Positions 1 through 64,000 of a stretch of DNA of 64,000 bases are shown one piece after another (within the stretch, counting starts at the first letter, position 1; each line of letters starts with the position of its first letter). Location of the stretch: NCBI RefSeq assembly GCF_012911935.1, contig NZ_JAAXLA010000017.1:1-64000 (forward strand). The letters run 5' to 3'. Under the pieces are notes generated by a model that was not told the origin of the DNA, did not search any database, and saw only the letters and a program-made list of their open reading frames with translations. This stretch comes from Pseudonocardia acidicola (GTDB lineage: Bacteria; Actinomycetota; Actinomycetes; Mycobacteriales; Pseudonocardiaceae). The translations under genes and the position numbers were made by a program.

Positions 1-1
1 T

Positions 2-124
2 CCGCTGCGCCGGCTCGGGCATCCGGATGACATCACCCCGATGGTGCTGCTGTTGGCGTCTCCGCTGTCGTCCTGGACCACCGGTCAGGTGGTCTCGGTC
101 AACGGCGGCTACGCGATGCCGTGA
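2..124 (+). CDS. SDR family oxidoreductase, C-terminal fragment
   Basis: Only the last 40 codons are inside the window; the gene starts upstream. The tail has the classical short-chain dehydrogenase ending: a hydrophobic helix (MVLLLASPLSSWTTGQ) leading into VSVNGGYAMP and a stop. Known SDRs use NAD(P)H to reduce or oxidise alcohol/carbonyl groups; the catalytic Tyr/Lys and the Rossmann glycines are outside the window, so substrate cannot be inferred. It ends 29 bases before the molybdenum hydroxylase large subunit on the same strand and is probably in the same operon. Confidence 0.8.
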   Translation, partial: PLRRLGHPDDITPMVLLLASPLSSWTTGQVVSVNGGYAMP

Positions 125-153
125 GCGACCGAGCCTGATCGGAGAGAAGGACG

Positions 154-2484
154 ATGAGCGACGCTGAGGACACGGCCGGCTCCGGCAGCCTCGGCCGGAG
201 CGTCCGCCGCAAGGAGGACCAGCGGCTGGTCACCGGCCACGGCCGGTACGTCTCGGATCTGCAGTTGCCGCGGATGAAGCACGTGGCGTTCCTGCGCAGC
301 CCGATGGGGCACGCCCGGATCACCGGGGTGGACGTTGCTCAGGCGGAGGCGGCGGGGCACCGGGTGTTCACCGGGGCGGACTTCGCGGACGTGGTGCTGC
401 GGGCGCGCTCGGCGTTGCCGTCGTACGTGGAGACCGACCAGCCGGTGCTGGCGCACGGGAAGGTGCGTTTCGCCGGGGAGCCGGTGGCCGCGGTGATCGC
501 CGCCGACCGGTACCGGGCCGAGGACGCGTGCGAGCTGGTCGAGGTCGACTACGACCCGCTGCCTTCCACCGTGTGCGCCTGGGCCTCGCCCGAGGTGCCG
601 GTGCACGACGCCGCGCCGGACAACGTGTTGCTGGAGCGCACGTTCGATGCCGGGTCGGTGGAGGAGGCGTTCGCCGAGGCGGCCGTGGTGGTCGAGCGCG
701 AGCTGGTCACCAACCGGCACGCCGGGAACCCGATGGAGTGTCGCGCCGGGGTCGCGCTCTGGGACGGCACGGATCGCAAGCTGACGTTCTGGTCCGGCAC
801 GCAGGTCCCGCACATCGTCCGCAACATGATCGCCGAGCTGCTGGATCTGCCCGAGGGCAACGTCCGGGTGATCGCCCCCGACGTCGGCGGCGGGTTCGGC
901 GTCAAGGCAGTGCTCTACCCGGAGGACGTGGCGCTCTGCCTGATCGCCCGGGCCATGCCCGGCGTGCCGGTGAAGTGGGTCGAGGACCGGGTGGAGCACC
1001 TGGCCGCCGCCACGCACGCCCGCGATCACCGGTATCTGATCAAGGCCGGGTTCGCCTCCGACGGCACCCTGCTCGGGTTGCAGGCCGACGTGTCCTGCAA
1101 CGTCGGTGCGTACTCGGTGTATCCGTGGACCGCCGGGATCGAGCCGTTGATGGCCGGCGGGCTGCTGTCCGGGCCGTACCGGCTGGACAACTACCGCTGC
1201 ACGGTGCGCGGCGTCGCGACCAACACCGCGCCGTCCGGCCCGTACCGCGGGGTGGCCCGGCCGGCGAGCGTGTTCGCGATGGAGACCGTGCTCGACGCCG
1301 CCGCCCGCGAGCTGGGCATGACCGGGGTGGACATCCGGCGCAAGAACGCGATCCGGCCCGAGGACATCCCGTACAAGATGCCCTCGCGCCTGGTCGACGA
1401 CTCCGGGCATTACGGCGAGTGCCTGGACAAGGCCCTCGAGGCACTGGGCTACGAGGAGTTCCTGGCCGAGCAGGCGCGCCGCCGGGAGACCGGCGAGGCG
1501 CCCATCGGGATCGGGTTCGCGCTCTACAACGAGCTGACCGGGCTGGGCCGGGCCGCGAGCGCGGGGCCGCGGATGCCGTTCCGCACCGGGCACGACGCCT
1601 GCACCGTGCGGGTCAACCCGGACGGGCGGGTCACCGTGTTCTCCGGCGTGACCTCCCAGGGCCAGGGCCTGGAGACGACGATGGCCCAGATCGTCGCCGA
1701 CGGCATCGGCGTGGACTACGACGACGTCGAGGTCCGCATCGGCGACACCGACACCTCGCTGTGGGGGTTCGGGGCGTTCTCCTCCCGGCAGGCCGTGATC
1801 GGCGGCGGGGCCGCGCACCGCACCGCGGTCGCGGTCAAGGACAAGGTCCTCGCGCTCGCCGCCGGCCTGCTGGAGGCCGCCGTCGATGATCTGCGCATCG
1901 AGAACGGGCAGATCAGCGTGGTCGGCGAGCCGAAGCCGCGGATCTCGGTCGCCGAGGTGGCGCGGGTGGCCTACCTGGAGTCCAACCGGCTGCCCGCCGG
2001 CATCGAGCCCGGCCTGGAAGCGACGCAGTTCTACGACCCGATCCGCGGCGCGTTCGCCGCCGGGGCGCAGGCCGCGGCGATCGAGGTCGACCGCACCACC
2101 GGTGAGCTGCGGATCCTCAAGTACGTCTGCGTGGAGGACGCCGGCCGGGCGATGCACCCGCAGATCGTCGACGGGCAGATCGCCGGCTCGATCGCCCAGG
2201 GCATCGGCGGCGCGATGTACGAGCACCTGGTCTACGACGACGACGGCAACCTCACCACCGGCACCCTGCTGGACTACCTGATGCCCACCACCGCCGAGAT
2301 CCCCGAGTTGACCATCGGCCACGTCGCGCATCCCGCGGCCAACCCGCTCGGTGTCCGCGGCGTCGGTGAGGGCGGCACCCTCGGCCCCAACGCGGTGCTC
2401 GCCGGCGCGCTCGGCGACGCTCTCGGCATCAGCGTCGACACCCTGCCGATCACCCCGGCCTCGGTGTGGAAGGAGCTCCAATGA
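154..2484 (+). CDS. Molybdopterin-binding large subunit, xanthine dehydrogenase/aldehyde oxidase family
   Basis: Large catalytic subunit of a three-subunit molybdenum hydroxylase. In this family the Mo-pterin centre hydroxylates a substrate carbon using water, and electrons leave through the 2Fe-2S and FAD subunits. It is 776 aa, normal for the family. Visible features: N-terminal a/b hammerhead domain (begins SVRRKEDQRLVTG, about residue 12), VGGGFGVKA near 243, GPYRGVARP near 360, and the loop GVGEGGTLGPN near 737 holding the likely catalytic Glu. The Cys-containing loop of true CO dehydrogenase (AYRCSFR) is absent, so this is a form-II/aldehyde-oxidase-like enzyme, not a CO oxidiser. Start: ATG after a ggagagaagg ribosome site. 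Its stop overlaps the next start (ATGA). The FAD and FeS subunits follow two genes later. Confidence 0.9.
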   Translation: MSDAEDTAGSGSLGRSVRRKEDQRLVTGHGRYVSDLQLPRMKHVAFLRSPMGHARITGVDVAQAEAAGHRVFTGADFADVVLRARSALPSYVETDQPVLAHGKVRFAGEPVAAVIAADRYRAEDACELVEVDYDPLPSTVCAWASPEVPVHDAAPDNVLLERTFDAGSVEEAFAEAAVVVERELVTNRHAGNPMECRAGVALWDGTDRKLTFWSGTQVPHIVRNMIAELLDLPEGNVRVIAPDVGGGFGVKAVLYPEDVALCLIARAMPGVPVKWVEDRVEHLAAATHARDHRYLIKAGFASDGTLLGLQADVSCNVGAYSVYPWTAGIEPLMAGGLLSGPYRLDNYRCTVRGVATNTAPSGPYRGVARPASVFAMETVLDAAARELGMTGVDIRRKNAIRPEDIPYKMPSRLVDDSGHYGECLDKALEALGYEEFLAEQARRRETGEAPIGIGFALYNELTGLGRAASAGPRMPFRTGHDACTVRVNPDGRVTVFSGVTSQGQGLETTMAQIVADGIGVDYDDVEVRIGDTDTSLWGFGAFSSRQAVIGGGAAHRTAVAVKDKVLALAAGLLEAAVDDLRIENGQISVVGEPKPRISVAEVARVAYLESNRLPAGIEPGLEATQFYDPIRGAFAAGAQAAAIEVDRTTGELRILKYVCVEDAGRAMHPQIVDGQIAGSIAQGIGGAMYEHLVYDDDGNLTTGTLLDYLMPTTAEIPELTIGHVAHPAANPLGVRGVGEGGTLGPNAVLAGALGDALGISVDTLPITPASVWKELQ

Positions 2485-3209
2485 TCGACGTGACCCTGCA
2501 GGACCGGGTCGGGGTGATCACCCTGGATCGGCCCGAGAAGCGCAACGCGCTCAACATCGAGCTGTGCCACCGGCTGCGCGAGGCCGTGGGCTCGGCGATC
2601 GACGGCGGCGCCCGGGCGCTGGTGATCACCGGGAACGGCACCAGCTTCTGCTCCGGCGCCGACCTCGGCGAGGTCTACACCGCCGACTTCCGCGACGCCC
2701 TCTACGCCATGCTGCACGTCGTCACCGATGCGCCCGTCCCGGTGGTGGCGGCGGTGAACGGTCCCGCGATCGGAGCCGGCACCCAGCTCGCGCTGGCCGC
2801 CGACCTGCGGGTCGCCGCGCCGACCGCGCTGTTCGGCGTGCCCACCGCCACGATCGGGCTCGCGGTCGACCCGTGGACCATCCGCCGGCTCGCCCTGCTC
2901 GCCGGCAACGGCACCGCCCGCGCCGTGCTGCTGGCCTGCGAACAGCTCGACGCGCAGCGGGCGCAGGCCTGCGGGCTCGTCGAGCGGCCCGGCGACGTCG
3001 CCGACGCGCTGGCCTGGGCGGCGGAGATGGCCGAGCTCGCGCCGCTGACCGTCGCCTACTCCAAGCGCGTGCTCAACGAGGTGTTCGAGCCGGAGCTCGA
3101 CGTGAAGGAGCTGGACGCGGCGTTCGAGGGCTGCTGGGCCAGCGACGATTTCGCCGAGGGGCGCCGGGCCCGCACCGAGAAGCGCGCCCCGCGGTTCGAG
3201 GGGAGATGA
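2481..3209 (+). CDS. Enoyl-CoA hydratase/isomerase family protein
   Basis: Crotonase-fold protein of 242 aa. It has the substrate-binding segment RPEKRNALN (about 13-21) and the oxyanion-hole segments CSGADLGEVY (about 57) and VAAVNGPAIGAGTQLALAAD (about 91-110). The acidic catalytic residue of classical hydratases near the second segment is not clear, so hydration, isomerisation or hydrolysis cannot be separated. The start was set at the ATG overlapping the upstream stop (ATGA), preceded by aggag; an in-frame GTG 15 bases earlier is less likely. It sits between the large and FAD subunits of the molybdenum hydroxylase, which suggests that the hydroxylase acts on a CoA-activated aromatic or acyl substrate (inference). 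Confidence 0.88.
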   Translation: MIDVTLQDRVGVITLDRPEKRNALNIELCHRLREAVGSAIDGGARALVITGNGTSFCSGADLGEVYTADFRDALYAMLHVVTDAPVPVVAAVNGPAIGAGTQLALAADLRVAAPTALFGVPTATIGLAVDPWTIRRLALLAGNGTARAVLLACEQLDAQRAQACGLVERPGDVADALAWAAEMAELAPLTVAYSKRVLNEVFEPELDVKELDAAFEGCWASDDFAEGRRARTEKRAPRFEGR

Positions 3210-3213
3210 CCCG

Positions 3214-4023
3214 ATGAAGTGCGCCCCGTTCGACTACGTCCGCGCGGCCAGTGTGGACGAGGCCGTCACGACGCTGGCCCAGGCCGACGGTGACGGCAAG
3301 ATCCTCGCCGGCGGGCAGAGCCTGGTGCCGGTGCTCGCGCTGCGGATGGCCCGGCCGTCGGTGCTCGTCGACGTCAACCGCATCCCCGGCCTGGCCGGTG
3401 TCACCCCCGACGGGGACACGGTGCGGGTCGGCGCGCTGACCCGGCACAGCGCCCTGGTCCAGCAGACCCACCACCCGCTGCTGGCCGACGCGGCTCGCTG
3501 GATCGGTCACACCGCCATCCGGGCCCGAGGCACCGCGGGCGGCAGCATCGCGCACGCCGACCCGTCGGCCGAGCTGCCCGTCGTCGCCGTCGGCACCGGC
3601 GCGACCGTCACCGTCGCCGGCCCCGCCGGGACCCGGCAGGTCGCCGCCGAGGACCTGTTCGTCGGCGCGCTGATGACCGACCTGGCCGAGGACGAGATGC
3701 TCACCGAGGTCCGGTTCCCGTTGCCCACTCGCTGGGGCTTCGCCGAGTTCGCCCGCCGGCACGGCGACTTCGCGCTGGTCATGGCGGTGGTCGCGGAGAT
3801 CGGGGGCGGCATCCGGATCGCGCTCGGCGGCATCGGCGCGGTCCCGGTCCGCGCCGAGGCCGGTGAGCGGGTGCTCGCCGACGGCGGATCCCTCCGCGAG
3901 GCCGCGGCCGCCGCCGCGGAGCAGCTCACGCCCACAGCCGACCTGCACGGCTCGGCCGACTTCCGGCGGGCCATCGCCGCCGAGATGATCCGGCGCGCGC
4001 TGACCCGGGCCGGGCTCTCCTAA
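3214..4023 (+). CDS. FAD-binding subunit of molybdenum hydroxylase (CoxM/XdhB type)
   Basis: Medium, FAD-carrying subunit (269 aa) that passes electrons from the 2Fe-2S subunit to an external acceptor. Two flavin-binding signatures are clear: AGGQSLVPVLALRMARP near 30-46 and TAGGSIAHADPSAELP near 107-122. The C-terminal CO-dehydrogenase-flavoprotein-like domain follows, ending RALTRAGLS. It starts 4 bases after the enoyl-CoA hydratase stop and is followed after 24 bases by the small FeS subunit, so the four genes look co-transcribed. Substrate unknown. Confidence 0.92.
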   Translation: MKCAPFDYVRAASVDEAVTTLAQADGDGKILAGGQSLVPVLALRMARPSVLVDVNRIPGLAGVTPDGDTVRVGALTRHSALVQQTHHPLLADAARWIGHTAIRARGTAGGSIAHADPSAELPVVAVGTGATVTVAGPAGTRQVAAEDLFVGALMTDLAEDEMLTEVRFPLPTRWGFAEFARRHGDFALVMAVVAEIGGGIRIALGGIGAVPVRAEAGERVLADGGSLREAAAAAAEQLTPTADLHGSADFRRAIAAEMIRRALTRAGLS

Positions 4024-4047
4024 CCACCCTTCAGGAAGGACCTGGCG

Positions 4048-4530
4048 ATGGACATCACCTTCAGCGTCAACGGCGAACGGGTGCACCTCGACGTCGAACC
4101 CCGGCACACCCTGGCCGACGTGCTGCGCGAGGACTGCGGGCTGACCGGCACCCACCTCGGCTGCGAGCACGGGGTCTGCGGCGCCTGCACCGTGCTGGTC
4201 GACGGCGAGCCCGCGCGGGCCTGCCTGATGTTCGCGGTGCAGGCCGACGGCGCGACGGTCACGACCGTCGAGGGCCTGGCCGGCGAGGACGGCGAGCTGC
4301 ACCCGCTGCAGGAGGCGTTCGTCGCCCACCACGGCCTGCAGTGCGGCTTCTGCACCCCCGGCATGCTGATCAGCGCGATGCACCTGCTCGACACCGACCC
4401 GGAGCCCAGCCGGGACAAGATCCGCGAGGAGATGTCGGGCAACATCTGCCGCTGCACCGGCTACAGCGGCATCGTCGACGCGATCGAGGCCGCGGCGGGC
4501 GCGCTGCGCGGGACCGGCGCCGCGTCCTGA
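4048..4530 (+). CDS. 2Fe-2S subunit of molybdenum hydroxylase (CoxS type)
   Basis: Small electron-transfer subunit (160 aa) with two 2Fe-2S centres. The plant-ferredoxin-like N-terminal cluster is CEHGVCGACTVLVDGEPARAC (residues about 38-57). The C-terminal four-helix domain carries CGFC (about 98) and CRC (about 135) in GNICRCTGYSGIV. All eight Cys ligands are present. An aggaagga ribosome site precedes the ATG. It is the last gene of the cluster and is followed by a hairpin before the convergent HdeD-like gene. Confidence 0.95.
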   Translation: MDITFSVNGERVHLDVEPRHTLADVLREDCGLTGTHLGCEHGVCGACTVLVDGEPARACLMFAVQADGATVTTVEGLAGEDGELHPLQEAFVAHHGLQCGFCTPGMLISAMHLLDTDPEPSRDKIREEMSGNICRCTGYSGIVDAIEAAAGALRGTGAAS

Positions 4531-4538
4531 CCGGCGCT

Positions 4539-4555
4539 CGCACCCCTGCGGTGCG
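4539..4555. terminator. Hairpin between convergent genes
   Basis: A perfect 6-bp stem, cgcacc / ggtgcg with a 5-base loop, lies 9 bases after the FeS-subunit stop and about 55 bases before the end of the convergent membrane-protein gene. No T-run follows, as is common in actinobacteria. Termination is inferred from position only. Confidence 0.4.
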
Positions 4556-4609
4556 GGTGATGGGCCAGGGCCCGGGGCCCCACGTACCTCGACGCAGGGG
4601 CGCGGCCGG

Positions 4610-5221
4610 TCAGGGGTGCGCGGCCCGCGGTGCCGGCTGCCCGGACGGCACGGACTGGCCGCCCATGATCGCGGCGACGGTGATCAACACCCCGGACGCG
4701 AAGAGCAGGACGCCGAGGACCCAGGTCAGCGCGACCACGCTGGCGAGCGGGAACGCCAGCACGATGATCCCCGCCAGCAGCGAGAACGCGCCCAGCACGG
4801 CGGTCCAGCCCCGGGACGGCACCTTGTGCCCGATGGCCCGGACGATGTCGACGATGCCGCTGATCACCCAGTACAGCCCGATCAGCAGGCCGACGACGAC
4901 GATGGTCTGGAACGGGTGACGCAGGACGAGGATGCCGGCCAGGATCGCCAGCACGCCCAGCAGCACCACGAGCGTGCGCGCGCCGCCGCTCGCGTCGTCG
5001 ATGGCGAACGCCGCGACGATCCGGAACACGCCGATCACCAGCAGTTCCAGGCCGATGATGATGGCCAGCACCGCCGCCGTCGGACCGGGCCAGAGCAGCA
5101 CCAGGAGCCCGGCCACGATGGTCAGCACACCGAGGGCGATCGCCCACCCGCGTGAGCCGCCGACCCGGACGGCGGTGTCCGCGACGCGATCGCTGCGTGC
5201 GGAGCCCGTCGGTGAGTTCAT
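4610..5221 (-). CDS. HdeD family (DUF308) membrane protein
   Basis: Integral membrane protein of 203 aa with about six hydrophobic segments in three glycine-rich helix pairs (for example ALGVLTIVAGLLVLLWPGP and LIGLYWVISGIVDIVRAIG), the DUF308/HdeD pattern. HdeD of E. coli is linked to acid resistance at high cell density; actinobacterial homologues are of unknown function. The start was placed at MNSPTGSARSDR, which has a strong GGAGGT site 6 bases upstream (acctcc at 5227-5232 on the plus strand), rather than at an upstream GTG. Confidence 0.85.
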   Translation of the reverse strand: MNSPTGSARSDRVADTAVRVGGSRGWAIALGVLTIVAGLLVLLWPGPTAAVLAIIIGLELLVIGVFRIVAAFAIDDASGGARTLVVLLGVLAILAGILVLRHPFQTIVVVGLLIGLYWVISGIVDIVRAIGHKVPSRGWTAVLGAFSLLAGIIVLAFPLASVVALTWVLGVLLFASGVLITVAAIMGGQSVPSGQPAPRAAHP

Positions 5222-5448
5222 CAGGCACCTCCACGGGGGGTGACCGGGTTCCATGCCCGGACCCACCGTCCTCCCGATGCCCGCTTTCGCCCTCACCCGG
5301 CGGGGATGAAGCCACGACGGCCTCCTGGCCCGGAACGGGCGTCACCGTCCATACAGGGCGAATCGCTGTGGCCGGAGTGGCCGGCGGTCATCGACCGGTC
5401 GCCGGCGGACGTGCGGCATCCCGGGGGTGACAGCCCGGTGCCCGATCG

Positions 5449-6222
5449 CTAGCCGGTCACCAGCAGCGGCTCGAACTCGCTCGGCAGCTGCGCTTTGACG
5501 TGCGAGAACTCCGTCCCAGAGATCGCCTCCCGCACCGTGGCCATCACCGCCCGGGCGTGCTCGCGGGCCACCTCGCGCGGTACCGCCTCGCGCTCGGCGA
5601 GCAGCCGCAGGAACTTGTCCAGCGACATCGGCCTCGGCTCCCCGCGGGAATGCTCCTTGCCGCGCCACAGCGGCGGGTGCAACCGGATCGACAGCTCGTG
5701 GATGAGGTCGTCGACGTCGCCGCCGGAGATGCGTTCGGCCAGCGTCTCGAGCGCGGCGTCGACGGCCTTGTGGGCGCCCCCGTCGTCGAGGCCGGCGCGC
5801 TGGGCCACCCGTCTGAAGAACGCGCCGCCCGGCACGTACTCCACCCAGTCCTGCTGCGCCAGGTCGAACAGCGGCCGGAAGTCCTGGGGCAGCTCGCGGG
5901 CCGCCGGGGCCAGTTCGTTGGGGGTCAGCAGCGCGCCCAGACCGTGGAACACGGCGCGGGTGTGGCGCTCGGCCGGGTCCAGATCGGTGCCTTCGCGTTC
6001 CCCGACACGCCGGAGGAACTGCTGCACGTCGATCGGGAGGATGGGGCTCTCGGTGATCCACTGTCGCATCTGTGCGGGCAGCAGGACGCGAAGCTCGGCG
6101 GCCCGGTCCGGCGCGATCCGTTCCGAGAACGTCTCGAGCGTGGCCCGGACGGCCCGTTCCGTGCCCGCCCGGTCCAACCGGGCCTTCTCCTGCACGATCG
6201 TCATGAACTGCTCGTCATCCAC
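5449..6222 (-). CDS. DUF2267 domain protein
   Basis: Soluble, all-helical protein of 257 aa made of two related halves. Residues about 6-125 and 126-250 each contain the DUF2267 pattern of an Arg-rich helix followed by AVxATLETFSERI or AVDAALETLAERI and a conserved L-P/L-H-P-P turn. DUF2267 proteins are common in actinobacteria and cyanobacteria, without an assigned activity. It is transcribed divergently from the GntR regulator at 6393; the 170-bp gap is the likely shared promoter region. Confidence 0.82.
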   Translation of the reverse strand: MDDEQFMTIVQEKARLDRAGTERAVRATLETFSERIAPDRAAELRVLLPAQMRQWITESPILPIDVQQFLRRVGEREGTDLDPAERHTRAVFHGLGALLTPNELAPAARELPQDFRPLFDLAQQDWVEYVPGGAFFRRVAQRAGLDDGGAHKAVDAALETLAERISGGDVDDLIHELSIRLHPPLWRGKEHSRGEPRPMSLDKFLRLLAEREAVPREVAREHARAVMATVREAISGTEFSHVKAQLPSEFEPLLVTG

Positions 6223-6392
6223 GGCTGGTCCTCGTCAATCGTTGTCGAGTGAGAGCTCCCGGTGCGCAGGTTGCCCACATTCGGAGCGCTTACCCCGTGA
6301 CTCTCGACGGCCGTGTCGGCGACGGCGTCCGGGCCGGGGCGCGGGCGATACGCTGAGCGGTGGGGGCGGCGACGAACGGAGCGTGCGTGACG

Positions 6393-7121
6393 ATGAGCGA
6401 CGACGGGCTGGGTCGCCTTGCCCGCCCCGCCGCGGCACGCCTGGGCGGTACCCAGCAGCTCAGCGACCGGGTCGCCGCCTACCTGCGCGAAGCGATCATG
6501 GTCGGCGAGCTGGAGCCGTCGTCGTTCATCCGGATGGAGCACGTCGCGAGCCGGCTGGGGGTGAGCGCGACCCCGGTGCGCGAGGCGCTGATGATCCTGC
6601 ACAGCGAGGGTGCCGTGCGCTGGGAGCCGCGGCGCGGTTTCCGGGTCGTCCCGCTGGATCGCCAGGACGTCGACGACCTGTTCGCCGTGCAGGCCTACAT
6701 CGCCGGGGAGCTCGCGGCGCGCGCCGCGCAGATCCTGCCCGCCGAGGAGACGGCCGGGATCCGCGGTGTGCAGGCCGAGCTGGAGGCCGCCGCGGCGCGG
6801 GGCGAGGCCGCCCGCGTCGACGAGCTCAACCACGAGATCCACCGCACGATCAACCGGGCCGCGGGCGCCCACCGGCTGACCTCGATGCTGAACCTGTTCG
6901 TGCACTACGTGCCGCGCAACTACTACGGCCAGGTCCCCGGTTGGTCGGACGCGACGACGCACGACCACGAGGCGATCTTCGCCGCGCTCGAGGCCCGGGA
7001 CCCCGACGCCGCCCGGGCCGCGATGACCGAGCACATCCGGCACATCGGTCGGCTGCTGTCCGAGCACCTGCAGGGCAAGGGTGTCTTCGACCGCGGGCGG
7101 GCGGTCGAGCGGGCGGGCTGA
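6393..7121 (+). CDS. GntR family transcriptional regulator (FadR/FCD type)
   Basis: DNA-binding regulator of 242 aa. The winged helix is at residues about 20-85 (LREAIMVGELEPSSFIRME, then SRLGVSATPVREALMILH), followed by an all-helical FCD effector domain. Candidate metal ligands are seen in DELNHEIHRTIN (about 141) and HDHEAIFAALE (about 190), as in FadR-type FCD domains. These regulators usually respond to a carboxylic acid or acyl-CoA. The ATG was chosen over a GTG 33 bases upstream because the fold begins soon after it. The convergent neighbour is an acyl-CoA dehydrogenase, a plausible target through the palindrome at 8339. Confidence 0.88.
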   Translation: MSDDGLGRLARPAAARLGGTQQLSDRVAAYLREAIMVGELEPSSFIRMEHVASRLGVSATPVREALMILHSEGAVRWEPRRGFRVVPLDRQDVDDLFAVQAYIAGELAARAAQILPAEETAGIRGVQAELEAAAARGEAARVDELNHEIHRTINRAAGAHRLTSMLNLFVHYVPRNYYGQVPGWSDATTHDHEAIFAALEARDPDAARAAMTEHIRHIGRLLSEHLQGKGVFDRGRAVERAG

Positions 7122-7131
7122 GCGCCCGCCC
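7111..7131. terminator. GC hairpin spanning the GntR stop codon
   Basis: A perfect 8-bp stem gggcgggc / gcccgccc with loop tgagc. The loop contains the TGA stop of the GntR gene. It lies between convergent genes and could act in both directions. There is no T-run. Confidence 0.5.
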
Positions 7132-7149
7132 GCCGGGGATCTCCGGGGA

Positions 7150-8304
7150 TCAGTCCAGTCCGCCGCGCTTGACGAGCTGGGCGGCGATGACATTGCGCTG
7201 GATCTCGTTGGTGCCCTCTCCGACGATCATCAGCGGGGCGTCGCGGAAGTAGCGCTCGACGTCGAACTCGCACGAGTAGCCGTAGCCGCCGTGGATGCGC
7301 ACGGCGGTGAGCGCGATCTCCATGCCGACCTCGGAGGCGAACAGCTTGGCCATGCCGGCTTCCATGTCGCAGCGCTCGCCGGAATCGAACTTCTCCGCGG
7401 CGTAGAGCACGAGCTGGCGGGCGGCGGTGAGCTTGGTGGCCATGTCGGCGAGGTAGTTGCCGATGGACTGGTGCTGCCAGATGGGCTTGCCGAAGCTCTC
7501 CCGCTCCTGGGCGTAGCGCAGGGCGTCCTCGAACGCGGCCCGGCCGACGCCCAGGGCGCGGGAGGCAACCTGGATGCGGCCGGTCTCCAGGCCCTTCATC
7601 ATCTGCGCGAAGCCGCGCCCCTGCTCGCCGCCCAGGACCGAGGAGACGGGCGTGCGGTAGTCGTCGAAGGTGAGCTCGCAGCTCTCGACGCCCTTGTAGC
7701 CGAGCTTGGGCAGGTCCCGGGACACGGTCAGCCCGGGGCCGTGCTCGACGAGCAGGATCGACACGCCCTTGTGCTTGGGCTCGGCCTTCGGGTCGGTCTT
7801 GCACAGCAGCGCGATGAGCTGGGAGCGCCGGGAGTTGGTGATCCAGGTCTTGGCCCCGTTCACCACGAACTCGTCCCCGTCGCGGCGTGCGACGGTGGTC
7901 ATGGCCTGCAGGTCCGAGCCGCCGCCGGGCTCGGTCAGCGCCATCGTCGCGCGGATCGCACCGGTGGCCATCCGCGGGAGGTAGTGCTGCTTCTGCTGCT
8001 CGGTGCCGAAGGCGAGCAGCAGCTTGGAGACCACCGTGTGCCCGCCCATCGCGCCGGCCAGGCTCATCCAGCCGCGAGCGAGCTCCTCGGTGACCATCGC
8101 GTAGCAGGGCATCGAGACGGGGGCCTCACCGTAGGGCTCGGGGATGGCCAGCCCGAAGATGCCGAGTTCCTTCATCTGCTCGATGAGCTTCTCGGGGTAC
8201 TCGTTCGCGTGCTCGAGCTCGCGCACCACGGGGCGGACCTCGCGGTCGACGAACTCCCGGACCGTCGCGACGACGGCCCGCTCCTCGGTGCTCAGACTGC
8301 TCAC
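7150..8304 (-). CDS. Acyl-CoA dehydrogenase
   Basis: FAD enzyme that makes a 2,3-double bond in an acyl-CoA and passes electrons to ETF; 384 aa, standard length. Family signatures: TEPGGGSD (about 130-137), the flavin segment TWITNS (about 165), and the C-terminal EGTNEIQRNVIA (about 363-374). The C-terminal motif is short-chain/isovaleryl-like, but chain specificity cannot be read safely. A CCATA-N5-TATGG inverted repeat lies 35 bases upstream of the ATG. Convergent with the GntR gene; divergent from the small CMD-like gene. Confidence 0.93.
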   Translation of the reverse strand: MSSLSTEERAVVATVREFVDREVRPVVRELEHANEYPEKLIEQMKELGIFGLAIPEPYGEAPVSMPCYAMVTEELARGWMSLAGAMGGHTVVSKLLLAFGTEQQKQHYLPRMATGAIRATMALTEPGGGSDLQAMTTVARRDGDEFVVNGAKTWITNSRRSQLIALLCKTDPKAEPKHKGVSILLVEHGPGLTVSRDLPKLGYKGVESCELTFDDYRTPVSSVLGGEQGRGFAQMMKGLETGRIQVASRALGVGRAAFEDALRYAQERESFGKPIWQHQSIGNYLADMATKLTAARQLVLYAAEKFDSGERCDMEAGMAKLFASEVGMEIALTAVRIHGGYGYSCEFDVERYFRDAPLMIVGEGTNEIQRNVIAAQLVKRGGLD

Positions 8305-8338
8305 GATGGCCCCTTCGCCGGTTGTCGAGCGGGTGGTT

Positions 8339-8353
8339 CCATAGAATATATGG
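8339..8353. promoter_or_regulatory. Candidate operator upstream of acyl-CoA dehydrogenase
   Basis: Inverted repeat CCATA-GAATA-TATGG in an AT-rich patch, 35 bases before the dehydrogenase ATG and inside the divergent intergenic region. The neighbouring GntR protein is the obvious candidate regulator; this is inference from proximity. Confidence 0.35.
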
Positions 8354-8503
8354 ATCGTCGCGCCCGGGGCGGGCCACGGCGAGCGCCACGCCGGTGTTCG
8401 CCGGGCCGTTCATCCGGAGCGGGTGACGGCGAGCCGATGCAGGCGGTGTCACCGTTGACGCGTCCGCCGACGCGGCGGGGGAGCAGATCTCCGAGGAGAA
8501 GCC

Positions 8504-8866
8504 ATGACCGCTGAAGCCGCCCCTCAGGACACGTTGAACAGCGTCGCGCAGGGTGACGCGCCCGTGCTCGAGCGCCTCATCTCGATGAACCTCGACTCGC
8601 TGAAGGACTCGGGTCTCGATGCGAGGACGTACTTCCTGACCCGGCTGGCTGCGCTCGTCGCCATGGACGCTGCACCGGTGTCGTACCTGATCAACCTCGG
8701 GCTCGCCGCCGACGCCGGGGTGACCATCGAGGAGGCGCAGGGGACGCTCGTCGCCATCGCGCCGGTCGTCGGCAGCGCGCGGGTGGCGTCGGCCGCGGGC
8801 AAGATCCTGCGGGCGTTCGGCCTGGCGGTGGCAGCCACAGAAGCAGCAGCCGAGGAAGAGGCCTGA
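8504..8866 (+). CDS. Carboxymuconolactone-decarboxylase-like (AhpD-fold) small protein
   Basis: 120-aa helical protein. The central region DARTYFLTRLAALVAMD followed by an Ala-rich helix and a GVTIEEAQGTLVAIAPVVGS segment fits the CMD/AhpD fold. The redox CxxC of AhpD and the catalytic His of true decarboxylases are absent, so enzyme activity is doubtful. A gaggagaag site precedes the ATG. It is followed after 13 bases by a lipoprotein gene; together they form a small plus-strand unit. Confidence 0.7.
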   Translation: MTAEAAPQDTLNSVAQGDAPVLERLISMNLDSLKDSGLDARTYFLTRLAALVAMDAAPVSYLINLGLAADAGVTIEEAQGTLVAIAPVVGSARVASAAGKILRAFGLAVAATEAAAEEEA

Positions 8867-8879
8867 GACGGGAGGCGCG

Positions 8880-9431
8880 ATGCCGCACGCCGGCGGCGAT
8901 GTCGAGCCCGGGCTCGGCCGCCGCGCCCTCGCGCACCTGATCGTGGCGGGGGCGCTCGGGTGCGCCGCCATCGCGGGGTGCGGGACCTCACCGGCGCCCT
9001 CGGCGGGGCCGGCGACGATCACCCCGACGGCGGCCGTCCCGGCGCCGGCCACCTCCACGGCATACTCCGCGGCGCTGTGCTCGGCGGCGGCACAGTTCCA
9101 GACCGCGGCCAATGCCATCGTGACCCTCGACGCCACCAAGGTGGGGACCGACGGCGTCAAGGCGGCCCTGCAGAACCTGCAGACCGCCGGGCGCAACCTG
9201 GTGGCCGCAGCCAAGGACCAGTTCGGTCCGCAGGTCGCCGGCGTCGAGCAATCGCTCGCGTCACTGCAGACAACGATCGCCGGGCTCAGCGATCAGCCCA
9301 GCCTGTCGGCCAAGCTCGGCGCACTCATCAGCTCGGTCAGCGATGTCGAGCAGGCCGCCGAGCCGATCGTGGCCAGTGTGCGAACGGGCTGCACCGGGGT
9401 GCCGGTGGTCGAGACGCCTCCGGCGTCCTGA
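8880..9431 (+). CDS. Putative secreted lipoprotein
   Basis: 183-aa protein with a basic N-terminus, a hydrophobic stretch (LAHLIVAGALGCAAIAGC) and a lipobox AIAGC at about residues 32-36. Processing would therefore leave a lipid-modified Cys and a Thr/Ala/Pro-rich linker. The mature part is Ala/Gln-rich and helical, with two Cys near 61 and 174 that could pair. No domain recognised. gggagg precedes the ATG. Confidence 0.75.
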   Translation: MPHAGGDVEPGLGRRALAHLIVAGALGCAAIAGCGTSPAPSAGPATITPTAAVPAPATSTAYSAALCSAAAQFQTAANAIVTLDATKVGTDGVKAALQNLQTAGRNLVAAAKDQFGPQVAGVEQSLASLQTTIAGLSDQPSLSAKLGALISSVSDVEQAAEPIVASVRTGCTGVPVVETPPAS

Positions 9432-9577
9432 GCGTTCGATCCCGACGCTGCCCGGCGGACCCACGTGCTGCGCATGAGCAGTGGACGCCGGGGTACCCGA
9501 GCCCGCGGCCGGGGTGCCCGGCGAGAAGTTCTCGAGGCTCGTGGGCCCGCCCGGGCCGCCGAAGGGAGGAACGTCTG

Positions 9578-10207
9578 ATGCTTCCGCGCATCGACCGGCT
9601 CGTCACCTCCGGCACGGTCACGATCAACGACGAACCGCAGACCGTCGAGAACAACGTGTGGCTGCTCGGCGACGACACCGACGTCCTGGTCATCGACGCG
9701 GGCCACGACGCGGAGGCGATCCGGGAGGCCATCGGCGACCGTCGCCTGTTCGGGATCGCCTGCACGCACGGCCACCGCAACCACGTCGACCAGGCGCCGG
9801 CGGTGGCCGATTCCGTGGGCGGCCCGACCTTGCTCAACGCCGCCGACCAGCCGATCTGGGACGAGATCCACCCGAACCACGGACCCGACGGCGAACTGCC
9901 CCACGACGAGATCCTGCGGGTGGCCCACGTCGAGGTGCGGGTGCTGCACACGCCGGGGCACTCCCCCGGCTCCGTGTGTCTCTATGTGCCCGCGCTGCGG
10001 ACCGTGTTCACCGGCGACACCCTGTTCAAGGGCGGCATCGGCCGGACCGACCTGCGGCTGAGCCACTTCCCGACGATCATCAACTCGCTGCGCGAACGCG
10101 TCCTGGCGCTGCCCCCGCAGACGCGGGTACTGCCGGGGCACGGTGACGAGACCACGGTCGCCGACGAGATCGACAACGTCGAGCTCTGGGCCGCTCGCGG
10201 TTCCTGA
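9578..10207 (+). CDS. MBL-fold metallo-hydrolase (glyoxalase II-like)
   Basis: 209-aa metallo-beta-lactamase-fold hydrolase. Motifs: THGHRNHVD (about 67), HTPGHSPGS (about 126), FTGDTLFKGGIGRTD (about 144) and LPGHGDET (about 188). The family's HxHxDH second-zinc Asp appears as Asn here (HGHRNH), which may alter the metal site. Actinobacterial homologues are often mycothiol-conjugate or S-acyl hydrolases; that role is inference. The start is set by a strong gggagga site 7 bases before the ATG. A hairpin overlaps its end. Confidence 0.88.
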   Translation: MLPRIDRLVTSGTVTINDEPQTVENNVWLLGDDTDVLVIDAGHDAEAIREAIGDRRLFGIACTHGHRNHVDQAPAVADSVGGPTLLNAADQPIWDEIHPNHGPDGELPHDEILRVAHVEVRVLHTPGHSPGSVCLYVPALRTVFTGDTLFKGGIGRTDLRLSHFPTIINSLRERVLALPPQTRVLPGHGDETTVADEIDNVELWAARGS

Positions 10208-10228
10208 CGCCGTTCAGGGCGTCGGGAA
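10201..10228. terminator. Bidirectional hairpin terminator
   Basis: ttcctgacgcc pairs with ggcgtcgggaa (one G-T pair in 11) around a 6-base loop. It spans the stop codons of the convergent metallo-hydrolase and polysaccharide deacetylase genes. Confidence 0.6.
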
Positions 10229-10939
10229 GGCGAACCCGTAGCCCTGTGCGGTCAGCCAGGGCAGCAGCTGTCCCAACGCCGCGACCGTCTGGTCGCGGGG
10301 CCCGCCGCCGTCATGCATCAGGATGATCGAGCCGGGTCGAACGTGCTGCTCGACGCGCGTCACGATCGCCGACATGCCCGGGCGCCGCCAGTCCTGGGGG
10401 TCGACCGACCAGCCCAGCGGCTGCAGTCCGTTCCGGGCGGCGGCGGCCTGCAGGGTCGGCGTCCAGTTGCCGCCCGGCGCCCGGAAGTACCGCACCGTGA
10501 TCCCCGGGAGCCGTTGCCCCACGTCGGTGATCTCGGCGGTCATCCGGCTCACCGGGCGGGTGCCGAGCTGCAGGTCGTGGGTGCGGCTGTGGCTGCAGAT
10601 CCGCATCCCGGCCGCGGCGACCCGGCGGGCCAGAGCGAGGTTCGCCTGCACCTGCGTGCCGATCATGCAGAACGTCCCCACCGCGTCGTAGCGGGCCAGC
10701 AGGGTGAGCACCATCGGGGTAGAGGTGGGATCGGGGCCGTCGTCGAAGGTGAGCGCCACCCGTCGCCCGTCGCCCTGGACGGTGGTCAGGACCGTCGCCT
10801 GCACCGCCGACTGCCCGACCGAGGGCTGGGCGGATGCGGCCTCCGCCGGCTCCGGGGCGACGAACCAGGCGATCAGGACCACCGCCGGCCCGGCGATCAG
10901 GGCGAGCACGATCCGGTGGCGGCTCTCTGTACCGAGCAC
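10214..10939 (-). CDS. Polysaccharide deacetylase (NodB domain), exported
   Basis: 241-aa carbohydrate esterase 4 family protein. An N-terminal hydrophobic segment (IVLALIAGPAVVLIAWFVA) acts as signal or anchor. The NodB motifs are complete: TFDDGPDPT, HSRTH metal triad histidines, FRAPGGNWT, and IILMHDGGG at the end. It should remove N-acetyl groups from peptidoglycan or another GlcNAc polymer outside the cell. The start was set at a GTG with GGAGG 5 bases upstream (cctcc at 10945-10949), not at the ATG 111 bases further out. Confidence 0.88.
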   Translation of the reverse strand: MLGTESRHRIVLALIAGPAVVLIAWFVAPEPAEAASAQPSVGQSAVQATVLTTVQGDGRRVALTFDDGPDPTSTPMVLTLLARYDAVGTFCMIGTQVQANLALARRVAAAGMRICSHSRTHDLQLGTRPVSRMTAEITDVGQRLPGITVRYFRAPGGNWTPTLQAAAARNGLQPLGWSVDPQDWRRPGMSAIVTRVEQHVRPGSIILMHDGGGPRDQTVAALGQLLPWLTAQGYGFAFPTP

Positions 10940-11073
10940 GGCATCCTCCGTGACTGTGAGGCACTGAGAGTTCCGGTCCCTGTAGATAGGGCAGCGGGTG
11001 ACACACCCGTTGACGTGCGGTGACGCGAATGCTACGAAGCGCCGCATCATTCGCTCGGCCCCATGGAGTTCCG

Positions 11074-12417
11074 ATGCGCGACACCGAGACCGTGCAGCAG
11101 GCCCCCAGTGACCTCACCGCCCCGCTCGCCGTGCCGGATCACCTCACCGGCTTCGGTAACCACCACGTCACCGAGGCCGTCGCCGGCGCCCTCCCGGTCG
11201 GCCGCAACTCCCCGCAGCGCGCCCCGCTCGGCCTCTACGCCGAGCAGATCAGCGGCACCGCCTTCACCCGGCCGCGCGCGGCCAACGCCCGTACCTGGGT
11301 CTACCGGATCCGGCCGTCCGCGGCGCACCCGCCGTTCCACCGGATCGACAACGGGCTGCTGCGCACCGCGCCGTTCACCGAGGTCGAGCCGGACCCGAAC
11401 CGGCTGCGCTGGAACGCGGTGCCGATCCCGGCTGAGCCGACCGACTTCCTCGACGGCCTGTTCACCGTGGCCGGCAACGGCGACGTCATGACCCACGCCG
11501 GCATCGGCGTGCACTGGTACCGCGCCAACCGGTCGATGGCCGACCGCTACGTCGTCGACGCCGACGGCGAGCTGCTGATCGTGCCCCAGCAGGGCCGGAT
11601 CCTGCTGCACACCGAGCTCGGCCGCCTCGCGGTGGCGCCGACCGAGATCGCGGTGGTCCCGCGGGGCATCCGGTTCCGGGTGGAGCTGCTCGACGACGCC
11701 GCGCGCGGCTACGTCTGCGAGAACTACGGCGCCCCGTTCACGCTGCCCGAGCGCGGCCCGATCGGCGCCAACGGGCTGGCGAACGAGCGCGACTTCCGCT
11801 ACCCGGTGGCCGCCTACGAGGACCGCGAGGAGCCGGTGCAGGTCGTGCAGAAGTTCGGCGGCAACCTGTGGGCCGCCGACTACGACCACTCACCGCTCGA
11901 CGTCGTCGCCTGGCACGGCAGCTACGCCCCCTACGCATACGACCTGACCAGGTTCATGGCCATCGGCACGATCAGCTTCGACCACCCCGACCCGTCGATC
12001 TTCACGGTGCTGACGTCACCGACCGACACCCCCGGCCTCGCGAACGCCGATTTCGTGATCTTCCCGCCGCGCTGGCTGGTCGGCGAGGACACGTTCCGCC
12101 CGCCGTGGTTCCACCGCAACATCATGAGCGAGTTCATGGGCCTGGTCCACGGCGTCTACGACGCCAAGGCCGAGGGCTTCGTGCCCGGCGGGGCGAGCCT
12201 GCACAACACGTTCGCCGCGCACGGCCCCGACGCCGAGACCTACGCGCGGGCGAGCACGGCCGAGCTCGTCCCGCAGAAGGTCGGCGACACGCTCGCGTTC
12301 ATGTTCGAGAGCCGCTGGACGATCGTGCCCACCGCGGCCGCCCTCGCCGCGCCGCACCGGCAGCACGGTTACGACGCCGTGTGGGCCGGACTGCGCCGGG
12401 AGTTCCGGACGCCGTGA
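11074..12417 (+). CDS. hmgA: Homogentisate 1,2-dioxygenase
   Basis: Fe(II) ring-cleaving enzyme of tyrosine/phenylalanine catabolism that converts homogentisate to maleylacetoacetate; 447 aa, normal length. The opening [15 protein letters not shown] and [11 protein letters not shown] match the family. The iron ligands are in the expected places: His in WFHRN (about 348), Glu in MSEFMG (about 354), and His in AAHGPDAE (about 384). Start at MRDTETVQQ with ggag 6 bases upstream. The usual partners (maleylacetoacetate isomerase, fumarylacetoacetase) are not adjacent. A second, divergent homologue lies at 34147. Confidence 0.95.
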
Positions 12418-12418
12418 C

Positions 12419-12604
12419 CGCCTCCGCTGCGCTACGCCGGCCGGATCGACGCCGCAGCCGGCCGGGCTGCTGGGCGCGGACCCGGCCGATCCGGTCCTGC
12501 TGTCCACCAGCCTGGTCTTCGACGCCGGCGACGTCGTCGACACCGCATTGATCTACTACCGCGGCGACCGGTTCCGGTTCACCGTGAGCGTCGATCTGTC
12601 CTGA
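12419..12604 (+). pseudogene. Remnant of a GntR/UTRA-domain regulator (C-terminal end only)
   Basis: Directly after hmgA one frame reads PAGLLGADPADPVLLSTS, then VFDAGDVVDTALIYYRGDRF and RFTVSVDLS before a stop. This fits the last strands of a UTRA ligand-binding domain (an asp-pro turn, a 'visible extra gene' strand, YRGDRFRFTV). There is no start codon and no helix-turn-helix in the 185 bases available, so this is a decayed 3' end. Alternatively it is chance; no search was possible. Confidence 0.45.
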
Positions 12605-12709
12605 ACGCCGGTCGGCCGGCGCGGAATAGGCCGGAGGACGGTGGCCGCCGCCGGCGACCCCGACGATGCTGGACCGGCAGGGGACCTTGCCGAGGGGGGA
12701 TCACAGGCG

Positions 12710-15859
<3,150 letters not shown>

Positions 15860-15933
15860 GCGAACGCCCCGTCCCTAGCGTCGTGGCCCGGATGCAGCTC
15901 CTCAGTGGAGCCACCGGAAGGAGACGGAGCGCC

Positions 15934-17355
15934 ATGACCGCGACAACCGCGCCGACCACGACCGAGAACCGCTCGACACCCCCCTACGCCGAGCTTGCGG
16001 CCGTCCTGCGCGGGCCGATGATCAGCCCCGGGGACCCGGCGTACGACGAGGCCCGCGCCGTCTACAACGCCATGATCGACAGGAGCCCGGCGGCGATCGC
16101 CCGATGTGTCGATGCCGCCGATGTCATCGCCTGCGTACGGTTCGCCCGGCAGCACGGGGTCGACCTCGCGGTGCGCGGTGGCGGGCACAACGCCGGCGGC
16201 CTGGGTGTCTGGAACGACGCCCTGGTCATCGATCTGTCCCCGATGCGCAGCACCACCGTCGACCCGGCGGCGCGCACCGTACGGGTTGACGGCGGCTGCA
16301 CGTGGGGCGACGTCGACCACGCGACGGCGGCGTTCGGAATGGCCACCCCGTCCGGCTTCATCAGCTCCACCGGGGTCGGTGGGCTCACCCTCGGCGGCGG
16401 CATCGGTTACCTGGCCCGGCGCTTCGGGCTCACCGTGGACAACCTGCTCTCGGCGGATGTGGTGCTGGCCGACGGCACGCTGGTGACCGCCAGCAGCGAG
16501 TCGCATCCCGACCTGTTCTGGGCGTTGCGCGGCGGGAACGGGAACTTCGGTGTCGTCACCTCGTTCCGCTTCGCCTGCCATGACATCGGTGAGCACGGCG
16601 CCGTCATCGGCGGACCGGTGCTGTACGACCTCGCCGATACCGAGACGGTGATGCGGTGGTACCGCGACCTGCTGCCGTCGCTGCCGGAGGAGCTCAACGG
16701 CTGGATCGCGCTGCTCACCATCCCGCCCGCGCCGCCGTTCCCCGAACAGCTGTGGGGCCGCAGGTCCTGCGGCATCGTCTGGTGCTACACCGGTCCCCAC
16801 GACAAGGCCGCCGAGGTGCTGGCTCCCGTCCGCGAGTTCGGCTCGCCGCTGCTGGACGGGCTGCACGAGGTGCCCTTCACGGTGCTGCAGAGCGCCTTCG
16901 ACGCGCTCTACCCGCCAGGTCTGCAGTGGTACTGGCGGGCGGACTTCTTCCAGGACATCTCCGACCGGGCGATCGAGGTGCATCGCAAGTACGGCGAGCA
17001 GTTGCCGACCGGCCACTCGACGATGCACCTGTACCCCATCGACGGGGCTGCCGCGCGGGTGTCCGATGAGGCAACCCCGTTCGCCTACCGCAACGGCGGC
17101 TGGGCCGGAGTGATCGTCGGTGTCGATCCCGACCCGGCGAACGCCGGCCTCATCACCGAGTGGACCAAGCGGTACTGGGAGGAGCTGCATCCCGAGTCGG
17201 CCGGCGGCGCCTACGTCAACTTCATGATGGAGGAAGGACCGGACCGCGTCCGCGCCGCGTACCTCGGCAACTACGACCGCCTCGCCCGGGTCAAGGAGCG
17301 GTACGACCCGGAGAACCTCTTCCACATCAACCAGAACATCCCGCCGGCCCGGTGA
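15934..17355 (+). CDS. FAD-binding oxidoreductase, berberine-bridge (BBE) type
   Basis: 473-aa flavoprotein of the PCMH/BBE family. The RGGGHN motif (about 82) holds the His that normally binds FAD covalently. The second loop reads STGVGGLTLGGGIGYL, without the extra Cys, so a single covalent bond is expected. The BBE C-terminus is clear: AYVNFM and, at the end, PENLFHINQNIPP. Relatives oxidise sugars, polyketides or alkaloids with oxygen. No signal peptide. The start has ggaagga upstream. It follows the BTAD-AAA regulator on the same strand, so induction by that protein is plausible. Confidence 0.9.
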   Translation: MTATTAPTTTENRSTPPYAELAAVLRGPMISPGDPAYDEARAVYNAMIDRSPAAIARCVDAADVIACVRFARQHGVDLAVRGGGHNAGGLGVWNDALVIDLSPMRSTTVDPAARTVRVDGGCTWGDVDHATAAFGMATPSGFISSTGVGGLTLGGGIGYLARRFGLTVDNLLSADVVLADGTLVTASSESHPDLFWALRGGNGNFGVVTSFRFACHDIGEHGAVIGGPVLYDLADTETVMRWYRDLLPSLPEELNGWIALLTIPPAPPFPEQLWGRRSCGIVWCYTGPHDKAAEVLAPVREFGSPLLDGLHEVPFTVLQSAFDALYPPGLQWYWRADFFQDISDRAIEVHRKYGEQLPTGHSTMHLYPIDGAAARVSDEATPFAYRNGGWAGVIVGVDPDPANAGLITEWTKRYWEELHPESAGGAYVNFMMEEGPDRVRAAYLGNYDRLARVKERYDPENLFHINQNIPPAR

Positions 17356-17709
17356 TCAGGAGTTGAACGGAACCCGACGGTCACCCCGTAGAACCCGAGC
17401 CAACGCCGGGCCGGTTCGGCTCGCCGGCCGAGGCTCTTCCCCGGCTCCGGGAAGAAGTTGTTCGACCGGTGGAACGCCAACGAGCCAGATTTAACGGAGA
17501 GCGACGGCAGAACGGCCAAATGCCACCCGGGGGACGAAGCTATAGAAAGGTTTCTATAATTCGTTCTCGTCGGCGACGATTCCCATGGGCGCCGAATGGC
17601 GGGAGGACATCGATGAATCGTCACGGCCGGGTGGGCGGGCGGCATGGACGAAAAGGTGCGCGCCGGCGACCGCGCCGGGGGTGTGGCGCGGTCACCGGCC
17701 GCGTGTCGG
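17356..17709. other. Convergent intergenic region, no gene
   Basis: 354 bases between the FAD oxidase and the Amt-like gene, which converge. It holds a terminator-like hairpin at 17436-17454 (cttccccgg / ccgggaag) and an AT-rich patch with an 18-base perfect palindrome at 17541-17558. No frame has convincing codon bias. Confidence 0.6.
17541..17558. promoter_or_regulatory. 18-bp palindrome (tatagaaa-gg-tttctata)
   Basis: Perfect inverted repeat of 8 bases around a 2-base centre in an otherwise GC-rich region. Size and symmetry suit a dimeric repressor site, but both neighbouring genes point toward it, so no target promoter is evident. Confidence 0.4.
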
Positions 17710-19164
17710 TCAGGCGTTCGCGACGTCGAGGCCCTCGGTGCGGGTCCCGTTCACCGCGCCTGCCACCGGCGCGGATTCGTGCAGCGGGTTGTCGGCGTAC
17801 GGCGGGGGCGGCGAGTTCCAGTAGGTCTCGTCGAGCCCGCGGATCTCGTCGGCCTCGGTGACGCGCAGGCCGATGGTCTTCTCCAGGCCCAGGATCACCA
17901 GCAGCCCGCTGACTCCGGCGACGGCCACGATGACCACGACGCCGATCGCCTGCCAGCCGAGGTTGATCGTCGCGTGCTGCGGTGCGTAGGCGCCCGTCAG
18001 GTCGAAGTACCCACCGGTCTTGTCGCCCCACCCGACGATGCCGGCGACCAGCGCCGAGTAGATGCCGCCGCCGAGCGCCAGCGGAACGATCTTCTTGTCG
18101 TCGATGCCGAAGCGGACCAGGAGCCGGTAGGTGCCCCAGACCACGAACGACGCGACGAACGAGACGATCAGGATCTGCCACGGCTTGCCGATGTCCAGTG
18201 ACGCGCCGGCCCCGATGTAGCCCGCTGCCACGCCGATCAGCGCCATGAGCGGGTTCCGCGTGCGGTAGGCGATGATCGCGCCGCCCAGTCCGCCGCCGAC
18301 GTAGGACATGAAGATGTTGAGTGTGACGATCCCGAATCCGCTCGTGGTCATCGAGATCCCGAGGTAACCCGTACCGGGGACGATGTACCCGCAGCCGAGG
18401 AAGGCGAACGGCGCCGCGAACATCAGCACGGTGACTCCGAAAGCGCTCCAGCCCAGGTTCTGCGGGACCGGGCCGGTGGTCGTGGGGTGTGCCGAGAAGG
18501 TTCCGAGCCGCGGTCCGGCCCGCCAGGCGAGGATGAGCGCCCACACACCGACCACGATGTAGAGCGAGTAGGTGCCGATGTAGTCGTGCACGCCGCGGTT
18601 GGTCAGCGGGCTCGCCGAGCCCCAGGTCAGGTACAGTGCGATCGGCACGACGAGCCCGCCCGCCACGGCCGCGACGATGTACATCGGGACCGCCTTGACG
18701 CGCTCGAGGCCCGCCGAGTGCAGCAGTGCTCCGGCCACCGCGCCGTAGGCCATGAAGAAGGCCATGAACACCTGGAACACGTCGGCCTGCGGGGAGACGC
18801 TCGGGTCCAGCTGCTGGGAGAAGTGCGTGACGTCGGGGCCGAACAGCCACCAGTCCGAGAGCGCCTGGGTGATCGGATGCGGGACGGCCAGCGCCTGGTA
18901 GTACTGGATCTCCCAGATCGCGTAGCCGATGACCGAGAGCGCACCACCGGCGAGCAGCGCGCAGACGAGTTTCTGCAGCCACGTGTCGAGCATGTTCTTG
19001 CGCCGTACCAGGCCGGCGTCGATGAGGCCGACCGCCCCGACGACGAATAGCAGGCAGACCGTCGCCACGGCGTAGAAGATGTCCTGCAGATAGGACTCTT
19101 CGGACACCTGGTCCTTGAATATGTCCGTAACGGACAAACCTGACGAGATCAGGACTGAATGCAC
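17710..19164 (-). CDS. Divergent Amt-family ammonium-transporter-like protein
   Basis: 484-aa membrane protein with 11-12 hydrophobic segments. Amt hallmarks are kept: AGLVRRKNMLD in the first helices, the structural Asp at the start of helix 5 (DYIGTYSLYI), and the cytoplasmic end GLRVTEADEIRGLDETYW. The two pore histidines are missing: the first (VHI in AmtB) aligns with Tyr and the second (VHG in AmtB) with Leu (LALGGGI). Transport of ammonium by the twin-His mechanism is therefore doubtful. Start: GTG with GGAGGA 8 bases upstream, removing 29 spurious residues. No glnK follows. Confidence 0.82.
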   Translation of the reverse strand: MHSVLISSGLSVTDIFKDQVSEESYLQDIFYAVATVCLLFVVGAVGLIDAGLVRRKNMLDTWLQKLVCALLAGGALSVIGYAIWEIQYYQALAVPHPITQALSDWWLFGPDVTHFSQQLDPSVSPQADVFQVFMAFFMAYGAVAGALLHSAGLERVKAVPMYIVAAVAGGLVVPIALYLTWGSASPLTNRGVHDYIGTYSLYIVVGVWALILAWRAGPRLGTFSAHPTTTGPVPQNLGWSAFGVTVLMFAAPFAFLGCGYIVPGTGYLGISMTTSGFGIVTLNIFMSYVGGGLGGAIIAYRTRNPLMALIGVAAGYIGAGASLDIGKPWQILIVSFVASFVVWGTYRLLVRFGIDDKKIVPLALGGGIYSALVAGIVGWGDKTGGYFDLTGAYAPQHATINLGWQAIGVVVIVAVAGVSGLLVILGLEKTIGLRVTEADEIRGLDETYWNSPPPPYADNPLHESAPVAGAVNGTRTEGLDVANA

Positions 19165-19712
19165 TGGCGTCTTCCTCCGTATGGTGGTTGGTCCGCTCGA
19201 GAGCGGAGGAGGTCGTGCACTAGAAAGCATTATGGTCGTGATCTGCGACACGCGCTGTCAAGGCCTGATCGGTACGAAGAAAGAAACGTTTATGTTTCGG
19301 GCGCGTGGCCGCTGCGCAATTCATCCGAGTTCGGGACCTTTGCCTTGTTCTCCCCGGCAGGCCACTGCCCGGACCTACCCCCGGGGCGGGAGCTGTTCAG
19401 CTTTGCCATCGCCGACGTGGGACGCGGCCGAGCCGTTGATCGACGTCCGCTGCCACCATCTGCGCAGCCGGCATCCCCACCGAGTTGCCCGGCTGGGCGC
19501 CCGAGGCGCTGCTTGGTACCGCCGGCCGGGCCGGGCATCCTGGTAACGGACGGGCCCGGGAGAGCAGCGCCCCGGCGATGTCGGTGTACGACGGCTCCGT
19601 GACCGCTGCGGATGCCGATCCACTTTCTGTCGAGAAACGCAGGTTCCGGGCGTAGCATCATTGCCGTCGCGAATTCCTCGAGTCGTCGGATCAACTGGGG
19701 TGACGCACTGTC
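19165..19712. other. Divergent intergenic region with an inverted repeat
   Basis: 548 bases between the Amt-like gene (minus) and the phosphatase gene (plus). It contains gaaac-gtttat-gtttc at 19283-19298 next to the palindrome aaacgttt. This loosely recalls GlnR half-sites, but the spacing and the first half-site do not fit the GlnR consensus. No coding frame is convincing. Confidence 0.5.
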
Positions 19713-20276
19713 ATGACACCGGATCTGTCCCTGTCGAACCTGTGGACGATCAGGCACGCCGAAACGGAGTCGAACCGGAAAAACGTGTTCATGGGCGGCC
19801 TCGACGTCCCCGCGACGGCGGCCGGGCTGAGGCAGGCCGCCGCGCTCGGCGGGAGCCTGCGGGGGCAGTTCGACCACGTGTTCTCGTCTCCGCTGGCCAG
19901 AGCGGCCGCGACGGCTGCGGCGCTGTTCCCCGGTGTACGGATCACCCACGATGATCGTCTGCGGGAGCGTGGCCTGGGAGTTTGGGAGGGTCTACCGAAG
20001 GCCGACGTCCGGCGCGAGCAGCCGTGGGCGTTCCCGAACGCGCACCTGGACGTGTGCTACACCCCACCCGGCGGCGAGGAGTTGGACAGTCTGCTCGCCC
20101 GGGTCGGGAGTTTCCTCGCCGACATCGCGCCGCTGGCGCGGACCTCGCGGGTGCTCGTGGTCTCGCACAACGGATGGATCCGGACGGCCCAGTACCTGTC
20201 CGCCGAAGCGAGTCTGGACGATTTCCACGCCTTTCCGGTTGCGCAGCTGGTGCCGACCCCGATGCGCATTCGGTGA
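19713..20276 (+). CDS. Histidine phosphatase family protein
   Basis: 187-aa member of the phosphoglycerate-mutase/acid-phosphatase superfamily. The catalytic His is in WTIRHAETESN (about 14, RHA instead of RHG). The second Arg is in SSPLARAAATA (about 60), the acidic residue in RERGLGVWEG (about 86), and the second catalytic His in VVSHNGWIR (about 152). It removes phosphate from a small molecule. It is convergent with a ComA-like operon whose predicted product is a phospho-sulfolactate, so it could supply the phosphatase step (inference). Confidence 0.88.
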   Translation: MTPDLSLSNLWTIRHAETESNRKNVFMGGLDVPATAAGLRQAAALGGSLRGQFDHVFSSPLARAAATAAALFPGVRITHDDRLRERGLGVWEGLPKADVRREQPWAFPNAHLDVCYTPPGGEELDSLLARVGSFLADIAPLARTSRVLVVSHNGWIRTAQYLSAEASLDDFHAFPVAQLVPTPMRIR

Positions 20277-20288
20277 GAGATGCCGAAC

Positions 20289-20313
20289 GGCCGCCGGTCG
20301 TTGACCGGCGGCC
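20289..20313. terminator. Strong bidirectional hairpin
   Basis: Perfect 11-bp stem ggccgccggtc / gaccggcggcc with a 3-base loop, centred between the convergent phosphatase and VOC genes. No T-run. Confidence 0.65.
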
Positions 20314-20328
20314 ACCCGGAACCGGGGG

Positions 20329-20727
20329 TCAGTACATCATCCGCGGATCGTCGTAGTACTTGAATTCGAGCAGATTGTTCGAGGGGTCGGAGAGCACGAA
20401 GGTCTCGTGCTCCTCGGCGCGGCCGGCGAAGCGGTGGAAGGGCTCGGCGAAGAACGTCAGTCCGCGGGTGCGGGCCAGGCGCAGCAGCCGCTCCCAGTCC
20501 TCACGGTGCCGGAAGGTCACCCCGAAGTGCCGCGGGTAGAGCTCGGGGGCCTCGTCCACCCGGTCGGACAGATGGCACACGACCTGATCGCCGAAGAAGT
20601 CCAGCGTGATGCGGTCGTCGTAGCGGCGGGCCAGCTTGCAGCCGAGGCCGGTGACGTAGAACTCCTGCGCCTCGTCGAGGTCTGCAGCGGGGATGGCCAT
20701 GTGGAACACGTCGTCGGAGGAGCGCAT
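20329..20727 (-). CDS. VOC superfamily (glyoxalase/bleomycin-resistance fold) protein
   Basis: 132-aa protein with the paired bab-bbb VOC fold. Potential metal ligands: His in FHMAIPAADL (about 9), His in PRHFGVTF (about 67), and Glu in NNLLEFKYY near the end. Members include lyases, isomerases and dioxygenases, so the reaction is open. The ATG overlaps the stop of the upstream ComA-like gene by one base, making this the last gene of a tightly coupled four-gene operon. A strong hairpin follows. Confidence 0.85.
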   Translation of the reverse strand: MRSSDDVFHMAIPAADLDEAQEFYVTGLGCKLARRYDDRITLDFFGDQVVCHLSDRVDEAPELYPRHFGVTFRHREDWERLLRLARTRGLTFFAEPFHRFAGRAEEHETFVLSDPSNNLLEFKYYDDPRMMY

Positions 20728-21491
20728 CACATTCCCGTCGGCAGAGTGTCGGACCGCAGCCCGAGCCGCAGCGTCTCCAGTGCGATCACGTCGTCGGCCC
20801 GGATGTTGCCCAGGTTCACCGACGGACCGAGCCGGCGGATGAAGTAGGTCTGCAGTTCCTTGTTCGGGGCCTCGAACAGCAGCCGATCGGTCGGCACGCC
20901 GGAGTCGAGGATCTCCTCGATGAGGTCGTCGCGGGGCCGGCCGTCGGGGCGGCAGATCCCGCTGCGGCCGCTCTCCCGGGCCTCCGCGGTCACCAGGTGC
21001 GCGCCGGCGGCCAGGTCCTCCTGGATGTAGGAGATCCACTGCGCCGAAGCCAGCGCCTCGGACCGGCCGCTGTCCTTGAAGCCGACCTCGCTGATCACGA
21101 CGAACTCGTCGGCCAGCCGGGCCACCCAGCGTGCCTTCTCGGTGTTGTCCATCGCGACGGTGCCGTTGGAGACCTCGACGTGGGTCGCACCCATCGTCCG
21201 ACACAGCTCCCGCCACTCCGCGACCATCCCCTCGACCGCGTAGCGCTCGAACAGCGTGCCGCCGAAGTAGAAAGCGATACCGGCCGACCTCAGGATGTCG
21301 ATCTTTCGCTTGATGTCCTTGGTGATCAGGCCGGTGCCCCAGCCGAACTTCACCAGGTCGACGTGCTCGCCGATGCTGTCCACCGCGTCCTCGAACAGGC
21401 CGGTGAACAGGCCGGGGTCGATCATCATCGTCAGGCCCCGTTTCCGGGGCTTGACCTCCCGATGAGGTAGGTCGAGCTGGGTGTGGATCAC
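20727..21491 (-). CDS. Phosphosulfolactate synthase (ComA) family protein
   Basis: 254-aa TIM-barrel protein. The ComA signature KPRKRGLTMMIDPG (about 15-28) is intact, followed by VDLVKFGWGTG (about 45), FYFGGTLFE (about 75) and VEVSNGT (about 105), all typical of the family. Known ComA adds sulfite to phosphoenolpyruvate to give (R)-2-phospho-3-sulfolactate, first step of coenzyme M synthesis in methanogens and part of sulfolactate formation in some bacteria. The other coenzyme M genes (comB, comC, comDE) are not here. It overlaps the acyltransferase by 4 bases and the VOC gene by 3, so the context is new for this enzyme. Confidence 0.85.
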   Translation of the reverse strand: MIHTQLDLPHREVKPRKRGLTMMIDPGLFTGLFEDAVDSIGEHVDLVKFGWGTGLITKDIKRKIDILRSAGIAFYFGGTLFERYAVEGMVAEWRELCRTMGATHVEVSNGTVAMDNTEKARWVARLADEFVVISEVGFKDSGRSEALASAQWISYIQEDLAAGAHLVTAEARESGRSGICRPDGRPRDDLIEEILDSGVPTDRLLFEAPNKELQTYFIRRLGPSVNLGNIRADDVIALETLRLGLRSDTLPTGM

Positions 21492-22699
21492 GTCAAACCT
21501 CCCTGTGCCGGCTCGCCGCCCACTGTGCTCGGTGCAGCTGGGCGCGAACCCGTGCGTGTGCTGTCAGGATGCTGTGAACGCCGGCGGGAGCGGCCCTTGC
21601 CGGTGAGGATCAGGCTCAGCGGGGTGAGCCGCAGCAGTTCCACCGCCGCCAGCGACGCGATCACGGCCACGACGTACACGGCGAACGTCGACCACGGCGC
21701 GGGCAGGTGCGAGGCCACCGAACCCGCGCCGCCGACCGTCAGCGCCCACAGGAAGACGGGGTGGACGAGGAACACGCCGAAGGAGCGGTCGGAGGCGCGT
21801 TCCACGAACCGGGAACCGAGGCCGCCGGCCCGCCGGTCGGTCCACGCCGCGCCCAGGGCGTAGAACACCGCGACGACGGCGACGCACCACGGGATCATCA
21901 CCGGCTGGAAGACGTCGGTGGCGAACACCGCGCCGACCCCGCTCGCGACCGACCACTGGTACCAGCCCTCGGCCGCGGCCCCGGTCACGACGAACGCGAC
22001 AGCCAGGACGGCCGGGTGGGCGCGGACCCACGCGTCGACCTGCTCGTGGTGCAGCGCGACCACCCCGCCGAGCACCAGGAAGAACTGGTAGCTGCCCACG
22101 AAGGATCCGGCGTAGGGCAGCACCGCCGCCACCCACCCGGTGGGCGTCGGGTCGTGCAGCACGATGTCGATCACGACCTGCAGCGCGGCGCTCGCCGCGA
22201 CGAGCAGTCCGTGCCGGCCACGGGTGGCCGCCAGCAGTCGCTGGAACAGCGGGAACACCAGATAGAACTGCATCGAGACGAGCAGGAAGTACAGGTGGAA
22301 CCAGGCCGTCCCGGTGAGCAGGTTGCGCACGAGCACCGCCAGGGCCTCGCCGGCCGGCAGCGGCGCGGTGCTCAACGCGATCCCGGTGTACAGCGCCGAC
22401 CAGACCACGTAGGGCACCCCGACCAGCAGGAAACGGCGCCGCCAGAACGGCGCGACCCGCAGGCCACCGGTGCGGTAGCGGTGCACCAGCACGAACGCGG
22501 TGAGGACGAAGAACGCCTCCCGGGTGAAGTGCAGCAGCATCACCGCGGCGCCGCCGGGCACGCTGTCGATCGGGTTGACCGTCGACACCGTGTGCACCGC
22601 GATCACGCAGGCGAACGTCAGCACCCGGACCAGGTCGGCCGCGTAGACGTGCCGCGCCCGGGAGGCCCGCCCCGGGCGGGTGGCCGTCTCCTCGCTCAT
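21488..22699 (-). CDS. Acyltransferase 3 family membrane protein
   Basis: 403-aa polytopic protein with about ten hydrophobic helices. The first, DLVRVLTFACVIAVHTVST, carries the Arg and His spacing typical of the OafA/NolX acyltransferase-3 family. These proteins move an acyl group onto a sugar, lipid or other acceptor at the membrane. The start overlaps the stop of the acyl-CoA ligase by 4 bases and its own stop overlaps the ComA-like start by 4. The operon may thus build an acylated product from an activated acid. Confidence 0.88.
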   Translation of the reverse strand: MSEETATRPGRASRARHVYAADLVRVLTFACVIAVHTVSTVNPIDSVPGGAAVMLLHFTREAFFVLTAFVLVHRYRTGGLRVAPFWRRRFLLVGVPYVVWSALYTGIALSTAPLPAGEALAVLVRNLLTGTAWFHLYFLLVSMQFYLVFPLFQRLLAATRGRHGLLVAASAALQVVIDIVLHDPTPTGWVAAVLPYAGSFVGSYQFFLVLGGVVALHHEQVDAWVRAHPAVLAVAFVVTGAAAEGWYQWSVASGVGAVFATDVFQPVMIPWCVAVVAVFYALGAAWTDRRAGGLGSRFVERASDRSFGVFLVHPVFLWALTVGGAGSVASHLPAPWSTFAVYVVAVIASLAAVELLRLTPLSLILTGKGRSRRRSQHPDSTRTGSRPAAPSTVGGEPAQGGLT

Positions 22700-24177
22700 C
22701 CGCCCACCATGGCCGACTCCTCGGCGAGCTGCTCACGCAGGGCCCGCCTGCGCACCTTCCCGGTGGGCCCGACGGGGAAACCGCGGACCACCCGGATCTC
22801 CGCCGGCCGCTTGAACCGGCTCAGCTGTTCCGCGCACCGTTCGTCCAGCCGGCGGACGAGCTCGGCAGCGTCGGCGTCGTCGAGCCCGGTGCGGACACAG
22901 GCGACCGGCACCTGGCCGAGCACCTCGTCCGGGCGGGCCACGACGACCGCCTCGACGACCTCCGGCTCGCGGAGCAGCACCTCCTCCACCTCCCGGGGGT
23001 GCACCAGCTCGCCGCCCCGGTTGACCACGTCATCCGCCCGTCCGGCCAGGTAGAGGTACCCGTCGGCGTCACGGTGGCCCAGATCGGCGGTGTCCAGCCA
23101 GCCGGCATCGTCGAACGAGTCGGCGGCCGCGCCGCCGGCGTAGCCGCGGATCACACCCGCGCCCCGGATCCGCACCCGGCCGACCACCCCCGGCGCGCAC
23201 CGGGTCCCGTCGGGCCCCACCACCTCGAGCTCGACGTCCACCGGGAGCCCGGCGGATCCGGGCCGGGGCGGGGCGTCCAGCGGCGTCGCGGTGATCTGGC
23301 TCGCCGCCTCGGTCATCCCGTAGCTCTCCACCACCGGCACCCCGGTGCGGGCGGTGACGAGCTCGCGCACCGCGGCCGGCAGCGGCGCCGACGCCGAGCG
23401 GATGAACCGCAGCCCGGGTGGCACCACGGGGACGTCCTCGCGGGCGAGGATCGTGAGGATGGCCGGCACGGCGTTGACCCAGGTGATGTCCCGGTCGACG
23501 AGCAGCTGCCAGAACCCGGTGCGGTGGAAGCGCCGGTCCAGCACCAGCGTGGCCCCGGCGATCAGCGTGGCCAGCAGGCCGACCACCTGCCCGTTGATGT
23601 GGAACAGCGGGAGCGGGTTGTAGCCGCGGTCGCCGGCGCCGAGCCGGTTGTGCCGGGCGACGGCCTGCCCGACGTGCAGCAGCTGGTGCTCGGTGAGCAC
23701 GACGGTCTTGGGCGCGCCGGTGGAGCCCGACGTCAGCAGCGCGGCCGAACCCTCGGGCCGCCGCGCGTGCGCGGGCGGGGCCGGCTCATCCGCCGGCTCG
23801 GCGGGCCGGCCGCTGCCGGGGTCCACCCGCACGCCGGCCCGATCGGCCCGGTCGGTGACGACGAGCGCCGGGCGCAGGGCGCGCCGCGCCCGTTCGACCT
23901 CGGCCGGCGGACATGCCGGGTCGATGGGGGCCGAGCAGCGTCCGGCGGCGATCACCGCGAGGTGGACGACGGCGAAGGCCAGCGGGTCGTCGACGTCGAC
24001 GAGCACCCGGGCACCGGGCGGTGTGCCCGCGGCGTCGAGCGTGCGGGCCCAGGCGTCGGCCGCCGACGCGAGGGCGGCGTAGTCGACGACGCGGTCGCTG
24101 CGCGCGTCGGCCACGAACCGGTGGCCCGGTGTGCCGGCGGCGCGGGCGGCCAGCAGATCGCACAAGCGGATGCCCAT
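22696..24177 (-). CDS. AMP-dependent acyl-CoA ligase/synthetase
   Basis: 493-aa ANL-superfamily adenylating enzyme. A3 P-loop LTSGSTGAPKTVV (about 165), A5 ESYGMTEAASQ (about 283), the hinge Asp in WLDTADLGHRDADG (about 360), AGRADDVVNRGGE (about 378) and the C-terminal catalytic Lys in GPTGKVRRRAL (about 475) are all present. It activates a carboxylic acid as acyl-AMP and probably transfers it to CoA. No carrier-protein domain. It is the first gene of the overlapping operon ligase-acyltransferase-ComA-VOC. Start at MGIRLCDLL; no clear ribosome site. Confidence 0.88.
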   Translation of the reverse strand: MGIRLCDLLAARAAGTPGHRFVADARSDRVVDYAALASAADAWARTLDAAGTPPGARVLVDVDDPLAFAVVHLAVIAAGRCSAPIDPACPPAEVERARRALRPALVVTDRADRAGVRVDPGSGRPAEPADEPAPPAHARRPEGSAALLTSGSTGAPKTVVLTEHQLLHVGQAVARHNRLGAGDRGYNPLPLFHINGQVVGLLATLIAGATLVLDRRFHRTGFWQLLVDRDITWVNAVPAILTILAREDVPVVPPGLRFIRSASAPLPAAVRELVTARTGVPVVESYGMTEAASQITATPLDAPPRPGSAGLPVDVELEVVGPDGTRCAPGVVGRVRIRGAGVIRGYAGGAAADSFDDAGWLDTADLGHRDADGYLYLAGRADDVVNRGGELVHPREVEEVLLREPEVVEAVVVARPDEVLGQVPVACVRTGLDDADAAELVRRLDERCAEQLSRFKRPAEIRVVRGFPVGPTGKVRRRALREQLAEESAMVGG

Positions 24178-24292
24178 GGCACCGCAGATTGGCCTATCCA
24201 GCTGAGAGAGAGCTGTGTACGGCGGGCCGATGTGATGCGGTTGACCGGGCTGCTGCCCGGACGAGCGGCCGGGGCGCATACTCAGGCCCGTG

Positions 24293-25324
24293 ATGGGGGG
24301 GAAGCGCCCGTGGCGGCGCGGCCGTGGCGAGGGGCGCAGGATGCTCATGCCCCGGCTGCTGCTGGTGCTCGTGCTGCTCACGACGACGGTGGCGCTGGCC
24401 GTGGGACTGACCGGTGGCGCGGGGACCCAGCCGGTGGCGGCCGCGTCCGGCGGGGTGGCCACGATGGCCGCGGCAGCACCGTCCGACCTGGTCAGCGACG
24501 TGCACTCGGCCGTCGTCGGCGGCGTGCAACGCACCTACCTCACGGTCGTCCCGGCGGGCGCCACCGGCCCGCTCCCGCTGCTCGTCGTGCTGCACGGGCG
24601 CGGCCAGTCGCGGCAGACCGTCGTCGACCAGACCGGGTTCCTCCGGCTGGCCGAGCAGCGGCAGGCGGCGCTGGTCTACCCCGACGGACTGCAACGGTCG
24701 TGGAACGCCGGCCACGGCTGCTGCGGCGCCGCCGGCGCCCGGGGCAACCCCGATGTGGCGTTCGTCTCCACCGTCGTGGCCGCCGTGCTGCACACCCTGC
24801 CCGTCGACGTCCACAGGGTCTACGTCGCCGGGTTCAGCAACGGCGGCAAGCTGGCCTACAGCGCGGTGTGCGCGCACCCGGCGCTGTTCGCCGCGGTCGC
24901 CACCTACGGCTCGGTCCCGCTGACGCCGTGCCCGGCCGGCGCCCCGCCGGTGCCGGCCTTCCTCGCGGCGGGCGCCCACGACGTCATCCTGCCCTACAAC
25001 GGGGCACCCCACGGGCATCCGCCGCTACCGCCGGTGCGCACCGCCGTGGCCTGGCTGCGGGCCCAGGACGGGTGCACCGGCGCCGCGCAGGTCAGCACGG
25101 TCGGCCCGGCGACGGTTCAGCACTGGACCAGATGCCGCGCCGGCGCCGAGGTGGAGTCGGTGCTGTACCCGGGCCTCGGGCACACCTGGCCCACCAGGCA
25201 GCTGGTCGGCCGCCAGGCCTCCGCGGAGGCGCTGATGTGGCCGTTCCTCAGCCGCCACCGGCTGGCGACGGCGAGTGCGACCCCGGCGTTGCCGCCGGCG
25301 CCCCACCACCCCGCCGCCCTGTAG
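24293..25324 (+). CDS. Secreted alpha/beta hydrolase, PHB-depolymerase/esterase (LpqC) type
   Basis: 343-aa exported esterase. A hydrophobic signal segment (MLMPRLLLVLVLLTTTVALA) is followed by LLVVLHGRGQS (oxyanion region) and the nucleophile elbow GFSNGGKLAY. Later come the acid in AAGAHDVILPY and the His in GLGHTWPT. This order is that of poly(3-hydroxybutyrate) depolymerase-like and feruloyl-esterase-like enzymes. Start is uncertain: GTG 24290, ATG 24293, or ATG 24341, which has gagggg 6 bases upstream and begins at the signal sequence. Divergent from the acyl-CoA ligase operon. Confidence 0.85.
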   Translation: MGGKRPWRRGRGEGRRMLMPRLLLVLVLLTTTVALAVGLTGGAGTQPVAAASGGVATMAAAAPSDLVSDVHSAVVGGVQRTYLTVVPAGATGPLPLLVVLHGRGQSRQTVVDQTGFLRLAEQRQAALVYPDGLQRSWNAGHGCCGAAGARGNPDVAFVSTVVAAVLHTLPVDVHRVYVAGFSNGGKLAYSAVCAHPALFAAVATYGSVPLTPCPAGAPPVPAFLAAGAHDVILPYNGAPHGHPPLPPVRTAVAWLRAQDGCTGAAQVSTVGPATVQHWTRCRAGAEVESVLYPGLGHTWPTRQLVGRQASAEALMWPFLSRHRLATASATPALPPAPHHPAAL

Positions 25325-25345
25325 ATCCGCGCCGGCGCCCCGGCG

Positions 25346-26125
25346 TCAGGACCGCCCGTCGCGGTGGCCGAGGCTGCGGACCTGGGTGCGCAGGATCTGG
25401 CCGAGCTGGTCCTGCCGGCCCTCCATCTGCCCGGGCGTCCCCGCCAGGCCCACCGCGGCGACCACCCGGCCGTCCTCGCGCACCGGGGTCGCGACGGCCC
25501 ACACCTCGGGGTTCATGTGCCCGCGGGTCGTCGCGACGTCCTCGGAACGGATCGTGTTGAGCTCGGTGAGGAAGCCGTCGACGTACTGCTGGTCGGCCGG
25601 GTCGAGCCCGTTGAGGTAGGCGTAGAGCTCGCGCTTGTCGAGGTTGGCGAGCAGCACCCGGCCGGTCGCGGTGCGGATCAGCGGCCGGTGGATGCGGGTC
25701 TCGGTGGCGTAGGCGTGGGCGGGGGAGTCGGTCGCGTAGTCGATGTAGATGACATCGCGGCCGACCATGACCCCGAGCAGCACCGTGCACCCGGTCATGT
25801 CGAGCAGCGTCTCGAGATCGTCGTGCCGGACCACGCTGACCGGCGGGCGGTCGGCGAGCAGGTTGAGCACGTAGGGCGCCGGCCCGAGGACGAACCGGCG
25901 GCCCTGCTCGGTGAGATAGCCGACCGCGGCCAGGCCGTTGACCAGGCCCTGGACGGAGCTGATCGGCGCGCCGACGCGCTGGGCGATCTCGGTGAGGCTC
26001 AGCCCGCCGTGTTCGCGGGCCGCGAGCTCGAGGATCTGTGCGATGCGGTCCACCGTGCGGTGGTTGCGGCGCCGGGACCGCGCGGGCGACGGGGCCGGTG
26101 CGCCGGCCGTCGGGGCGGGGTTCAT
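25346..26125 (-). CDS. IclR family transcriptional regulator
   Basis: 259-aa regulator. The winged helix (residues about 22-85) contains RTVDRIAQILELAA and LSLTEIAQRVGAPISSVQGL. The rest is the IclR effector domain (GRDVIYIDYATDSP, RTATGRVLLANL, WAVATPVREDGRVVAAVGLAG). Homologues control aromatic or CoA-ester catabolism. It is divergent from a CoA-transferase gene, and the shared 221-bp gap carries two copies of acgtatatacg, very probably its operators. Confidence 0.92.
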   Translation of the reverse strand: MNPAPTAGAPAPSPARSRRRNHRTVDRIAQILELAAREHGGLSLTEIAQRVGAPISSVQGLVNGLAAVGYLTEQGRRFVLGPAPYVLNLLADRPPVSVVRHDDLETLLDMTGCTVLLGVMVGRDVIYIDYATDSPAHAYATETRIHRPLIRTATGRVLLANLDKRELYAYLNGLDPADQQYVDGFLTELNTIRSEDVATTRGHMNPEVWAVATPVREDGRVVAAVGLAGTPGQMEGRQDQLGQILRTQVRSLGHRDGRS

Positions 26126-26150
26126 GCCAGCTCTCCGTTCCGCCGCGAAA

Positions 26151-26162
26151 ACGTATATACGT
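26151..26162. promoter_or_regulatory. Palindromic operator 1 (acgtatatacgt)
   Basis: Perfect 12-bp palindrome 25 bases upstream of the IclR ATG. The same core recurs at 26232. Autoregulation by IclR is inferred. Confidence 0.6.
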
Positions 26163-26231
26163 AGGGTAGTTCACGATCTTGCACATCTCTCGGCGGTGTC
26201 GCCCATCGCTACACAGCGAATCCGCTGGGTT

Positions 26232-26243
26232 ACGTATATACGG
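26232..26243. promoter_or_regulatory. Palindromic operator 2 (acgtatatacgg)
   Basis: Second copy of the cgtatatacg core (10 of 10 bases), 81 bases from copy 1, about eight helical turns. It lies 103 bases upstream of the CoA-transferase start. Confidence 0.6.
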
Positions 26244-26346
26244 AGACTGTGCGGATATTGCGTAATCGTGATCTCGGCCATACAGTCGGGCCCGATCTTC
26301 CCGGGGCCGGCTGGTCGGTACCCGGAGCGAGACCGACGGAGGCGAT

Positions 26347-27600
26347 GTGGCCGACTCTGATGCCGATCCGAACCCCGCTCCGGGCCCGCTGGCCGGGCTC
26401 CGGATCATCGATCTGACCACCGTGATCATGGGTCCGTACGCCGCGGCCATCCTGGGCGACCTGGGTGCCGACGTGATCAAGGTCGAGGAGCCGGCCGGGG
26501 ACATGGCCCGCGGCATCGGGCCGCGCCGCCACCCCGGGATGAGCGGCCTGGCGCTCAACCTCAACCGCAACAAGCGCAGCGTCGCGATCGACCTGAAGGC
26601 GCCCGAGGGTCGAGAGGTGCTGGCCGACCTGGTCCGCGGCGCCGACGCCGTGCTGACCAACCTGCGGCCGGCCTCCCGCGAGCGCCTCGGGCTGACCTAC
26701 GAGGCCCTGGCCGCGGTGAACCCCGGGGTCGTGCTGTGCACCGCGCAGGCCTTCCGCACCGGCTCCGACGTGGAGAACCTGGCCGCGTACGACGACATCG
26801 TGCAGGCGCGGTCGGGGATGACCTCGCTGTACCAGCGGGCCGGTGGCGAGCAGGGTTACGCGCCGTTCGTGGTGGCCGACAAGGTGTGCGGGCTGACCGT
26901 CGTCTACAGCCTGCTGGCCGCGCTGATGCACCGCGAGCGCACCGGCGAGGGCCAGTGGGTGGACGTCCCGATGGTCGACACCATGATCGCCTTCAACCTC
27001 GTCGAGCACCTCAACGGGCACACCTTCGAGCCGCCCGAGGGCGGCTTCGGCTGGACCCGGGTGCTCACCGCCAACCGGCGCCCGCAGCGCACCGCTGACG
27101 GCTGGGTCTGCCTGCTGCCCTACTCCGACCGCAACTGGCGGGACTTCTTCGACCACATCGGCCGCCCTGAGCTGGGTGCCGACCCGCGGTTCGGCACCGT
27201 CGACCGGCGGCACGCGAACATGGCCGCACTGCTCGACGTCGTCGCGGCCGCGGCCGCGGAGCGCACCACCGCGCAATGGCTGGAGTTCTGCGCCCGCGTG
27301 AGCATCCCCGCGACTCCCGTGATGGAGCTCGAGGACGTCCCCGACGACCCGTACGTCCGCGAGGGCGGCCTGGTGACCACGGCGATCCACCCGACGGAGG
27401 GCCGCTACCGCGCGGTGTCGACCCCGGCCCGCTTCTCCCGCACCCCGGGCCGGCTGCGCCGGCACGCCCCCCGGCTGGGCGCCGACACCCGCGATGTCCT
27501 CGCCGAGGCCGGGCACACCGTCGCGCGCATCGACAACCTGCTCGCCGCCGGGGTCGCCTACGCCGCCGGCGAGCCCGCTGCGCTCGAGGCGGCGGGATGA
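26347..27600 (+). CDS. CaiB/BaiF family (class III) CoA-transferase
   Basis: 417-aa enzyme that moves CoA between carboxylic acids. Hallmarks: LAGLRIIDLTTVIMGPYAAA, LGADVIKVEEPAGD, NLNRNKRSVAIDLK, and GEGQWVDVPMVDTMIAFN. Active-site Asp is likely in the AYDDIVQARSGM segment (about 142). GTG start with ggagg 4 bases upstream. Its stop overlaps the ATG of the downstream regulator (ATGA). IclR control through the paired palindromes is probable. Confidence 0.92.
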   Translation: MADSDADPNPAPGPLAGLRIIDLTTVIMGPYAAAILGDLGADVIKVEEPAGDMARGIGPRRHPGMSGLALNLNRNKRSVAIDLKAPEGREVLADLVRGADAVLTNLRPASRERLGLTYEALAAVNPGVVLCTAQAFRTGSDVENLAAYDDIVQARSGMTSLYQRAGGEQGYAPFVVADKVCGLTVVYSLLAALMHRERTGEGQWVDVPMVDTMIAFNLVEHLNGHTFEPPEGGFGWTRVLTANRRPQRTADGWVCLLPYSDRNWRDFFDHIGRPELGADPRFGTVDRRHANMAALLDVVAAAAAERTTAQWLEFCARVSIPATPVMELEDVPDDPYVREGGLVTTAIHPTEGRYRAVSTPARFSRTPGRLRRHAPRLGADTRDVLAEAGHTVARIDNLLAAGVAYAAGEPAALEAAG

Positions 27601-28928
27601 GCGCGCCGGTGCGGCCGGGACCGACCCGGATCCCGCGGAACGCGCCGCGCACGGCCTCGCAGGCCGGCCTGCGCCCGGCCCTGCGCGCGGCGCTGCAGCC
27701 CTCCGTGCAGCGCGCCCACGAGCCCGAGGCCGAGGGACTGACGCGCGACCCGGCGGCGCGCACCGAACGGTTGCTGCTGGATGCCTACCTGCGCTCCCGC
27801 AGCCGGCTCGCCGGGCGGCCGGTGACCTGCGTCAGCGAGCGGACGATCATCAGTAACCCGGTGGCGGCCCGGCTGTTCCACGGGGTGAGCCAGGCGATGC
27901 TCTGGGAGCAGGCCGCCCGGGCCATCGCCAGCGGCCGGGCGGACTCGTGCGAGTTCCCGCTCGCCGACGGTCGCACGGTCGTCGGGGTGTGCCGGCCGAT
28001 CGACGACCACGGCCGGGTCATCGGCGCCGTCATCGAGGCCGCCGGCTGCGACGAGCCGCCCCGCGGGGCGCCCACCCGGGTCCGGGCCACGGTCGGCGCG
28101 GGCGAGTTCGCCGGGCTGGCCGGGCAGGGCGAGCAGTGGCGGGAGATGTGTGCCGAAGCGGTGCACGCCCGCGACAGCGGCCTGCCGATACTGGTCCGCG
28201 GTGAGGTCGGCACCGGCAAGCTCAGCCTGCTCACCGCGCTGTTCGGCGCCGAGCGGGTGCGGGTCATGGACGCCGCGCTGGTGCCCGTCGACGGGTTCAC
28301 CGCGTGGGCCCGCGAGCTGCGCGAGCGGCTCGCGGAGCCGGGCGCGGTCGTCGTGGTGCGCCGTCTGGAGTGCCTCGAGCCACCCGCCGCGCAGACCGTG
28401 TGCAGCCTGCTCGACCTGGCCCACCCCGACGTCCGGCCGGCCGGCACGCTGACCCTCGGCGCCGGCGCGGGGGAACCGTTCCGGCCCCTGCTGCGGCGCT
28501 TCGCGGTGGCGACCATCGACGTCCCGGCGCTGCGCCGGCGCCTCGACGACCTGCCCCAGCTGCTGGCCGCGCTGAGCCTGCGGGTCGAGGGCCGGCCGCG
28601 GCGCTGGATGCCCGAGGCCGTGCAGGCACTGTCCCGGTTGGAGTGGACCGAGAACATCCGCGAACTGGAGAACGTGGTGCGCCGGGTCATCGCCGGCTGC
28701 CCGGCCGGCGACATCCGCGCCCGCCACCTGCCCGACGAGGTGCTGACCGACGCCCCGCGCCGCCGGCTCACCCAGCTCGAGCAGCTGGAGTTCACCGAGA
28801 TGCTGTCCACGCTGCGGCGCACCGGCGGCAACAAGAAGGAGGCCGCACAGATCCTGGAGATCTCCCGGTCGACGCTCTACCGCAAGATGCGCCAGTTCGG
28901 GATGGATCTGACTCGCAGCGCGTTCTGA
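27597..28928 (+). CDS. bEBP-like (NtrC/AcoR-type) regulator without the sigma-54 loop
   Basis: 443-aa regulator. N-terminal GAF-like sensor (SERTIISNPVAARLF, CEFPLADGRTVVGVCRP), a reduced AAA domain with Walker A GEVGTGKLS (about 202; Leu replaces the usual Ser/Thr after Lys), Walker-B-like AVVVVRRLE, ENIRELENVVRR (about 353-364), and a C-terminal Fis helix-turn-helix GGNKKEAAQILEISRSTLYR. The GAFTGA loop that contacts sigma-54 is missing, as expected in actinobacteria. It probably works with a sigma-70-type polymerase. Translationally coupled to the CoA-transferase. Confidence 0.87.
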   Translation: MSAPVRPGPTRIPRNAPRTASQAGLRPALRAALQPSVQRAHEPEAEGLTRDPAARTERLLLDAYLRSRSRLAGRPVTCVSERTIISNPVAARLFHGVSQAMLWEQAARAIASGRADSCEFPLADGRTVVGVCRPIDDHGRVIGAVIEAAGCDEPPRGAPTRVRATVGAGEFAGLAGQGEQWREMCAEAVHARDSGLPILVRGEVGTGKLSLLTALFGAERVRVMDAALVPVDGFTAWARELRERLAEPGAVVVVRRLECLEPPAAQTVCSLLDLAHPDVRPAGTLTLGAGAGEPFRPLLRRFAVATIDVPALRRRLDDLPQLLAALSLRVEGRPRRWMPEAVQALSRLEWTENIRELENVVRRVIAGCPAGDIRARHLPDEVLTDAPRRRLTQLEQLEFTEMLSTLRRTGGNKKEAAQILEISRSTLYRKMRQFGMDLTRSAF

Positions 28929-28943
28929 GGGGCCGGAGGCATC

Positions 28944-29414
28944 TCAGCCGGGCGGCGTGACGGCCGCGCGGAGCCGCTCGAGGAAGGGCAGCTGGCCCTT
29001 CACCAGCTTGCTGCGCGCGGCCTCGAGGTCGAACCAGGCGGCCCGGTCGATCTCGGGAAAGCTGCGCAGCGTGCCGGAGCCGCGCGGCCACTCGATCTCG
29101 AAGGTGTTGCTCTGGATGTGCTCGGCGTCGAAGTCCCCGTGCACCGCGAACGCGGTGACCTTCTTCCCTCCGGACTGGGTTACCGTGCCGAGGTCGACGT
29201 GCGGCCCGGGCGGTGGCGGCGCGCCGAGTTCCTCGGTGAACTCGCGGGCCGCCGCGGCCCGCGGGTCCTCGCCGGCGTCGTGCTCGCCCTTGGGGATCGA
29301 CCAGGCGTGGTCGTCCTTGCGTGCCCAGAACGGCCCGCCCATGTGCCCGAGCAGCACCTCGAGCCGGCCGGGTCCGGTGAACCGGTAGAGCAGGATCCCC
29401 GCGCTGAGTCGCAC
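28944..29414 (-). CDS. Nudix hydrolase
   Basis: 156-aa protein with a complete Nudix box, G(x5)E(x7)REFxEELG, beginning at GEHDAGED (about residues 42-64). It follows the usual lead-in FWARKDDHAWSIPK. It should hydrolyse a nucleoside-diphosphate derivative. The GTG start (RLSAGILLYRF) was preferred because homologues begin there; an ATG 60 bases upstream is possible. Convergent with the bEBP-like gene, divergent from the SRPBCC gene. Confidence 0.88.
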   Translation of the reverse strand: MRLSAGILLYRFTGPGRLEVLLGHMGGPFWARKDDHAWSIPKGEHDAGEDPRAAAAREFTEELGAPPPPGPHVDLGTVTQSGGKKVTAFAVHGDFDAEHIQSNTFEIEWPRGSGTLRSFPEIDRAAWFDLEAARSKLVKGQLPFLERLRAAVTPPG

Positions 29415-29536
29415 GTCGTCATCCTGGCCGGTCCGCCGTCCGCCCACGCTCGCGCAGCGTCCTGAGGCGTGCATCGCCGCCTCGCGCGCCGACGCGCCGA
29501 TTGACAGCAGAGTTCTCTTGCGAAACTCTGCACGTC

Positions 29537-30046
29537 ATGGAGTGGACCGGGCAGCGCTACGCCGACACCCCGACGGTGCAGGCGCAGACCTACGTCGAGG
29601 CACCGCCGCAGCGGGTGTGGGAACTGGTCAGCGACATCGAGCTGATGCCGCAGGTCAGCACGGAACTGCAGTCGGTGGAGTGGCTGGACGGGGCGACCGG
29701 GCCGGCGGTGGGCCACACCTTCCGCGGCCACAACGCGCACCAGGCCATCGGGGAATGGTCGACGACCTCACACGTGATCGAGTGCGAGGCGCTGCGGGCG
29801 TTCGCCTGGGCGGTCGAGGACCCGGCCTGCCCCACCGCGGTCTGGCGGTTCACGCTGCAGCCCGAGGGCCCGGGGACGGTACTGCGGCAATGGATGCAGA
29901 TGGGGCCGGGCCGGTCGGGGCTGAACCTGGCGATCGACCGGATGCCCGACCGGGAGCAGAAGATCGTCCACGGGCGGCTGTGCGAGATCGAGGCGGGCAT
30001 CGAGAAGAACCTGGCCGAGATCAAGAGACGGGCCGAGACCGCGTGA
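29537..30046 (+). CDS. SRPBCC (START/polyketide-cyclase-like) family protein
   Basis: 169-aa ligand-binding fold: VQAQTYVEAPPQRVWELVSDI at the start, an antiparallel sheet (STTSHVIECEALRAFAWAVE), then a long C-terminal helix. Such proteins bind hydrophobic ligands or act as aromatases/cyclases. The stop overlaps the start of the F420-type LLM gene (TGATG), so the two likely work together. Confidence 0.82.
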   Translation: MEWTGQRYADTPTVQAQTYVEAPPQRVWELVSDIELMPQVSTELQSVEWLDGATGPAVGHTFRGHNAHQAIGEWSTTSHVIECEALRAFAWAVEDPACPTAVWRFTLQPEGPGTVLRQWMQMGPGRSGLNLAIDRMPDREQKIVHGRLCEIEAGIEKNLAEIKRRAETA

Positions 30047-31092
30047 TGCGCACGGCCACCACGGTCGAGGCCTCGGGCGGCGCGAGCTGGCAGGAGACGC
30101 TGGACTTCGTGCTGGAGGCCGAGAAGCTCGGGCTCGACATCTGCTGGGTGGCCGAGGCCTGGGGCTCAGACGCGCCGTCGCCGCTGGGTTACCTGGCGGC
30201 CCGCACCGACCGGATGCTGCTCGGCTCCGGAGTCATCCAGCTCGGCACCCGCACCCCGGTCGCGATCGCGATGACGGCGATGACGTTGGCCTACCTGTCC
30301 GGCGGCCGCTTCCTGCTGGGTCTGGGCACCTCGGGGCCGCAGGTCATCGAGGGCCTGCACGGCGTCCCGTTCGCCAAGCCGCTGGCCCGGATGCGGGAGA
30401 CCGTCCAGATCGTCCGCCGGGTCTTCACCGGGGAGAAGGTGACCTACTCCGGCGACCGGTTCCAGATCCCGCTGCCCGGTGGGGAGGGCCGCCCGATGCG
30501 GGTCACCGTGCCGGCCGCCGCGGAGATCCCGATCTACCTGGCGACGCTGTCGCCGAAGATGCTGCAGCTGACCGGCGAGGTCGCCGACGGCTGGCTCGGC
30601 ACGAGCTTCGTCCCCGAGGGCGCGGACGCCTACCTCGGCCATCTCGACACCGGACTGGTCCGCGCCGGCCGCACGCGCGCGGACATCGACATCTGCCAGG
30701 GCGCCGAGGTCGCCTTCGCCGACGACCTCGACGACCTCGCCCGGCTGGTGGGCCGGCGCAAGTCCGAGCTCGCCTTCAGCCTGGGCGGGATGGGGTCGGC
30801 CGCCACCAACTTCTACAACGACGCCTACAGCCGCCAGGGGTGGGCCGAGGTCGCTGCGCAGGTCCGCGAGCGCTGGCAGGCCGGCGACCGGGACGGGGCC
30901 GCGGGCCTCGTCACCGACGAGATGGTGCTGGCCACGACGCTGATCGGCACCGAGGACATGGTCCGCGAACGGCTGCGGGTATGGCGCGCCGCCGGCGTCG
31001 ACACCGTCCGGCTCTACCCGGCGGGTGAGACACTCGACGACCGGCTGACCACGCTCGGCCGCGCCCTCGACCTGGTCCGCGCGGCGGGCTGA
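30046..31092 (+). CDS. LLM class F420-dependent oxidoreductase (Rv3520c-like)
   Basis: 348-aa luciferase-like TIM barrel. GLDICWVAEAWGSDAPSPLG near residue 30 and GSGVIQLGTRTP near 58 are characteristic of the mycobacterial Rv3520c branch, which uses F420. SGGRFLLGLGTSGPQVIEG (about 85) is the cofactor-phosphate loop. The reaction is a hydride transfer or oxygenation of unknown substrate. ATG overlaps the SRPBCC stop; a GTG one codon earlier is possible. Confidence 0.88.
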   Translation: MRTATTVEASGGASWQETLDFVLEAEKLGLDICWVAEAWGSDAPSPLGYLAARTDRMLLGSGVIQLGTRTPVAIAMTAMTLAYLSGGRFLLGLGTSGPQVIEGLHGVPFAKPLARMRETVQIVRRVFTGEKVTYSGDRFQIPLPGGEGRPMRVTVPAAAEIPIYLATLSPKMLQLTGEVADGWLGTSFVPEGADAYLGHLDTGLVRAGRTRADIDICQGAEVAFADDLDDLARLVGRRKSELAFSLGGMGSAATNFYNDAYSRQGWAEVAAQVRERWQAGDRDGAAGLVTDEMVLATTLIGTEDMVRERLRVWRAAGVDTVRLYPAGETLDDRLTTLGRALDLVRAAG

Positions 31093-31121
31093 GCGGGTGG
31101 CAGCGGACCGCGCGAGGGGCG

Positions 31122-31391
31122 TCACGCCGCGGCGCCGCCCCGCTGCGGGAAATCCGGGACCTCGTCCAGGCCGGCCGGCCGGTCGCCGACACCGAACCCG
31201 GTGTCGTGCCACCAGCGGTGCCAGCATCCGGGGCACTGCACGAACACACGCCGGCCCTCGGCGCCCAGCAGGAACCGCCAGTGCGTCTCGCAGCTGCGGC
31301 CCGCGGCGCAGGCCGCGCAGTGGACCTGGTCGTCGCAGCGCGGGCAGGCCACCCAGACGCGGCGGCCGATGTCGGCCTGCGGGTCACGCAT
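31122..31391 (-). CDS. Small zinc-ribbon-like protein, function unknown
   Basis: 89-aa protein with two Cys-pair knuckles: CPRCDDQVHCAACAAGRSC near 17 and CPGCWHRWWHD near 54. It probably binds one or two zinc ions. It overlaps the end of the 79-aa gene upstream by 8 bases on the same strand. No recognised domain. Confidence 0.6.
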   Translation of the reverse strand: MRDPQADIGRRVWVACPRCDDQVHCAACAAGRSCETHWRFLLGAEGRRVFVQCPGCWHRWWHDTGFGVGDRPAGLDEVPDFPQRGGAAA

Positions 31392-31623
31392 CGAGCACGC
31401 CCGCCTCGACCAGCATCCGGTAGATCTCCTGCTGTTCGGCGTCGAGCCCGCTGTAGAGCATCCGGCGGGCCTGGGTCTCGGCGGCCAGCGCTGCGCCCGG
31501 ATCCCAGTCGGGGGTCGCGGCGAGGACCGCGGCCAACCGGGTGTTCTCGTGCGCGGCCATGTCGAACGCGTAGCCGGGGAGGTCGTCGGGGTGTTCGGGG
31601 AGCTGGGGGAGCAGTCGGTCCAC
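31384..31623 (-). CDS. Small helical protein, function unknown
   Basis: 79-aa acidic protein. It begins MDRLLPQLPEHPDDLPG, and its C-terminal helix ends EIYRMLVEAGVLDA. It overlaps the zinc-ribbon gene by 8 bases, so the two appear to be one unit. No homologue recognised; an actinobacterial orphan family is likely. Confidence 0.5.
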   Translation of the reverse strand: MDRLLPQLPEHPDDLPGYAFDMAAHENTRLAAVLAATPDWDPGAALAAETQARRMLYSGLDAEQQEIYRMLVEAGVLDA

Positions 31624-31706
31624 CCCTCGTGGGTACTACCGGTCGGGCCTGCCCAACCAGACGGTCGTGACCGACCCGATTGTGTAACCGCACACACCCG
31701 GCCGGT

Positions 31707-33107
31707 TCATGGCCCGAGGATCTGCCGCAGGTGCAGGTTGGCGAAGCGGCGGTCCGGGTCGAGCCGGTCGCGCACGGCCACGAAGTCGTCGAAACGCGGG
31801 TAGGTCTCGCGCAACCGCGCCGCGTCGAGGGAGTGCAGCTTGCCCCAGTGCGGCCGCCCGCCGACCGACCGCGCGATCTGCTCCACGGCGTCGAAGTAGG
31901 CCCGATGGTCGCGGCGCACATGCTGGTGCACCGCGATGTAGGCGCTGTCGCGCTGGTAGGCGGTGGACAGCCAGACGTCGTCGGCGGCGGTCACCCGCAC
32001 CTCGACCGGGAACGCGATGTGCTCGCCGCTGCGCCGCAGCCAGCCGTCGATCTCGGTGAGCACGTGGCGGGCGGCCTTCCGCGGCACCGCATACTCCATC
32101 TCCCGGAACACCACCCGGCGCGGCGAGGCGAACACCCGGTAGGAGCGGTCGACGTACTCCCGCGCCGAGAGCGCCCGCGCGGCGAGGGCGTTGACCCGCG
32201 GGATCATCGACGGGCGGGCCGCGCACAGCCGGTTGGTCCACTCGAACACGGTGTTGGACAGGAACTCGTCGTCGATCGCGCGGCGCAACCGGCCCAGCGG
32301 GCGGGCAGGCCCGCGGCTGTGGTTGTTGCGCTTGGTGAGTACCCGGCGGGTGTGCGGGAACCAGTAGAACTCGGCGTGGTCGTTGGCCGCGGCGAGCTCG
32401 TCGAAGCCGTCGAGGACGTCACCGAGCAGGCCCGGGGCCTCCGTGGCGTGCAGCAGGAACGCGGGGACGCACTGCAGCGTCACCGTCGCGATGACACCGA
32501 GCGCGCCCAGGCCGATCCGGGCCGCGGCGAACACGTCCGGGTTCTGCTCGGCGGAGCAGTCGAGCAGCGTGCCGTCGGCGAGAACCAGCCGCAGGCCGCG
32601 GACCTGGGTGGCGAGGCCGCCGAAGCGCGCCCCGGTGCCGTGGGTGCCGGTGGAGATCGCACCGGCGACGGTCTGCCCGTCGATGTCGCCGAGGTTCTCC
32701 ATCGCCAGCCCGAGCGCCCACAGCCGCTCACCGAGCTCGTGCAACGTGGTGCCGGCGAGCACGGTGACCAGGCCCGCTTCGATGTCCGCACGCAGGATCC
32801 CGGTGAGTCGGCCGAGCCGCACCGCGACGCCGTCGGTCACCGCGATCGGGGTGAACGAGTGTCCGGAGCCCAGCGCCTTGACCCGGAGCCCACGCGCGGC
32901 GGCCTCCCGGACGACGGTCTGCAGTTGCGCGACGGAAGCCGGAGAAGCGAACAGTTGTGGCCGCGCGTCGGCGGTGCCGGCCCAGTTGGACCAGAACGGC
33001 CCGTCGCCCCATGCCACGACTCGAAGGGTCCCATCCGGCGGGACCCGTGACATCCTCCGTGCCAGGCCCACGAGGCTCGCCCAGGTGTCTGATGTGACCT
33101 GGAGCAC
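31707..33107 (-). CDS. D-arabinono-1,4-lactone oxidase/L-gulonolactone oxidase family
   Basis: 466-aa FAD enzyme. PCMH-type FAD domain: ALGSGHSFTPIAVTDG (about 76-91), NLGDIDGQTVAGAISTGTHG (about 138-157), with the SGH dipeptide that in relatives binds FAD. The C-terminal ALO domain ends GGRPHWGKLH (about 427), RYPRFDDFVAVRDRLDP-like and FANLHLRQILGP. It oxidises a sugar lactone or polyol. Start uncertain: GTG at 33107 or ATG 54 bases in (MSRVPPDG), where GGAGG directly abuts the codon. Confidence 0.88.
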   Translation of the reverse strand: MLQVTSDTWASLVGLARRMSRVPPDGTLRVVAWGDGPFWSNWAGTADARPQLFASPASVAQLQTVVREAAARGLRVKALGSGHSFTPIAVTDGVAVRLGRLTGILRADIEAGLVTVLAGTTLHELGERLWALGLAMENLGDIDGQTVAGAISTGTHGTGARFGGLATQVRGLRLVLADGTLLDCSAEQNPDVFAAARIGLGALGVIATVTLQCVPAFLLHATEAPGLLGDVLDGFDELAAANDHAEFYWFPHTRRVLTKRNNHSRGPARPLGRLRRAIDDEFLSNTVFEWTNRLCAARPSMIPRVNALAARALSAREYVDRSYRVFASPRRVVFREMEYAVPRKAARHVLTEIDGWLRRSGEHIAFPVEVRVTAADDVWLSTAYQRDSAYIAVHQHVRRDHRAYFDAVEQIARSVGGRPHWGKLHSLDAARLRETYPRFDDFVAVRDRLDPDRRFANLHLRQILGP

Positions 33108-33147
33108 CTAAGCTCGCAGTCCCAGGTGTGACGGCGAGGAGGCCGCG

Positions 33148-34047
33148 ATGAACCGACGGGACATCGAGTTCGACGCCGAGGGTGTTCTCCTGCGGGGCTG
33201 GTTCTACCCCGCCGAGGGGGCCTCCGGGCGGGCGCCGACCATCGTGATGGCGCACGGGTTCTCTGCGGTCAAGGAGATGTACCTGGACTCCTTCGCCGAG
33301 GTGTTCGCCGACGCCGGCCTGAACGCGCTGGTGTTCGACAACCGCAACTTCGGAGCCAGCGACGGCGTGCCGCGCCAGGAGATCGACCCGTGGGCGCAGG
33401 TGCGCGACTACCGGCACGCGATCACCTGTGCGTGCACGCTCGACGAGGTCGACCCGGTCCGGATCGGGATCTGGGGCACCAGTTACTCGGGCGGGCACGT
33501 GCTCGTCGTCGGCGCCATCGACCGGCGCGTGCGGGCTGTCGTCGCGCAGGTCCCGCTCGTCAGCGGCTCGGCCAACGTCGGCGAGCTCGTCCGCTCCGAC
33601 TTCCGGGCCGGGTTCCGGGAGATGTTCGACGCCGACCGTGCCGCCCGGTTCGCCGGCGACCCGCCCGCGATGGTGCCGGTGGTCGATGCCGATCCGCTGG
33701 CCCCCTCGGCGCTGCCGACGCCGGACTCGTACACGTGGTTCACCGAGACCGGCAAGACGCGGGCGCCGTCCTGGCGCAACGAGGTCACGCTGCGCACCGT
33801 GGAGATGCTGGGGGAGTACGAGCCGGCCGGCTACATCGGCCGGATCAGTCCGACGCCGCTGCTGCTCGTCGTCGCCCGGGAGGACGTCCTCACCCCCACC
33901 CATCTCGCCATCGACGCCTACGAGCGGGCCCGGGAGCCGAAGAAGCTCGTGATCCTGCCGGGCGGGCATTTCGATGCCTACGTGAAGGGGTTCGAGGGCG
34001 CGAGCGCGGCGGCCCGGGACTGGTTCGTCGAGCACCTGCTGGTCTGA
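33148..34047 (+). CDS. Alpha/beta hydrolase
   Basis: 299-aa hydrolase. IVMAHGFSAVKEMYLDSFAE (oxyanion HG), nucleophile elbow WGTSYSGGH (about 110), Asp in REDVLTP (about 249) and His in LPGGHFDAY (about 273) form a complete Ser-Asp-His triad. Similar to YcjY/acetylxylan-esterase-like hydrolases; substrate unknown. A gaggagg site precedes the ATG. The stop codon is followed after 2 bases by an 18-bp perfect palindrome. Confidence 0.88.
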   Translation: MNRRDIEFDAEGVLLRGWFYPAEGASGRAPTIVMAHGFSAVKEMYLDSFAEVFADAGLNALVFDNRNFGASDGVPRQEIDPWAQVRDYRHAITCACTLDEVDPVRIGIWGTSYSGGHVLVVGAIDRRVRAVVAQVPLVSGSANVGELVRSDFRAGFREMFDADRAARFAGDPPAMVPVVDADPLAPSALPTPDSYTWFTETGKTRAPSWRNEVTLRTVEMLGEYEPAGYIGRISPTPLLLVVAREDVLTPTHLAIDAYERAREPKKLVILPGGHFDAYVKGFEGASAAARDWFVEHLLV

Positions 34048-34049
34048 CC

Positions 34050-34067
34050 GCGGTTCAGCTGAACCGC
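34050..34067. repeat. 18-bp palindrome gcggttcagctgaaccgc, copy 1
   Basis: Perfect self-complementary sequence right after the hydrolase stop; could fold as a terminator stem. The identical 18 bases plus the following ccg recur inside the DUF222 gene at 38903-38920. Confidence 0.7.
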
Positions 34068-34079
34068 CCGGTGTGGCCC

Positions 34080-34122
34080 TTGACACACTTGTCGCCGGCT
34101 GTTGGACTGCTGGCATGCTAGC
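34080..34122 (+). promoter_or_regulatory. Possible promoter and operator of the HGD-like operon
   Basis: ttgaca at 34080-34085 and the imperfect palindrome gctggcatgctagc at 34109-34122 lie upstream of the ATG at 34147. No good -10 hexamer is seen at 17 bases. Weak evidence. Confidence 0.3.
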
Positions 34123-34146
34123 GGGCCAGATCGGGGGGTAGTCACG

Positions 34147-35289
34147 ATGGAGATCAGGTTTGCCAAGGGCGTCACCTCCCGGCAGGGGCGGACCGGCTGG
34201 CCGGAGGGGACCGTCGAGGACGAGCACGGCCGCGGCGGGTTCTTCGGTGAGGTCTCGATGCTCTACCGGTCGCACCCGCCGACGCGCTGGACCCGCATCG
34301 AGGGCGACCTCAAACCGCGGGCCATGAACTCCCTGCGGGTGCAGCCGACCGACCAGATCGACCCGGCCGGCATCCCGGAACGGATCCTGCACAACCCCGA
34401 CGTGCACCTCTACGTCTCCCGGCGCCGCGAGCCCATGTCGTACTACATGCGCAACGCCGACGGCGACGAGATCCACTTCGTGCACGAGGGCCGGGGCACC
34501 GTGGAGACCGACTACGGCCCGCTGCCCTACGAGACCGGGGACTACGTCGTCATCCCCAAGGGCACCAACTACCGCGTCGTCCCGGACGTGCCGGACAACT
34601 TCTTCCTGATCATCGAGTCGCGCACGGGCCCGGTCGGCTTCCCGGACCGCGGCATGTTCGGCCAGCACGTGCCGTTCGACTTCGCGCTGCTGCACGCCCC
34701 GGACCCGCAACCCGCGCCGCCGGAGACCGAGCCCCGCGAGTACGAGATCCGGATCAAGCGCGCCGACCGGTGGACGCGCGTCTACCACGACTTCTGCCCG
34801 CTCGACGTCGTCGGCTGGACCGGCAACCTGTGCGTCTACAAGCTCAACGTGCGCGACCTGCGCGGGCCGTCGTCGGACCGCACCCACCTGCCGCCGGTCA
34901 GCTACGCGACGTTCCAGTGCCCCGGGTTCTGGGTGGTCACGTTCCAGCCCAAACCGTTCGAGACCGCGCCGGACGCCGTGCGGGTGCCCAGCTACCACCG
35001 CAACGTCGACTACGACGAGGTCATCTTCACCCACTCCGGCCGGCTGATGTCGCGCTCGGAGGAGTTGGGCACGGGAACGGTCACGCTGCACCCGGCCGGT
35101 ATCCACCACGGCCCGAACCCGAAGGCGTTCGAGGCTGCGGAGAAGCTGGACCGGATGGAGGCCTATCTCGTCAACGTCGACTCGGAGAAGCCGCTGGCGT
35201 GGACCCAGGCGTTCATCGACGCCGAGGACCCGGACTACTGGGCGACGTTCTCCGACCAGGCGGTCCGGGTCGACGGCGGCCGCGCATGA
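34147..35289 (+). CDS. Homogentisate 1,2-dioxygenase-like ring-cleaving dioxygenase
   Basis: 380-aa double-cupin protein, shorter than true homogentisate dioxygenases (about 430-450) and lacking their N-terminal FGNHH. The three Fe(II) ligands are still readable: His in PSYHRNVDYDE (about 282), Glu in the same segment (about 288), and His in GIHHGPNPKA (about 318). It therefore likely cleaves an aromatic ring, but the substrate probably differs from homogentisate. gggggta precedes the ATG. Its stop overlaps the next hydrolase start by 4 bases. Confidence 0.82.
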   Translation: MEIRFAKGVTSRQGRTGWPEGTVEDEHGRGGFFGEVSMLYRSHPPTRWTRIEGDLKPRAMNSLRVQPTDQIDPAGIPERILHNPDVHLYVSRRREPMSYYMRNADGDEIHFVHEGRGTVETDYGPLPYETGDYVVIPKGTNYRVVPDVPDNFFLIIESRTGPVGFPDRGMFGQHVPFDFALLHAPDPQPAPPETEPREYEIRIKRADRWTRVYHDFCPLDVVGWTGNLCVYKLNVRDLRGPSSDRTHLPPVSYATFQCPGFWVVTFQPKPFETAPDAVRVPSYHRNVDYDEVIFTHSGRLMSRSEELGTGTVTLHPAGIHHGPNPKAFEAAEKLDRMEAYLVNVDSEKPLAWTQAFIDAEDPDYWATFSDQAVRVDGGRA

Positions 35290-36590
35290 CCGTGGGCGGC
35301 GCCCGTCCGGAGGACAACCAGACCGACACCTACCTCAAGCGCACCCGGTACACCACGTTCTCGTCGCTGCCGGCGGGTTGCGCGGCCGAGATGATCAGTC
35401 TGTTCGCCACCGACGGCGCCGAGACCCGCGGCATGCTCTACGCCCCGGCGGGCGCGTCGCGGACCGTCGTGTGCTTCTCCCACCCGCGCGTCGACGTGCA
35501 GCGCCACTTCCAGATCCGGCACTTCCTCGACGCCGGGTACGCGGTGTTCGCGCACAACAGCCGCTGGCTGGGCAACGACGTCGCGACCACGCACGAGCAC
35601 CTGCTGCTCGACATCGCCGGCGCGCTGCGACACCTGCGCGGCGAACGGGGTTTCGGATCCGTCGTGCTGCTGGGCACCAGTGGTGGCGGCTCGCTCTACG
35701 GCTTCTACCAGGCCCAGGCCGCGACCCCGCCGCAGCAGCGGCTGCGCGACCTGCCCTCGGGCGAGCCGATCGACCTGCCCGGCGAGGACATGCCGGTCGC
35801 CGACGGGATCATCCTGTCCGCGGCGCACACCGGCCAGGGTGCGCTGCTGGGCCGGATCATCGACCCGTCGGTCGTCGACGAGGCCGACCCGATCGCCGTC
35901 GATCCCGCACGGGACATGTTCGACCCGGCCAACGGGTTCCGGGAGCGCCCGGCACAGAGCCGCTACAGCGCGGAGTTCCTCACCGCCTACCGAGCGGCCC
36001 AGCACGAGCGGGTGCGCCGACTCGACGCGATGGCCCGGGCCGCCGTCGCCGAGCAGCGCCGCTACCGGGACATGCTGGCCGAGCCCGGCGCCGAGCAGCT
36101 CTCCACCAGGGCGAAGGCGGAGATCCGCCGCCGCGCGGTGGCCGCGAAGTACATGGTCGTGTACCGGACCACGGCCAACCCGGCCTACCTGGACCTGCGG
36201 ATCGAGCCCAGCGACCGGGTGCAGGGCGGCATCTGGTCGGCTCAGCCCGAGATGGACAACTTCGGCGAGTGGGGGCTGGCCCGGCTCGTCACTCCACGGG
36301 CCTGGCTGAGCACCTGGTCGGCGATCTCGTCGCGGGCCCGCCTGGTCGACAACGCGGCGGCACTCGACATCCCGTGCCTGGTCACCACCGGCACCGCCGA
36401 CCGCGACATCTACCCGTCCGACAGCCGGGCGATCCACGACGCCGTCCCGCACGCGGACAAGTCGCTCGTGATGATCGAGGGCGCGGACCACTACCTGTTG
36501 CCGTCGGGGGAGCGGGGCGCCGGCCGGGACACCCGCGCCGAGGCGGCCGACCACGTCCAGAAGTGGATGCGGGAGCGCTTCGAGGCCTGA
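35286..36590 (+). CDS. Alpha/beta hydrolase, possible ring-cleavage product hydrolase
   Basis: 434-aa hydrolase with VVCFSHPRVDVQRHFQIRH (oxyanion region), nucleophile elbow LGTSGGGSLYG (about 119), Asp in TGTADRDIYPSD (about 372) and His in IEGADHYLLPSG (about 400). A large helical insertion of about 200 residues lies between nucleophile and Asp. Coupled by ATGA to the dioxygenase upstream and followed after 32 bases by an LLM monooxygenase. A role in hydrolysing the ring-opened product is inference. Confidence 0.82.
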   Translation: MTVGGARPEDNQTDTYLKRTRYTTFSSLPAGCAAEMISLFATDGAETRGMLYAPAGASRTVVCFSHPRVDVQRHFQIRHFLDAGYAVFAHNSRWLGNDVATTHEHLLLDIAGALRHLRGERGFGSVVLLGTSGGGSLYGFYQAQAATPPQQRLRDLPSGEPIDLPGEDMPVADGIILSAAHTGQGALLGRIIDPSVVDEADPIAVDPARDMFDPANGFRERPAQSRYSAEFLTAYRAAQHERVRRLDAMARAAVAEQRRYRDMLAEPGAEQLSTRAKAEIRRRAVAAKYMVVYRTTANPAYLDLRIEPSDRVQGGIWSAQPEMDNFGEWGLARLVTPRAWLSTWSAISSRARLVDNAAALDIPCLVTTGTADRDIYPSDSRAIHDAVPHADKSLVMIEGADHYLLPSGERGAGRDTRAEAADHVQKWMRERFEA

Positions 36591-36622
36591 TCACCGCGCA
36601 CGCGGAGACGAAGGAGTCACCC

Positions 36623-37672
36623 ATGCGGTTCGGGATGCTCAGCATCTGCGACAACGACCCCGCCCAGCGGTCCAACCAGCAGTTCTACGCCGAACTGCTG
36701 GACCAGATCGTGCTCGCCGAGGAACTCGGCTACGAGGACTTCTGGATCGCCGAACACCACTACAGCAACTACGGCGTCGTGCCCTCACCGGCCGTGCTGC
36801 TGTCCGCCGCGGCCGCCCGCACCAGCCGGATCGGGCTGGGCTGCGGGGTCAGCATCCTGCCCTTCCACGACCCCGTGCAGGTGGCCGAGGACTACGCGAT
36901 GGTCGACCTGATCAGCAACGGCCGGCTGGTCTTCGGAGCCGGCCGCGGCTTCCTCATCCACGAGTACGAGGGCTTCCGCATCCGTGACCAGGACGAGAGC
37001 CGCGAGCGCTTCGACGAGTCGCTCGACATCATCCGGAAGGCTTGGACGGGGGAGCGGTTCAGCTATCACGGCACGTACTACCGGGTCGACGACGTGCGGA
37101 TCAACGTGCTGCCCGTGAAGCCACCGCCGATGTACATGGCGGCGCTGAGCCCGTCGAGCTTCGAGCGGGCTGCGGCGCTCGGCATCCCGGTGGCCGGGGT
37201 CAGCGCGACGCTGCGCACGATGGACCGGATCGAAGAACGCATCGGCACGTTCAAGCGGTTGTGGGCCGAAGCCGGCCGCGACGCGTCGACGGTCGACGTT
37301 CCGATGACCTGGTACACGTTCGTCGTGCCGTCCAAGGACCGGGCGTACTCCGACGGCGGCCGGCAGCTCATCGACTACTACCGCAGCATCGGCAGCGTGT
37401 TCGATCCCCGGCGCATCAACGACCCGGAGGGCCGCAAGGTCTACGAGGAGCTCTACGCGTGGAACAACACGGTCACCTGGGAGCACATCGAGAACAACAC
37501 CGACGTCGCGATGATCGGTGACCCGGAGACGGTGATCGCCAAGCTGGAGAAGGCGCGCGCGGCAGGCGTGGAGAAGGTGCACTGCTTCATGAACTTCGGC
37601 AACCGCCCGCACGCCCAGGTGGCCGCGTCCATGGAACTGTTCGCGAAGGAGGTCATGCCGGCGCTGCGGTGA
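36623..37672 (+). CDS. LLM class flavin-dependent oxidoreductase
   Basis: 349-aa luciferase-like monooxygenase. DFWIAEHHYSNYGVVPSPAVL (about 37) is the LuxA-type flavin/active-site segment with His-His. GCGVSILPFHDPVQVAEDYA (about 73) and FGAGRGFLIHEYEGF (about 103) follow. It probably uses FMNH2 and oxygen to hydroxylate or cleave. aaggag precedes the ATG. Third gene of the operon with the HGD-like dioxygenase and the hydrolase. Confidence 0.9.
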   Translation: MRFGMLSICDNDPAQRSNQQFYAELLDQIVLAEELGYEDFWIAEHHYSNYGVVPSPAVLLSAAAARTSRIGLGCGVSILPFHDPVQVAEDYAMVDLISNGRLVFGAGRGFLIHEYEGFRIRDQDESRERFDESLDIIRKAWTGERFSYHGTYYRVDDVRINVLPVKPPPMYMAALSPSSFERAAALGIPVAGVSATLRTMDRIEERIGTFKRLWAEAGRDASTVDVPMTWYTFVVPSKDRAYSDGGRQLIDYYRSIGSVFDPRRINDPEGRKVYEELYAWNNTVTWEHIENNTDVAMIGDPETVIAKLEKARAAGVEKVHCFMNFGNRPHAQVAASMELFAKEVMPALR

Positions 37673-37678
37673 GGGCGG

Positions 37679-38278
37679 TCACGAGCGGGGGATCGGCGCG
37701 TTCCACCGCCGCCACAGCGCGAGGATGCGCAGGGCGGCGACGAGCGCGGCGCCGACCAGGGTGACCGGGACCGGTGGCAGCCCGAGCCGGTTCCCGGCGA
37801 CCACCACGCCGGCCCCGGCCGCCGCGGCCAGCGCGTAGATCTCGCGGCGCAGCACCAGCGGGATCTCGTTGAGCAGCACGTCGCGCAGCACGCCGCCGCC
37901 GATCCCGGTGATCACGCCGATCAGCCCGGCGGTGACGACCGGAGCGGCGGCGTCCAGCGCGACGGCGGTGCCGGTGGTGGCGAACAGCGCGAGCCCGAGC
38001 GCGTCGGCGAGTTGCACACCGCGGCGCAACCGGGCGACGGTCGGATGGAACCGGAACACGATCAGCGCGACGACCAGCGGTGTGAGCAGGTAGGGCCACT
38101 GCCGCAGGGTGGTCGGCGGGGTGATGCCGAGCAGCACGTCACGGGTCACCCCGCCGCCGAGCGCGGTCACGGCGGCCAGCACGACGACGCCGAACACGTC
38201 CAGTCGGGAGTGCACCGCGGCGAGCGCCCCCGAAGCGGCGAACACTGCGACCCCGAGCAGGTCGAGCAGCACGATCAC
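37679..38278 (-). CDS. TRIC channel family (UPF0126) membrane protein
   Basis: 199-aa protein with seven hydrophobic helices in two related repeats. Each repeat has the glycine signature: TALGGGVTRDVLLG (about 39) and TGIGGGVLRDVLLNE (about 124). Bacterial TRIC proteins are trimeric monovalent-cation channels. It converges with the LLM gene with only 6 bases between stops. Confidence 0.92.
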   Translation of the reverse strand: MIVLLDLLGVAVFAASGALAAVHSRLDVFGVVVLAAVTALGGGVTRDVLLGITPPTTLRQWPYLLTPLVVALIVFRFHPTVARLRRGVQLADALGLALFATTGTAVALDAAAPVVTAGLIGVITGIGGGVLRDVLLNEIPLVLRREIYALAAAAGAGVVVAGNRLGLPPVPVTLVGAALVAALRILALWRRWNAPIPRS

Positions 38279-38360
38279 ACGGGGAGGGTAGCCCGGTGCT
38301 CGGAGGGGCAGACCTGGTTGCGCGCACCTGCGCCGGACTGTCGGAGGCGTCCGACATCAT

Positions 38361-38374
38361 CGAACGTATGTTCG
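38361..38374. promoter_or_regulatory. LexA/SOS box (cgaacgtatgttcg)
   Basis: Exact match to the actinobacterial SOS consensus CGAACRNRYGTTYG, also a near-perfect palindrome. It overlaps the likely ATG of the DUF222/HNH gene (ATG 38368 is inside the box). Confidence 0.75.
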
Positions 38375-39726
38375 ATGACATGATGACGGCCGAGGTGGAG
38401 TCCGAGCTGGTCGGCATGGCGGGCCACCTGGCCGCGGGAACCTGCCGGCTCCTGCAGCTGATGGCCGAGTTCGATCGCCGTGACGGGTGGGCCGGCCACG
38501 GCGTGCGGTCGTGCGCACACTGGCTGAACTGGCGGGTCGGCATGAGCCTGCGCACGGCGCGCGACCATCTGCGTGTTGCGCACGCCCTCCGGGACCTCCC
38601 GGCGACGACGGCGGCGTTCGCCGCGGGCCGGGTCTCCTACTCCAAGGTCCGTGCACTGACGCGGGTCGCGACGGCGGACAGCGAGGAGTCGCTGCTCGCG
38701 ATCGCGCTGAACGGAACGACCTCACAGCTCGAGACGCTGGTGCGGGCCGCACGGGCGGGTGCCGACGCGCGGCCGGTCGCGGCCCGTCGCTACCTGCGGT
38801 GGACGTGGGCGAGCGACGGGTCGCTGGTGCTGCGCGCCCGGATCCCACCCGAGCAGGGCGCCGTCGTCATCGCGGAGATCGAGGCGGCGACGGCGGGCGG
38901 CGGCGGTTCAGCTGAACCGCCCGATGCTCCGCAGCCGGCACCCGAACCGTCGGCCGAGCACCATCACGCCTGGCAGGAGGCGCAGCAGGAGCAGGCGGCC
39001 CGCGGGGCCGAACACGCTCCGGGACCGGCGCTGGATCCGGTGTCGGCCCGCCGCGTCGACGCCCTGCTCGCGCTGGTCGCCGGATCGGCCACCCCGAAGG
39101 CCGAACGCCTGGTCGTGCACCTGCGGGTGGATGACGACGCCACCTCCGCGGCCGGGCGCCCGCTCGCCGAGATCGATGCCGGGTCGATCGGCGGCGTCCC
39201 GATACCGGTGTCCACCGCCGCCCGCATCACCTGCACGGCCGACGTCCAGGCGTTGCTGGTGGACCGCCGCGGCAACCCGCTCTACCTGGGCCGGAGCCGC
39301 CGGCTGGTGTCGCGGGCCCAGCTGCGCGCGCTGCGTGCCCGGGACCGCTATCGGTGTGCCTTCCCGGGCTGCACCCACCGCCGCCACCTCGAGGCGCATC
39401 ACGTCCGTCCCTGGCTGCGGGGCGGGCCGACCGACATCGACAACCTGCTGCTGCTCTGCGGGTTCCACCACATGCTGGTGCACGACCACGGTTACCGCAT
39501 CACGGCCGCCGAGGGTGGGTTCCGCTTCGCCCGGCCCGACGGCGTGCCGGTGCCCGACGCCGGCGCACCGCCGCACGGCGCCGTCGCGGACCTGGTCGCC
39601 CGGCACGCCCGCCGCGGCATCGACGCCCGCACGATCACCCCGGACTGGGGTGGCGAGCGCCTGGATCCCAACCCGATCCTGGCCTGGCTGATACCCGAGT
39701 TGCGGGAGCGCGCGGCCGCGGCCTGA
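38368..39726 (+). CDS. DUF222 / HNH endonuclease domain protein (13E12-like)
   Basis: 452-aa protein from ATG (an in-frame GTG at 38296 would add 24 residues). The N-terminal DUF222 helical region contains CAHWLNWRVGMSLRTARDHL. A low-complexity Ala/Pro/Gln linker (about 180-225) follows, and then a C-terminal HNH domain with RCAFPGCTHRRHLEAHHVRP and LLCGFHHMLVHDHGY (zinc Cys pairs and HNH histidines present). Homologues are the repeated 13E12 genes of mycobacteria, several of which are LexA-controlled. An SOS box overlaps the start. The linker contains a copy of the palindrome also found at 34050. Confidence 0.85.
   Translation: MFDDMMTAEVESELVGMAGHLAAGTCRLLQLMAEFDRRDGWAGHGVRSCAHWLNWRVGMSLRTARDHLRVAHALRDLPATTAAFAAGRVSYSKVRALTRVATADSEESLLAIALNGTTSQLETLVRAARAGADARPVAARRYLRWTWASDGSLVLRARIPPEQGAVVIAEIEAATAGGGGSAEPPDAPQPAPEPSAEHHHAWQEAQQEQAARGAEHAPGPALDPVSARRVDALLALVAGSATPKAERLVVHLRVDDDATSAAGRPLAEIDAGSIGGVPIPVSTAARITCTADVQALLVDRRGNPLYLGRSRRLVSRAQLRALRARDRYRCAFPGCTHRRHLEAHHVRPWLRGGPTDIDNLLLLCGFHHMLVHDHGYRITAAEGGFRFARPDGVPVPDAGAPPHGAVADLVARHARRGIDARTITPDWGGERLDPNPILAWLIPELRERAAAA
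38903..38920. repeat. 18-bp palindrome gcggttcagctgaaccgc, copy 2
   Basis: Identical to 34050-34067, here inside the linker-coding part of the DUF222/HNH gene and read in frame as GGSAEPP. The flanking ccg is also shared. Confidence 0.7.
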
Positions 39727-39741
39727 GGCGTCACGCCGCGG
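39716..39741. terminator. Hairpin between convergent genes
   Basis: ccgcggc / gccgcgg stem of 7 bp around a 12-base loop covering the stop codons of the DUF222 and enoyl-CoA hydratase-type genes. Weak. Confidence 0.35.
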
Positions 39742-40801
39742 TGGGGACCAGCCCGAGCGGGGGGTCCTCCGGGCGGACGCCGGCCCGGAACCGCGCGACG
39801 ACCTCGTCGGTCACCTCCGCAGCGGTGGCCGGGTTCCACCGCGGTGTGCCGTCCCGGTCGATCAGCATGGCGCGCACCCCCTCGGTGAAGTCCGGCCAGC
39901 GCACGCAGCAGCGGGTCAGCTCGTACTCGGTCTCGAGCGCGTGCTCCAGGCTCGGGACGGTGCGCGCCGCGCGGATCGCGCGCAGCGCCATGGTCCCTGC
40001 GAGCGGGGCGCCGCGGCCGATGGCCTCGGCGGCCTTGCGGGCCTCGGGACGCCCGGTCCGGTGCAGCGCGTCGAGGATCGCCGGGACGTCCTCGGCGGCA
40101 TAGCACGCGTCGATCCACTCGCGGTCGATGGCGAGCGCGGGAACGCCCGGGTCGACGGCGAACTCCCCGGCGATCTCGGCGGCGTCGAGGCCCGGCGCCG
40201 GCTCGGCCAGCGCGGCGACGAACTCACCGAGCCGTTCGGGTGCGACCGCGACGTCGGCCAGCCCGCAGTAGACGGCCTCGGCGGCCGACAGCCGGGCCCC
40301 GCAGAGCGCGGCGTGCAGGCCGATCTCGCCCGGCGCGTGCGCGAGCAGCCAGCTGCCGCCGACGTCGGGGACGTAGCCGATGGTCACCTCGGGCATGGCG
40401 ATCACGGTCCGCCGGGTCACCACCCGGACGCTGCCGTGCGCCGACACCCCGACGCCGCCACCCATCACCACGCCGTCCATCAGCGCGATGTACGGCTTGG
40501 GGTAGCGCGCGATCCGGGCGTTGAGTCGGTACTCCTCGGACAGCAACACAGGAGCCCCGTGCCCGCCGGTGGCCGCGTCGTCGGACAGGAAGCGCACGTC
40601 GCCGCCGGCGCACAGCCCGCGATCACCCGCACCGTCGATCAGCACCGCCTGCACCGCGTCGTCGTGTTCCCACGCGTCGAGGGCCGCGGAGATGGTGCGG
40701 ATCATCGGCAGGCTCAGCGCGTTGAGCACCTGTGGACGGTTGAGCGTGAGCCGGCCGAGCACGCCCTCGCGCCGGACGATGACCTCGTGGTGGGCGCTCA
40801 T
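39731..40801 (-). CDS. Enoyl-CoA hydratase/isomerase family, 3-hydroxyisobutyryl-CoA hydrolase type
   Basis: 356-aa crotonase-fold protein. LNRPQVLNALSLPMIRTI, GAGDRGLCAGGDVRFLSDD (about 62), MDGVVMGGGVGVSAHGSVRV (about 106-125) and MPEVTIGYVPDVGGSWLL (about 134) are characteristic of the HIBYL-CoA hydrolase group (ECH_2 C-terminal domain) in valine breakdown. The ATG overlaps the stop of the upstream metal-receptor gene by 4 bases. Confidence 0.88.
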   Translation of the reverse strand: MSAHHEVIVRREGVLGRLTLNRPQVLNALSLPMIRTISAALDAWEHDDAVQAVLIDGAGDRGLCAGGDVRFLSDDAATGGHGAPVLLSEEYRLNARIARYPKPYIALMDGVVMGGGVGVSAHGSVRVVTRRTVIAMPEVTIGYVPDVGGSWLLAHAPGEIGLHAALCGARLSAAEAVYCGLADVAVAPERLGEFVAALAEPAPGLDAAEIAGEFAVDPGVPALAIDREWIDACYAAEDVPAILDALHRTGRPEARKAAEAIGRGAPLAGTMALRAIRAARTVPSLEHALETEYELTRCCVRWPDFTEGVRAMLIDRDGTPRWNPATAAEVTDEVVARFRAGVRPEDPPLGLVPTAA

Positions 40802-41583
40802 CGGGCCGCCGCCAGCACTCCGGGCAGCTCGTGGGCGGCCTCGGCCAGACTCGGCCCGTACCAGGTCAGCAGCCGGCCGCTGACCAGTGCGGGCGGCACC
40901 CCGGGGAACGCCTCGGGGCCGTCGTCGGCGGTGAACAGGTAGGGCTCGTCGGGCAGCACGACGAGGTCGTGGTCGGGTAGCGCGTCCGGGTTGAAGCGCG
41001 GGTAGCGCTCCGGGTCGTCGGCCAGCACGTTGTCCACCCCGAGCCGGGCCAGCACCGCGCCGGCGAACGTGTCCCGGCCCAGCGCCATCCACGGCTTGCG
41101 CCAGATCGGGGTCACCGCGCGGCGGCGTTGCGCGGGCTCGGGCAGCGCGGCCCAGGCGTCGCGGGCCTTCCGCAACCAGTCGGGTTCGTCGAGCCCACAG
41201 GCCGCGAGCATCCGGGCGAGCGAGTCGAACGCGCCGTGCTCGCCGTCGAGGGTGCGCACGTCGGTGACGTAGACCGGGGCCCCGGCGGCGCGCAGCGCGT
41301 CGAGGTCGGGCAGCCGGTTCTCCTCCTGGTTGGCCAGCACCAGGTCGGGCGTCAGGGCGATGATCGCGTCGACGTCGGGGTTCTTGGTGCCCTTGATCCG
41401 TGGCACGTCGAGGTCGGCAGGGTGGGTGCACCAGTCGGTGGCGCCGACGAGCAGTCCGGGCGCGGACGCCGCGACGGCCTCGGTGAGGGACGGGACGATC
41501 GACACCACCCGGCGTACCTCGGCCGGCACGGTGACCTCGCGCCCCTCGTCGTCGACCACCGTACGCACGCTTCGCTCGCTCAC
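40798..41583 (-). CDS. Helical-backbone metal receptor (BtuF/FhuD-like) protein, no signal peptide
   Basis: 261-aa protein with the class-III periplasmic-binding fold: RRVVSIVPSLTEAVAASAPG, GATDWCTHPADL, PDVDAIIALTPDLVLANQEEN and a long backbone helix. Homologues bind cobalamin or iron chelates. No signal sequence is seen from the GTG at 41583 (SERSVRTVVDDEG), so it may stay in the cytoplasm. No ABC permease or ATPase is nearby. Coupled by ATGA to the CoA-hydrolase gene. Confidence 0.8.
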   Translation of the reverse strand: MSERSVRTVVDDEGREVTVPAEVRRVVSIVPSLTEAVAASAPGLLVGATDWCTHPADLDVPRIKGTKNPDVDAIIALTPDLVLANQEENRLPDLDALRAAGAPVYVTDVRTLDGEHGAFDSLARMLAACGLDEPDWLRKARDAWAALPEPAQRRRAVTPIWRKPWMALGRDTFAGAVLARLGVDNVLADDPERYPRFNPDALPDHDLVVLPDEPYLFTADDGPEAFPGVPPALVSGRLLTWYGPSLAEAAHELPGVLAAAR

Positions 41584-41651
41584 GGCCTCAGACCGTAGCC
41601 GCCGAACCGCGGCGGTGCGCGGTGTCTGGAGCGTTCTCGGACGGCCCGGGC

Positions 41652-42074
41652 TCAGCCGACGAGCGCCAGGCTGATCAACGGGACGAACGTGATCAGCAGC
41701 AGCGTCCCGAGCAGCACCGCGGCGCTGGGCAGGGCCGCCTTCGCCACCCGCAGCACGCTCATCCGCGAGATCCCGCTGGCCACGAACAGGTTGACCCCCA
41801 GCTCCATGCCGATCGGGACCAGGATCGGCGATCGGCCGCCGGATTTCTGCTCGACCAGTTCCTCGAACCGGATGGTGAAGCTGCCGCTGCCGCCGGCCTG
41901 CCCGGCGCCGCGCACGGCGCACCCGGACAGGGTCGCCGCGAGAGCGAGCGACAGTGCGAGCACGGCGCTCAGCAGCGTGCGGCGCCCCGTGGCGGTGCGA
42001 TTCCGCTGCTCCGTCTGGTTTGACCACCCTATGGAAGATCGACTGATGGTGTCAGCGGTGTGACCCTGCGTCAC
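41652..42074 (-). pseudogene. Collapsed TRAP-transporter remnant (DctP start joined to DctM end)
   Basis: 140-aa frame in two parts. Residues about 30-75 look like a DctP solute-binding lipoprotein: signal LLSAVLALSLALAATLSGC, then GSFTIRFEELVEQKSGGR. Residues about 77-140 look like the end of a DctM permease: GVNLFVASGISRMSV, then AALPSAAVLLGTLLLITFVP. All between (most of DctP, DctQ and DctM) is absent. The parsimonious reading is internal deletion of a dctPQM operon that stayed in frame. It may still yield a small lipoprotein-anchored hairpin. It overlaps the LysR stop by 23 bases. Confidence 0.6.
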
Positions 42075-43011
42075 CTGCGTGAAGGTCGAGCAGTCGGGGA
42101 CCGGAGCGCAGCACGAACTCGCGCAGCGCTCGCACGGGCGGCGGGGCGGCGCGGTCGCGCACCCAGGCCAGCCCGATGGTCCGGGTTGTGCGCGGCGTGG
42201 TGACCGGCAGTTCGACGACGCCCGTGACCGGTGACCGGGTGGACGGCGGGAGCAGGGCGACGCCGAGCCCGGCGCCGACCAGCCCGCGCAACGTCTCGAC
42301 GTCCTCGCCCTCGAAGGCGAACCGGGGCTCGAACCCGGCCTCGCGGCACCACGCCTCGACGATGCTGCGCAGTCCGAAGCCGGGCAGGAAGCCGACGAAC
42401 TGGGCGCCGGCCGCGTCGGCCAGCCGCAGCCCGGATCGTCGCTCGGCCAGCGGGTGCTCGGCGGGCACGGCCAGGCGCAGTTCCTGCTCGTGCATGGTCG
42501 CGACGGCGAGCCCGGGTTCGTCCGGCAGCGGCGAGGTCAGGCAGAGGTCGACCTCGCCGCCCCGCAGCCGGTCCAGCAGCACGGCGTGCCCTCCCTGGGC
42601 GAGGTCGATCCGGATGCCGGGGTGCTCGGCGCGGAACTCCCGGAGCAGTCGCGGCACCGCCTCGCTGCCCAGTGTGTGCAGGAACCCCAGTGCCACCCGG
42701 CCGTGCTCGGCGTCGATGTCGCCGACCAGTTCCCGGGCGCCCGCCTCGAGCTCGGCGAGCGCCCGTTCGGCGTGCCGCAGGAACGCCCGTCCGGCCGGGG
42801 TCAGGTGCAGGGTGCGCCCGCTGCGGACGAACAGCGCGATGCCCAGCTCGGCCTCCAGCCGGGCGATGCCGCGGCTCAGCGTCGGCTGCGGGACCCCGAT
42901 GTCGTCGGCCGCCCGGGTGACGTGTTCGGTGCGCGCGACGGCGACGAACTGGCGCAGCCGCGGTGCCGTCCCGGCCAGTACGTGGGCGACAGCGCTTTCC
43001 GCTTCATGCAC
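42052..43011 (-). CDS. LysR family transcriptional regulator
   Basis: 319-aa regulator from GTG. Helix-turn-helix: FVAVARTEHVTRAADDIGVPQPTLSRGI type (residues about 20-48), then LEAELGIALFVRSGRTLHLT. The C-terminal type-2 periplasmic-binding effector domain contains LPGFGLRSIVEAW. An upstream ATG (43041) is possible but would leave only 37 bases to the divergent MFS gene. Likely controls that transporter through the inverted repeats at 43014-43050. Confidence 0.88.
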   Translation of the reverse strand: MHEAESAVAHVLAGTAPRLRQFVAVARTEHVTRAADDIGVPQPTLSRGIARLEAELGIALFVRSGRTLHLTPAGRAFLRHAERALAELEAGARELVGDIDAEHGRVALGFLHTLGSEAVPRLLREFRAEHPGIRIDLAQGGHAVLLDRLRGGEVDLCLTSPLPDEPGLAVATMHEQELRLAVPAEHPLAERRSGLRLADAAGAQFVGFLPGFGLRSIVEAWCREAGFEPRFAFEGEDVETLRGLVGAGLGVALLPPSTRSPVTGVVELPVTTPRTTRTIGLAWVRDRAAPPPVRALREFVLRSGPRLLDLHAGDAGSHR

Positions 43012-43013
43012 AT

Positions 43014-43050
43014 CTGCATTATGGCAGACGGAAAGATGCATTGGACGCAT
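43014..43050. promoter_or_regulatory. LysR-type binding region between divergent genes
   Basis: Two inverted repeats: ctgc-attatg-gcag at 43014-43027 and atgc-attggac-gcat at 43036-43050. The second has the T-N11-A form of LysR sites. They sit in the 67-bp gap between the LysR and MFS genes. Confidence 0.5.
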
Positions 43051-43078
43051 GAATGTCCGGGTCGTAGCTTCGATAGCT

Positions 43079-44302
43079 ATGACAACGACCGCCTCCATCC
43101 CGACCGGTACGGGCGGGCACGAGCGCGGCTCGGCCGGCTATCGCCGCCTCGGCGCGGCCCTGTGGTGCGCCGGGCTGGCCACGTTCGTGCTGGTCTACTG
43201 CGTGCAGGGACTGCTGCCCACGCTCGCTGCCGAGTTCGGGGTCTCCTCGTCGACCTCGAGCCTGGTGCTCTCGGCGACCACCGGGACGCTGGCGCTGGCG
43301 GTCGTCCCGCTGTCCGCGGTCGCGGAGTCGTGGGGCCGGGCGCGGGTGATGACCATCGCACTGGCCGCGTCCGCGCTGCTCGGCGTGCTGGCCCCGTTGG
43401 CCCCGTCGTTCGGCGCGCTCGTCGGGATCCGGGCGCTGCAGGGGATCGCGCTGGCCGCGCTGCCCGCGCTGGCGATGGCCCACCTGACCAGCGAGGTCGC
43501 GCCACGCGCGCTGGGCGGGGCGGTCGGCCTGCTCATCGCGGGCAACACCCTGGGCGGGCTGTCCGGGCGGCTGGTGGCCGGGTTCGTCGCCGAGTTCGCC
43601 GGCTGGCGCGCCGCGCTCGCCGTGATCGGCGGCCTGTCGCTGGCCTGCACCGTCGCATTCCGGCTGCTGCTGCCCCCGGCGACGGCGCCGGCACCGCCGC
43701 GGGTGCGGCTGCGTGAGCTGTGGTCCCCGGTGCGCGGTCACCTCGTCGATCCCGGGCTGCGCTGCCTGTTCGGGATCGGATTCCTGCTCATGGCCGCGTT
43801 CGTAACGGTCTACAACTACCTGGGCTTCCGGTTGCTGGCCTCCCCGTTCGGGCTCCCCTCCGGGCTGGTCGGGCTGATCTTCCTGGGATATCTGGCCGGG
43901 ACCTGGGGCTCGACGACGGCCGGACGGCTCGGCGACCGGTACGGCCGGCGCCGGGTGCTGTGGGCGGCCGTGCTGCTCGCGCTGGCCGCGGCGCTGCTGA
44001 CGCTGCCCACGTGGCTGCCGCTGGTGCTGGCCGGGCTGGTGCTGTTCACGGTGGGCTTCTTCGCCGCGCACTCGGTGGCCAGCAGCTGGGTCGGCCGCCG
44101 CGCCGCGACCGCGCCCGGGCAGGCCTCGGCGTTGTACCTGCTGGCCTACTACGCGGGCAGCAGCATCGGCGGATCGCTCGGCGGTGTCGCCTACGACCAC
44201 GCGGGCTGGGGCGGTGTCGTCGGGTACGAGGTCGCGCTGCTCGCCCTCGCGGTGGGGCTCGCGCTGGTGCTGCGCCGCGTCCCGCCGCCGGTCCCCGACT
44301 GA
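43079..44302 (+). CDS. MFS transporter (YnfM/arabinose-efflux-like)
   Basis: 407-aa, 12 hydrophobic helices. The conserved loop 2-3 reads SAVAESWGRARVM, with a second copy AGRLGDRYGRRRVLW in the C-half, and a proline/glycine-rich helix 5 follows LIAGNTLGGLSGRLVAG. Similar to the YnfM/AraJ group of drug or metabolite exporters. ATG start without a clear ribosome site. Divergent from its probable LysR regulator. Confidence 0.9.
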   Translation: MTTTASIPTGTGGHERGSAGYRRLGAALWCAGLATFVLVYCVQGLLPTLAAEFGVSSSTSSLVLSATTGTLALAVVPLSAVAESWGRARVMTIALAASALLGVLAPLAPSFGALVGIRALQGIALAALPALAMAHLTSEVAPRALGGAVGLLIAGNTLGGLSGRLVAGFVAEFAGWRAALAVIGGLSLACTVAFRLLLPPATAPAPPRVRLRELWSPVRGHLVDPGLRCLFGIGFLLMAAFVTVYNYLGFRLLASPFGLPSGLVGLIFLGYLAGTWGSTTAGRLGDRYGRRRVLWAAVLLALAAALLTLPTWLPLVLAGLVLFTVGFFAAHSVASSWVGRRAATAPGQASALYLLAYYAGSSIGGSLGGVAYDHAGWGGVVGYEVALLALAVGLALVLRRVPPPVPD

Positions 44303-44342
44303 GCAGCGTCCCCGACACGTCGTCGATCCGGTCCGGCCCGGG

Positions 44343-44633
44343 TCAGGCCGCGCGGCGCTCCATCGCGACGTCCTCGGCCGGGACGTCGCCGATGCCGTCG
44401 TCGGTCAGGGCATCCGCCGCGGTGGGAGCGGCATCGGTGGTGCGGCGCCCGGTGAGCAGACGGCCTGCCGCGGATCCGAGCGTGCCGAGGACCGCGAGCG
44501 CGGCGCCGGCCAGGGCCACGGCACCCGGTCCGGCATCGGGGAAGGCGGCGAGCAGCAGGAACGAGATCAGCGGCCACCACAGCAGAGCACGTGCCGGACC
44601 GCGCAACGACCATTCGTGGTGATCGGGCGCCAT
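44343..44633 (-). CDS. Small two-helix membrane protein, function unknown
   Basis: 96-aa protein with two hydrophobic segments (ALLWWPLISFLLLAAF about 16-31 and AVALAGAALAVLGTLGSAAG about 37-56) and an acidic tail (IGDVPAEDVAMERR). No domain recognised. It lies between MFS and maleylpyruvate-isomerase-type genes and may be in its own unit. Confidence 0.5.
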   Translation of the reverse strand: MAPDHHEWSLRGPARALLWWPLISFLLLAAFPDAGPGAVALAGAALAVLGTLGSAAGRLLTGRRTTDAAPTAADALTDDGIGDVPAEDVAMERRAA

Positions 44634-44714
44634 GATGGGCACATACCCCGTTCGGGGCGGCACCATGCACGGCGTGCTCCACGGGCCCAGCCCGAGGCGA
44701 TAGCGTCTGCGACC

Positions 44715-45488
44715 ATGACCGATCCCGGCCCCGACATCCACCGCACGGCACTCGTCGAGCAGGTCGGCCAGCTCGCCGAGCTCGCCCGGACCGCCGATCC
44801 GCAGGCCCCGGTGCCGACATGTCCGGAGTGGACGATGCGCCAGCTGATCGCGCACGTGGGTCGCGGTGATCGGTGGGCGGCGACGATCGTGCGTACCCGC
44901 TCGGACGAGGTCATCGATCCGCGCACGGTCGACGACGGGAAGCCGCCCGCCGAGCCGGACGCCGCCGCCGACTGGCTGCGCGGCGGGGCGCAGGCGCTGC
45001 TGGACGCCGTCGACGAGACCGGGGCCGACACCCCCGTCTGGACCTTCACCGGGCCGAAGCCGGCCGGCTGGTGGATCCGCCGTCGGGCGCACGAGGCCGC
45101 CGCGCACCGTGCCGACGCCGCGATCGCGCTGGGCGCGCCGTTCGACCTCGACCCGGCGCTCGCCGCGGACGGGGTGTCGGAGTGGCTCGGCCTGCTCACG
45201 GCACTGCGCCGGCGGCAGGCCGACGGCCCGCTGCTGCCCGACGGCGCCACCCTGCACCTGCACGCCACCGACGAGGGCCTCGGCTCCGCGGGGGAGTGGA
45301 TGATCCGCCCGGACGGCGAGGGCATCGCCTGGGAGCACGGGCACGGGAAGGGCACCGTCGCCGTGCGCGGCGCGGCGGTGGACCTGTTCCTCGCGCTGCT
45401 GCGGCGGTTGCCCGCCGACGACACGCGGCTGCAGGTGCTCGGTGAGCCCGCGGTGTTCGCCACCTGGCTGGCTCGCACCCCGTTCTGA
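44715..45488 (+). CDS. Maleylpyruvate isomerase family, mycothiol-dependent-type protein
   Basis: 257-aa DinB-like four-helix protein. VPTCPEWTMRQLIAHVGRGD (about 37-56) holds the first metal-site His, and RRRAHEAAAHRADAAIALG (about 119-137) holds the H-x3-E/D-x3-H type ligands. A C-terminal mycothiol-binding-like domain follows. Such proteins use mycothiol as thiol cofactor in actinobacteria. Substrate unknown; no gentisate-pathway genes adjacent. Confidence 0.87.
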   Translation: MTDPGPDIHRTALVEQVGQLAELARTADPQAPVPTCPEWTMRQLIAHVGRGDRWAATIVRTRSDEVIDPRTVDDGKPPAEPDAAADWLRGGAQALLDAVDETGADTPVWTFTGPKPAGWWIRRRAHEAAAHRADAAIALGAPFDLDPALAADGVSEWLGLLTALRRRQADGPLLPDGATLHLHATDEGLGSAGEWMIRPDGEGIAWEHGHGKGTVAVRGAAVDLFLALLRRLPADDTRLQVLGEPAVFATWLARTPF

Positions 45489-45500
45489 GCGGGCGGCGGG

Positions 45501-46088
45501 TCAGCCGCGGAACTCGTCGCGCAGCAGGTCCATCAGCAGGCCGTCGTGCCAGGTGCCGTCACTGCCGCGTTCGTACTGGCGCATCACGCCGACGGGCCGG
45601 AACCCGACGCGCTCGTAGCTGCGGATCGCGCGGGCGTTGCTCGCCGCCGGGTCGATGACGATCCGGTGGTGGCCGCGGCGACCGAACAGATAGCGGACCA
45701 GCGTGCGCATCGCGTCGGCGCCGAGGCCCTGGCCGTGCGCATCGGGGTGCAGGGCGATGTCGATGCCGGCGTGCCGGTAGTCCGGGTCGTTCTCCTCGTG
45801 GAAGATGATCAGTCCGATGACCTCGCCGGCCAGCTCGATCGCGTAGCTGTTCGGGCCGAGCAGCTCGCGGCGGACGCGCTCCAGGTCGTAGCCGCCCCAC
45901 CACTTCGCGACCTCGGGATGCTGCAGGATCGCCATGAAGGCGTCGACGTGCTGCGCGCCGGTCGGGCGCAGCACGACGGTCTGCCCGGCCAGGGCGTCGG
46001 TGCCGGTGGTGTCCGGGGCGGCGGTGCTGCGCAGCGTCGCGGCGTTGCCGCTGTGGGTGTGGCCGCTGCTCGGGGTCGTCGGCGTCAT
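45501..46088 (-). CDS. GNAT family N-acetyltransferase
   Basis: 195-aa acyl-CoA-dependent acetyltransferase. After a disordered 32-residue leader come LAGQTVVLRPTGAQHVDAF, EVIGLIIFHEENDPDYRHAG and the acetyl-CoA loop PDAHGQGLGADAMRTLVRYL (about 113-132). It ends SYERVGFRPVGVMRQYERG. Resembles aminoglycoside 6'-acetyltransferase and ribosomal-protein acetyltransferases; resistance is not implied. The ATG overlaps the PhoD-like stop by 4 bases. Confidence 0.88.
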   Translation of the reverse strand: MTPTTPSSGHTHSGNAATLRSTAAPDTTGTDALAGQTVVLRPTGAQHVDAFMAILQHPEVAKWWGGYDLERVRRELLGPNSYAIELAGEVIGLIIFHEENDPDYRHAGIDIALHPDAHGQGLGADAMRTLVRYLFGRRGHHRIVIDPAASNARAIRSYERVGFRPVGVMRQYERGSDGTWHDGLLMDLLRDEFRG

Positions 46089-47731
46089 GACTGCGGGGCC
46101 AGTTCGTAGCGGGCGAGCTCACGCAGCGAGGAAGCGCTGCGCGGCTGCTCGAAGAGCACCTCGGCGCGCCGGTCGTCCACGAGCAGGGTGGCGATGAGGT
46201 TGCCGAACAGCGGGCCCCCCAGCTTGTCCCAGCGCACGCCCGGTTCTGGTGCGCCGGCCCGGCGGGCCCAGCGGCGGGCGAAGTGGGCGCTGGCTCGCGC
46301 CCAGCCCAGCCGGAAGCCGAGCTTGACGAACCACTCGACGTGGTTGTGCACGGGCGAGCAGGTGAGCTGGTGGATGCGGGCCGACGGGTTGCTCTCGAGG
46401 CGGGCGCGGGCGGCGTAACTGTGGTGCACGTCACCGGACAGTACGCTGATCGTCGCGGGTGGCCGCGACCCCTCCGGTCCCGCGGCCGCGCGCCCGATGA
46501 GTCGGGTGAGCCGGTCGAACGATGCGCGGAACGCCGGCCAGTGCTCCAGGTCGACGGCCTGGCGGAGCTGCTCGGCGAGCCGGCCGCGCCACCCGGGCCG
46601 GGCGGCCGCCGCCTCGTTGACGGTCTCCAGGTCGCCGACCGCGTGCGGCAGCAGCCAGGGCACCGAGGTGCCGAGCAACAGGTGGTCGACCTCGCCGGGC
46701 GCGGTGGCCTGTTCCTCGACCCAACGGAACTCGCTCTCGCCCAGCATGAGGTGCCGGCCGTTCTCCAGGATCCGGCCGTTCCGTGAGTCGATCATGACGA
46801 GCCGGCTGCGGCCGAGATCCCAGCGGAAGCTGAACCGGACCCCCTTCGCGGCGTCGACCTCGGCGTCGGCGCGGTCGGCGAGCTCGACGAGCAGCGGCCA
46901 GGTGTCGCCCCCGCTCTCGGAGACCTTGCGGTAGTCGGGGTCGGCGGCGAGCTCGTCGGGGGAGAGGTTGCCCAGGTGCTGGTAGACCCAGTACGAGGCG
47001 AGCGCCGAGCGCAGCCGCGCCCGCCACCACGGCGTCTGCGCCATCTGGGCACGCCAGGCCGCCGAGGTGTTCCAGTCGTCGCGCACGTCGTGGTCATCGA
47101 AGATCATCGCTGTCGGGATCGTCGACATGACCCAGCGGATCTCCGGGTCGGCCCACGAGTCGCGGTAGAGCCCGACGTACTCGTCGTAGTCGACGATCTC
47201 GTCGTCGGGCCACTCGGGGTGCTGGTCGCGGCGCCCGGCGATCCGCCGCCGGGTCCCCGGGGTGAGCTCGTCGGCGTAGACCTGGTCGCCGAGCAGCAGC
47301 AGCGCGTCCGGCCACTGCGCCACCGGCCGGTGCACCATGCGGGCGGCGTAGGCGTCGAGTGCGTCGATGCCGTACTTCGCGGCCTGCTTGCGGTTGGACA
47401 GCTTCACGTACCGGCAGGAGCCGAACAGGATCCGGTGTTGTCCGGCCGTCTCGGGGCCGCGGGTCGGGATCACGCTGTCCGGGAACGGGGAGACCGCGGG
47501 CGGCCAGACCTGCTCGCCGTCGACGTGCACCTGGTACGGGGTGCGGTTGTCCGGCGCCAGCCCGGTGACCGTGACGAGTGCGTAGTGGTGCCCGGCGACC
47601 TCGAACGTGTCGGCCGCGCACCCGAGTACCTCGACCCGGGCCGCCCGTTCGGTCTGTACCCAGATCACCGCCGTCGTCTCACCGACGTGGCGTAGTACGG
47701 GACCGAGGACGAGGGGCGGCACGGGCGACAC
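46085..47731 (-). CDS. Alkaline phosphatase D (PhoD-like) metallophosphatase
   Basis: 548-aa calcineurin-like metalloenzyme. Motifs in order: GSCRYVKL (about 130), LLLGDQVYAD (about 170), MIFDDHDVRDDWN (about 235), and LSGDVHHSYAA (about 432). These supply the usual Asp/His/Asn metal ligands. It has an N-terminal beta-sandwich but no Tat signal peptide, unlike secreted PhoD; a cytoplasmic phosphodiesterase is likely. GTG start (SPVPPLVLGP). Coupled to the GNAT gene. Confidence 0.85.
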   Translation of the reverse strand: MSPVPPLVLGPVLRHVGETTAVIWVQTERAARVEVLGCAADTFEVAGHHYALVTVTGLAPDNRTPYQVHVDGEQVWPPAVSPFPDSVIPTRGPETAGQHRILFGSCRYVKLSNRKQAAKYGIDALDAYAARMVHRPVAQWPDALLLLGDQVYADELTPGTRRRIAGRRDQHPEWPDDEIVDYDEYVGLYRDSWADPEIRWVMSTIPTAMIFDDHDVRDDWNTSAAWRAQMAQTPWWRARLRSALASYWVYQHLGNLSPDELAADPDYRKVSESGGDTWPLLVELADRADAEVDAAKGVRFSFRWDLGRSRLVMIDSRNGRILENGRHLMLGESEFRWVEEQATAPGEVDHLLLGTSVPWLLPHAVGDLETVNEAAAARPGWRGRLAEQLRQAVDLEHWPAFRASFDRLTRLIGRAAAGPEGSRPPATISVLSGDVHHSYAARARLESNPSARIHQLTCSPVHNHVEWFVKLGFRLGWARASAHFARRWARRAGAPEPGVRWDKLGGPLFGNLIATLLVDDRRAEVLFEQPRSASSLRELARYELAPQS

Positions 47732-47801
47732 CCTATGGGGTGACGACGGCGGGTTCACGCCCAACCGGGCACATGTCCGGTTCGCCGGTTTCCGGCGTGG
47801 G

Positions 47802-48773
47802 TCAGGCGTGGTCCAGGCCCAGCAGGGCGGCCCCGATGATCCCGCCGTCGCTGCCGAAGGTGCTGGGCAGCACGGGCGGGATGCCACGGGCCTCGCGGGC
47901 GTAGGCGTACTGCTCGGCGGCGGCTCGCGCCGGGTTCAACAGCAGGTCACCGGTCTCCACCAGGCCGCCGCCGATCCGGACGGCCTCCAGTTCGAAGATG
48001 TTGCCCAGCGAGGCGATACCCACGCCCAGCCAGCGGCCCAGCTCCGCGAACAGCGCCTGCGCAGTCGGGTCGCCCAGCTTGGCGGCGTGGGTCACGGCCT
48101 CCCCGGTGACGGGGTCGCCGTTCTCCCGGGCCAGCCGGGCGATGAGCCCGTCGGGGTCCTCGGTGGCGGCCTCCCGGGCCATCCGGGTGAGTGCGGTGCC
48201 CGACGCGTAGGCCTCCAGGCAGCCGTGGTTGCCGCACCCGCACAGCGGCCCGTCCGGGTTGACGATCATGTGGCCCAGCTCGGCGCCGAGTCCGGTGGGC
48301 CCGCGGTAGATGCTCCCGCCGAGGACCAGGCCGCCGCCGATCCCGGTGCCCACGGTGATCAACACCATGTCGTGGTAGCGCTGTTCACCGAGGCGCGCCT
48401 CGGCGAGCGCGGCGACGTTGGCGTCGTTGTCCACGGTCGTCGGCAGCCCGGTGGCGTCCTCGAGCTCGGCGCGCACCGGCCAGTCGCGGTAGGCGTTGTT
48501 CGGCGCCCAGCGGATCAGCCCGGTCGGCCACTCGACGATGCCCGCCGCGCCGACGCCGATCGCGACGACCTCCGGGTGCTGCTGGCGTAGCCGGTCGGTG
48601 ATCCCGCGCAGGATCTTGCTGATGGTTGCGGCATCGGACTGCTGGGGGGTGGGCTCTACCAGTTCGGTCAGCACCGCACCGTCGTCCTGCACCACCGCGC
48701 CGGCGATCTTGGTCCCGCCGATGTCGAGGCCGATGCCGCGGCGTCCGCTCGTCTGGTGCTGTCCACTGGTCAC
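47802..48773 (-). CDS. ROK family sugar kinase (glucokinase-like)
   Basis: 323-aa kinase. ATP-phosphate loop GIGLDIGGTKIAGAV (about 13), DNDANVAALAEARLG (about 115, catalytic Asp), GTGIGGGLVLGG (about 138), and the ROK zinc motif CGCGNHGCLEAYASGTAL (about 174). No N-terminal helix-turn-helix, so it is an enzyme, not a repressor. Substrate is likely glucose or another hexose. Confidence 0.92.
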   Translation of the reverse strand: MTSGQHQTSGRRGIGLDIGGTKIAGAVVQDDGAVLTELVEPTPQQSDAATISKILRGITDRLRQQHPEVVAIGVGAAGIVEWPTGLIRWAPNNAYRDWPVRAELEDATGLPTTVDNDANVAALAEARLGEQRYHDMVLITVGTGIGGGLVLGGSIYRGPTGLGAELGHMIVNPDGPLCGCGNHGCLEAYASGTALTRMAREAATEDPDGLIARLARENGDPVTGEAVTHAAKLGDPTAQALFAELGRWLGVGIASLGNIFELEAVRIGGGLVETGDLLLNPARAAAEQYAYAREARGIPPVLPSTFGSDGGIIGAALLGLDHA

Positions 48774-48862
48774 CCTGCCATGATCCGCCCGTCCGTGAAG
48801 CGTTCCACCAAGGGGTGAGGCAATTCGGGTTTGCCGTGCTCGGATCGTGGGAAGGTGGCCTC

Positions 48863-50041
48863 ATGCCGCTCCTGCGTCGCGTTGCCCGTCCGATGCTCGC
48901 CGCCATCTTCATCTCGGGTGGCATCAACGCCCTGCGGTCGCCCGAGGGCCATGCCCAGGCCGCCAAACCGGTCCTCGACGCCGCGTCGCCCGTGATCGAC
49001 AAGGTCGTCGACGCCGCACCGATCGACCGCCGGCCGGACCCCGAGACCCTGGTGAAGGTCGACGCCGCGGTGAAGATCGCCGCCGGGTCCCTGCTCGCGC
49101 TGGGCAAGGCACCCCGGCTCGCGTCGACCGCGCTGGCCGCCAGCCTGATCCCGACCACGCTGGCCGGGCACCGCTTCTGGGAGATCGACGACCCGGCCGA
49201 GCGCCAGGCCCAGCAGATCCACTTCTTCAAGAACGTCAGCCTGCTCGGCGGGCTGCTCATCGCCGCCGCCGACACCCACGGCAAGCCCTCGGTGGCCTGG
49301 CGCGGCAAGCGCGCGGCCCGGCTCGCCGCGGCCGCCGCGCAGCGGGAGGCGGATGTCATCAGCGGGACGGTCCACGAGTTGACCGGCCGGGTCTCCGGGG
49401 CAGCCCACGAGGCGTCCGGTGCGGTGTCGGGTATCGCGGCCGGGCTGGTCGGGCTCGCGCCCGGCGCGGCCGCCGGGCACTCGGCCTCCGAGGCGGGCTC
49501 GGAGCTGACCTCGAAGGCGTCCGAAGCGGGGGCGCAGCTGGCCGAGCGGGCGTCCCGGGCCGGCGCCGTGATCGCGCACCGGGCACCGGAGCTGCGCGCC
49601 GCTGTGGCTGCCCGCGCCTCGTCGCTCGGGGCCGAGGTGTCCGAGCTGGGCGAACAGCTGTCCAGGCGGGCCGCCAAGGCCGCGAGGAAGGCCGAGAAGC
49701 GGGCCGCCGAGTGGGAGAAGATCGCCGAGAAGCGGGGCGCCGAGCTGGCCAAGGTCGCCGAGAAGCGCGGCGCGCAATGGCAGAAGGTCGCCGAGAAGCA
49801 GGCGGCGCAGTGGCAGAAGGAAGCCGACAAGCGCCGCGCCGCCTGGGAGAAGCAGGCTCGCAAGACCGCCAAGAAGGTGCGCCGGGAGGCGCCCGGATAC
49901 GCCGACCAGCTCACCACCCAGGTCTCGAAACTGGGTGGCGACGTCGCGTCGCGGGCGCAGGAGCTGGGGGCCGCCGGGGCGAAGGCGGCCGAGGGCCTGG
50001 CGAAGGACGCGCGCAAGCGGGCGCACGCCGCCGCGCGCTGA
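48863..50041 (+). CDS. DoxX-family membrane protein with undecapeptide-repeat helical tail
   Basis: 392-aa fusion-like protein. Residues 1-145 are a DoxX domain (ARPMLAAIFISGGINALR and three more hydrophobic helices). Residues 150-270 are Ala/Ser-rich. From about 277 there are five tandem 11-residue units of the form AEKRGAQWQKV (49691-49855), then a basic end. The tail should form a long amphipathic or right-handed coiled helix on one side of the membrane. Start MPLLRRVAR with gaagg upstream. Function unknown. Confidence 0.85.
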   Translation: MPLLRRVARPMLAAIFISGGINALRSPEGHAQAAKPVLDAASPVIDKVVDAAPIDRRPDPETLVKVDAAVKIAAGSLLALGKAPRLASTALAASLIPTTLAGHRFWEIDDPAERQAQQIHFFKNVSLLGGLLIAAADTHGKPSVAWRGKRAARLAAAAAQREADVISGTVHELTGRVSGAAHEASGAVSGIAAGLVGLAPGAAAGHSASEAGSELTSKASEAGAQLAERASRAGAVIAHRAPELRAAVAARASSLGAEVSELGEQLSRRAAKAARKAEKRAAEWEKIAEKRGAELAKVAEKRGAQWQKVAEKQAAQWQKEADKRRAAWEKQARKTAKKVRREAPGYADQLTTQVSKLGGDVASRAQELGAAGAKAAEGLAKDARKRAHAAAR

Positions 50042-50077
50042 GAGCGGTCCGCTCCTCGTTTGTGAGGTCTGGGCGGT

Positions 50078-50605
50078 TCAGGCGGGGCGGGGGCCCCAGT
50101 GCGGGAGGAGGGGAGGAAGACCCTCGACGCCCGGGTCCGGCGGGAGTGGCCCGTCGCCGGGATCGTCGTCCCAGCGGCGGCCGTACTGGTCGGGCACGTC
50201 GCCCCAGCCGTCGAAGGCGAGTGGCTGGCGGGGCTGGATGCCCAGCACGTCGAAGGGGTCGACCCCCTGCTCGGCGACGGTGCACAGGTGGTTCCAGTCG
50301 TCACCCAGGTCGAAGGTGTAGGCGAACCGCTCACCACCGGTGAGTCGGCTCAGCTTGGAGCGGTCGCTGCGGAACACGCCGTCGAGCGGTTGGTCCCCAT
50401 CACTGCCGAGCAGGGTGCCGTCGGCGAGGGTGAACAGGTGCAGGTGGGAGGGGTCCCAGCGAGCGAAGGCGGCGTCGATGGCGCCGGCGAGGTCGGCGAA
50501 GCTGTGGCGGCGGGCCGCCGCGAAGACGCGTCCGGGCCGGGGCCAGAAGCAGATCCCGCGCCCCTCGACGAGGTCGACACGGATGGACAGCCAGGTGCGG
50601 GCCAT
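50078..50605 (-). CDS. Plasmid pRiA4b ORF-3-like family protein
   Basis: 175-aa acidic protein of the pRiA4b ORF-3/TnpR-passenger family: begins RTWLSIRVDLVEG, contains FADLAGAIDAAFARWDPSHLHLF (DPSHLH is typical), FAYTFDLGDDWNH (about 93) and a Pro/Gly-rich end. Despite plasmid and transposon associations the function is unknown. It lies 81 bases upstream of the tRNA, just outside the integrated region. Confidence 0.82.
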   Translation of the reverse strand: MARTWLSIRVDLVEGRGICFWPRPGRVFAAARRHSFADLAGAIDAAFARWDPSHLHLFTLADGTLLGSDGDQPLDGVFRSDRSKLSRLTGGERFAYTFDLGDDWNHLCTVAEQGVDPFDVLGIQPRQPLAFDGWGDVPDQYGRRWDDDPGDGPLPPDPGVEGLPPLLPHWGPRPA

Positions 50606-50686
50606 GCCCTAGAATCCGCCTCCCGCTCGATCGGAGCGGGAGCGGGTCACGGGCCGGTCACCTCCGCTAGCCTGCCGTGGCAAGCC

Positions 50687-50761
50687 GGGGCGGTAGCTCA
50701 GTTGGTCAGAGCAGCGGACTCATAATCCGTCAGGTCGTGGGTTCGAGCCCCACCCGCCCCA
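50687..50761 (+). tRNA. tRNA with anticodon CAU (tRNA-Met elongator likely)
   Basis: Cloverleaf of 75 bases: acceptor ggggcgg / ccgcccc, D arm gctc-agttggtca-gagc, anticodon stem gcgga / tccgt with loop ctcataa (anticodon CAT at 50719-50721), T arm gtggg-ttcgagc-cccac, discriminator A. CCA is not encoded. Could be elongator Met or Ile2 (lysidine-modified); initiator is unlikely because the acceptor is fully paired. The integrase gene 88 bases downstream makes its 3' end the probable attachment site. Confidence 0.92.
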
Positions 50762-50849
50762 CTCTCTGACCAGTACAAACGTCAAAGAGAATGATCTTCA
50801 ATGCCTCGCGTGGGATCAAACGTGGTGCGAACGGCCCTAAGATGATCCC

Positions 50850-52637
50850 ATGGCAGGGGCCGGAGCCCGGCGGCGCAGGCGATCGCGAGGCAGCATCGAG
50901 GAGCTGCCGAGCGGCTCGTTGCGCGTGTCGGTATATGCCGGCATCGATCCGGTGACGAAGCGCCGGCACTATCTCCGGGAGATCGTGCCGGCGGGCCCGA
51001 AGGTCGCAGCCGAGGCCGAGAAGGTGATGCGCCGGCTCGCCAGCCAGGTGGACGAGCGTCGTCATCCGCGGACCAATGCGACGGTCGACCAGTTGCTCGA
51101 CAAGCATTTCGACCTCATGACGGTGGAGCGCAGCACGCTCGCGACGTACCAGGGCTACGCGGACAAGCACGTCCGGCCGCTGATCGGCACGGTCCAGGTG
51201 GGAGCGCTCGACGCCGATGTGTTCGATTCGTTCTACGCGGAGCTACGCCGCTGCCGGGAGCACTGCGACCGGCGGAAGTACATCAAGCACCGCACGGCGG
51301 CCGAGCACGTCTGCGACGACCGATGCATGCCACATGTGTGCATGCCACTCGGGACGTCGACGATCCGGCAGATCCACTTCATCCTCAGTGGGGCGCTGAA
51401 GCGCGCCGTGCGGTCGCGATGGCTGTCGGCGAACCCGATCACGCAGGCCGAACCGCCCGCGGCACCGAAGCCGAACCCACAGCCGCCGACGGCGCAGGAG
51501 GCGGCGCGGATTCTGGCCGACGCGTGGTCCGACCCGGACTGGGGCACGCTGGTCTGGCTCGCCATGGTGACCGGGGTTCGGCGGGGTGAGCTGTGCGGCA
51601 TCCGGTGGCGCAACGTCGACCTGGACGCGGGTGTGTTGACGCTGGACCGCAGCATCGGTCAGCGCGGCAGCCGAATGTGGGAGAAGGACACCAAGACCCA
51701 CCAGCACCGCCGCATCGCGCTCGACCCGGAGACCGTCGAGGTCCTCGTCGAGCACCGCCGCCGGTGCGGTGCACGAGCGGCAGCGCTCGGTCTCGAGCTC
51801 GCCGACGACGCGTTCGTCTTCTCGCTCGCCCCGGACGGTTCCATGCACCTGCAGCCGAACTCGGTCAGCCAGCGCTACGCGAAGCTCGTGCATCGGCTCG
51901 GTATCCGGACCTCGATCCACAAGCTGCGCCACTACTCGGCCACCGAGCTGATCGCCGCAGGCGTCGACGTGCGCACGGTCGCGGGACGGCTAGGGCATGG
52001 CGGTGGCGGCACGACCACGCTGCGCACCTACGCCGCGTGGGTGTCGGAGTCCGACCAGCGCGCGGCGACGAGCCTGTTCGCCCGGATGCCCGCCCGACCG
52101 GCCGCGGTCGTGCTCCCCAGGCTCGACGGGGACGGTACGGGGCCGCCGTACCAGCGCATCGCCGCTGCGCTGCGGTCGGCGATCGAGGCCGGCGTCATCC
52201 AGGCGGGCAGCTTCCTGCCGGGCGTGAAGGCGATCGCCGGGGAGTACGCCGTGTCGGTAGGGACGGCCCACCGAGCAGTCTCCAAGCTCACGGCGTCGGG
52301 TCACGTCGTGGTCGTGCCCGGTCGGGGCGTCCGCGTCACTGCGCTGGACATGCCCGAGCCGAGCTCGGCGCCGCCTCCACCTCCGCAGATCGTCGCGCCG
52401 GTTCGGCAGATGCTCGATCTGGAGATCCGCCACCGGGGTGGGACCGTTTCGAGGCTTACGGCCGAGGTCCACCCTGGCGACCCTGACGAGCTGCGGCAGG
52501 TGCTCGTCGATGCGATACGTCGCAGAGGAGGCGACGAGTCGCAGATCGCCGAGTACGAGATGGATCTGCGCCGCAGCGGCGACCAGTCACTCCTGACTAC
52601 GTTCGCTGCGATCCATCGCCCCGACAGCCGGTCGTGA
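50850..52637 (+). CDS. Tyrosine integrase fused to a C-terminal GntR winged helix
   Basis: 595-aa recombinase. N-terminal arm-type DNA-binding region (residues about 1-60), core-binding domain with a Cys/His-rich insertion (CREHC, HVCDDRCMPHVC; about 135-170), then the catalytic domain: Arg in GVRRGELCG (about 242), HKLRH (about 357), RLGHGG (about 381) and Tyr in LRTYAAW (about 393). After a linker, residues about 428-500 form a GntR-type winged helix (PPYQRIAAALRSAIEAGVI, then YAVSVGTAHRAVSKLTASG), followed by about 90 unassigned residues. It starts 88 bases after the tRNA, as in elements that integrate into tRNA 3' ends. Confidence 0.9.
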   Translation: MAGAGARRRRRSRGSIEELPSGSLRVSVYAGIDPVTKRRHYLREIVPAGPKVAAEAEKVMRRLASQVDERRHPRTNATVDQLLDKHFDLMTVERSTLATYQGYADKHVRPLIGTVQVGALDADVFDSFYAELRRCREHCDRRKYIKHRTAAEHVCDDRCMPHVCMPLGTSTIRQIHFILSGALKRAVRSRWLSANPITQAEPPAAPKPNPQPPTAQEAARILADAWSDPDWGTLVWLAMVTGVRRGELCGIRWRNVDLDAGVLTLDRSIGQRGSRMWEKDTKTHQHRRIALDPETVEVLVEHRRRCGARAAALGLELADDAFVFSLAPDGSMHLQPNSVSQRYAKLVHRLGIRTSIHKLRHYSATELIAAGVDVRTVAGRLGHGGGGTTTLRTYAAWVSESDQRAATSLFARMPARPAAVVLPRLDGDGTGPPYQRIAAALRSAIEAGVIQAGSFLPGVKAIAGEYAVSVGTAHRAVSKLTASGHVVVVPGRGVRVTALDMPEPSSAPPPPPQIVAPVRQMLDLEIRHRGGTVSRLTAEVHPGDPDELRQVLVDAIRRRGGDESQIAEYEMDLRRSGDQSLLTTFAAIHRPDSRS

Positions 52638-53200
52638 CTTGAGCAGTTCCGCTGCTATTACGTCTCCGATGCGCGTGGTCGGCGGCCAGTCGCCTCCAGC
52701 TTGCGCCTCGGCCCGGTCGAGCCACTCGCCGGGGCCACCGTTCAAGCTCTGGGCCGTCGCTTGCCGAGAACGCGGGCATGGCGAGGACGTCGGCGCGGGC
52801 GGCGGGCAAGGTCCTCGGTGAGGCAGGGGCTGACATCGCGAGGGTCGCTGCGGAACTCTCGCATTTCCCCGAGTTGCAGGTGCGGTGTCGCGTACGACTG
52901 TCGACCCCTGTTCAGGCGGACCCAGGGTGCCTCTACCTGCACCTACGCTGCGTAAGCAGCCGCACCAGGAGCGCCAAACATCACCGTTCTTCAGCGTTCC
53001 GCACCACGAGTGGCACCATGGTCATCCGCTTGATGACCGGCTAGGACCTCCGGCCCGCCCGCCCCATGCCGTCGCTGCGCTACTGCCGCTGCCACTGCCC
53101 GCGTGTTCAGACTTTCCATACCCCTGATCAAGGGCGCCTGCGGCGCCGGCCTGTGCGGGGCTGCGGCCTCCGGCCGGTCCCCGCACAGGCAATGCGCCGG
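52638..53200. other. Intergenic region behind the integrase
   Basis: 563 bases between the converging integrase and PIN genes. Apart from the large hairpin at 53149-53190 nothing is recognised; short open frames lack codon bias. Confidence 0.5.
53149..53190. terminator. Long hairpin downstream of the PIN gene
   Basis: 12-bp perfect stem gcctgtgcgggg / ccccgcacaggc; its loop holds a second 5-bp stem cggcc / ggccg. It lies 11 bases past the PIN stop codon. No T-run on either strand. Confidence 0.6.
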
Positions 53201-53698
53201 TCAGGCGGCCAACTCAGTGCTGTCATGTATGGATGCGCCGAAATTCTCTTTTGCCTGCTCGCGAACGTCGACGGAGAAGTCAGCGTAGTCGTTGCTGACC
53301 AGAACCTTATCCTGTGCTCCGATAGCCGCGCCGAGCACTGCGCGGTCGCGGGTATTGTTGGGCACTAGGCGGCGAATGACTTTCGCGTCGGCTTGGGAGG
53401 GTCGCGGGCTGAATGATACTCGATTGCTGAGTAGGAAGGATGTCAACAGTGCTAAGCCTATGGATTGAGGTGGGAGTGAGGAGTTGTACTCGGAGGCAAG
53501 AACGCTAGTCGAGAGGTCTGGTGCGCGTTTCCCTTGATCGTCAAGAACCCACAGTACTTCGGTGGTCTCACTAAGCCATGCCAAGATCGCTAGGGAAGAG
53601 TCCTTCTCTTCAGCGGCTCCGCCCCCACCCGCAGCATGAACGAGAACGTTCGTGTCAATCACAATGTCCCGCCTGCATTTATCCTTCAGGCTATGCAT
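53201..53698 (-). CDS. PIN-domain protein, partner of the DUF3696 ATPase
   Basis: 165-aa protein with a PIN-nuclease layout. The first Asp is in RDIVIDTNVLVHA (about 12-24), a conserved NNTRDRAVLGAA segment follows (about 115), and the last acidic residues are in KVLVSNDYADFS (about 133). PIN domains are Mg-dependent RNases, often toxins. Base composition is clearly less GC-rich than the chromosome and shared with the ATPase gene, whose end it overlaps by 8 bases. No antitoxin-like gene adjoins it; the ATPase is the likely controller. The middle region is diverged, so the fold call is moderately sure. Confidence 0.75.
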   Translation of the reverse strand: MHSLKDKCRRDIVIDTNVLVHAAGGGGAAEEKDSSLAILAWLSETTEVLWVLDDQGKRAPDLSTSVLASEYNSSLPPQSIGLALLTSFLLSNRVSFSPRPSQADAKVIRRLVPNNTRDRAVLGAAIGAQDKVLVSNDYADFSVDVREQAKENFGASIHDSTELAA

Positions 53699-55061
53699 CT
53701 GCGGCGCCTCGGGACTGTGCGAGCGCGAGGGCCATCGAGTCTCGAAGTTGTTCCTCAAAGAAGCCAGCAGGCCATGATTCGCGTTCGATTCCGCCATCGT
53801 CTGATATTGGAATCCGCTCGCTGACCGTTGCACCGTCTCGATTATCGAAAAAGTAGAGCGCGACATCATTGCTATCGAGCTCAGACATCTCGGCCATTCT
53901 CCTTCGTAATCTCAACAGAACGTGTTCGCTGTGGGTCTCAACTACAACCCGGCCGCCCCTCTGTGCAACCTCAATGAGGAAGTCCGTGATGATAAGCTGC
54001 TGAGCGGGGTTCAGGTGGATTTCGGGTTGTTGGGCAATGAAGGTGTCGCCGTTTCCTAGGGCGACCCCCTGGACGAGAAGTGGGAGGAGCTGTGACAGGC
54101 CGATCCCGCTGTGCGCAAAGTTGACAAGAAGCCCGGACCTGGTTCTGAGATTCAGGCGAAAGAATTCGTCCCCCACGTCATCGAATTCGATAGTCCCGTA
54201 TCCAAGTTTCTCCAGCCAGTAGCTTACGCGCTGTTTTTCTGCGCTTTCGCCTAGTCGGAAGAGGATCTCCGGCGCATGCTCTCCTTCCCGTCCAACATCC
54301 GTGGGTAGCTCTGCTGCTCGCCGGTAGGTTCGCAACGGGAGGGAGCGTAGTGGCCCGAGATAGGAAATCCCCTCAAGTAGCTCAACGAGCCGGTGGTTGA
54401 AGAAGCTGTAAGTGTCGTACATATCGCTTGCTGCGCTGAACCACGGCCGAGCTTTCTCCCATCGATCTTCATTCTGGCGCCATGAGCGGGGAAGTAGTAG
54501 TCCGCCGAAGCCGTTGAAAAGGAATCCTTTTGGTCGTTCTTCCCGCATTCCTTTGCGAAGCTGCGTGATCTCACGAGGCGGGCGACCAACTGATTGAGTG
54601 CTCGGGAGGAGCTGCGAGGTAACAGCGAAGCGCTTGCCGTCCTGCTCGCGCGTTCGCGTTATTAATGGTCGTCCGCGATCATCGAGTAGTCGGTGGCGTC
54701 TAAGGCGTGGCGTATCCCCATCAAGCGAATCGAACTGTACTTCCAGCGTCGTTGCTGTAAATTCTTGACTCTCAAGTCTGGGAATCTCGGGGACGGTGAT
54801 GGTCAGCGTCACGTTTCTGCGTTCGTCGTGCTGCGTGACGTAGTCCCGAAAAGGGCCAATATCTACTGCATCTCCACGGCTTAGCAGGGCCGTCTGTGGG
54901 TCGCGAGCGCTGAGCGTTTGACGCATCGCCAATAGTGGTGTGTATGCGGACGTTTTTCCTACATTATTCCGTCCAATGAGAACAGTAATGCGCGGGAAGT
55001 GAAATGTCGTAGGCTTCGCGAAACCGCGAAAGTTCTCCCAGGTCGCAACGATCGGCTGCAC
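53691..55061 (-). CDS. AAA/ABC-type ATPase of the DUF3696 (OLD-like) group
   Basis: 456-aa SMC/OLD-like ATPase. Walker A GRNNVGKT (residues 30-37), ABC signature HSGIGLSQ (about 315), Walker B region IAQQPEIHLNP (about 343; the family usually has EQPEIHLHP, so the first Glu is Gln here), and switch ETHSEHVLLRLRRR (about 376). The C-terminal DUF3696 block is VSERIPISDDGGIE plus WPAGFFEEQLRDS. No TOPRIM or other nuclease domain in the protein; the nuclease is likely the overlapping PIN gene. GTG start with aggggg upstream, preferred to a TTG 18 bases earlier. Low-GC island gene. Confidence 0.85.
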   Translation of the reverse strand: MQPIVATWENFRGFAKPTTFHFPRITVLIGRNNVGKTSAYTPLLAMRQTLSARDPQTALLSRGDAVDIGPFRDYVTQHDERRNVTLTITVPEIPRLESQEFTATTLEVQFDSLDGDTPRLRRHRLLDDRGRPLITRTREQDGKRFAVTSQLLPSTQSVGRPPREITQLRKGMREERPKGFLFNGFGGLLLPRSWRQNEDRWEKARPWFSAASDMYDTYSFFNHRLVELLEGISYLGPLRSLPLRTYRRAAELPTDVGREGEHAPEILFRLGESAEKQRVSYWLEKLGYGTIEFDDVGDEFFRLNLRTRSGLLVNFAHSGIGLSQLLPLLVQGVALGNGDTFIAQQPEIHLNPAQQLIITDFLIEVAQRGGRVVVETHSEHVLLRLRRRMAEMSELDSNDVALYFFDNRDGATVSERIPISDDGGIERESWPAGFFEEQLRDSMALALAQSRGAADA

Positions 55062-55514
55062 AGCGCCCCCTAAGATCAACCGTTCCTTTGACAGTAGTGA
55101 TCGATCGGTGCTCTGGGGGCATGTCTTCGCCAGACGGGCAGATCTCCAGGATGGGCGGCCGTGCCATCCCGACGACCTCCCCGAGGGCTACCACACGGAC
55201 GCCCGTGGGCGGAGCTGGCGTAGTTCGGCCGGCGGTGGGGTCGAGGGCCGCCTACGGGCGTCCGCGCGGTCGGTCTGCGACAGGTCGACGGGATGGCACT
55301 TGGAACGCAGCCGGCGCGCGCGAGGCGGGGGAGCTGGGCCGTCCGGGCCGTCTCTGGGCCGTGGAAAGCCACCCAACAACGAAAAACGAGGCTGCCCACG
55401 AGGAGTGATCCCCGCTGGTCAGTGCCGCTCTCAGTGCCCGGATCAGGCAGCCTGCTTGGTCTCCCAGAACATCTTGTCGCTCTGCTGGCCTCCGATGGCC
55501 GCTTTGGTCTTCGG
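55062..55514. other. Intergenic region carrying repeat R1
   Basis: 453 bases between the ATPase start and the end of a 126-aa gene, both on minus. It must contain the ATPase promoter. The left half has no recognised feature; the right half is repeat R1 (55336-55484). Confidence 0.5.
55336..55484. repeat. Dispersed repeat R1 (partner of R2 at 61079)
   Basis: About 149 bases matching 61079-61209 in the same orientation. Shared blocks: gggccgtctctgg, atccccgctggtcag, and cctgcttggtctccc. On minus it encodes SDKMFWETKQAA-stop, matching RDKIFRETKQGA-stop of R2, so both look like the end of one gene family plus its downstream flank. Confidence 0.7.
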
Positions 55515-55895
55515 TCAGGCCGTCGGGGGCTCGGGCAGGGCGGATGAGTAGGTGCCGGGGCGGTGGTAGCCGCCTTCGTCCTGGCGCAGCCCGTTGATGA
55601 TGCCGCCGCTCTTCCGTCCTGACTTGGTGTAGATGTGTCGGGCAGCGACGCCGCACGCCTCGGCGTACTCGTAGACGTCGAAGTTGGGGTCCTGGTGCGC
55701 AAGCACCTGCGCCGTGTTCCACACGATGTTCAGCTTGAGAATGTCGGTCTCGCTCTCGCTCAGCTGCGGGATGGTCGAGTTGTTCCCGTCCATCCAGCGC
55801 TGGTGCCCGGCACGGTCGGCTCGGTACGGAGCATCCGACCAGTCCTGCTGCTTGATCTCGGCGGCGAACTCGGCCGCCAGTCGGCATAGGGCCAT
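55515..55895 (-). CDS. Hypothetical protein of actinobacterial mobile islands
   Basis: 126-aa protein (MALCRLAAEFAAEIKQQDWS at the start; DPNFDVYEYAEACGVAARH in the middle; YTKSGRKSGGIINGLRQDEG later). No domain recognised; similar short proteins are common in actinobacterial accessory regions (from memory, unverified). After its TGA the same frame stays open for 23 codons and ends with SDKMFWETKQAA in repeat R1, so the stop could be a recent truncation. GGAGG lies about 10 bases before the ATG. Confidence 0.6.
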   Translation of the reverse strand: MALCRLAAEFAAEIKQQDWSDAPYRADRAGHQRWMDGNNSTIPQLSESETDILKLNIVWNTAQVLAHQDPNFDVYEYAEACGVAARHIYTKSGRKSGGIINGLRQDEGGYHRPGTYSSALPEPPTA

Positions 55896-56518
55896 GATGA
55901 TGAAGCCTCCCGTTGGTGAGGTTGGCGCGACCGCTGTGGCTCCCCGATGGAGCGGGCCGCGCGGGCTTGACGGTAGCAGTCTTGGGATGAGCGCCGAGAT
56001 CGTCACCTGCGAAGAAGGCTGGGGCACATCTGGGGCACACCAGGGCCGCAACAGCCCACCCGCTGACACGACGTGACAGCGGGTGGGCTGGTGATCGAGG
56101 GTTCTGAGGTAGACACGCAGGTAGCGGACGAGCCTGGTTCGCGGTAGGGGAGCGGTGCTCAGTCAGCGAGCCGTGGCAAGCTCGGGCGCGGTAGCGACGT
56201 TGGTCGCCACGAGCGACCGCGCGGTCGGGCTGTCGACGGGATGGCTCTCACGTCGCGCGGTGGGATCGAGGGGCCCTACAGAACCCCCACAGACCAACGG
56301 CAGAGGTCGGCATCCGACGTCGGGCGACGCAATTAGGTCCGCGGCTGTTCGCCCAGCGTACGGCGCACAACGGCAGACGAGGTCGACCCACAAGAGAAGT
56401 CGATCTTGTTTCGCAGGGTTCCTGGTCGCGGAGACCAGGGAGCGGCGTCTGCGGCCGACCGGGGGATCGTTGGGGCCGCGAAGCCCGGCAGGGTGTGAGC
56501 ATCAGGTAGTACTTGCGC
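55896..56518. other. Intergenic region with a tRNA-leader-like stretch
   Basis: 623 bases without a convincing gene. At 56170-56195 the sequence gccgtggcaagctcgggcgcggtagc resembles the bases just upstream of and into the 5' end of the tRNA-CAU gene (50674-50697). The rest has no recognised feature. Confidence 0.4.
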
Positions 56519-56782
56519 ATGGAGCATCTCTATTGGGATCTCGGGTCCTGCGCTGGCGGAGCGCAGTTCGAGGTGGCGCTCAGGGGCTCGACCGCCCGGG
56601 TCTGCCTCATGTCTATAGATGAGTACAACGCGTACGTTGACGGGGATGAATACGAGTACCACGGCGACTTCCATGACATGAGCCCAGTCATCGTGGAGGT
56701 GCCTCACGACGATCATTGGTACCTCGTGGTGGACAGCTACCCCCGGCGCATCCGCGTCGTGGTTGAGCAGGTCTTCGACTGA
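56519..56782 (+). CDS. Small DUF1883-like protein
   Basis: 87-aa beta-rich acidic protein. FEVALRGSTARVCLMSIDEY, then DEYEYHGDFHDMSPVIVEVP and HWYLVVDSYPRRIRVVV follow the DUF1883 pattern (N-V-R-L-M, Y-x-Y-x-G, P-V, W-x-V-x-x-D). DUF1883 domains occur alone or fused to TIR domains in bacterial immunity genes; here it stands alone. ATG chosen; a TTG two codons earlier is possible. Confidence 0.6.
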   Translation: MEHLYWDLGSCAGGAQFEVALRGSTARVCLMSIDEYNAYVDGDEYEYHGDFHDMSPVIVEVPHDDHWYLVVDSYPRRIRVVVEQVFD

Positions 56783-56912
56783 CGTACGCAGCTTGTGAGC
56801 GACTAACTGAGCGAAAACCACACCGGGGGAGTGGGGACGAACGTGGGCGGCTGCGGACGTTTGGCACGTGGCCGGGGCGTCGCTCCGTGGTCGAGTTGTC
56901 GGATGGAGTTCC

Positions 56913-56958
56913 TGGGGGTTAAGGGGTCGCAGGTTCAAATCCTGTAGTCCCGACAGTG
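56913..56958 (+). repeat. tRNA-Pro(GGG) 3'-half copy, direct repeat DR1
   Basis: Reads as the anticodon loop (tggggg), 3' anticodon stem, variable loop and T arm (gcagg-ttcaaat-cctgt) of a proline tRNA, ending in the acceptor 3' strand tcccgac. No 5' half is present, so it is not a gene. A near copy is at 58204. This is what an att site or recombination scar from a tRNA-integrating element looks like. The tRNA identity is from memory of actinobacterial tRNA-Pro sequences. Confidence 0.7.
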
Positions 56959-57065
56959 TGATGTGGGGGTGGGCGTCCATCGGCCAACGGAGGTCGTCTC
57001 GCACACGTCCCGCAACGGGGCTCAGCGTGGCTCCACCGGCGGACGCGGATGCCAGACTGAGCATC

Positions 57066-58064
57066 ATGGCCGATCAAGATGCCCACTTCCGCATCATGGA
57101 TGAGGCACTGAAGCATCCCGACGGTCGTGCTAAAGGCGGCGAGCCGTGCGTCATATGTGGCAAGCCAGTACCGGCCAGCGTTCACTGGGTGCAGCGTGAT
57201 CGGCATGTGTGCTCCGGGCGATGCAACAGCCTGCTGCGTCGTCGCTACGGCCGTGGCAGCGCGAGCATCAACGCCGAGAGAGTATCGGTGGCCGTTGAAG
57301 CCGTCGGACCCCGCCCAAGCCCGCGCACCAGCGACTCTCGCGTGTTCCGAACTCGCCCGGACGCCCACTTGCCACAGCTGCCCATCGAGTGGGAAGGCTA
57401 CGGCCCGCATCCCGGCGATGTGGTCGAGCGGTACGGCATCCTGACCCAATACGTCGTGCAAGACATGCCGGAGGGCTACTTCACGTCGCGAGTCGTGATT
57501 GCCGTTGCCGAGAGCGGCGACATGTTCGTGGCCGGCGCCAACGCCGATGGCTACTACTCGTCCCTGGTCATCGGGCCGCATGCACCAGGAAGCCAACGGC
57601 TCGAAGAGCAACTGTTCAGCTACACCTTCCAGGTCAACGGCGTGCTGTGCGAGTGGCGCCGTGAGCGCACCACAGACCTTCAGCCCGACGGCGTGGACTA
57701 CTTCTTCTGGGAGTGCTACGCCGCTGTGCCCGTCGACGCTCCGAAGTACCCCGATCCGATGCACTCCGCACGCTACCGAGCGGAGATGGATCGCCGCCGC
57801 CGCGTGAGCAGCAACGCGGCGAAGCACGAGCAGCGGGCGCGGGAGGAAGCCAAGATCGAGCGATTCGATCCGCTGGAGGTCTACGAACGTGACGGGTGGC
57901 TCTGCGGCATCTGTGGAGCGGAGGTCGACCCGGCAGTGCTCCATCCCGATCCCATGAGCGCGAGCCTGGATCACGTCGTGCCCTTGTCGAAAGGCGGCGA
58001 CCACACCCGAGAGAACTCGGTCCTCGCGCACCTCATCTGCAACATCCGCAAGTCGGCCAGTTGA
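57066..58064 (+). CDS. HNH endonuclease domain protein with N-terminal zinc ribbon
   Basis: 332-aa protein. Residues about 25-60 form a zinc-ribbon (CVICGKPVPASVHW, HVCSGRCNSLLRRR). About 95-250 is an unassigned central domain (HPGDVVERYGILTQYVVQDM). The C-terminus is an HNH nuclease: CGICGAEVDP, SASLDHVVPLSKGGDHTREN, VLAHLICNIRKSAS, with the DH and N/H positions intact. It probably cuts DNA in a mobile or defence setting. It is the only gene between the two tRNA-Pro-derived repeats. Confidence 0.82.
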   Translation: MADQDAHFRIMDEALKHPDGRAKGGEPCVICGKPVPASVHWVQRDRHVCSGRCNSLLRRRYGRGSASINAERVSVAVEAVGPRPSPRTSDSRVFRTRPDAHLPQLPIEWEGYGPHPGDVVERYGILTQYVVQDMPEGYFTSRVVIAVAESGDMFVAGANADGYYSSLVIGPHAPGSQRLEEQLFSYTFQVNGVLCEWRRERTTDLQPDGVDYFFWECYAAVPVDAPKYPDPMHSARYRAEMDRRRRVSSNAAKHEQRAREEAKIERFDPLEVYERDGWLCGICGAEVDPAVLHPDPMSASLDHVVPLSKGGDHTRENSVLAHLICNIRKSAS

Positions 58065-58203
58065 GGGCGCGCGTCTCAGAGCCCCGTTGATCGGGGAGAT
58101 GGACAAACCTAGTGACCGACGGCCTGTAAGGACGCAAAATGTGAGAACCGAGCGTAGGAACGAAAAGCAAGATTTCTGGTCAGGGGCGGCAAAGGGGGTC
58201 ACA

Positions 58204-58246
58204 GGGGTCAAGGGGCGCAGGTTCAAATTCTGTTGTCCCGACAGTG
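58204..58246 (+). repeat. tRNA-Pro(GGG) 3'-half copy, direct repeat DR2
   Basis: Differs from DR1 by one missing base and a few substitutions over about 38 shared bases (aaggggcgcaggttcaaat...gtcccgacagtg). The last codons of the minus-strand gene 58223-58825 are read from this repeat. DR1 and DR2 enclose about 1.25 kb with the HNH gene. Confidence 0.7.
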
Positions 58247-58825
58247 AAAAGGGCCGGTATCCGTGATCCTGGAGGATGCCGGCCTCTGCGGCGCCAATTG
58301 CACCCAGCCCTCTACCCGAGAAGTGCATCGCGCAACGAGTCGGACAAGTTCCGCGAGCAGCTCTGGTAGCTGCTCTGCCGTCAGTGATGTCCATTCCACC
58401 GGCCGATCACGCTCCTGCCGCTTACGCGGTGGTACATGGCGCCAGCCGCGAACCTGCTCCGCCTTGCTGAACGGCCATAGGCTGTGGACGATCTCGTGGC
58501 GACCCTGCAAGGCGGACGCGGAGTCGTTCAAGAACACTTCGGCCTCGTCGCGGTAGTCCGGCCAGAAGCGGTGCAGGAGCTTGCGGCACTCGCCGACGAG
58601 TTGCGTTCCAGGCGCGCCCGCGAGCCTGTCCAGGGTCGTCGCGCTCCCATGTGCGGTCGCCAGCTCATCCTGCGGCTTGAGAGCCAGCTGGCCATAGAGC
58701 ACGTATAGCCGGTCTTCCAGCAGTGCAGCGACCAGAGCGATGCGCCCTACGAGACCGTAGAAGTCATCATCGACGGCCCCGAACATGCGCGACGGAACAC
58801 CCCATTTGTCAGTAGGGAACGTCAT
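58223..58825 (-). CDS. Hypothetical protein whose 3' end lies in DR2
   Basis: 200-aa helical protein. It begins MTFPTDKWGVPSRMFGAVDD and contains GRIALVAALLEDRLYVLYGQ and SALQGRHEIVHSLWPFSKA. The helix with RHEIVHS recalls small HEPN-like or metal-site helices but this is not firm. Its last nine residues (PFHCRDNRI) are encoded by the tRNA-Pro repeat, so the original C-terminus was probably replaced at recombination. Unrecognised family. Confidence 0.55.
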   Translation of the reverse strand: MTFPTDKWGVPSRMFGAVDDDFYGLVGRIALVAALLEDRLYVLYGQLALKPQDELATAHGSATTLDRLAGAPGTQLVGECRKLLHRFWPDYRDEAEVFLNDSASALQGRHEIVHSLWPFSKAEQVRGWRHVPPRKRQERDRPVEWTSLTAEQLPELLAELVRLVARCTSRVEGWVQLAPQRPASSRITDTGPFHCRDNRI

Positions 58826-59605
58826 GGGTACAAGTAGACCTCGCTGTGCCGCTACGTTGAAGCGGGGTTCGTGGCTGGCGCTGCAGCGGCGGGAGACTGA
58901 TGAGAGCGGGCGGCGTCCGCCGGAGCAGACTCGGAGCGAACGGCACATGAGCGCCCGGCACGGCCCGAGACGCGCCAGCATGAACGTCCAGCTCAGCAGG
59001 CACGCGACGACACCGGACGTCACCGGTTGGCCAGCTGTAGTCGATCAACGTCAGCCGCACAACACCGAAGCGCTCAGACTGCCGAATCTGGCAGTTGTTT
59101 TGTCGAGGCGGCGCCTGACGGGCCGGGCGTGGCCGGCCCTCCTGCGTGCTTCGGCCTTGCCGCTCCGCTCCCGGCCGGCGCGCCCGGCCGCGCAGTACCC
59201 ACAGGCCAGCGAGAGACGGCAGTAGATCACCCCGACCCCGGGGGCATGCGCAAACTGGCTACGCGGGTTCAATTCCCGACGCCCGCTCCGACAAGTTCTT
59301 GCGTGGGGCGTGCAACGAGTCCGCACCCGCCTTGATCGACGGCCACCCTCGTCCCCACCGTGAAGCGACCGCTCCGGTCCCTTGGCCCGATCGAGCACGG
59401 GGGCGCGGCTCACGCGGCTCGGCCGGGGTGCGCCCGCGCCGCCTGCCGGACCGTGGCGCCTGAGCACGAGAGAGGAAAAAGGGAAGGAGACCTGCTCATT
59501 CCCACTTCAACATATAGCGCACCCCTGGCCTTGCGGCAAGATCCTATTCGCCCCGCACAATGCGCGCCTGACGTGCTGGATTTAGGAAAACGGGGGAGTG
59601 CTGTA
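58826..59605. other. Intergenic region with a tRNA-Gly 3' fragment
   Basis: 780 bases with no convincing gene. Holds the tRNA-Gly-like 3' end at 59263-59289 and, near 59480-59600, an AT-richer patch that probably carries the glycosyltransferase promoter. Confidence 0.5.
59263..59289 (+). repeat. tRNA-Gly 3'-end fragment (possible att remnant)
   Basis: gcgggttcaattcccga followed by cgcccgctcc matches a T arm plus the acceptor 3' strand of a typical actinobacterial tRNA-Gly (gcgggcg ... cgcccgctcc). No D or anticodon arm precedes it. Confidence 0.55.
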
Positions 59606-60808
59606 GTGCGAGTTCTGTTGTCGACATGGGGGTCTCGGGGGGACGTCGAGCCGCTGCTGGGGCTGGCGCTCGAGCTGCGCGCACAGGGCGTCGACGTGCG
59701 GATGTGCGCACCGCCGGACTTCGCGGAGCGGGCAGGCGAGGTCGGTGTCCCGTTCGTGACGATGGGCTTCGCGGTGCGGGTGCTGGTGGCCTCGAGGCCG
59801 GCACCCGCGGAGGTGGCTGCCGCGTTGGTCGCCCAGCACTTCGACGTGATCGGGAAGGCGGCGGAGGACTGCGACGTGGTGGTGGCGACCGGCCTGATGC
59901 CGGCGGGCGTGCGCTCGGTGGCCGAGCACCTCGGGATCCATTACGTGCTCGCCGGCTTCCACCGGGTCGGGATACCGTCGCTGCACCACCCGCCAGGGCC
60001 ACGGCCGGGGAAGCCGTTCCCGCCGGGCGAGACCGACCTCCGGGTGCTGTGGAAGATCGATGCCGAGCGGGTCGACGCGCTGTACCGCGAGCCGCTCAAC
60101 ACGCACCGGGCCGCGCTCGGTCTGCCGCCGGTGGACAACGTCCGAGACCACGTCTTCACCTCGAAGCCATGGCTCGCGGTGGACCCGGTGCTCTGGCCGT
60201 TCGAGGGCGCGCTGGGCTTCGACGTCGTGCAGACCGGGGCGTGGATCATGCCGGACGATCGGCCGCTGCCCGCGGACCTCGTGGAGTTCCTCGAGGCGGG
60301 CGAACCCCCGGTGTACGTGGGTTTCGGCAGCATGCAGATGGCCAGTGCACCCGACGCGGCCGCGGTGGCTGTCGAGGCGATCCGCGCGCAAGGTCGCCGC
60401 GCGCTGGTCTCCCGGGGCTGGGCGGGCCTGGCGTTGATCGACGAGAAGGACGATTGTTTCGCCGTCGGCGAGGTGAATCACCGCGCGCTGTTCCGGCGCG
60501 TGGCAGCGGTCGTGCACCACGGCGGCTCCGGTACGACGACGGCGGCCGCGCTGGCGGGCGCACCGCAGGTGATCGTGCCGCAGATCGTGGATCAGCCGTA
60601 CTGGGCGCAGCGCGTGGCCGAGCTGGGCATTGGCGCGGGTCACGACGGTCCGACGCCGACCGTCGAATCTCTGTCCGCCGCGCTCGAGCCCGCTCTCCGC
60701 GATGAGACCAATGCGCGGGCCAAAGCAGTGAGCACCACCATCCGCACCGACGGTGCGTCGGTGGCGGCGAGGAAGCTCATCAACCTGATCGACCAGGGGC
60801 CGGAATGA
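59606..60808 (+). CDS. Glycosyltransferase, GT1 family (GtfB/MGT-like)
   Basis: 400-aa GT-B enzyme that transfers a sugar from a nucleotide-sugar to a small acceptor. N-terminal acceptor domain starts VLLSTWGSRGDVEPLLGLA. The donor-binding motif HHGGSGTTTAAALAGAPQVI (about 295-314) and PQIVDQPYWAQRV are complete. Best match to actinobacterial natural-product/antibiotic glycosyltransferases; acceptor unknown, no biosynthesis cluster nearby. GTG start with gggggag about 8 bases upstream. Confidence 0.9.
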   Translation: MRVLLSTWGSRGDVEPLLGLALELRAQGVDVRMCAPPDFAERAGEVGVPFVTMGFAVRVLVASRPAPAEVAAALVAQHFDVIGKAAEDCDVVVATGLMPAGVRSVAEHLGIHYVLAGFHRVGIPSLHHPPGPRPGKPFPPGETDLRVLWKIDAERVDALYREPLNTHRAALGLPPVDNVRDHVFTSKPWLAVDPVLWPFEGALGFDVVQTGAWIMPDDRPLPADLVEFLEAGEPPVYVGFGSMQMASAPDAAAVAVEAIRAQGRRALVSRGWAGLALIDEKDDCFAVGEVNHRALFRRVAAVVHHGGSGTTTAAALAGAPQVIVPQIVDQPYWAQRVAELGIGAGHDGPTPTVESLSAALEPALRDETNARAKAVSTTIRTDGASVAARKLINLIDQGPE

Positions 60809-61286
60809 TCAGACTACAACCGCGACATCAACCCGAGTGTGAACGGATGTACGCGCCCGAACGCAAATTGACTCCTGACCTGCACGCGATGCCCCACTAG
60901 CCGGACCTCTGGGGGCCTCGAATCAAGAGCGCCACTCTCGCCGTCATCGTCGACGACCTCCTCTAACGGGGCCAGCGCTGGTGCGCGGTGCGGAGACGGG
61001 AAAATCTCGCCCTGACCGGGCGCCCAGGACGTGCCCCCTGAGCTTGCGCGACCACTGCGGTACGGCGGGGCCGTCTGTGGGCCGCCTGGGCCGTCTCTGG
61101 ACCACGAAGAGCGACGCTGACGGGCAGAGACTATCCCCGCTGGTCAGCGCCGCTTTCGACGCGTGGGTCAGGCACCCTGCTTGGTCTCCCGGAAGATCTT
61201 GTCGCGCTGTGTGCAAACGGGGAGGCCGCGGGCTGGCTGGAGAGCCGGCCTCGTGTGGTCACTGGCGAGGCCGGGCTCCCCAACGG
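60809..61286. other. Intergenic region carrying repeat R2
   Basis: 478 bases between the convergent glycosyltransferase and DUF1508 genes. Contains R2 (61079-61209); the remainder shows nothing recognisable. Confidence 0.5.
61079..61209. repeat. Dispersed repeat R2 (partner of R1 at 55336)
   Basis: About 131 bases similar to R1, same orientation, 5.7 kb apart. Both ends are the best conserved parts (gggccgtctctgg; ggcaccctgcttggtctccc versus ggcagcctgcttggtctccc). Confidence 0.7.
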
Positions 61287-61469
61287 TCAGGACGCGACGT
61301 CCTCGATCTTGGCTCCGTCCGCTGCCCTCTGAACCGACTCGCACCCCTTGTGCGCAGCCGCCTTCGACTCGTAGGCCTCGCCGGAGGCGACAATCTGGCC
61401 GTTGCTTGCCTTCAGCCGAAAGCGGAACTTGCCCGCTCGGTCCTCGTAGACCTCGAACTTGCCTGCCAT
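61287..61469 (-). CDS. DUF1508 (YegP-like) small protein
   Basis: 60-aa protein with one complete DUF1508 unit: FEVYEDRAGKFRFRLKASNG, IVASGEAYESKAAAHKGCES, then KIEDVAS. YegP-type proteins have one or two such units and unknown function. Own ribosome site tggagg upstream. Confidence 0.88.
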   Translation of the reverse strand: MAGKFEVYEDRAGKFRFRLKASNGQIVASGEAYESKAAAHKGCESVQRAADGAKIEDVAS

Positions 61470-62043
61470 CCAGACCCTCCACAGTGGTCGCTGAACCTCG
61501 GTCGGCGGCGGACGTTATCGCGATCATCAAGCGGCGCGCAGGAGGTGAACACCTCAGGGCACGGCGCGTCACCCCATGGGGCGAACGCGGGGCGGACGGC
61601 CTACGAGCCCCCGTCACCGTCCCTGACCTGCCGTCATAGATCGCCAGGTCAGGGGATCCGAGCTGATCCTCCCTCGCCCTGGCGGTGAAAACCGGGTGGT
61701 TCGCCAAGAACGCCGACGCGCTGGATGGCATCAGCGGCGCCGGCTTGTGACGGGAGCGGGCAGCGGGGAGGCATCACCACGTCCGCCACGCCGTCATACG
61801 GGAGGACACAGGGCAGCACGGCGACCAGGGCAAACAATCCTCGGCGGGACTGCGTCGAACGGGGGATCCGGGTTCACACAGAAGAGGTCGTCGGGCGCAG
61901 GGTGGTGTATCGGGTAAGCCCTAGCGCCCGATCTATGACGGGTACGTCGGGGACCCGCTTTGCCGCGCCGTGCGAGTCCTCGGCCGCGGCTGAGCAGTTC
62001 CGGTGGGTGGTCGGGGTGGTCCTGCGCTCGTAGGCTCAAGGTC
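61470..62043. other. Intergenic region, nothing recognised
   Basis: 574 bases between the divergent DUF1508 and CutA genes. Short frames on both strands lack codon bias and ribosome sites. Presumably holds both promoters. Confidence 0.5.
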
Positions 62044-62382
62044 ATGACTCAGGTGTTCGAGGTGTCGACCGCTACTCCGACTCGTGAGTCAGCGTTACGG
62101 CTTGCCGAGTCTGCAATCGGGGCGGGTCTGGCGGCCGGTGGGCAGGTCTCCGGGCCGGTGGCCTCGTTCTTCTGGCACAACGGCGAGTTCGGGCAGGGCG
62201 AGGAGTGGAAGGTGTCGTTCAAGACGACCGAGGCTCGCTACCCCGATCTGGAGTCGCACCTGATCGCCAACCATGAGTGGAACAACCCCGAGGTGACGGC
62301 GGTCCCGTTGGCGCGGGCGTCAGCGTCGTATGTCGAGTGGGTTGAGCGCGTGACTGCTCAGCAGGTCCCGCACGGCGCTTAG
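62044..62382 (+). CDS. cutA: CutA-like divalent-cation tolerance protein
   Basis: 112-aa ferredoxin-like trimeric protein. TPTRESALRLAESAIGAGLAA replaces the usual P-x-x-E-A-A-x-x-L-A helix. VASFFWHNGEFGQGEEWKVS corresponds to the family's Y-x-W-x-G-x-x-E-x-x-x-E block, and HEWNNPEVTAVPL to H-x-Y-x-x-P-E-I. Role in metal binding is not settled. It overlaps the end of the convergent XRE gene by 63 bases. Confidence 0.85.
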   Translation: MTQVFEVSTATPTRESALRLAESAIGAGLAAGGQVSGPVASFFWHNGEFGQGEEWKVSFKTTEARYPDLESHLIANHEWNNPEVTAVPLARASASYVEWVERVTAQQVPHGA

Positions 62383-63693
62383 GTCGCGATGCTCGGATAG
62401 GCGGCTCGCCACGGCAGCGAGGCGCTGCCGTGGCCGCACGGACGCGACGTCGCCCATGATCTCCAGACTGGAAACGACGACCGCGGCGGCCTGTTCAACC
62501 TCACCGGCGTCGATGTAGGAGTCGGCGAGCCAGGAGGAGTACAGCGCCTTGTCCCGGGCGTGGGCGTCGCTGTAGCGGCTGAGTGCCGATTCGAGGACCG
62601 GCACGGCCCGCAGCGGCCGGCGGAGTTCGCTCCAGCACCGCCCGGTCATGATCGCGAGTTCGGTCTCGTCGACCCAAGCGGCGTAGTCCGGCGTCTGGCC
62701 ATTCTTCTGAGTCAGGGCTTCCTCGGCGAGGCCGAGGTTGCGGGCGGTGGCCTCCGCGTCGCCTTCCAGGGCGAACGTCCATGCGGCTCGTGAGTGGAGG
62801 AGGGCCCGCACACCGGGGTCGACGCCGTCCTGCCGTGCTGCGTGGATTGACTTCTCCGAGATCACCCGTGCTGGTCGGTCGAGGGCGATGAGCTGGTAGG
62901 CGTGGAAGGCGAGAGAGTTGCCGGCCAAGCCCGCCTCTCCGGCCTCCGTCGCGGCGGTGTGGCCCTGGCGGTAATGCTGCTCGGCCAGGTCGTGCCAACC
63001 GGCGTCGAACGCGGCCCAGCCGGCCTGTTGGGACTGTTCGGCGTGGAGTGACAAGAGTTCGCGGCGCACGGACTCCGAGTTGACTCCGGCTCGCAGGAGG
63101 CGGTCCGAGACCTGGGCTTCCGCCGCGAAGAGGCCGTAGGTGTCGGCGCCCCCGAGGTGGTTGTCGAGCTTGCGCAGTCGGACGAGGCGGCGCTGTAGTT
63201 CCTCGACAACGTCGACGGAGATGCGCCCGCCCGCGTCAGCGCCGAGGGCCGACGCCAGCAAGCCGCCGACGGCGACCGCGGAGGTCGCTCGCAGGAAATC
63301 GCGACGCTGCACCGAGGACTCACCCTCTCCCGTTGCCGTTCCAGTGTCGTCGAACGTCGGCGACGCTACGGAGCCCATAGGAAGCTCGGCAGGGCAATCA
63401 GAGGGCAGACGGGGTTCGGTATGCGTGGCGGGCCTCACAGCTGCGCTGGGGAGCGGGGCGCCGAGCTGGCCCAGCAGGCGGCGATAGACGGCCTGGGGTC
63501 GGCTGACGGTGCCGCTCTCCCATCGGCCGACGAGGCGGGTGTCGAGCCGGGTCCCGCGGTCTTCCTTCGTCTCGAACGCCAGCCTGACGATGTTGTCCAC
63601 CAGCTCTTGCTGGGACCACCGCATCGTCTCGTCGCGCCATCGTCGGAGCTGAACGCCCCACGGCTCGCCGGGGATGGCGCGTGGCGCGGTCAC
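62320..63693 (-). CDS. XRE family regulator with C-terminal TPR-like domain
   Basis: 457-aa protein. N-terminal helix-turn-helix (residues about 12-75: LRRWRDETMRWSQQELVDNI, LVGRWESGTVSRPQ). A Tat-like motif QRRDFLRATSAVAVGGLLAS (about 128) appears mid-protein, as in many actinobacterial XRE/TPR regulators. The rest is helical repeats (WAAFDAGWHDLAEQHYRQGH). This architecture is common in actinobacteria and probably senses peptides or small ligands. Overlaps cutA tail-to-tail. Confidence 0.82.
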   Translation of the reverse strand: MTAPRAIPGEPWGVQLRRWRDETMRWSQQELVDNIVRLAFETKEDRGTRLDTRLVGRWESGTVSRPQAVYRRLLGQLGAPLPSAAVRPATHTEPRLPSDCPAELPMGSVASPTFDDTGTATGEGESSVQRRDFLRATSAVAVGGLLASALGADAGGRISVDVVEELQRRLVRLRKLDNHLGGADTYGLFAAEAQVSDRLLRAGVNSESVRRELLSLHAEQSQQAGWAAFDAGWHDLAEQHYRQGHTAATEAGEAGLAGNSLAFHAYQLIALDRPARVISEKSIHAARQDGVDPGVRALLHSRAAWTFALEGDAEATARNLGLAEEALTQKNGQTPDYAAWVDETELAIMTGRCWSELRRPLRAVPVLESALSRYSDAHARDKALYSSWLADSYIDAGEVEQAAAVVVSSLEIMGDVASVRPRQRLAAVASRLSEHRDLSAVRDLLSSHALNPLDIRR

Positions 63694-63898
63694 AGCGCCT
63701 CCCCTCCTGCGGCGCTGTCCTGCGGCAGGGTTGCCGGGTAGATGCCCTGCGTTGCCGTCCCTCTGACCTGCGATATCCGGCCTGACGCCGGGATCGTCAA
63801 CGCCATGAGCAACAGTGCACCACAGTCGACTGACATTCAGGCCGAATTAGGCGAAATCCGGACCGAGGTCCTGGCGGTGCTCGAGTGGGTCAGTCGCC

Positions 63899-64000
63899 TC
63901 AGGACGGCTCGTCTGCGATGCCTAGCCGACGCTCGATGGCGTCGAGTCGCCGGACGACCGAGACCAAGTCCGCCTTGATGGCGTCGAGTTCGGCGATCAC
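63899..64000 (-). CDS. C-terminal fragment of a coiled-coil protein
   Basis: The last 33 codons of a minus-strand gene that begins beyond the window. It reads IAELDAIKADLVSVVRRLDA, then IERRLGIADEPS and stop. The heptad Leu/Ile spacing is that of a short coiled coil. No family can be named. Confidence 0.55.
   Translation of the reverse strand: MIAELDAIKADLVSVVRRLDAIERRLGIADEPS

Follow-up and report, generated by a model that had tools for sequence, protein, structure and literature searches.

The window analysed here is a stretch of 64,000 nucleotides from Pseudonocardia acidicola (contig NZ_JAAXLA010000017.1), and it carries two genes on the reverse strand that encode a DUF3696/OLD-type ABC ATPase and a small PIN-like protein (Table 1). 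The stop of the ATPase gene and the start of the PIN-like gene overlap by 8 nt (ATGCATAG), as an earlier note on this DNA had read it. An alternative, longer open reading frame of the small gene starts at 53869; the start chosen here, at 53698, is an aligned methionine in all four members of the family that were found. The GC content of the pair is 0.562, against 0.736 in the flank at 45–50 kb and 0.675 in the rest of the island (55.1–64 kb), and the marked drop in composition described earlier is thus real.

The integrase-led island proposed in the same note is also present. A tyrosine integrase adjoins a tRNA-Met gene, the presumed attachment site, and bears a GntR-type helix-turn-helix domain at its C-terminus, a fusion that is unusual to our knowledge. 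The 3′ part of the tRNA (44 bp) is repeated exactly on another contig of the same genome (C111), and this repeat is likely the far attachment site; a truncated cytosine methyltransferase frame can be seen by eye beside it. On the window's own contig (C74), no second copy of the attachment site was found at 28 or more matching bases of the 44. With the repeat on C111 and none elsewhere on C74, the element probably runs off the contig, in a genome listed as 5.37% contaminated. The integrase and tRNA-Met mark one end of this mobile element, which probably measures about 50 kb or more. An HNH protein encoded 1.8 kb from the pair gives a weak match to the PADLOC model REase_II (4e-7). Beyond the window, the same contig encodes a TraG/TraD-type coupling protein, a TrwC relaxase, Prim-Pol, DUF3987, HsdM and HsdR, together with a PLD-like protein that matches the ZacB model (3e-13). 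The clear defence genes, HsdM and HsdR, start about 26 kb from the pair.

Table 1. Coordinates of the features discussed (positions in the window unless a contig or locus is given).
Feature	Position	Strand	Remarks
tRNA-Met (CAT), presumed attachment site	50687-50762	+	adjoins integrase
3′ part of tRNA-Met, 44 bp	50719-50762		repeated exactly on C111
Copy of the 44-bp repeat	C111:1868-1911		same genome
Tyrosine integrase with C-terminal GntR-type HTH	50850-52637	+	Phage_integrase 3e-18, GntR 1.9e-13
PIN-like protein, 165 aa	53201-53698	-	ATG start
DUF3696/OLD-type ABC ATPase, 456 aa	53691-55061	-	GTG start
HNH protein	56868-58064		
HsdM	L070:16799-18421		same contig, beyond window
HsdR	L071:1-3132		same contig, beyond window
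PLD-like protein	L071:5332-8004		same contig, beyond window
RNA ligase genes	L062:4534-5133, L064:4471-5163, L066:5354-6046, L073:5301-6002, L074:4301-5002		Rhodococcus, Tistrella, Azotobacter, Aeromonas

The larger protein matches AAA_15 (6e-13), DUF3696 (2.3e-9; 37.8 bits against a cut-off of 22) and AAA_21 (7e-9) in Pfam, all over the cut-offs. Its sequence contains what we take to be a Walker A motif (GRNNVGKT, residues 30–37), a Walker B region (IAQQPEIHLNP) and an H-loop-like element (ETHSEH, residues 375–380). Walker A, the C-terminal DUF3696 domain and the H-loop are all present, as befits a DUF3696/OLD-type ABC ATPase, the acidic Walker B position is Gln, and the ATPase motifs are invariant in all four members. 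The earlier reading of the Walker B segment as AQQPE was correct, and QQPEIHLNP is common to all four window-clade ATPases. At the first of these positions, Glu is found in all 38 other ATPase rows (34 read by pattern and 4 by eye), a set in which one locus is present twice and two rows are near-identical plasmids. At the second position, 25 rows have Q, 8 have N and 4 have E, out of 37 that were read by pattern and that include three rows of the window clade. Because Gln is frequent at the second position, the change specific to the clade is Glu to Gln at the first, and the retention of QQPE at 40–54% identity suggests function rather than decay. By the roles that the individual Walker B and catalytic-Glu positions have in ABC ATPases, the canonical acidic positions are both Gln in this clade, and ATP hydrolysis is probably slow or absent. 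The suggestion that slow hydrolysis could hold the complex in an armed state fits the conservation of QQPE. The predicted structure of the ATPase was of low confidence (pLDDT 48.8) and gave no usable model, and PDB sequence searches with the protein yielded only weak and uninformative matches, of which FtsE was the best (E 0.028 and 0.0065). Among PADLOC models, the window ATPase matches PDC-M55A (3e-51), NsnB (9e-50), HEC-03B (2.1e-45) and AriA of PARIS (7e-17). Since these models describe defence candidates, the matches support a defence-type reading of the protein.

Profile searches, which the earlier note had proposed for both proteins, succeeded for the ATPase and fell short for its partner. 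The window small protein matches PIN_3 alone, at an E value of 0.051 and under the cut-off; the Nocardioides relative reaches 0.0057, also under the cut-off, and those of Streptomyces and Brachybacterium give no Pfam PIN match at E ≤ 1. The PIN identity therefore leans mainly on a structure model and on motifs. An AlphaFold2 model built from a four-sequence input has a pLDDT of 89.6 and a pTM of 0.87. In it, D15 follows a first strand, E70 lies in a middle helix, D118 is near a helix start and D137 follows a late strand, and all four residues are invariant in the four small proteins. Such an acidic quartet with this order of strands and helices is the PIN layout. The best seven Foldseek rows against the PDB are RNA-free RNase P (five rows), FitB and MCPIP1, with TM scores of 0.40–0.48; pantothenate synthetase, a non-PIN protein, is eighth at low probability, VapC15 ninth and Nob1 twelfth, and weak matches to Exo1 and FEN1 stand lower. 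RNA-free RNase P, FitB, MCPIP1, VapC15 and Nob1 are all PIN-fold proteins. Nothing in the PDB matched at E ≤ 1e-3, and with a best value of 1.8e-3 and low TM scores the support for the fold comes from consistency and not from one strong hit. No viral structure matched the model at E ≤ 1e-3, and sequence searches of the PDB brought up no relative of the small protein. Taken with the invariant residues and the PIN-dominated head of the Foldseek list, the predicted model bears out the expectation that the smaller protein folds as PIN, and the protein resembles a PIN-like nuclease.

The window clade of ATPase–PIN pairs is rare, with four members over all searches: the window, Streptomyces ossamyceticus, Brachybacterium and Nocardioides. 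Both genes are present in all four and overlap by 4 or 8 nt, so that the co-occurrence on which the earlier note had staked its reading holds throughout. The three relatives are 54, 51 and 40% identical to the window ATPase and 49, 44 and 39% identical to the window PIN protein. A search of 296 genomes of the class with the ATPase gave a match at 1e-10 in 24; full-length close relatives (E 1.6e-89 or better) occur in three of these, window included, each with an overlapping PIN gene downstream. A contig scan with the PIN alignment retained three loci from 42 pattern matches (Brachybacterium, Nocardioides and S. ossamyceticus), in each of which the upstream, overlapping gene is the ATPase. When 394 genomes of the class were searched with a PIN profile, there were three strong hits, every one adjoining an ATPase; a marginal hit in one further genome (G311; E 0.0096, 30 columns) was treated as chance. 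A phylum search of 396 genomes added no close member; in six further cases the match is confined to the C-terminal half. The genome samples of these searches overlap, and their initial pass scores few candidates per genome. Among 200 genomes of the order, the one with a PIN relative is the window's own. PIN relatives were absent from viral contigs (53 and 68 stretches matched patterns), plasmids and phages. In viral contigs the window ATPase as query found no match, and a second ATPase query (A2) found one weak hit at 23% identity. Matches to window-type ATPases occur in 58 plasmid and 16 phage records, none of which covers 80% of the query. The 16 phage records, for instance P2-EC5 (AM157364.1) and Klebsiella phages, carry the C-terminal half at about 26–30% identity.

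Low GC is common to the family. The Streptomyces pair has 0.525 against 0.631 upstream and 0.701 downstream (measured over just some 220 bases), the Brachybacterium pair 0.545 against flanks of 0.724 and 0.735, and the Nocardioides pair 0.576 against 0.724 and 0.734, so that all four pairs lie about 11–19 points under their flanks. This composition fits horizontal acquisition. The ATPase–PIN pair is a genuine, tightly coupled and horizontally spread two-gene unit. The expectation that the pair would recur as a coupled unit in defence islands stood for the coupling (four of four) and found weak support for the islands, since two of the four copies have no evident island. The Brachybacterium and Nocardioides pairs sit among ordinary-looking chromosomal genes, as judged by eye from their ORFs, and visual inspection of the ORFs up to about 10 kb from either pair revealed no integrase.

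Elsewhere, window-like ATPases precede varied partners, often in overlapping or adjoining genes (nine loci noted). These partners include a 318-aa PDC-M55B protein, HEC-03A-type PIN-like proteins, a DUF2325-annotated protein and unclassified proteins of about 280–400 aa, some of which were covered by the library scans. A 177-aa partner at one locus (L039, G781:C223) looks by eye like a third PIN type; Pfam gives it no PIN hit and it was not counted. In a tree of 36 ATPase rows, which contains long branches, the window clade has support of 100/99 and its sister is a seven-row clade that includes the PDC-M55B-partnered locus (96/90). Eight HEC-03 rows form a separate group (98/94). Forcing the window clade and HEC-03 together costs 9.06 lnL (p-AU 0.062), which is not rejected at 0.05. 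Independent recruitment of PIN in the window clade and in HEC-03 is thus favoured but not proven.

HEC-03 is the known candidate whose layout comes nearest. It consists of a DUF3696-type ATPase (HEC-03B) followed by HEC-03A, a protein of about 160–177 aa that we take to be PIN-like by motif; where annotated, the two genes overlap by 4 or 20 nt. Of 292 genomes of the class, two gave a match to HEC-03A, each time adjoining a window-like ATPase, and tblastn placed it on five plasmid records. Three of these records were inspected and have the ATPase directly upstream (in Acinetobacter as two overlapping ORFs); in the remaining two, the match to the ATPase lies next to that to the PIN protein. In one hhalign comparison, HEC-03A and the window PIN family aligned with a probability of 89 (E 2e-6) over 56 columns, with the DTN and E-Y motifs in register. 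However, in the stretches searched, the HMM of neither PIN family hit the other at E ≤ 0.5, and HEC-03 ATPases have EQPE or EEPE and in some cases an RNA ligase, whereas window-clade ATPases have QQPE and no ligase accompanies them. The HEC-03B match of the window ATPase ranks third, after PDC-M55A and NsnB, and the best tree does not place the protein within the HEC-03 group. The window PIN protein matched no PADLOC family, HEC-03A included, at E ≤ 1, and the Nocardioides PIN protein none at E ≤ 0.001; HEC-03A also had no match in the window genome. Membership of the window pair in HEC-03 was not accepted because its partner is not matched by the HEC-03A model.

Other systems share one component with the window pair. 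PDC-M55A is the best PADLOC match of the ATPase, but the one sister-clade partner scanned is a protein of 318 aa that matches PDC-M55B (1e-88) and is not PIN-like, and no PDC-M55B partner appeared among the scanned neighbours of the window pair. The NsnB model of Menshen matches the ATPase, whereas NsnA and NsnC had no match among eight window proteins scanned, pair included. A review describes Menshen as comprising a DUF262 gene and a predicted OLD nuclease (PMC10952713), and no DUF262 occurs among the window genes scanned with Pfam. PARIS likewise combines an OLD-type ATPase with a separate small nuclease; the AriA model is a weak match, however, and the window partner models as PIN and not as the Toprim protein AriB, which sets the pair apart from PARIS. 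A recent paper describes OLD-ABC ATPases paired with HNH, PD-(D/E)XK or PIN nucleases beside BREX in 594 taxa, and names PIN endoRNases among the alternatives to Toprim in such pairs (PMC12839542, 2026). These dyads resemble the window pair by description only, and no BREX model is among the listed hits of the scanned neighbours. The statement in the earlier note that no named system joins DUF3696 with PIN was therefore not upheld, as PADLOC HEC-03 has this layout and OLD-ABC/PIN pairs are in print (PMC12839542). According to PMC12988326, HEC stands for "Hma-embedded candidates", of which several, HEC-06 included, are antiviral; HEC-03 is mentioned in PMC13356809. No occurrence of the term HEC was found in the 2021 and 2022 PADLOC papers. 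In the open-licence literature, no paper was found on DUF3696 with a PIN domain and defence, and on DUF3696 alone there was one paper, unrelated by title. The ATPase–PIN layout is thus already known as a candidate, and the window lineage, its unmodelled PIN protein and the QQPE signature were not found in print in that literature.

The neighbours of HEC-03 bear on what the nuclease may cut. An RNA ligase gene lies directly after the PIN gene in HEC-03 loci of Rhodococcus, Tistrella, Azotobacter and two Aeromonas plasmids, and the three of these five ligases that were scanned match Pfam RNA_ligase at 3e-34 to 1e-32. With an HMM built from four ligases, five of nine distinct HEC-03 loci are positive, a count biased by two near-identical Aeromonas loci that were inspected after the ligase had been seen there (three of seven without them). 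The negative loci are G436, G358, G634 (a short stretch) and that of Acinetobacter, where an HNH gene occupies this position. The same HMM found no ligase at any of the four window-clade loci; in the three genomes searched for RNA_ligase, those of the window and Brachybacterium had no match and that of Nocardioides one weak match elsewhere. The best nine plasmid hits of the Tistrella ligase are records that also match a window-type ATPase, and the other six listed hits are not among the listed ATPase matches. PIN nucleases leave ends that ligases can join. A ligase beside the HEC-03 PIN gene thus makes RNA the likelier substrate in HEC-03 and, by extension, in the window pair; five of nine loci in a biased sample are a hint in this direction. 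The HEC-03-type ATPase–PIN pair with its RNA ligase is also a possible cut-and-reseal RNA module in its own right.

We lean towards the view that the window pair is an abortive-infection switch like PARIS, with a PIN RNase as effector where PARIS has its Toprim nuclease. The OLD-type ABC ATPase would bind ATP, dimerise through composite nucleotide sites and keep the PIN protein silent. A phage-derived cue, which may be a phage protein, an anti-restriction factor or an aberrant nucleic acid, would then cause the ATPase to free or license the PIN protein. The nuclease, with metals bound by D15, E70, D118 and D137, would cut RNA, most likely tRNA, and this cleavage would stop translation and phage production. 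With QQPE, the ATPase would probably act as an ATP-bound clamp that is released by ligand binding. Of this scheme, the analysis shows the coupling in four of four members, the PIN-like model with its invariant quartet, the low GC at different insertion places and the conserved QQPE; complex formation, silencing, the trigger, the RNA substrate and the defence role are inferred. Several points speak against such a switch, namely the weak Foldseek scores, the failure to pass the Pfam PIN cut-offs, the two of four copies outside an evident defence island, the lack of a ligase in the window clade and the rarity of the pair.

The same observations can be read in other ways. The pair could be an addiction module resembling a toxin–antitoxin system, in which a VapC-like PIN toxin is held by the ATPase as a large antitoxin or chaperone; it would stabilise the element and respond when ATP runs low or the locus is lost, and would have no sensor dedicated to phage. 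The closeness of the PIN model to FitB and VapC15, two overlapping genes on an integrase-bearing element, and low GC at different insertion places all suit such a module. However, its first gene encodes an OLD-type ATPase, unlike the familiar VapB antitoxins, the closest PADLOC models of this ATPase are defence candidates and related ATPases also pair with non-PIN partners, which together make addiction rather unlikely. A role outside defence, as an accessory RNA-processing factor or stress regulator carried by mobile elements, would explain why two of the four copies stand alone among ordinary-looking chromosomal genes and why the top fold match is RNA-free RNase P; we find it improbable, as scattered occurrence and low GC are more in keeping with a selfish or defence cassette than with a housekeeping role. 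Slightly less probable still is a module that targets DNA, in which the ATPase recognises foreign DNA (ends or plasmids) and a FEN1/XPG-like PIN protein cuts it. OLD/SMC-like ATPases often act at DNA, and Exo1 and FEN1 do appear, weakly and lower, in the Foldseek list, but the best matches are RNA-cutting PIN proteins and several HEC-03 operons have RNA ligases.

A broader and rather doubtful conjecture goes further. DUF3696-type ATPases may form a general chassis for immune sensing with exchangeable effectors, to which PIN nucleases were recruited more than once. HEC-03 would cut RNA, and some of its branches would reseal it by their own ligase in a reversible arrest and repair; the ligase-less window branch would instead be a non-hydrolysing, ATP-locked QQPE clamp, a one-shot and irreversible trigger. 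The window pair adds a PIN lineage that no PADLOC model matches, beside a recognisable ATPase, and shows that a defence-type ABC ATPase can lack the acidic Walker B residues throughout a clade. Operons of HEC-03 relatives that join a PIN gene with an RNA ligase predict that RNA may be cut and resealed.
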